The notes beneath the pieces are model-generated. The model was not told the DNA's origin and did not search any database. It saw nothing but the letters and a program-made list of their open reading frames with translations. Made by a program: the position numbers and the translations under genes. DNA of 20,469 nt from an uncultured Oscillospiraceae bacterium (GTDB taxonomy: Bacteria; Bacillota; Clostridia; Oscillospirales; Oscillospiraceae). Shown here piece after piece: positions 1 to 20,469 of this stretch. Within the stretch, counting starts at the first letter, position 1. Every line of letters starts with the position of its first letter. The stretch lies in the NCBI GenBank assembly GCA_944385305.1, contig CALWWS010000001.1:1-20469 (forward strand), read 5' to 3'.

Positions 1-99
1 TGGCCCAACGAGACCAAGACCTTCACCGACTACCACGAGCTCATCAAGATCGACGGCGAGTGGAAGATCATCGGCAAGGTGTTTGCCCAGCACAAGTAA
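1..99 (+). CDS. NTF2/SnoaL-like (putative lumazine-binding) protein, 3' fragment
   Basis: This is the last 32 codons of a gene whose start lies outside the window. The reading frame ends in TAA at 97-99. Its residues and its nucleotides are identical to the C-terminus of the complete gene at 187-576, so it is a second copy of the same small protein. The fragment contains the last beta strands of the NTF2-like fold (WPNETKTF, then DGEWKIIGKVF, a typical closing strand of the SnoaL/lumazine-binding family). The two copies are separated by 87 nt with a ribosome binding site and no visible terminator, so they are probably cotranscribed. Function is unknown; NTF2-like proteins bind or turn over small hydrophobic ligands. 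Confidence 0.85.
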   Translation, partial: WPNETKTFTDYHELIKIDGEWKIIGKVFAQHK

Positions 100-101
100 G
101 T
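1..101 (+). repeat. Direct repeat, copy 1 of 2 (copy 2 at 478-578)
   Basis: Bases 1-101 match 478-578 without a mismatch (offset 477). The identity covers the 3' coding part, the stop codon and two following bases, and ends abruptly after that. The left limit is not visible because the window starts inside the repeat. It marks a tandem gene duplication that is recent, kept identical by gene conversion, or produced by assembly. Confidence 0.95.
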
Positions 102-186
102 CATTCTTCACCATACCATTACACACCCCAGCGCAAGCACAGTCCACTACACTTAAAACAAACATAAATTATTTAGGAGGTACATC

Positions 187-576
187 ATGAATCGAGTAAG
201 TTTTGAAGAGCTGGCCGCCATTGAGAAGACTCTGAACACCTATCTCCAGGGCACCCTGAACGCCGGTGAGAAGGGCGTTGGCATCATGAAGACCGTCTTC
301 CACAAGGACGCCATCATGTGGGGCTGGTACACCAACGGCACCCTGGCCCAGGGCAATATCCAGGGTCTGTATGACGTGCTGCTCCCCGCCTCCCCCGTCA
401 CCGACCACAAGGTGCGCATCGACATCCTGGACGTGGCCGAGTCCATCGCCATCGCCCGGGTGGAGCTGCAGAAGATCTGGCCCAACGAGACCAAGACCTT
501 CACCGACTACCACGAGCTCATCAAGATCGACGGCGAGTGGAAGATCATCGGCAAGGTGTTTGCCCAGCACAAGTAA
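187..576 (+). CDS. NTF2/SnoaL-like (putative lumazine-binding) protein
   Basis: A complete 129-residue protein with the layout of the NTF2-like superfamily, closest in feel to the Lumazine_bd_2/SnoaL-like families: an N-terminal helix (EKTLNTYLQGT), a short helix with the F-H-x-D-A motif (VFHKDAIMWGW, about residues 37-47), then the curved sheet ending in DGEWKIIGKVF. The start is fixed by TAGGAGGT at about 174-181, 6-8 nt before ATG 187. No signal peptide or membrane segment is present, so it is cytoplasmic. It follows an identical-ended copy and is followed by a long perfect hairpin at 613-659. The substrate cannot be told from sequence; the fold is used both for enzymes (isomerases, cyclases) and for binding proteins. 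Family assignment is fairly sure, function is not. Confidence 0.85.
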   Translation: MNRVSFEELAAIEKTLNTYLQGTLNAGEKGVGIMKTVFHKDAIMWGWYTNGTLAQGNIQGLYDVLLPASPVTDHKVRIDILDVAESIAIARVELQKIWPNETKTFTDYHELIKIDGEWKIIGKVFAQHK

Positions 577-612
577 GTACCCCCAGCGGCTTTGCCCGCC
601 TCTCTATCAATA

Positions 613-659
613 AGCCTCAAGACCGGGCAGCCCTGATTCGGCTGCCCGGTCTTGAGGCT
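613..659 (+). terminator. Perfect 20-bp hairpin, possible terminator without T-tract
   Basis: The arms 613-632 and 640-659 are perfectly complementary over 20 bp with a 7-nt loop (CTGATTC). It lies between the NTF2-like gene and the FNT channel gene. There is no run of T after the right arm, so it is not a canonical intrinsic terminator in the plus direction. It could stop transcription, protect a 3' end, or be a small dispersed repeat. Confidence 0.5.
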
Positions 660-732
660 GAACGGCGCAGAACGTACCGGGCAGACGGCGCGGTCCGGCT
701 GCACGCAAGCAGAGCGAAAGGAGCGCAATCCC

Positions 733-1440
733 ATGAAACAGCTAAAAATTTTTGCCGCCGCCGTCCTGGCGGGGGCCTGCGTAGCCCTGGGCGGCACGGT
801 ATTTCTGAGCCTGGAGAGCAAAGTGCTGGGAGCCCTGTTTTTCATTGTGGGTCTGTTTACCATCTGCACCTTTGGGCTGAATCTGTTTACCGGAAAGGTG
901 TGTTATGTCTTTGATAACCGGGCAGACTACGCCCTGGCCCTTCCGGTCATCTGGGTGGGCAACCTGGCGGGCACCTGGCTTGTCGCCTTTCTGGGCGGGC
1001 TGACCCGCATGGGCCCCGCCCTGACCGCCCGGGCGATAGAGCTGTGCCGGGACAAGCTGTCTGACGGCTTTCTCAGCCTGCTGATACTGGGGGCGCTGTG
1101 CAATGTGCTTATCTACATTGCTGTGGAGGGCTTCCGCAGCAACCCCCACAGTGCGGGGAAATATCTCTCCCTGTTTTTTGGGGTAATGGTCTTCATCCTG
1201 TGCGGCTTTGAGCACTGCATTGCCGATATGTACTACTTCTCTATGGCAGGGGTATGGAGCGGCGACGTACTGCTGCGGGTGCTCACCATTACCCTGGGCA
1301 ATGCCCTGGGCGGGATAGCTTTCCGCTTGGTGCACAGCTTTTTTCAGGGGCGGAGCAAATCTGTCGTCTCCGGGATTGCCATCTCCCATCCGGAGCATGG
1401 AGCACAGTGTGACAGTAGGCAGGGCCAGGCCTGCGTATAG
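733..1440 (+). CDS. Formate/nitrite transporter (FNT/FocA) family channel
   Basis: A 235-residue integral membrane protein with about six hydrophobic segments and FNT signatures: the pore segment LFTGK near residue 55, the NLAGTW segment, and F-E-H-C-I-A-D-M around residue 161, which carries the pore histidine conserved in FocA, NirC and hydrosulfide channels. In FocA this stretch reads FEHS-[IV]-ANM, so Asn to Asp here is a variation. The second half ends with TLGNALGGI, typical of the last helix. FNT pentamers pass small monovalent anions such as formate, nitrite or HS-; the substrate cannot be decided here. The start at 733 has AAAGGAG upstream; an in-frame upstream ATG at 652 lies inside the hairpin and lacks a ribosome binding site. 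The last ~27 residues are hydrophilic and not family-typical. Confidence 0.9.
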   Translation: MKQLKIFAAAVLAGACVALGGTVFLSLESKVLGALFFIVGLFTICTFGLNLFTGKVCYVFDNRADYALALPVIWVGNLAGTWLVAFLGGLTRMGPALTARAIELCRDKLSDGFLSLLILGALCNVLIYIAVEGFRSNPHSAGKYLSLFFGVMVFILCGFEHCIADMYYFSMAGVWSGDVLLRVLTITLGNALGGIAFRLVHSFFQGRSKSVVSGIAISHPEHGAQCDSRQGQACV

Positions 1441-1489
1441 GCCCTGTTCACCCGTTGGTCCTGCATTTTGAGACCTATGCACGCTATAA

Positions 1490-1521
1490 AAAGGCACGAC
1501 AAACGTCGTGTCTTTCTTTTT
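1490..1521 (+). terminator. Intrinsic terminator after the FNT gene
   Basis: The stem AAAGGCACGAC / GTCGTGTCTTT (one G:U pair, loop AAAC) spans 1490-1515 and is followed by the T-rich run CTTTTT at 1516-1521. It sits 50 nt after the FNT stop codon. Confidence 0.8.
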
Positions 1522-1534
1522 GGGCTTTGCCCGG

Positions 1535-1563
1535 TTGATCTTCTTCCCCGCTTCGATTATAAT
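1535..1563 (+). promoter_or_regulatory. Sigma-A-type promoter for the ParB/BMP - phosphoesterase unit
   Basis: TTGATC (1535-1540), a 17-bp spacer and a perfect TATAAT (1558-1563), directly after the terminator at 1490-1521 and about 77 nt before the ATG at 1640. The placement after a terminator supports a new transcription unit. Confidence 0.75.
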
Positions 1564-1639
1564 GTGAAACTGCTTCCGGAACCCCCGGGGGTCTTATCCG
1601 GCGCCTGCCTCCGGACAGGCGGAGAAAAGGAGAGCGGCC

Positions 1640-3565
1640 ATGCCGAAATTTTATTACAAAGAGGCCCAGCGGCGCGCCCAGCGGGAGTTTCGCGCCTGCA
1701 CCTCCCGGGGCGAGTACCCCTACCTCCCCGTTCTGGACGATTTTCTCTCCAGGGAGCAGATCAACCAGGGGAGCGATCTGGGGCTGTGCCAGATCCCCCT
1801 GGAGTTTGTGGTGGGCACCTGCACCGGAGTGCGCACCAACGCCTTTGCCCGGAATTTCATGCCCCTGCTGGAGGCCGACTCCGAGTTTGCCCACAAGTGG
1901 CAGGCCCTGTGCCAGGCCCACCTGGCGGAGGGCATCCGGGACCCCGTGAAGGTCTATGAGTACATGAACCGCTACTATGTGCTGGAGGGCAACAAGCGGG
2001 TCAGCGTGATGAAGTTTTTTGAGGGGGACGAGATCACCGCCCGCGTCATCCGGGTGTTTCCTGAGCAGAACGAGTCCCCGGAGGCCCAGCTGTACTATGA
2101 GCTGCTGGACTTCTCCCGGCTGAGCCGAATCAGCTACCTGGAGTTCTCCAAGCCGGGCAGCTATCTGGATCTCCAGAAGCTGATGGGCAAGGGGCCGGAG
2201 GAGCCCTGGAGCGAGGAGGACCGGCGGGAGTTTTCCGCCTCCTACTACTACTTCCGCAAAATCTACCGCACCCACGGTGGCAGGCGGCTGACCACCACGG
2301 TGGGGGACGCCATGCTGGCCGTCATCAAGGTCTACGGCTATCAGGCCCTGCGGGGCAAGACTCCCAGTGAAATTGAGCGTCTCGCCTCCAGCGCCTGGGA
2401 GGAGGTGGTTCTCCAGCAGGAATCCGACCCCATCGACATCAAGCTCTCCCCTGAGGAGAAGAAGCCGGGGCTGCTGGCCAAGGTGTTCTCTCCGGGGGAG
2501 AAGGGGGCCATGAAGGTGGCCTTCATCCACGACAAGACCCCCGCCCTGTCCGGCTGGACCCACAGCCACGAGCAGGGCAGGCTGCACGTGCAGCGGGTGT
2601 TCGGCCAGGCCATCCAGACCACCCCCTACTTCAACGCCATGGACCGCGACCCCTACGCCGTCATCCAGCAGGCCATTGCCGACGGCAATACTATCCTCTT
2701 CACCACCTCCCCCCGCCTGCTGCCCGCCTCCCTGCGCACGGCGGCGGAGCAGCACAAGGTCACCATCCTCAACTGCTCCCTGAACAAGTCCCACCGCTAT
2801 ATCCGCACCTATTACGCCCGGATGTACGAGCCCAAGTTCATCATCGGAGCCATCGCGGGCAGCCTGGCCGGGGTGGACAGCGTGGGCTATCTGTGCGACT
2901 ACCCCATCTACGGCCAGATCTCAGGCATCAACGCCTTTGCCCTGGGGGTGCAGATGGTAAACCCCCGCACCAAGGTCTACCTGGAGTGGTCCACGGTGGG
3001 GGGCGCGGAGGCCGCCATCCGCCGGCTCACCGACCGGAATATCCGCCTCATCTCCTCCCGGGATCTCAGCCGCCAGGGGGACCGGAGCTGGGCCAGCTTC
3101 GGGCTGTCCCTCATCTCCGGGGAGGACCGGGTGGTGCTGGCCGCCCCCGTGTGGCAGTGGGGCAACTACTACGAGGCCATTCTCCGGCGCATTCAGGACA
3201 AGTCCTTCCAGGCGGAGTACGAGGAGAGCGGGAAGGCCCTGAACTACTACTGGGGCATGTCCGCCGGAGTGGTGGGCCTGCACTGCACCGACAAGGTGCC
3301 CCCCAGCACCCGCAAGCTGGCGGAGCTGGTGCAAAACTCCATTCAGGCCGATCTGTACTATCCCTTCCGGGGCAAGCTCTACGCCCAGAACGGGCTGGTT
3401 CTGGACGGCGATCTCACCCCCGAGCAGATCATCAGCATGGACTGGCTGGCAGAGAACATCGTGGGCTCCATCCCCAGCTATGAGGAGCTCAACGAGACCG
3501 GCAAGGCCACGGTGGACATGGTGGGGGTGGAGGCCGTGTCGAAAGTCAGGCGGGATTCCCCATGA
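1640..3565 (+). CDS. ParB-like / BMP (PnrA-like) substrate-binding fusion protein, cytoplasmic
   Basis: The 641-residue protein has no signal peptide, lipobox or membrane segment. Residues ~50-150 resemble a ParB/Srx N-terminal fold (IRDPVKVYEYMNRYYVLEG followed by NKRVSVMKFF and a beta strand, the usual pattern of the ParB 'G-x-x-R' core). After a helical linker, residues ~291-560 (from AMKVAFIHD) resemble the basic membrane protein family, the periplasmic-binding fold of PnrA/Med that binds nucleosides; SGINAFALGV and KVYLEWS are in the expected places. BMP proteins are normally exported lipoproteins feeding an ABC transporter, and no transporter genes lie nearby. A cytoplasmic BMP domain (as in Bacillus Med) fits a ligand sensor. 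The start has AAAGGAG at ~1626-1632. The stop overlaps the next gene by 4 nt (ATGA), so the two are translationally coupled. Confidence 0.8.
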   Translation: MPKFYYKEAQRRAQREFRACTSRGEYPYLPVLDDFLSREQINQGSDLGLCQIPLEFVVGTCTGVRTNAFARNFMPLLEADSEFAHKWQALCQAHLAEGIRDPVKVYEYMNRYYVLEGNKRVSVMKFFEGDEITARVIRVFPEQNESPEAQLYYELLDFSRLSRISYLEFSKPGSYLDLQKLMGKGPEEPWSEEDRREFSASYYYFRKIYRTHGGRRLTTTVGDAMLAVIKVYGYQALRGKTPSEIERLASSAWEEVVLQQESDPIDIKLSPEEKKPGLLAKVFSPGEKGAMKVAFIHDKTPALSGWTHSHEQGRLHVQRVFGQAIQTTPYFNAMDRDPYAVIQQAIADGNTILFTTSPRLLPASLRTAAEQHKVTILNCSLNKSHRYIRTYYARMYEPKFIIGAIAGSLAGVDSVGYLCDYPIYGQISGINAFALGVQMVNPRTKVYLEWSTVGGAEAAIRRLTDRNIRLISSRDLSRQGDRSWASFGLSLISGEDRVVLAAPVWQWGNYYEAILRRIQDKSFQAEYEESGKALNYYWGMSAGVVGLHCTDKVPPSTRKLAELVQNSIQADLYYPFRGKLYAQNGLVLDGDLTPEQIISMDWLAENIVGSIPSYEELNETGKATVDMVGVEAVSKVRRDSP

Positions 3566-4152
3566 GAGTGCTGACCGTCTCCGATGTGGAATCGAAGTAC
3601 TACTACGACTACTATGTGCCGGGCAGGCTGAGCGGGTTTGATCTGATCCTCTCCTGTGGGGATCTGCGCCGGGAGTACCTGGAGTTTCTGGTCACCATGG
3701 CAAACCGCCCGCTGCTCTATGTCCACGGCAACCACGACGAGCGCTTCGACCAGGCCCCCCCGGAGGGCTGCATCTGCATCGACGATATGATCTATGTCCA
3801 CCAGGGGGTGCGCATTCTGGGCCTGGGGGGCAGCCACCGCTACCGGGACGGGAAGTACATGTATACCGAGGCCCAGATGCGCCGCCGCATCCGCCGGCTG
3901 AGGTTTCAGCTGCTCAAGCACGGCGGGTTTGACATCCTGCTCACCCACGCGCCGGCGCGGCACATCAACGACTTTGAAAGCGCCTCCCACCAGGGCTTTG
4001 CCTGCTTTACGGAGCTGCTGGAGAAGTACAGGCCCAGCTATTTTGTCCACGGCCACATCCACCAGGCCTACGGGCCTCACATTCCCCGCAAAACCCTGTG
4101 GGGGGGCACCACCATCATCAACAGCTGCGACCACTGGGAATTTACTCTTTAA
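3562..4152 (+). CDS. Calcineurin-like metallophosphoesterase
   Basis: A 196-residue single-domain phosphoesterase with the family's metal-binding blocks: S-D-V-E (residues 7-10), C-G-D-L (32-35), G-N-H-D-E (56-60), LLTHAP in the middle and G-H-I-H near the end. The canonical first motif is D-x-H; here the histidine is Glu, a variant that I believe recurs in clostridial relatives, so loss of activity should not be assumed. It is probably a soluble phosphodiesterase or phosphatase whose substrate (nucleotide, dinucleotide or protein) cannot be told. Its ATG overlaps the stop of the ParB/BMP gene (ATGA 3562-3565), pointing to coupled production of a ligand-binding protein and a phosphoesterase. 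A strong terminator follows. Confidence 0.9.
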   Translation: MRVLTVSDVESKYYYDYYVPGRLSGFDLILSCGDLRREYLEFLVTMANRPLLYVHGNHDERFDQAPPEGCICIDDMIYVHQGVRILGLGGSHRYRDGKYMYTEAQMRRRIRRLRFQLLKHGGFDILLTHAPARHINDFESASHQGFACFTELLEKYRPSYFVHGHIHQAYGPHIPRKTLWGGTTIINSCDHWEFTL

Positions 4153-4182
4153 ATGGACAAGCGTCCGAATTGGCCGAAGCCG

Positions 4183-4215
4183 CCCGCCCCAGGCATCTGC
4201 CTGGGGCGGGTTTTT
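4183..4215 (+). terminator. Intrinsic terminator after the phosphoesterase gene
   Basis: Perfect 13-bp inverted repeat (CCCGCCCCAGGCA / TGCCTGGGGCGGG, arms 4183-4195 and 4198-4210) followed directly by TTTTT at 4211-4215. Confidence 0.9.
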
Positions 4216-4270
4216 GTCTGAAAAAGTTAGGGAAAAGAAAAGCGCAGAGCAGTCTTGGGGCCCTGGGGTG

Positions 4271-4279
4271 TGGTATACT
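4271..4279 (+). promoter_or_regulatory. Extended -10 promoter candidate
   Basis: TGGTATACT carries both a TATACT -10 hexamer (4274-4279) and the TGn extension. No good -35 is present 16-18 bp upstream. It lies after the terminator at 4183-4215 and about 63 nt before the ATG at 4342. A very similar TGGTATATT is found before vanR. Confidence 0.4.
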
Positions 4280-4341
4280 GGCAAAAACAGCGGCAAACCG
4301 CCTCCGGCCCCAGGGGCCGGGAGATGTACAGGGGGGAGCTT

Positions 4342-4923
4342 ATGAGACGAGCGGCCATTGTGGGCTTCGGGGGCGCGGGGTACAGCGCCGCCAGGGCCCT
4401 GCGGGCGCGGGACCCGCAGGCGGAAATCCACGTGTACACCGACACCGGCCTGGGGCCCTGCAATCCCATGCTCACCACTTATTACGTAAAGGGAGCCATC
4501 CCCTACCGCAAGGCCTTTGACGAGGAGATCCCCCTGCCCGGCGGGGGCGTCACCTGCGCCTACCTCTCCGCCGCCTGCATGCACTGCGCCGACGCCCCCT
4601 GCGTGGCCGCCTGTCCGTCGGGCTGCCTGTTTAAGGACCCGGATACCGGCTTTACCGTCTACGACAACACCAACTGCATCGGCTGTAAGAGCTGCGCCAT
4701 GGCCTGTCCCTTTGCCGCCCCCCGCTACCGCCCCTCCGACGGAAAGATGGTCAAGTGCGACGGCTGCAACATCCGGGTGAAAAACGGCCTGCTGCCCGCC
4801 TGCGTGCGGGCCTGCTCCTTCGGGGCCCTCACCTGCGTCACCGAGGAGGAGTACCGGCAAAGCGGCAGCGATAAGGCCTGCGCCTTCCTCCTGCGTCAGC
4901 TCCGGGAAAAGGCGCAGCCCTAA
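4342..4923 (+). CDS. Chimera: FAD/NAD oxidoreductase N-terminus fused in frame to DmsB-like polyferredoxin
   Basis: This 193-residue frame is intact but looks like two broken genes. Residues 1-60 are the start of a pyridine-nucleotide/FAD oxidoreductase: the dinucleotide motif AIVGFGGAGYSAARAL (5-20), an acidic end of strand 2 (VYTD, 31-34), and PMLTTYY (42-48) as in FAD-dependent reductases of about 400 residues. From about residue 66 on it is the second part of a DmsB/HycB-like electron-transfer subunit: Cys 79/82/87/91, Cys 112/115/118/122 and Cys 139/142/154/158 form three cluster motifs, while the N-terminal C-x2-C-x2-C cluster and its partner cysteines are missing. The junction is near 4515-4540. 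Start 4342 has GGGGGAG at 4332-4338. It might still yield a stable Fe-S protein, but neither parent function is complete. Confidence 0.75.
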   Translation: MRRAAIVGFGGAGYSAARALRARDPQAEIHVYTDTGLGPCNPMLTTYYVKGAIPYRKAFDEEIPLPGGGVTCAYLSAACMHCADAPCVAACPSGCLFKDPDTGFTVYDNTNCIGCKSCAMACPFAAPRYRPSDGKMVKCDGCNIRVKNGLLPACVRACSFGALTCVTEEEYRQSGSDKACAFLLRQLREKAQP

Positions 4924-4941
4924 CGCCTCCATACGAATTTA

Positions 4942-4981
4942 GCCCCAGGCCGCGCAGAGCGCGCGGCCTGGGGCCGCTTTT
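4942..4981 (+). terminator. Terminator after the chimeric Fe-S gene
   Basis: Perfect 14-bp stem (arms 4942-4955 and 4961-4974, loop AGAGC) followed by CGC and TTTT (4978-4981). The T-tract is short and offset, but the stem is very stable and lies just after the stop codon. Confidence 0.7.
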
Positions 4982-5144
4982 ACAGGCCCGCGCGTCCGGA
5001 GGGAACGGCAGGCTGCAAATACCCCAAATGTGTAAGAGAAATCGTCCTTTCGTGCAATATCCCTCCCGGGATTTTTGTTCTATACTTCTCTCAGGGCTTG
5101 TATAGCTCCTCCCGGGGAGTGGGATTAGAAAGGGGGATGCGGCC

Positions 5145-6155
5145 ATGTCGCAGCAATTTATTCGCCGGGAACAGCGCCAGCGAGTTATAAAATTCCTCCT
5201 GTGCATGACCCTGGGACTGCTGGTGGCCAAGCTGATTGGAAATCCGTATACGCCCACAGTGGCAGTCTCGGCTATTCTCATGCTCTACATTGACCGGGGC
5301 TATATCGGCTCTCTGCGTTACAGCGCAAAGCGCACGCTGACCCAGGCGCTGATGGGCGGCATTGCCTGTCTGTTCGTCTGTCTGTTCAAGTGGACCCTGC
5401 CCCTGGAGGACTATCTCATCGGCATTTTTGCCTGCTGTATTACCGTGTGCATCGGTTTTTTCCTGGAATACCGCTTTCACTTTGCCCCCCTCACGGTCAC
5501 CATGGGCAATGCCATCCTGATCATGGTCACGGGCATTCTTATCTCCTACTCCTTCTATCTGGAGCGGGTCCTGGCCTGCCTGCTGGGCTGGGGAATCGCC
5601 TATTTTGTAAACTTTATCTGCATGCCCAGGCCCAGCCGCATCAAGGAGACCGGGCAGCAGATCACCTATGAAACCCTGCGGCTTCTGGCCGACCACCCCC
5701 CCGCCCTGGAGGCCGAGGGGCCGCTGCTGGGGCTGATTGAGAAAAATCTGGACCTGCTGCGTGAGGATGCCAGGGTCCGGCACCTGAACATTGCTGTGGA
5801 TGATCTGGCCCTTCTCGCCCGCCGCCATCAGCTGCTGCTCACCCTTATTTCCGCCCGCCGCACCATACAGGCCCGTCTCCCGGAGACGCCGGAGATCTTC
5901 CAACAGGCCTACGGCGAGATTTGGTCTCAGCTCAGAAATGTACACAGCCAGCTGCTTACCGGCCGGCCGCCGGAGCAGCCTCTTCCGGCAATTTCCCTGG
6001 ACGGGGCGCTGCTCCCCCGCACGGACAGTCAGGTGCACCTGCTCAACAGCCTGCTCCTCTATCGGGAGGAGCTGGAGCAGCTGATAGCCCTGCACCGGCC
6101 CGCACAGGGCTCTTCCCCGGCGCAATACCTCTCTTCCAATCCCCAGATAGAATAA
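5145..6155 (+). CDS. FUSC / aromatic acid exporter (ArAE) family membrane protein
   Basis: A 336-residue protein with about six N-terminal membrane segments (roughly residues 14-31, 36-50, 66-85, 87-107, 114-134, 138-160) followed by a long soluble helical domain (~165-336). The N-terminal KLIGNPYTPTVAVSAILML followed by a basic segment, and PLTVTMGNAILIM, fit the ArAE_1/FUSC family of Gram-positive bacteria, whose members are putative exporters of aromatic acids or other amphipathic compounds. The start is set by AAAGGGGG at ~5129-5136; an out-of-frame ATG at 5136 is not used. A TATACT at 5081-5086 may be a -10 but has no convincing -35. It is intact, although both neighbours are chimeric. 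A canonical terminator follows at 6268-6313. The transported substrate is unknown. Confidence 0.85.
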   Translation: MSQQFIRREQRQRVIKFLLCMTLGLLVAKLIGNPYTPTVAVSAILMLYIDRGYIGSLRYSAKRTLTQALMGGIACLFVCLFKWTLPLEDYLIGIFACCITVCIGFFLEYRFHFAPLTVTMGNAILIMVTGILISYSFYLERVLACLLGWGIAYFVNFICMPRPSRIKETGQQITYETLRLLADHPPALEAEGPLLGLIEKNLDLLREDARVRHLNIAVDDLALLARRHQLLLTLISARRTIQARLPETPEIFQQAYGEIWSQLRNVHSQLLTGRPPEQPLPAISLDGALLPRTDSQVHLLNSLLLYREELEQLIALHRPAQGSSPAQYLSSNPQIE

Positions 6156-6267
6156 AGTACCCGCCCAATGCCCGGCATCAGCCGGGAGCACGCCAGCGGT
6201 AAGGCCCGCGTTTTTCGCTGCACCTTAAGCCGGACATGCCGCCCTGACCGCGCCCCTGTCCCGCAGG

Positions 6268-6313
6268 AAAAGCCCCGTTTCCACCCCTGACCGGCGTGGA
6301 AACGGGGCTTTTT
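6268..6313 (+). terminator. Intrinsic terminator after the FUSC-family gene
   Basis: A 16-17-bp perfect stem (AAAAGCCCCGTTTCCA at 6268-6283 with its complement at 6297-6312) closes a ~12-nt loop and ends in TTTTT (6309-6313). The A-run on the left arm also makes it work for the opposite strand. Confidence 0.9.
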
Positions 6314-6422
6314 CATGAAAAAATCCAGCAGCTTCATTTGTGAAATTCTAAATATTATCGTTATAATAATCACATATATTTATATTTTTATAACAATTTT
6401 TGAATATTTCCTGCCAGTTTAA

Positions 6423-6451
6423 TTTTCAATTGCTGGTTATGGGGATATAGT
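6423..6451 (+). promoter_or_regulatory. Upstream promoter candidate (P1) of the SDR/AOR chimera
   Basis: TTTTCA (6423-6428), 17-bp spacer, TATAGT (6446-6451). The -35 is weak (4 of 6 matches). The -10 lies in the first GATATAGT copy and overlaps the left arm of a small palindrome. Confidence 0.4.
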
Positions 6452-6472
6452 ATATGTAAAACTTATACTGCG

Positions 6473-6501
6473 TTGCAATTCGAGTTTTTAAACGATATAG
6501 T
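6473..6501 (+). promoter_or_regulatory. Downstream promoter candidate (P2) of the SDR/AOR chimera
   Basis: TTGCAA (6473-6478), 17-bp spacer, TATAGT (6496-6501), about 100 nt before the ATG at 6603. Spacing and hexamers fit a sigma-A promoter; the -10 is in the second GATATAGT copy, exactly 50 bp from the first. Confidence 0.6.
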
Positions 6502-6602
6502 TTAATTTACAAAAGGCCGCCGGACACGGACACATGGTTGCGTGCTACAAACAGGCGGATCTGCTGCAATCGCCGCGAGAGAACGAGAAAGGGAGTGTAA
6601 TC

Positions 6603-7782
6603 ATGGAAAAAATGATGCAGGGCCAGGTCGCTATCATCACGGGCGGCGCGTCCGGTATGGGCGAGGCCACGGCCAAGCTGTTTGCCCAGGAGGGCGCCAA
6701 GGTGGTCATTGCCGACTACAACGAGAAGAACGCCCAGAAGGTGGCCGAAGAAATCAACGCCGCGGGCGGCATTGCCCGGGTGTATCCTCCCCTGGATCTC
6801 CGCCTGCCGCCAGGAGCACCTGCTGGACGGCAACGACCTGGGCACGGGGATGGAGCCCGACGTGGAAAATGTGGAGTTTATCAAGACCTTCTTCCACAAC
6901 ATGGTCTACCGCAAGGGGTACTACGGCGACCTGTTTGCCGAGGGCATGTCCCGGGCCATCGCCAAGCTGGGGAAGGACAAGTACGGCGAGAGCGTCTACC
7001 ACAACCGCATCTCCCAGCGGCTGGGGGGCAAGAAGGTGGCGCTGCCGGTGAGCGAGGAGGCCGCGTGGGGCCACTGCATGCACTGGCAGGGCCGTGGGTT
7101 TGAGGCCTCCTGCGACAAGCCCACCTGGCTGGCCATGAACATGCAGAACATGCTCAACACCCGGGACGCCCAGACGGTGGAGCACTTCCACTGCAAGATC
7201 GAGTACCACCAGGCGGCCCTGAAGGACCCCTACCACTGCCCCCATGTCATCGACGCGCTCATCCACACCCAGAACAGCGCCGAGATCAAGGACTCCCTCA
7301 TGAGCTGCGAGTGGCAGAGCCCCGATCTGTGGTGGCCTGAGATGGAGTCTCTGATGTACCAGGCCGCCACCGGCTATCCCATCACGCCGGAGGAGCTGGA
7401 CGAGGCGGCCTACCGCTCCAAGCTGCTCTTCCGGGCCATCCTGATCCGCAACTACGGTCGCACCCGCAAGATGGAGGTGGAGCAGATCTGGCACGTGATG
7501 CAGATCCCCGACAGCCTCAACGAGGTGGGCGACTGGAAGCAGTGGAACGAGATGGTCTCCCTGATGTACGAGGCCAGGGGCTGGGATCTGGAGACCGGCT
7601 GGCCCTACCGGGAAACCTATGAGAAGTACGGCCTGAAGGACGTGGCCGACGAGATGGAGAAGCTGGGCCTGCTGCCCAGGCACCCCGACAAGCGCTGGGA
7701 GGACTACGGGGAGGAGCCCTACAGCAAGTTTGTGGAGAACTGGAAGAAGGACACCATCGTCCTGCCCCCCAACGCCAAGTAA
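6603..7782 (+). pseudogene. Out-of-frame chimera: short-chain dehydrogenase N-terminus + aldehyde:ferredoxin oxidoreductase C-terminal half
   Basis: From ATG 6603 (preceded by AAAGGGAG) the frame reads as a classical SDR: VAIITGGASGMGEATAKLF (nucleotide-binding TGxxxGxG), then VVIADYNEKNAQKVAEEI and NAAGGIARV. Near 6775-6790 SDR similarity stops; its frame runs on as meaningless Gly/Pro/Arg-rich residues to a stop at 7103. In the frame shifted by one base, clear AOR-like sequence begins at about 6781 (CILPWISACRQEH) and continues to TAA 7782: GDLFAEGMSRAIAKLG, EEAAWGHCMHW and the closing YEARGWDLETGWP match the C-terminal domains of tungsten-containing aldehyde:ferredoxin oxidoreductases (~600 residues; about 330 remain). 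The N-terminal AOR domain with the cofactor and part of the Fe-S ligands is absent, as is the SDR catalytic Tyr-x3-Lys. Neither product can be functional. A fusion by deletion, or a misassembly, explains it. Confidence 0.8.
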
Positions 7783-7824
7783 GCCTCGCCAACCCTCCAA
7801 ACCGAACAGCCGCCATGAAACAGG

Positions 7825-7848
7825 GAGGACGCCCCCAGGGGTGTCCTC
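7825..7848 (+). terminator. Weak hairpin after the SDR/AOR chimera
   Basis: GAGGACGCCCC (7825-7835) pairs with GGGGTGTCCTC (7838-7848) with one G:U. The loop is only two bases and no T-tract follows, so termination here is doubtful. Confidence 0.35.
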
Positions 7849-7873
7849 TCTGAAAATATTGGGGCGCAATGCC

Positions 7874-7902
7874 TTGACTTTCTGTGTCTAATGGGTTAGA
7901 CT
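7874..7902 (+). promoter_or_regulatory. Promoter of the blaI-blaR1-like unit
   Basis: TTGACT (7874-7879), 17-bp spacer, TAGACT (7897-7902). The -10 is overlapped by the first BlaI-type operator, so a bound repressor would block RNA polymerase. Confidence 0.75.
7886..7901. promoter_or_regulatory. BlaI-type operator 1
   Basis: Perfect inverted repeat GTCTAA-TGGG-TTAGAC lying over the spacer and -10 of the promoter at 7874-7902. Its arms are identical to those of operator 2, centred 27 bp downstream. BlaI/MecI/CopY-family dimers bind paired dyads of this kind near their own promoters. Confidence 0.85.
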
Positions 7903-7912
7903 ATCTCCGGCA

Positions 7913-7928
7913 GTCTAATTCATTAGAC
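7913..7928. promoter_or_regulatory. BlaI-type operator 2
   Basis: Perfect inverted repeat GTCTAA-TTCA-TTAGAC, located after the expected transcription start and directly before the AAGGAGG ribosome binding site (7929-7936) of the repressor gene. Confidence 0.85.
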
Positions 7929-7942
7929 AAGGAGGACTTTTC

Positions 7943-8293
7943 ATGGGAACGCCCAAGATTTTTGAGAGTGAATACCGCTTTTGTCTGCTCCTGTGGGAGC
8001 ACGCGCCGGTCACCACCACCGATCTGGTCAAGCTGTGCCAGGAGCGGCTGGGCTGGAAGCGCACCACCACCTATACGGTCATCAAGCGCCTGGGTGAGCG
8101 GGGGGTGCTGAAGAATGAGGAGGGCCTGATCACCCCGCTCATCTCCAAGGAGGAGGCCCAGGTGTCCGAGATTGACGAGCTGGTGGACAAAAAATTCCAG
8201 GGCTCTCTGCCCGCCTTCATTGCGGCCTTTGCCCGCAGGCAGTCCCTGTCCCAGGCGGAGGTGGAAGAGATCCGGCGCATCATCGAAAAGTAA
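7943..8293 (+). CDS. blaI: BlaI/MecI/CopY-family repressor
   Basis: A 116-residue winged-helix repressor. Residues ~5-70 form the DNA-binding domain with the family pattern (E-x-x-F-x-L-L-L-W near 10-18; WKRTTTYTVIKRL at 38-50 as the recognition region, followed by ERGVL), and the C-terminal helices (~75-116) are the dimer part that BlaR1-type proteases cut. A strong AAGGAGG precedes ATG 7943. The promoter carries two perfect dyads, which fits autorepression. The next gene, 11 nt downstream, is the matching M56/BlaR1 sensor protease, so the pair forms a standard two-protein induction circuit. Target genes beyond its own unit cannot be identified from the window; no further GTCTAA-N4-TTAGAC dyad was noticed. 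Confidence 0.93.
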   Translation: MGTPKIFESEYRFCLLLWEHAPVTTTDLVKLCQERLGWKRTTTYTVIKRLGERGVLKNEEGLITPLISKEEAQVSEIDELVDKKFQGSLPAFIAAFARRQSLSQAEVEEIRRIIEK

Positions 8294-8304
8294 GGAGGCC
8301 CGCC

Positions 8305-10965
8305 ATGGAAGCCCTCTTTCTCAAGCTGGTCAACCTGAGCATCACGGCCGGCTGGCTTGTGCTGGCCGCCCTTGTGGTGCGGCTTGTGTTCCGCCGGGCG
8401 CCCAGGTGGATTTTCTGTCTCCTCTGGGGCCTGGTGGCCCTGCGTCTGGTGTGTCCCGTCTCCATCGAGAGCGCCCTGAGCCTGATCCCCAGCGCCCAGC
8501 CGCTGCCGCCGGAACTCCTCCATGCCGCCGCGCCCCAGACTGGCAGCGGCATGGGCGCAGCGGGCCAGGCGGCCGGCTCCGTCCTGGGGCAGTCCGCAGC
8601 GCCGGCGGCCCAGGCGGGCGCTGATGCCGCCCCGCTCTGGCCGTCTCTTCTCGCCGGGGTCTGGATCGCGGGGATGTGCGCCATGCTGCTCTACGCCCTG
8701 GCCAGCTCTCTGCTCCTGAAGCGCCGGGTGGCCACCGCAACCCTCCTGCGGGACAACATCCGGCAGAGCGAGCGGGTGGACTCCCCCTTCGTCCTGGGCC
8801 TCCTCCGCCCGGTCATCTACCTGCCCTACCGGCTGTCCGGCCAGGATCTGGAGTATGTCATCGCCCACGAGCAGGCCCACATCCGCCGCCGGGATCACTG
8901 GTGGAAGCCCCTGGGCTTTGTGCTCCTGTCCGTCTACTGGTTCAACCCCCTCTTGTGGGCGGCCTATCTTCTGCTGTGCCGGGATATTGAGGGGGCCTGC
9001 GACGAGCGGGTGATCCGGGAGATGGACCGGGAGGCGCGCCGGGGGTATGCCGCCGCCCTGCTCCGCTGCAGCATCCGCCGCCGGGGCGTTGCCGCCTGTC
9101 CTCTGGCCTTTGGCGAGACGGGGGTCAAGGGGCGGATCCGGGCGGTCATGGGGAAAAAGAAGCCCGCCTTCTGGATTGTGGCGGCGGCCCTGGCCGCGTG
9201 CGTGGCAGTGGCCGTGTGCTTTCTCACCGTTCCCCGCTCCTATGCAGAGGAAATCCGGGCAGACGGCCGCCTCTATGTGCGGCAGGGGGAGCCGGTGGCC
9301 TCCCTCCCGGCGGGCAGCTATGCCCTGGGCACCCTGGACAGCATCCGCCACCGCACTAGAGAGCACCCCGACCGGGACTTCTCCGGGGTCAACCTGGATG
9401 AAAAATATGCGGGCAGCCCGATCTACCAGAGCGGCGCGGCGGAGAATGTCATCTATCTGGAGGACTTTTCCGGCTTCTATATCCCCTTCCAGACGGAGGA
9501 GGAGGAAGATCCCGCGCCGGACGCCGCCGTCTCCACGCCGGAGCCGGTCACCTGGACCTATTCCCCCATGATGAGCGCCACCTGGCACGCGGGGTTCCAG
9601 TTCCAGTTTGATCTGAACTGCTCCCATATCGAGGCGTCCTGCGACCAGGGCCTGCTGTGGAACCCCAACGCCCAGGGGCAGCCCCGGGAAAAGGCTCTGC
9701 GCTTCCAGGCGAGCGAGCCGGTCTACTGGACGCCGGCGGGCGAGACGCTGGCCGACACGGCGCAGGCAGCCGCCGTCCATTTTACCGCGTATGACGGCGG
9801 GGAGGTCCTGCACCAGGGGACGCTCAGCCTGGTTCAAACCGGAACGGACAACGGCCAGAGCTTTTACCAGGCCACGCTGGAGGGCACGGATCTCCTCACC
9901 CTCCGGCAGCTGCCGGACGGCACCGGGGCGTATCTGACCGTCTCGGACAGCGCCGTCATTGTGGCCTGCTCCGACCTCAACCGCAACGGCGTGACGGAAA
10001 ACATCGTGGTACGAACCATCCAGCCCGACAGTCTCTACGAGCTTGCGGTGGAGGAGCGGGGCGAGAAACTCTGGTCGGCACAGGCCGCCACCGCCCACCA
10101 GGGCTGGGTCACTTTTATGCTGTACAGCGACGCAGACGGGGACTATCTGGTGGAGTATCTGCCCACCATGTACCAGGGCATCGCCAACTACACGTGTACC
10201 GTGTCCTCCCTGGAAGGGGGCGCGCCGTCGGTAAAGCAGGCGTGGTCGGTGGAGTATGAGCTGCCCACAGAGGAGACGGCCGAGATGGCCCAATTTGCCC
10301 GGGAGGTGGGGCTTCTCCTGCGAAACTGCACGGTGCTGCTCTCCACCGAGCAGGGCATCCTGGTGGATCAGCCCGCGGAGGCCTCCGGCCTGCCCCAGAT
10401 CTACCCCGTTCGGTTCGACCCCTCGGAAATTTTCTCTCCCCTTGACGGCCAGACCGCTCCCCTCAGCGCCAACGCCGCCCGGTTCCCGGAGGCTCCGGTG
10501 GAGCTCTTCTTCTCCAGCGGCACAGGGGGCTGGCAGACCGCCCTCACCCTCCAGCCCGACGGCAGCTTTACCGGCAGCTACTCCGACGCGGAGCTGGGGG
10601 GCGCCTCGCCGGAGTACCCCCAGGGGGTCTTCTACGTCTGCTCCTTCCAGGGCCAGTTCACCCAGATCCGGCAGTTCCGGGACAACGTCTGGTCCATGAC
10701 GCTGGAGAGCCTGCATACCGAAGCGCCGGAGGGAATCTCCTGGGTGGCGGATCAGACGCTCTATATCGCCTCGGAGGCCTGCGGCGTGTCGGGGGGCAGC
10801 ACCTTCCTCCTCTACGCCCCCGGCACACCGGCGGACGAGCTGCCGGCGGACTGCCGCAGCTGGTGGCCGGACGCCTGGCTCTGGCGCCGGGGGGAGGCGG
10901 AGCAGCTGAGCGGCTGGAGCCTGTGCAACCTGGACACCGGCGAGGGCTTTTTCCAGCGGCAATAA
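8305..10965 (+). CDS. BlaR1-type M56 membrane metalloprotease with large novel extracellular domain
   Basis: An 886-residue protein. Residues 1-~310 form the M56 module: N-terminal membrane helices (NLSITAGWLVLAALVVRLVF and the next), a helix around 110-130, then the zinc site H188-E189-x2-H192 (AHEQAH), the D-I-E229-G-A-C-D-E segment giving the third ligand, and a last membrane helix at ~289-310. BlaR1 proteins sense a cell-wall antibiotic outside and cleave BlaI inside. Here the ~575-residue extracellular part is not a penicillin-binding domain (no S-x-x-K/S-x-N/K-T-G set recognised); it contains an acidic/proline linker near residue 400 and two or more beta-rich regions of unknown family. 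It is preceded by AAGGAGG and an 11-nt gap from blaI. The ligand is unknown; location beside a van operon makes a cell-envelope signal likely. Confidence 0.88.
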   Translation: MEALFLKLVNLSITAGWLVLAALVVRLVFRRAPRWIFCLLWGLVALRLVCPVSIESALSLIPSAQPLPPELLHAAAPQTGSGMGAAGQAAGSVLGQSAAPAAQAGADAAPLWPSLLAGVWIAGMCAMLLYALASSLLLKRRVATATLLRDNIRQSERVDSPFVLGLLRPVIYLPYRLSGQDLEYVIAHEQAHIRRRDHWWKPLGFVLLSVYWFNPLLWAAYLLLCRDIEGACDERVIREMDREARRGYAAALLRCSIRRRGVAACPLAFGETGVKGRIRAVMGKKKPAFWIVAAALAACVAVAVCFLTVPRSYAEEIRADGRLYVRQGEPVASLPAGSYALGTLDSIRHRTREHPDRDFSGVNLDEKYAGSPIYQSGAAENVIYLEDFSGFYIPFQTEEEEDPAPDAAVSTPEPVTWTYSPMMSATWHAGFQFQFDLNCSHIEASCDQGLLWNPNAQGQPREKALRFQASEPVYWTPAGETLADTAQAAAVHFTAYDGGEVLHQGTLSLVQTGTDNGQSFYQATLEGTDLLTLRQLPDGTGAYLTVSDSAVIVACSDLNRNGVTENIVVRTIQPDSLYELAVEERGEKLWSAQAATAHQGWVTFMLYSDADGDYLVEYLPTMYQGIANYTCTVSSLEGGAPSVKQAWSVEYELPTEETAEMAQFAREVGLLLRNCTVLLSTEQGILVDQPAEASGLPQIYPVRFDPSEIFSPLDGQTAPLSANAARFPEAPVELFFSSGTGGWQTALTLQPDGSFTGSYSDAELGGASPEYPQGVFYVCSFQGQFTQIRQFRDNVWSMTLESLHTEAPEGISWVADQTLYIASEACGVSGGSTFLLYAPGTPADELPADCRSWWPDAWLWRRGEAEQLSGWSLCNLDTGEGFFQRQ

Positions 10966-10998
10966 GGCCGCCTCCCACGGGCGCTGTTTTGTCCGCCG

Positions 10999-11027
10999 CC
11001 GGCGGGGAGTGGAAATTACCCCGCCGG
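10999..11027. repeat. Inverted repeat across the -35 region before vanR
   Basis: CCGGCGGGG (10999-11007) and CCCCGCCGG (11019-11027) are perfect complements with an 11-nt loop that contains the putative -35. It can be the terminator stem of the blaR1-like gene (no T-tract) or an operator covering the vanR promoter. Confidence 0.5.
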
Positions 11028-11038
11028 TGTGGTATATT
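11010..11038 (+). promoter_or_regulatory. Promoter candidate of vanR
   Basis: TGGAAA (11010-11015), 17-bp spacer, TATATT (11033-11038) with the TGn extension (TGG at 11030-11032). It lies 50 nt before the vanR start. Confidence 0.55.
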
Positions 11039-11088
11039 TGTGCCATCACACACAGCGGGGGACAGCCTGCCCCTGTGGGAGGGAAGCT

Positions 11089-11781
11089 ATGAGCGCTGAA
11101 ATTTTAGTTGTGGACGACGAGCAGGCCATCGCCGATCTGGTGGAGGTCTATTTGAAGAGCGAGGGGTACACCGTCCACAAGTGCTCCACCGCTGCCGACG
11201 CTCTGGCCGTTTTGGAGCGCACCCGGCTGGATCTGGCCGTTCTGGATGTGATGCTGCCCGATATGGACGGCTTCACCCTGTGCCGGCGTATCCGGGAGCG
11301 CCACCTGTTCCCCATCCTGATGCTCACCGCCAAGGTGGAGGACATGGACAAGATCACCGGGCTGACCCTGGGGGCGGACGACTATATCACCAAGCCCTTC
11401 AACCCCCTGGAGCTGGTGGCCCGGGTCAAGACCCAGCTGCGCCGGTACACCCGCTACAACCCGGCGGGCGCTCCGGAGTACGCCGGGGAGTACGACATCC
11501 GGGGCCTGCACATCTCCAAGGCCACCCACAAGTGCCTGCTCTTTGGGGAGGAGCTCTCCCTCACCCCCCTGGAGTTCTCCATCCTGTGGCACCTGTGCGC
11601 CAGGCAGGGGCAGGTGGTGTCCAGCGAGGAGCTGTTCGAGGCGGTGTGGGGGGAGAAGTTTATGGACAGCAACAACACGGTGATGAGCCACATTGCACGC
11701 CTGCGGGAGAAGATGCACGAGGACAGCCGCAGGCCCAAATTCGTCAAAACCGTCTGGGGGGTGGGGTATACCATTGAATAG
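11089..11781 (+). CDS. vanR: VanR-type OmpR-family response regulator
   Basis: A 230-residue regulator. The receiver domain (1-~120) has the acidic pair D9/D10, the phosphoacceptor D53 ([13 protein letters not shown]), the T of MLTAK and the K of ITKPF; the C-terminal winged helix has the OmpR pattern ([14 protein letters not shown] and VKTVWGVGY). The stretch [20 protein letters not shown] followed by [16 protein letters not shown] is highly typical of VanR of van operons. Start ATG 11089 is preceded by GGGAGGG; an in-frame ATG at 11029 lies on the promoter. The gene overlaps the kinase gene by 8 nt. It presumably activates the ligase and racemase genes downstream and itself. Confidence 0.92.
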
Positions 11782-12889
11782 GCCGGAAAACACCCCCCGC
11801 CTTCCCCCCGCGGGCAGGTTTGCCCTGCGGGCCTGGGGCTACTACCTGCTGTGCCTGGTGGCCTGGGTCACCATTGTGCTGGCCGTGTGCGCCCTGGGCT
11901 TTCTGGTGTGCAGGCAGTTTACCTGGTATGAGACAAATCCCCTCTACCACCTGCTCTCCTGGATGCGGGACTATATTGTCTTTGTGATCATCGCGGTGGT
12001 TTTGCTGGGGTGGGTGGTAATCAGCTACCGCTTCATCACCCGGCCCCACCAGCAGCTCCAGGCCCTGATCGACGCGTCGGCCCAGCTCTCCCGCCCCACC
12101 GGGGAGCCTATCCGCCTGCCCCCTGCCATGAAGCAGGTGGAGGATCAGCTCAACCTGATCCGGGAGCAGGCCCTGCGGGACGCCCGGGCGGCCCGGGACG
12201 CGGAGCAGCGGAAAAACGACCTGGTGGTCTACCTGGCCCACGACCTGAAGACCCCCCTCACCAGCGTCATCGGGTACCTCACCCTGCTGCGGGACGAGCC
12301 CCAGATCTCCCAGGAGCTGCGCGCCCGGTACACCGGCGTGGCGCTGGAGAAGGCCCAGCGGCTGGAGGATCTCATCAACGAGTTTTTCGACATCACCCGC
12401 TTCAGCCTGACCCATCTGGAGCTGGAGCTGCGGGACACCGACCTGAAGCGGATGCTGGAGCAGGTGTGCAGCGAGTTTGGGCCCGTGCTGCGCCAGCGGC
12501 AGATGACCTGTTCCCTCACCCTGCCCCCCGTGCTGCGGGCGGTGTGCGATCCGGGCAAGATGGCCCGGGTATTCGACAACCTGCTCAACAATGCCTGCCA
12601 CTACGCCTACCCCGGCACCACCCTGTATGTGACCGGGCGGGCGGAAAACGGACACGCTGTGCTCACCTTCCAAAACGCGGGGGCCACCATCCCGCCGGAG
12701 AAGCTCTCCCGCATGTTTGAGCAGTTCTTCCGCCTGGACGCCTCCCGGGGCACCCAGTCGGGCAACGCCGGGCTGGGCCTGGCCATTGCCCGGGAGATTG
12801 TGGAGGCCCACGGCGGCGCTATCACCGCCCACAGCCAGGCCGAGCAGGTGATTTTCACCGTCCTTTTCCCCCTCTCCCCCGGCCTGTAA
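11774..12889 (+). CDS. vanS: VanS-type sensor histidine kinase
   Basis: A 371-residue kinase if TTG 11774 is the start; TTG is chosen because the codons after it (NRPENTPR) lead straight into the first membrane helix and it overlaps vanR by 8 nt, a usual coupling. Layout: TM1 ~22-45, a short external loop ~46-66, TM2 ~67-84, then HisKA with phosphoacceptor H156 in [21 protein letters not shown], a segment strongly typical of VanS, and a HATPase with N-box [13 protein letters not shown] and G-box [12 protein letters not shown]. The external sensor of about 20 residues is far smaller than that of VanB-type kinases, so it likely senses within the membrane, by lipid II or bound glycopeptide, or through another protein. 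Function as glycopeptide-responsive kinase is by family and context. Confidence 0.9.
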
Positions 12890-12895
12890 GAAAAT
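12884..12895 (+). promoter_or_regulatory. Possible VanR box
   Basis: CTGTAAGAAAAT fits the published VanR recognition consensus TCGTANGAAANT at 8 of 10 defined positions. It overlaps the vanS stop codon and lies 123 nt before vanG. A poorer match (TTGCAAGGATTT) follows directly. No clear -10 is visible downstream, so the assignment is tentative. Confidence 0.3.
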
Positions 12896-12954
12896 TGCAA
12901 GGATTTCCCCAGACTTTTGCACCATCTCCGAAAGGAAAAGAAAAAACACGCCCC

Positions 12955-13002
12955 GCCCTGTTCTGCTACCATTTTGGACAGCAGAACAGGGCATTTTTCT
13001 TT
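12955..13002 (+). terminator. Terminator/attenuator between vanS and vanG
   Basis: Perfect 13-bp stem (GCCCTGTTCTGCT 12955-12967, complement 12980-12992, 12-nt loop) followed by ATTTTTCTTT to 13002. It ends at the vanG ribosome binding site (GGGAGG 13003-13008). CTCCGAAAG (12926-12934) could also pair, with one mismatch, with CTTTGGGAG (12999-13007) and cover that site. Confidence 0.8.
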
Positions 13003-13017
13003 GGGAGGTTTTGGATT

Positions 13018-14055
13018 GTGAAACGAATCGTCTTTTTCTTCGGGGGCCGCTCCACAGAGCACACGGTGTCCCTCCAGTCGGCTCACGGGGTGCTCACCCA
13101 CCTGGACACCGGCCGCTACACTCCGCTGATGGTGGGCATCACCCGGGAAGGGCGGTGGCTCTACTACACCGGGCCGGTGGAGGACATCCCCTCCGGCCGC
13201 TGGCAGGAGCACTGCTGCGCCCCCTGCACCCTGTCCCTGAACCCGGAGGTGCGCCAGCTGCTCCTGCTGGACAGGACGGGGGCCTGTCTCCCCTTTGACG
13301 CCGCCTTCCCCCTGCTCCACGGGAAAAACGGGGAGGACGGCACCCTCCAGGGCCTGCTGGAGCTGGCGGGGGTGCCCATCATCGGCTGCGGCGCCCTGTC
13401 CAGCGCCCTGTGCATGGACAAGGACCGCGCCCACAAGCTGGCCGCCCTGGCGGGGGCGTCGGTACCCCCCAGCCGTCTGTTCCGGCGGGGTGCCCCCCTG
13501 GAGCAGATTGCCGCCGGGGCGGCGGAGCTGGGTCTGCCCCTGTTTGTCAAGCCGGTGCGCGCCGGCTCCTCCTTCGGGGTCACCAGGGTGACCGCCATGG
13601 AGCAGCTGCCCCAGGCGGTGCAGTCCGCCTTTGCCAACGACCGGGAGCTGCTGCTGGAGCGGGCCGTGCCCGGCTTTGAGCTGGGCTGCGCCGTGCTGGG
13701 CAGCGGGGAGCTCACCGTGGGGGTGCCTGACGAGATCGCCCTCTCCCAGGGCTTTTTCGACTTTGAGGAGAAGTACACCCTCAAGACCTGCGCCATCCAC
13801 TGTCCCGCCCGGGTCTCCCCGGAGACGGCCCGCCGGGCGGCGGAGCTGGCCAAGCAGGTCTACCGGGCCCTGGACTGCAAGGGCTTTGCCAGGGTGGACT
13901 TCTTCCTCACCCCGGAGGGGGAGCTGGTATTCAACGAGGTGAACACCATCCCCGGCTTCACCCCCCACAGCCGCTATCCCAGCATGATGCAGGGCATCGG
14001 CCTGGACTACTCCGCCCTCATCACCCGCATCATCCAGACGGAGGTGGTGGCATGA
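13018..14055 (+). CDS. vanG: VanG-type D-alanine--D-serine ligase
   Basis: A 345-residue ATP-grasp ligase. It shows the Ddl-family N-terminal FFFGGRSTEHTVSLQSA (~6-22), PLLHGKNGEDGTLQGLLEL, the ATP-grasp KPVRAGSSFGVTRV, an omega-loop segment starting E251-K252-Y253 (EKYTLKTCAIHCPA) and the metal-binding EVNTIPGFTPHSRYP at the end. EKYxLKx and the Phe-rich N-terminus are characteristic of VanC/E/G-type D-Ala:D-Ser ligases rather than D-Ala:D-Lac enzymes. The product, D-Ala-D-Ser, replaces D-Ala-D-Ala in peptidoglycan precursors and weakens vancomycin binding. The start is GTG 13018, fixed by GGGAGG at 13003-13008. The stop overlaps the peptidase gene (ATGA). Neighbouring peptidase and racemase genes support the assignment. 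Confidence 0.92.
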   Translation: MKRIVFFFGGRSTEHTVSLQSAHGVLTHLDTGRYTPLMVGITREGRWLYYTGPVEDIPSGRWQEHCCAPCTLSLNPEVRQLLLLDRTGACLPFDAAFPLLHGKNGEDGTLQGLLELAGVPIIGCGALSSALCMDKDRAHKLAALAGASVPPSRLFRRGAPLEQIAAGAAELGLPLFVKPVRAGSSFGVTRVTAMEQLPQAVQSAFANDRELLLERAVPGFELGCAVLGSGELTVGVPDEIALSQGFFDFEEKYTLKTCAIHCPARVSPETARRAAELAKQVYRALDCKGFARVDFFLTPEGELVFNEVNTIPGFTPHSRYPSMMQGIGLDYSALITRIIQTEVVA

Positions 14056-14777
14056 ACGGGGACGCGCTGGCCCTGGTCAACCCCCGCCACCCCCTGGCGG
14101 AGGAGGGGCGGCCCCACCTGGCCGCCCCGGACGCCCGGTTCCCCCGGGTTCTCATGGAGCGCCGGGCAGCGGCCCGGCTGCGCGCCTGCATCGCCCGGGT
14201 GGGCGGGCAGGGGCAGATCGTCCCCGTCTCCGGCTTTCGCAGCCGGGCGGAGCAGCAGGCCATCTGGGAGAGCACCCTGGCCGCAGAGGGGGAGGCCTTC
14301 ACCCGGCGGTACGTGGCCCTGCCCGGGTGCAGCGAGCACCAGACCGGCCTTGCCATCGACCTGGCCCTAGCCGCAGAGCACATCGACTTCGTCCGCCCCC
14401 ACTTTCCCACCCAGGGGGTGTGCGGGGCCTTCCGGCGGGCCGCTCCCCGCTTCGGCTTCATTCTGCGCTACCCTCCCCACAAGCAGGCCATTACCTCCAT
14501 CGCCCACGAGCCCTGGCACTTCCGCTATGTGGGCGCACCCCACGCTCTGTTCATGCAGGAGCGGGGGCTGTGCCTGGAGGAGTACCTGGAGCTGGTGCAC
14601 GCCCACCCCTGGGGAACGCCGCCCCTACGTCTGGACACCCCGGCGGGGGCATACCAGGTGGGCTACCTGCCCGGGGACGCCCCCGCCCCGCCCCCGGAGG
14701 AGGGGTGGCACATGCAGCCGGACAACTGCGGCGGCCGGGTGCTCATCAGGCGGCACGAGAGGAGGCGGGCGGTATGA
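14052..14777 (+). CDS. vanXY: VanXY-type D,D-dipeptidase/D,D-carboxypeptidase
   Basis: A 241-residue soluble M15-family peptidase with SGFRS, the zinc motif S-E-H96-Q-x-G-x-A-I-D103 and E153-x-x-H156 (HEPWHFRYVG), i.e. ligands H96, D103, H156 and catalytic E153. There is no signal peptide or membrane anchor, which separates VanXY from membrane VanY. In VanC/G operons such enzymes hydrolyse D-Ala-D-Ala and trim D-Ala from UDP-muramyl-pentapeptide, removing vancomycin-sensitive precursors. About 50 C-terminal residues (AYQVGYLPGD to the end) form an extra small domain seen in relatives. The gene overlaps vanG (ATGA 14052-14055) and the acetyltransferase gene (ATGA 14774-14777), so all are translationally coupled. 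Confidence 0.88.
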   Translation: MNGDALALVNPRHPLAEEGRPHLAAPDARFPRVLMERRAAARLRACIARVGGQGQIVPVSGFRSRAEQQAIWESTLAAEGEAFTRRYVALPGCSEHQTGLAIDLALAAEHIDFVRPHFPTQGVCGAFRRAAPRFGFILRYPPHKQAITSIAHEPWHFRYVGAPHALFMQERGLCLEEYLELVHAHPWGTPPLRLDTPAGAYQVGYLPGDAPAPPPEEGWHMQPDNCGGRVLIRRHERRRAV

Positions 14778-15286
14778 GCCTGCGGGCGTGGCTCACCGAC
14801 TTCTCCAAGGGGGATAATCTGGGCCTGTTCTGGTGGCTCTACCGGCGGCGCAGCCGGGCAAAAAGCCGGCTGGCCCGGGACATAGCTACCTTTCTCCTCA
14901 ACCGCTGCGCCCACCGCCACGGAGGCTATGTGGGCCCGGGGGCGGTGATCCAGGGCAGGCCGGAGCTGCCCCACGGCCTGCACGGGGTGTTCATCTCCCG
15001 CTACGCCGTGGTGGGGCCGGGCTGTCGGATCTACCAGAACGTCACCATCGGGGAGGTCAACCGGAAAGCGCCCGTCATCGAGGACGGGTGCTGGATTGGG
15101 GCGGGGGCGGTGCTGGTGGGGGACATCCGGGTGGGCAGGCATGCCCGCATCGGCGCGGGGGCGGTGGTCAGCCGGGACGTGCCAGACTGCGCCACGGTGG
15201 TCAGCCAGCCTCCCCGGGTCATGGAGAGGGGGGATGGGCATGGCGTGCAGTATGATGGACACAGGCCGGGCCTGGCGGGAGATTGA
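14774..15286 (+). CDS. Hexapeptide-repeat (CysE-like) acyltransferase inside the van operon
   Basis: A 170-residue left-handed beta-helix acyltransferase. After a basic, amphipathic N-terminus, residues ~50-165 carry hexapeptide repeats ([IV]-G-x-x-[AV]: YVGPGAVIQG, VVGPGCRIYQ, NVTIGE, VIEDGCWIGAGAVLVG, IRVGRHARIGAGAVV). It resembles small serine acetyltransferases, and a histidine (LHGVFI) falls where CysE has a catalytic His, but the GGT...HPKI segment of CysE is absent (here EVNRKAPVI), so serine O-acetylation is only one possibility. It is coupled to vanXY by ATGA and overlaps the racemase gene by 47 nt. Its position, beside a VanT lacking the acyltransferase-3-like membrane domain, suggests an acyl-transfer step tied to serine or cell-wall metabolism; that is inference. 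Confidence 0.85.
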   Translation: MSLRAWLTDFSKGDNLGLFWWLYRRRSRAKSRLARDIATFLLNRCAHRHGGYVGPGAVIQGRPELPHGLHGVFISRYAVVGPGCRIYQNVTIGEVNRKAPVIEDGCWIGAGAVLVGDIRVGRHARIGAGAVVSRDVPDCATVVSQPPRVMERGDGHGVQYDGHRPGLAGD

Positions 15287-16412
15287 CCTGGAGGCGCTCT
15301 CCCACAACGCCCGCTCCCTCCGCGCCGCCCTCTCCCCCGGCTGCCGGCTGATGGCGGTGGTGAAGGCGGACGCCTACGGCCACGGGGCCCTCCCCGTGGC
15401 CCTGCGCCTGGGGCGGGAGGGGGTGGACGCCTTCGCCGTGGCCTGCCCGGAGGAGGGGATTGCCCTGCGCCGGGGCGGGGTACGGGGGGAGATCCTGGTG
15501 CTGGGGTGTACCCCGCCGGAGCAGGCCCCCCTGCTGGCCCGGTGGGCGCTCACCCAGGCGGTGGCGGACGGGGCCCACGGCCGGGCTCTGTCCGCCCGGG
15601 GGGTGCCCCTGGCGGTCCACCTGGCCCTGGACACGGGGATGCACCGGCTGGGCATCCCGGCGGAGGACCGGGCGGCCATCGGGGAGATGTACCGCCTGCC
15701 CAACCTGCGCGTCACCGGGGTATTCTCCCACCTGTGCGTGTCCGACAGCCTGGAGGAGGCTCACGCCGCCTACACCAAAGCCCAGCTGGCGCGCTTTGCC
15801 CGGGCGGTGGCCTGGATGGACGGGGCGGGCTATCCCCCCGGCCAGACCCACATCCAGGCCAGCTACGGCATCTGGAACCTGCCCCCTCAGCCCTGGAGCA
15901 TGGCCCGGGCGGGCATCGCCCTCTACGGGGTGACCAGCGCCGGGGAGGCCACCCGGAACAGGCTGGATCTGCGCCCCGTGCTCTCCCTGCGCGCCCGGGT
16001 AACCTCGGTGCGCACCCTGGCCCCCGGGGAGGGGGCGGGCTACGGCCTGGCCTTCCGGGCCCAGCGGGAGACCCGGCTGGCGGCGGTGAGTATGGGCTAC
16101 GCCGACGGGCTGCCTCGCTGCCTGGCCGGGCAGGGCGGGCAGGTACTCCTCCACGGGGTGCGCTGCCCCATGGCGGGCCGGGTGTGCATGGACCAGCTGC
16201 TGGCCGACGTGACCGCCGTCCCCCAGACCGCGCCGGGGGACGTGGTCACCCTCATCGGAGCGGACAGCGGGCAGACCATCCGGGCGGAGGAGGTGGCCCG
16301 GCGGTGCGGCACCATCACCAATGAGCTGCTCTCCCGCCTGGGCCCCCGGCTGCCCTGCGTCCCCCTGCCTGAGGCCCGTTACCCGGCAAAGCCTTCTGTA
16401 TCCGCACTGTAA
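15240..16412 (+). CDS. vanT: VanT-type serine/alanine racemase, soluble catalytic part only
   Basis: A 390-residue PLP-dependent racemase (Alr fold). It has the PLP lysine K42 in VVKADAYGHG, the substrate-pocket region HLALDTGMHRLGI, the second catalytic Tyr268 in GAGYGLAF, and GRVCMDQLLADV. Near the end, T-I-T-N361-E replaces the T-I-N-Y-E of alanine racemases: this Asn in place of Tyr354 of Geobacillus Alr is the change associated with serine racemase activity in VanT. VanT of known VanC/G operons carries an N-terminal multi-helix membrane domain; here there is none. Start 15240 is chosen for GAGAGGGGGG just upstream; 15234 is also possible. It overlaps the acetyltransferase gene by 47 nt. 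It should supply D-serine for VanG. Confidence 0.88.
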   Translation: MACSMMDTGRAWREIDLEALSHNARSLRAALSPGCRLMAVVKADAYGHGALPVALRLGREGVDAFAVACPEEGIALRRGGVRGEILVLGCTPPEQAPLLARWALTQAVADGAHGRALSARGVPLAVHLALDTGMHRLGIPAEDRAAIGEMYRLPNLRVTGVFSHLCVSDSLEEAHAAYTKAQLARFARAVAWMDGAGYPPGQTHIQASYGIWNLPPQPWSMARAGIALYGVTSAGEATRNRLDLRPVLSLRARVTSVRTLAPGEGAGYGLAFRAQRETRLAAVSMGYADGLPRCLAGQGGQVLLHGVRCPMAGRVCMDQLLADVTAVPQTAPGDVVTLIGADSGQTIRAEEVARRCGTITNELLSRLGPRLPCVPLPEARYPAKPSVSAL

Positions 16413-16413
16413 C

Positions 16414-16442
16414 TTGTCCTGCCGGCCAATATAGGGTAAAAT
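16414..16442 (+). promoter_or_regulatory. Promoter of the SLH/PstS-like gene
   Basis: TTGTCC (16414-16419), 17-bp spacer, TAAAAT (16437-16442), starting right after the vanT stop and 50 nt before the ATG at 16492. It suggests that the surface protein gene is not only transcribed from the van operon. Confidence 0.65.
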
Positions 16443-16491
16443 AAGAGCGGATCAGTAGGATAAATCTTCCATGTGGAAAGGAGTGACCGGT

Positions 16492-18684
16492 ATGAAAAAG
16501 CTGCTGGCCCTGTGCCTGTGTCTGGCCCTGCTCTGCCCCGCCGCCCTGGCTGTACAGACGGGGGAGGCGCCGTGGACGCGCAGCGAGGGGGACGGGAGCT
16601 ATGTGACCATCCGCCTGGAGGCCCCGGAGTGGGCGGGGCTGGACTGGTCGGAGCAGAGGCTGCTGTGCGTGCGCTACGCAGACACCAAGCAGCCGGTGGC
16701 CCTCACCAGCGACTATCTGGGCAATTGCCTCTTCGCCACCGTCCCCGCCCGGGATGCAGACCGGCCCCTGGAGGTATTTCAGGGGGAGGAGCACCGCTTC
16801 CCCGACTGCATCACCGTCTGGGAGGGCAACGAGTACTACAACGAGTTCTACGGCGGCGGGGATCTCTATCTCCGGGGCGTCGTCCAGGGGGACGAGGCGG
16901 GCAACCTGAACGCCGAGGACACCCTCACCCGGGCGGAGGCCTTTGCCCTGCTTGTCCGCCTGCTCTCCCTGGAGCCGGGGGATGATCCGGGCTATGCCGA
17001 CGTGGCGCCGGGGGACTGGTACTATGACGCTGTCTCCGCCGCCCAGGCCGCCGGCATTGCCGCGGCGGACGAAACCTTCAACCCCAACCGCACAGTGACC
17101 CGGGGGGAGTTTACCGTGATGCTGGCCCGGGCCATGGAGGCGGTGGGCTGGCTCACCATCCCGGAGGATACGGAGAACTACACCTTCAACACTGCCCTGG
17201 CCGACGCGGACTCCCTCCCCGACTGGGCCGTGGGGGCCTACGCCGCCTTTGACGGGCGCAATGTGGTGGGCCTCGTCTCCCTGGAGGACACCGGAGAGAC
17301 GGACCCCTCCGACGGCGGGCCGGTCTACGCCTACCTGGCCCGGTGGGACACCCCCGCCCAGCGGGGGGAGGTCATCCAGTTTATCAACCAGGCCCGCAAG
17401 ACCCTGCCCTGGTACCCCACCCAGCAGGCCATCGACTGGGGCTTTGACCAGGAGATGCCGGTGATCGACGGCTCCACCTCCACCTACCCCTATACCGTGG
17501 CGGTGTACGGCGCCCTGTTCGCCAATTCCGGCAGCCACCCCCAGTATCCCCAGAGCCACTCCAAGAGCTTTGACTCCTACGACCGGCTCATCAGGGGGGA
17601 GGCAGACATCCTCTTCGCCTCCACCAAGCCCTCCCAGGACACCCTGGACAAGGCCAAGGCCGCCGGGGTGGAGCTGGAGCTCATCCCCATCGCCTACGAC
17701 GCCATGGTGTTCTTTACCAACGGGGACAACCCGGTGGAGGGACTCACCATGGAGCAGATACGCAGCGTATATGTGGATAACGCCTATACCAACTGGAATC
17801 AGCTGGGCGGGCCAGACGCCCGGTTTATCCCCTACTGCCGCAACCGGGACAGCGGCAGCCAGGCCCAGATGGAGGAGTTCTTCCTCCAGGGGGCGGAGAT
17901 CCACCCGGCCATCCAGGAGGAGACCACCTCCACCGCCATGGCCTCGGTGCTCACCGACGTGGCCGACGCCCGGTCGGACGACCCGCTGACCTACGCCCTG
18001 GGGTACAGCATCTACTACTACTATCTCCAGTCCACCCCCATCCTGCTTGCCGCGGACGAGCTCAAGCTGCTGGCGGTGGACGGGGTGTACCCCACCGACC
18101 AGACCATCGCCGACGGCAGCTACCCCCTGGCGGGGTACAACTACGCGGTGATCCGCTCCGACCAGCCGGAGGACTCCCCGGCCCGGCGGATGGTGTCCTT
18201 CATGCTCAGCCGCCAGGGACAGCAGTGCGTGGCAAGCGCCGGCTTCGGCCCCCTGTCCAACGACCCCAGGGCGGACTTTGAGGCGGCCAATCCGGGCTGG
18301 ACGGTGGCCGACATCTTCCCCGCCGACGACTTCGGCTACATGGCGGTGGCTCAAAACCAGGCAGGGGATACCCTGCGGGCGGTCTATCTCCAGCGCCGCA
18401 CAGCTCAGTGGGGGGCGCTCACCCAGGCCGACTGCACCGTGGGCGGGGCGGAGGAGCCCCTCACCGCCGCCCTGCTGGGGGGGACGGACAGCACCCTGGT
18501 GTTCGGCTGGGCGGAGGCGTCAACCAGCGCCCAGCTGCGCCTGAGCTATGAGGGGGGCGCCCAGACCCAGATCGTCTATGTCAGCGGCCCCTACTCCTTC
18601 CTGCTCTCCGGCAGCCCCAGGGTGGAGAAGCTGGAGCTGCTTCAGGACGGGACGGTGATTGCCGCTGTGGACTTTGACCGCTGA
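16492..18684 (+). CDS. SLH-domain surface protein with PstS-like phosphate-binding domain
   Basis: A 730-residue exported protein. Residues 1-20 are a Sec signal peptide (MKKLLALCLCLALL, cut after PAALA), without a lipobox. An N-terminal beta region (~21-135) is followed by two SLH repeats (~140-192: LTRAEAFALLVRLL...GDWYYDAVSAAQAAGI; ~193-260: VTRGEFTVMLARAM...LPDWAVGAYAAF), which anchor proteins to secondary cell-wall polymers. Residues ~322-600 form a PstS-type periplasmic-binding fold with V-I-D-G-S-T-S-T-Y-P, the loop that binds oxyanions, plus NWNQLGG and RDSGSQAQMEEFF. A C-terminal beta domain (~600-730) is unassigned. The start has AAAGGAG before 16492. Binding-protein domains anchored by SLH rather than lipid are uncommon. 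No pst transport genes are adjacent. A strong bidirectional terminator follows. Confidence 0.85.
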   Translation: MKKLLALCLCLALLCPAALAVQTGEAPWTRSEGDGSYVTIRLEAPEWAGLDWSEQRLLCVRYADTKQPVALTSDYLGNCLFATVPARDADRPLEVFQGEEHRFPDCITVWEGNEYYNEFYGGGDLYLRGVVQGDEAGNLNAEDTLTRAEAFALLVRLLSLEPGDDPGYADVAPGDWYYDAVSAAQAAGIAAADETFNPNRTVTRGEFTVMLARAMEAVGWLTIPEDTENYTFNTALADADSLPDWAVGAYAAFDGRNVVGLVSLEDTGETDPSDGGPVYAYLARWDTPAQRGEVIQFINQARKTLPWYPTQQAIDWGFDQEMPVIDGSTSTYPYTVAVYGALFANSGSHPQYPQSHSKSFDSYDRLIRGEADILFASTKPSQDTLDKAKAAGVELELIPIAYDAMVFFTNGDNPVEGLTMEQIRSVYVDNAYTNWNQLGGPDARFIPYCRNRDSGSQAQMEEFFLQGAEIHPAIQEETTSTAMASVLTDVADARSDDPLTYALGYSIYYYYLQSTPILLAADELKLLAVDGVYPTDQTIADGSYPLAGYNYAVIRSDQPEDSPARRMVSFMLSRQGQQCVASAGFGPLSNDPRADFEAANPGWTVADIFPADDFGYMAVAQNQAGDTLRAVYLQRRTAQWGALTQADCTVGGAEEPLTAALLGGTDSTLVFGWAEASTSAQLRLSYEGGAQTQIVYVSGPYSFLLSGSPRVEKLELLQDGTVIAAVDFDR

Positions 18685-18701
18685 GGGCTTTCTACCGGAA
18701 C

Positions 18702-18739
18702 AAAACAGGGCCCGCGCCAAAAGGCGCGGGCCCTGTTTT
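18702..18739. terminator. Bidirectional intrinsic terminator
   Basis: Perfect 17-bp stem AAAACAGGGCCCGCGCC / complement (arms 18702-18718 and 18723-18739) with an AAAA loop. The TTTT end on the plus strand and the AAAA start (TTTT on the minus strand) let it serve both the SLH/PstS gene and the convergent glgA gene. Confidence 0.93.
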
Positions 18740-18793
18740 CGGTAAATGGAGGCGGTGTGCGCGGCGCTCCGCCGCCGGGATCTCCCCGGGAAC

Positions 18794-20469
18794 TTACCAG
18801 GGGGTCAGCTCCAGGTAGAGATCCTTGTACTGCCTGGCCGAGCTGCTCCAGGAGACGTCCTTGGCCATGTCCCGCTGCACCACCTCGTCCCAGTGGTAGC
18901 GGTTCTGGAAATAGAGGGTCTTGGCCCGGTTGACGGCGTCCAGCAGCAGTCCCGCGTCGTAGCGGTCAAAGGTAAAGCCGTTGCCGTCGCCGGTAAACTC
19001 GTTGTAGGGCTCCACCGTGTCCTTCAGCCCGCCGGTCTCCCGGACGATGGGCAGGGTGCCGTAGTGCATGGCGTTGAGCTGGGTCAGGCCGCAGGGCTCA
19101 AAGCGGGAGGGCACCAGCAGGGCGTCGGCCCCGGCGTAGATGCGGTGGGCCCGCCCCTCGTCGTACTGGATGCAGGCGCTGAAGGTGCCCCGATAGGCGT
19201 TTTCATAGTCCCGGAAGGCGTCCTCATACTGCCGGTCCCCGGTGCCCAGCACCACCATCTGGGTGTTGCCGTCCAGCACCTGGTGGAGGATGGCGCTGAC
19301 CAGATCCAGCCCCTTCTGGTTGGTGAGGCGGGAGATGAGGCCGATGACAAACTTGCCCGCGTCCTCCTCCAGGCCCAGCTCCCGCTGGAGGGCCAGCTTG
19401 TTGGCCATCTTGTGCTCCAGCACATTGCCCAGGCCGTAGTTCTCCGCCAGGGCGGGGTCGGTCTCCGGGTTCCACATGCCGTAGTCAATGCCGTTGACAA
19501 TGCCCCTGAGCTTGCCGCTGTGGTAGCGCAGGTGGTTCTCCAGCTGCTCCCCGTACTCGGGGGTCTGGATCTCCCCGGCATAGGTGCCGCTGACGGTGGT
19601 AATCCGGTCGGCGTAGGCCAGCCCGCCCTTGAGCATGTTGGCGTCCTCCCAGCCCTGCTTGAGGGCGCCCATGTTGAACACGTGGTCGGGCAGACCGGAC
19701 CAGTACTTGATGGTGGGGATGTTGTAGACCCCCTGGAAGCGGAGGTTGTGGATGGTGAGCACCGACCGGGCCCGGCCCACCGGGGTGTCCTGGAAGAGAG
19801 TGCGCAGGTACACCGGCACAAGGGCCGCCTGCCAGTCGTGGCAGTGGACGATGTCAGGAATCCAGTTCATGTAGTTCAGCGCGGCCAGGGCGGCCTTGCT
19901 GAAGAAGCAGTACTTGGGGATATCGTCCACCAGGTTGGTGTAGGGGCTGCCCGCGGAGAAGAACTCCTGGTTGTCAATGAAGTCGTACACCACCCCGTCC
20001 CAGATGTACTCCATAATCCCCACGTAGTAATTGCGCCCGGTCTTGCCCAGGTCCATGTAAAACTCGCCCCGGTAGATCATCTTGTCCTGGTACTCCCGGG
20101 GGATGCAGGCGTAGCGGGGCAGAATCACCCGCACGTCGCAGTTGAGCCGCGCCAGCTCCCGGGGCAGGGCGTACATCACATCCCCCAGGCCCCCCGTCTT
20201 CACAAAGGGGTGGCACTCCGATCCGATAAAGGCAATGCTTCTGCGGGGCAGGTTGGCAATCTCATTCACACAAACGGCCTCCTCTTGGGCGGGCGCAGTC
20301 TCGGCAATGGGGGCGGGCTCCCCGGCAGCCGGGGCGGGTGCGGCCTCCTCCTCCACGGGGGCGGCCTTCTCCTCCGCGGGGGCGGCCTTCTCCTCCACGG
20401 GGGCGGTCTTCTCCACAACGGGGGTGGCCTCTTCCACAACGGGGGCGGCCTCCTGTGCGGGAGCCTTGG
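18794..20469 (-). CDS. glgA: Glycogen synthase (ADP-glucose type), 5' end outside the window
   Basis: The minus-strand frame is open from the window edge to TAA at 18794-18796. The catalytic GT5 domain begins with the ADP-glucose-binding K-T-G-G-L-G-D loop, followed by DIVHCHDWQAALVP, LTIHNLRFQG, IVNGIDYGMWNP, LISRLTNQKGLDLV, and near the end the E-x7-E region FEPCGLTQLNAMHYG, all standard for GlgA. It adds alpha-1,4-glucosyl units from ADP-glucose to glycogen. Before the catalytic core there are at least 70 residues rich in Ala, Pro and Glu, not part of the usual ~480-residue enzyme; a GTG at 20435-20437 is in frame but the extension continues beyond it, so the true start is not in the window. 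It converges with the SLH/PstS gene on a shared terminator. No other glycogen genes are in view. Confidence 0.93.
   Translation of the reverse strand, partial: KAPAQEAAPVVEEATPVVEKTAPVEEKAAPAEEKAAPVEEEAAPAPAAGEPAPIAETAPAQEEAVCVNEIANLPRRSIAFIGSECHPFVKTGGLGDVMYALPRELARLNCDVRVILPRYACIPREYQDKMIYRGEFYMDLGKTGRNYYVGIMEYIWDGVVYDFIDNQEFFSAGSPYTNLVDDIPKYCFFSKAALAALNYMNWIPDIVHCHDWQAALVPVYLRTLFQDTPVGRARSVLTIHNLRFQGVYNIPTIKYWSGLPDHVFNMGALKQGWEDANMLKGGLAYADRITTVSGTYAGEIQTPEYGEQLENHLRYHSGKLRGIVNGIDYGMWNPETDPALAENYGLGNVLEHKMANKLALQRELGLEEDAGKFVIGLISRLTNQKGLDLVSAILHQVLDGNTQMVVLGTGDRQYEDAFRDYENAYRGTFSACIQYDEGRAHRIYAGADALLVPSRFEPCGLTQLNAMHYGTLPIVRETGGLKDTVEPYNEFTGDGNGFTFDRYDAGLLLDAVNRAKTLYFQNRYHWDEVVQRDMAKDVSWSSSARQYKDLYLELTPW
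20348..20452 (-). repeat. 21-bp tandem repeats coding Ala-Pro-Glu heptads in the GlgA extension
   Basis: Five consecutive 7-residue units of the type [E/K]-[A/T]-[A/T]-P-V-[E/V]-E (EAAPVVE, EATPVVE, KTAPVEE, KAAPAEE, KAAPVEE), followed by a degenerate EAAPAPA. At DNA level the 21-bp units differ by few bases. The array may continue past the window edge. Confidence 0.85.

What the first reader, a model, noticed from the sequence alone, without database searches (positions are those of the whole stretch)
14774..16412. Soluble hexapeptide acyltransferase takes the place of the VanT membrane domain
Canonical VanT is a fusion of a multi-helix membrane domain related to acyltransferase-3 proteins with a serine racemase. 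Here the racemase is free-standing and the gene directly before it, overlapping by 47 nt and fully coupled to vanXY, is a CysE-like acyltransferase. A swap of one acyltransferase type for another would argue that acyl transfer, not only serine uptake, is part of the VanG pathway; candidates are serine O-acetylation or acylation of a wall precursor.
Basis: partly seen in the sequence, partly recalled or inferred. Interest (0 to 1): 0.75.

Follow-up and report, generated by a model that had tools for sequence, protein, structure and literature searches.

The report
Soluble acyltransferase replacing VanT membrane domain
In gut bacteria with a VanG-type vancomycin-resistance operon, the membrane acyltransferase half of the serine racemase VanT is repeatedly missing and a small soluble acyltransferase gene sits in its place, which hints that an unrecognised acyl-transfer step belongs to this resistance pathway.

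Summary
In detail: vanR-vanS-vanG-vanXY-HEX-racemase, the last four genes overlapping. HEX is a 170-aa left-handed beta-helix acyltransferase; the racemase is free-standing and serine-type. HEX is not the housekeeping CysE: it scores far below the CysE and EpsC cut-offs, lacks two of three catalytic positions (Asp143, His193), and 9 of 10 HEX-operon genomes carry another CysE-type gene. The proposed survey was run. Of 62 ligase-seeded van loci, 10 have HEX, 42 the VanT membrane domain (AT3), none both, 10 neither. In 394 genomes of the order HEX was found in 10, each time in a vanG operon. HEX and AT3 switch at least 12 times by parsimony on a ligase tree of all loci (4 among ligase-seeded loci; few branches strongly supported), in the same slot even within one genus. 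Against strict exclusion: one locus type (2 records) has both, and 13 of 23 genomes with a lone HEX also carry the AT3 domain. Best reading: non-homologous replacement of one acyltransferase by another; acceptor unknown, plain serine O-acetylation disfavoured. What VanT's AT3 domain does is an open question in print; this gives a testable handle.

The parts
11089..11781 (+). vanR response regulator
   Evidence: NF033117 382.7 bits over cut-off 350; start read
11750..12889 (+). vanS histidine kinase (start uncertain)
   Evidence: best hit NF033091 VanS 350.5 bits, below cut-off 400
13018..14055 (+). vanG-type D-Ala-D-Ser ligase (GTG start after GGGAGG)
   Evidence: best model NF000091 476.7 bits, just under cut-off 495; start seen
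14052..14777 (+). vanXY D,D-peptidase
   Evidence: PF02557 99.5 bits; best NCBIfam vanXY_G 202 bits, below cut-off 500; ATGA overlaps on both sides
14774..15286 (+). HEX: left-handed beta-helix acyltransferase without membrane part, in the slot of the VanT membrane domain
   Evidence: PF00132 51.8 bits; EpsC 86.1 and cysE 73.2 bits, below cut-offs 150 and 210.65; fold nearest serine acetyltransferases; conserved family
15240..16412 (+). free-standing VanT-type serine racemase
   Evidence: NF033131 498.6 bits over cut-off 460; nearest PDB 4ecl; Asn of TNELL kept

Best explanation
HEX is a CoA-dependent acyltransferase of the serine-acetyltransferase fold that has taken over, by non-homologous replacement, the job done elsewhere by the acyltransferase-3 (AT3) membrane domain of VanT. 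VanR-VanS would switch on the coupled genes; ligase and racemase supply D-Ala-D-Ser, VanXY removes D-Ala ends, and HEX moves an acyl group from acyl-CoA to an acceptor that matters when D-Ser ends are made. Shown: gene order and coupling, recurrence, operon-level exclusion, in-slot swap, distinctness from CysE, conservation of a candidate base His (H67) in HEX and of an AT3-like Arg/His pair in the membrane domain. Inferred: that both are active acyltransferases and share an acceptor. Guess: the acceptor is a D-Ser-bearing wall precursor, acted on before export by HEX and at or after export by AT3.
For: Ligase-seeded survey: 10 HEX, 42 AT3, 0 both, 10 neither of 62 loci (Fisher 1.7e-6, not corrected for kinship). 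None of the 10 HEX-operon genomes has the VanT-type AT3 domain elsewhere at E 1e-30 (G000 is only 80% complete). HEX was found in 10 of 394 genomes of the order, all among the 35 with a VanG-type ligase above 447 bits (hypergeometric 8e-12, not corrected for kinship). At least 12 HEX/AT3 switches on the ligase tree of 123 loci; 9 on the racemase tree against 10 for the ligase on the same 94 loci, so the catalytic domain follows the ligase while its neighbour is exchanged. In genus g22, G107 and G160 have AT3 and G021 and G235 have HEX in the same slot, ligases 72-73% and racemases 70-71% identical. H67, H70 and E94 are invariant in 83 of 83 HEX. In the membrane domain the His is kept in 49 of 49 and Arg or Lys in 49 of 49 rows with a letter (50 rows), at the same 11-residue spacing as OafB R14 and H25, called essential in PMC9833829 (passages); matched by motif and spacing, not by alignment to OafB. 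No gene common to HEX loci was found in the flanks: the largest HEX-only cluster held 3 of 54 loci.
Against: L082 and L083 have AT3, racemase and HEX together. 13 of 23 genomes with a lone HEX also have the AT3 domain, and 8 of 23 lack a VanG ligase over the cut-off. G132 and G172 have a free racemase and neither partner anywhere; G048 and G067 have a free racemase and a distant AT3. Among the ligase-seeded loci alone only 4 switches are needed, and on strongly supported branches only 4 independent pairs exist in the full set (2 in the ligase-seeded set), too few for significance. AT3 proteins are described as acting on acceptors outside the membrane (PMC12423673 abstract), whereas HEX is expected in the cytosol. 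No activity or acceptor is known.
Confidence: 0.5

Rival explanations
1. Independent roles: a free racemase can do without the AT3 domain, and HEX serves some other envelope or metabolic acylation whose gene settled in the operon. The exclusion reflects history, not shared function.
For: Lone HEX genes in unrelated neighbourhoods (23 of 80 named loci); 13 of those 23 genomes also have AT3; free racemases with neither partner; the states are clustered on the tree.
Against: Repeated switching on both the ligase and the racemase tree, the same slot within one genus, different operon orders, no lone HEX in the order sample; in the family sample 4 of 30 inspected loci are lone.
Confidence: 0.27
2. 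HEX is a working serine O-acetyltransferase that turns L-Ser (or D-Ser) into O-acetylserine to balance or detoxify the serine pool when the racemase is induced.
For: Nearest relatives by sequence and fold are serine acetyltransferases; serine is the racemase substrate; the general-base His is kept as H67.
Against: Asp143 and His193 equivalents are Tyr and Ala in 83 of 83; the GGTGKD loop is absent in the 9 HEX rows aligned with CysE; scores are far below the curated cut-offs; separate CysE-type genes exist in 9 of 10 HEX-operon genomes.
Confidence: 0.12
3. HEX is a structural or regulatory partner of the free racemase, as CysE is of the PLP enzyme CysK, and catalysis is secondary.
For: Adjacency and overlap with the racemase; a PLP-enzyme partner is known for the same fold (cysteine synthase complex, passages of PMC13256707).
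Against: The HEX C-terminal tail, the part CysE uses, varies in length and sequence and is unordered in the model; HEX stands before the ligase, away from the racemase, in L146, L148, L088 and L105.
Confidence: 0.06
4. The AT3 domain is only an L-serine importer, and HEX replaces it by trapping serine inside the cell.
For: An L-Ser transporter role has been proposed for the VanT membrane domain (passages of PMC9558356).
Against: Acetylserine would be no racemase substrate (inference); an AT3-like Arg/His pair is conserved; no transporter gene common to HEX loci was seen in the flanks.
Confidence: 0.05

Closest known systems
VanG-type D-Ala-D-Ser operon with fused VanT (C. difficile, E. faecalis)
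   Same: vanR-vanS, VanG-type ligase, VanXY, and a serine racemase of the VanT-G catalytic family
   Different: no VanT-type AT3 domain found in operon or genome; a HEX gene stands in its slot
VanL type with split VanTm and VanTr (recalled; NCBIfam model vanT-L-cat listed)
   Same: free-standing racemase
   Different: VanL keeps a separate membrane protein (recalled); here none was found
Serine acetyltransferase CysE / EpsC
   Same: left-handed beta-helix fold, general-base His, nearest by sequence and structure
   Different: short N-terminus, Asp143 and His193 equivalents replaced, loop absent, invariant PHGLHG motif, van operon context
AT3 (TmAT) domain of VanT
   Same: predicted acyl-CoA-dependent acyltransferase in the same operon slot
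   Different: ten-helix membrane fold (PMC12423673), a different fold from HEX

Membership tests
Serine acetyltransferase (CysE/EpsC) | score over curated family cut-off | tested here: not met
   cysE 73.2 of 210.65 needed; EpsC 86.1 of 150; PRK11132 60.1 of 397
Serine acetyltransferase (CysE/EpsC) | catalytic His158 equivalent | tested here: met
   H67 in 83 of 83
Serine acetyltransferase (CysE/EpsC) | Asp143 (or Glu) and His193 equivalents | tested here: not met
   Y52 and A99 in 83 of 83
Serine acetyltransferase (CysE/EpsC) | O-acetylserine synthesis | not testable with these tools
   needs an assay
Hexapeptide (left-handed beta-helix) acyltransferase superfamily | hexapeptide repeats and LbH fold | tested here: met
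   PF00132 over cut-off; predicted model and Foldseek
VanG-type resistance operon | D-Ala-D-Ser ligase of VanG type | tested here: inconclusive
   best model VanG, 476.7 against cut-off 495; lies within the VanG-type ligases on the tree; lower scorers, 426 bits and down, I take for ordinary ligases
VanG-type resistance operon | vanRS and VanXY | tested here: inconclusive
   VanR over cut-off; VanS 350.5 of 400 and VanXY_G 202 of 500 are best hits below cut-off
VanT membrane-bound serine racemase | serine-type racemase catalytic domain | tested here: met
   NF033131 498.6 over 460; Asn at the VanTG Asn696 position (number recalled) in 97 of 100 racemases, window included
VanT membrane-bound serine racemase | AT3 membrane domain, fused or separate | tested here: not met
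   none in the operon nor in the 80%-complete genome at E 1e-30; one generic AT3 gene elsewhere

The most novel reading that the evidence does not exclude
D-Ala-D-Ser (VanG-type) vancomycin resistance includes an unrecognised acylation step on a D-Ser-bearing cell-wall precursor, perhaps the D-Ser hydroxyl itself, carried out by either of two unrelated acyltransferases: the AT3 domain of VanT or the soluble HEX enzyme.
Probability: 0.2. Interest if true: 0.9.

Novelty: new variant of a known kind. Interest (0 to 1): 0.66.

Why it matters
What VanT's AT3 domain does is described as unrecognised or unknown (PMC12423673, passages; PMC9558356, passages), and PMC12423673 states that resistance mutations reported in vanT fall in this domain. 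A natural, recurrent exchange of that domain for an unrelated soluble acyltransferase points to acyl transfer rather than serine transport, and offers a small, probably purifiable enzyme with which to look for the acceptor. If confirmed it adds a step to a clinically relevant resistance pathway and a possible drug target.

Tried and rejected
Considered and rejected. (a) HEX as relocated housekeeping CysE: CysE-type genes are present elsewhere in 9 of 10 HEX-operon genomes, 7 over the family cut-off and 2 (G331, G033) at 161-167 bits below it; none in the 80%-complete G000. (b) HEX-racemase spreading as one module: the racemase tree needs about as many switches as the ligase tree. (c) HEX fused in frame to the racemase: some racemase frames are open far upstream; I compared frames by coordinates for L032 only, where they differ. 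(d) A transporter travelling with HEX: clustering of flanking frames (4.5 kb up, 3 kb down, 107 loci; the 14 largest clusters looked at) showed none; the two largest clusters hold both locus types and I read them as vanR and vanS by position only; the largest HEX-only cluster has 3 loci. (e) Function from lone-HEX neighbours: 20 neighbouring frames from 16 of 23 loci scanned, 12 with a Pfam family, no common theme; some of the frames may not be genes.

Led nowhere: of 17 CysE loci given to, 9 gave readable proteins, the rest wrong-strand or no frames. The Asn regex failed and was redone by alignment. Literature searches found no paper describing HEX in van operons: 28 papers hold the terms, 20 listed; 18, 15 listed; 19, 15 listed; 125, 12 listed; 2; 3. 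I judged them by listed titles and abstract starts and saw passages only of PMC13256707, PMC11326576, PMC12366002 and the AT3 papers PMC12423673, PMC9558356 and PMC9833829. Only open-licence papers are held.

Full report
The observation. Window 11089-16412 holds vanR, vanS, a VanG-type ligase, vanXY, HEX and a racemase on the + strand. Ligase, vanXY and HEX are joined by ATGA overlaps, and HEX overlaps the racemase by 47 nt from ATG 15240. The racemase passes NCBIfam's VanT-G catalytic model (498.6 bits, cut-off 460) and its best PDB match is 4ecl. HEX passes Pfam's hexapeptide repeat but falls far under the curated cut-offs for EpsC and CysE. Its AlphaFold monomer (27-row alignment, mean pLDDT 85) is nearest to serine acetyltransferases: all 50 rows shown by Foldseek, of 114 with E 0.001 or better.

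HEX is a defined family. A protein search gave 1545 homologues, 120 listed; I aligned 26 of those with the window protein (A1). The motif PHGLHG and positions Y52, E94, A99 and C106 are invariant in all 83 distinct HEX sequences from the loci. Against 9 readable CysE proteins from the genomes searched, the His158 equivalent is kept, the Asp143 position (Asp or Glu in those CysE) is Tyr, the His193 position is Ala, and the GGTGKD loop is missing (9 HEX rows). The residue roles are from passages of PMC13256707; the numbering fits the E. coli chain aligned. Searching 18 genomes with the CysE model, 9 of 10 HEX-operon genomes carry a separate CysE-type gene (7 over the cut-off; G331 and G033 below it at 161-167 bits); in the window's own genome, 80% complete, none was found.

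Ligase-seeded survey. The VanG ligase model hit 35 loci at 447 bits or more in 394 genomes of the order, the window included; the next best scored 426. I fetched 35 loci, 34 of those plus the 426-bit one, and added the window. HEX is in 10, the VanT-type membrane domain (MEM) in 17, both in 0, neither in 9. In 391 genomes of the class 29 loci had E 1e-128 or better; 27 were new and fetched: MEM in 25, HEX in 0, neither in 2. Partial MEM hits at contig ends (L142, L235, L249) count as MEM. Leaving out L252 (contig end), 62 loci remain: 10 HEX, 42 MEM, 0 both, 10 neither; Fisher 1.7e-6, not corrected for kinship. Of the 10 'neither', 4 have a racemase next to the ligase (L150, L163, L164, L166) and 6 have none.

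HEX-seeded survey. A scan of named genome contigs kept the best 80 of 126 loci. In 57 the gene lies near a van ligase or racemase; 23 are lone. Of the 57, two with identical ligases (L082, L083) also have MEM, in the order ligase-vanXY-MEM-racemase-HEX. The usual order puts HEX before the racemase; in L146, L148, L088 and L105 HEX precedes the ligase. In the 394-genome order sample HEX was found in 10 genomes at E 1e-40, exactly the ten with HEX operons (in that search at most 9 first-look candidates per genome were scored in the rows shown). In 300 genomes of the family it is in 32; of 30 loci inspected 26 are in van operons and 4 are lone (L303-L306), two of the lone ones and one operon copy (L296) having an in-frame stop; 2 genomes had no locus to inspect.

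Whole-genome view. MEM was not found in any of the 10 HEX-operon genomes. Among the 23 lone-HEX genomes 13 carry MEM; among 9 genomes whose van locus has neither, 2 (G048, G067) carry MEM elsewhere (E 1e-30). 15 of the 23 lone-HEX genomes have a VanG ligase above the cut-off, 8 do not. At the 16 such ligase places, 11 have MEM; L201 is a HEX operon (same as L107); L199, L209 and L213 have only a racemase; L211 ends at a contig end. G428 and G433 thus have a free racemase, no MEM and a distant HEX, while G132 and G172 have a free racemase and neither. Operon-level exclusion is strong, genome-level exclusion is not.

Evolution. On a quick tree of 123 distinct ligases (54 HEX, 53 MEM, 1 both, 15 neither), HEX/MEM rows need at least 12 switches, and strongly supported branches force at least 4 changes of the HEX label. 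Among the ligase-seeded rows alone 4 switches are needed. Independent pairs on strongly supported branches: 4, on average 3.3 going the expected way, 0.6 not differing and 0.0 (rounded; a few of 200 pairings had one) the other way; the sign test cannot reach significance; on all branches 14 pairs exist. On 94 loci with full racemases the racemase tree needs 9 switches and the ligase tree 10, so the catalytic racemase follows the ligase while its neighbour is exchanged. In genus g22, G107 and G160 carry the fused MEM and G021 and G235 carry HEX, with ligases 72-73% and racemases 70-71% identical; G315 of the same genus also has HEX. The HEX tree mixes operon and lone copies (at least 7 changes, 83 rows). 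Counts of changes do not tell gain from loss.

Mechanism. The AT3 pair called essential in OafB (R14, H25; PMC9833829, passages) has counterparts by motif and spacing in the VanT membrane domain: His in 49 and Arg or Lys in 49 of 50 rows, one row having a gap. The racemase keeps the catalytic Lys in 100 of 100 and the serine-type Asn in 97 of 100 (Asn696 numbering recalled). In six loci (L167, L170, L175, L206, L207, L248) MEM follows the ligase with no racemase found nearby, so the AT3 protein has a role of its own. The simplest reading is that both partners transfer acyl groups and one has replaced the other. HEX should work in the cytosol while AT3 domains are described as serving acceptors outside, so a shared acceptor should be something that crosses, such as a lipid-linked or UDP-linked D-Ser-bearing precursor. 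That last step is a guess. Comparison of flanks at 107 loci showed no gene tied to HEX.

What is known. PMC12423673 (passages) says the function of the TmAT (AT3) domain of VanTG is largely unrecognised and that resistance mutations fall in it; PMC9558356 (passages) notes a proposed serine-transport role and asks for experiments. PMC11326576 (passages) reports evolved vanT mutations in C. difficile whose resistance could not be recapitulated, and in one clone a coexisting mutation affecting maa, a putative maltose O-acetyltransferase; the last may be chance. The searches named in Tried and rejected showed no paper describing HEX in van operons; they cover open-licence papers and were judged mostly from listings.

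Verdict. A real, recurrent variant of the VanG operon. Functional replacement is likely but unproven (0.5); a shared D-Ser-precursor acylation is the boldest reading not excluded (0.2).

Noticed in passing
window 7943-10965: BlaI-type repressor (PF03965) followed by an 886-aa BlaR1-like M56 protein (PF05569 over its first third) directly upstream of vanR-vanS.
   Followed up: no
window 6534-7782: The first 50 or so matched residues of a short-chain dehydrogenase run into the later part of an aldehyde ferredoxin oxidoreductase in another frame: a deletion scar or an assembly chimera.
   Followed up: no
window 16471-18684: S-layer-homology domain together with a phosphate-binding-protein-like domain in one protein, after a promoter-like site at 16414.
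   Followed up: no
L040 8476-9578; L042 8476-9577 (same as L158): The racemase of the HEX operon reads in two or three frames, broken or a sequencing error, while HEX and ligase are open. Not mended or joined.
   Followed up: no
L303, L306 (lone HEX) and L296 (operon HEX): HEX copies with one in-frame stop each; two of the four lone copies in the family sample look decayed.
   Followed up: partly
L198, L201 and L069 (genome G427): One genome holds a vanG operon with fused VanT, a second with HEX, and a lone HEX.
   Followed up: partly
L167, L170, L175, L206, L207, L248: VanT-type membrane domain after the ligase with no racemase found in the stretch fetched: AT3 without its racemase.
   Followed up: no
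L168, L169, L171, L173 (G283, G358, G382, G352): VanG-type ligases with no racemase, HEX or membrane domain nearby, a separate clade on the ligase tree with unknown partner genes.
   Followed up: no
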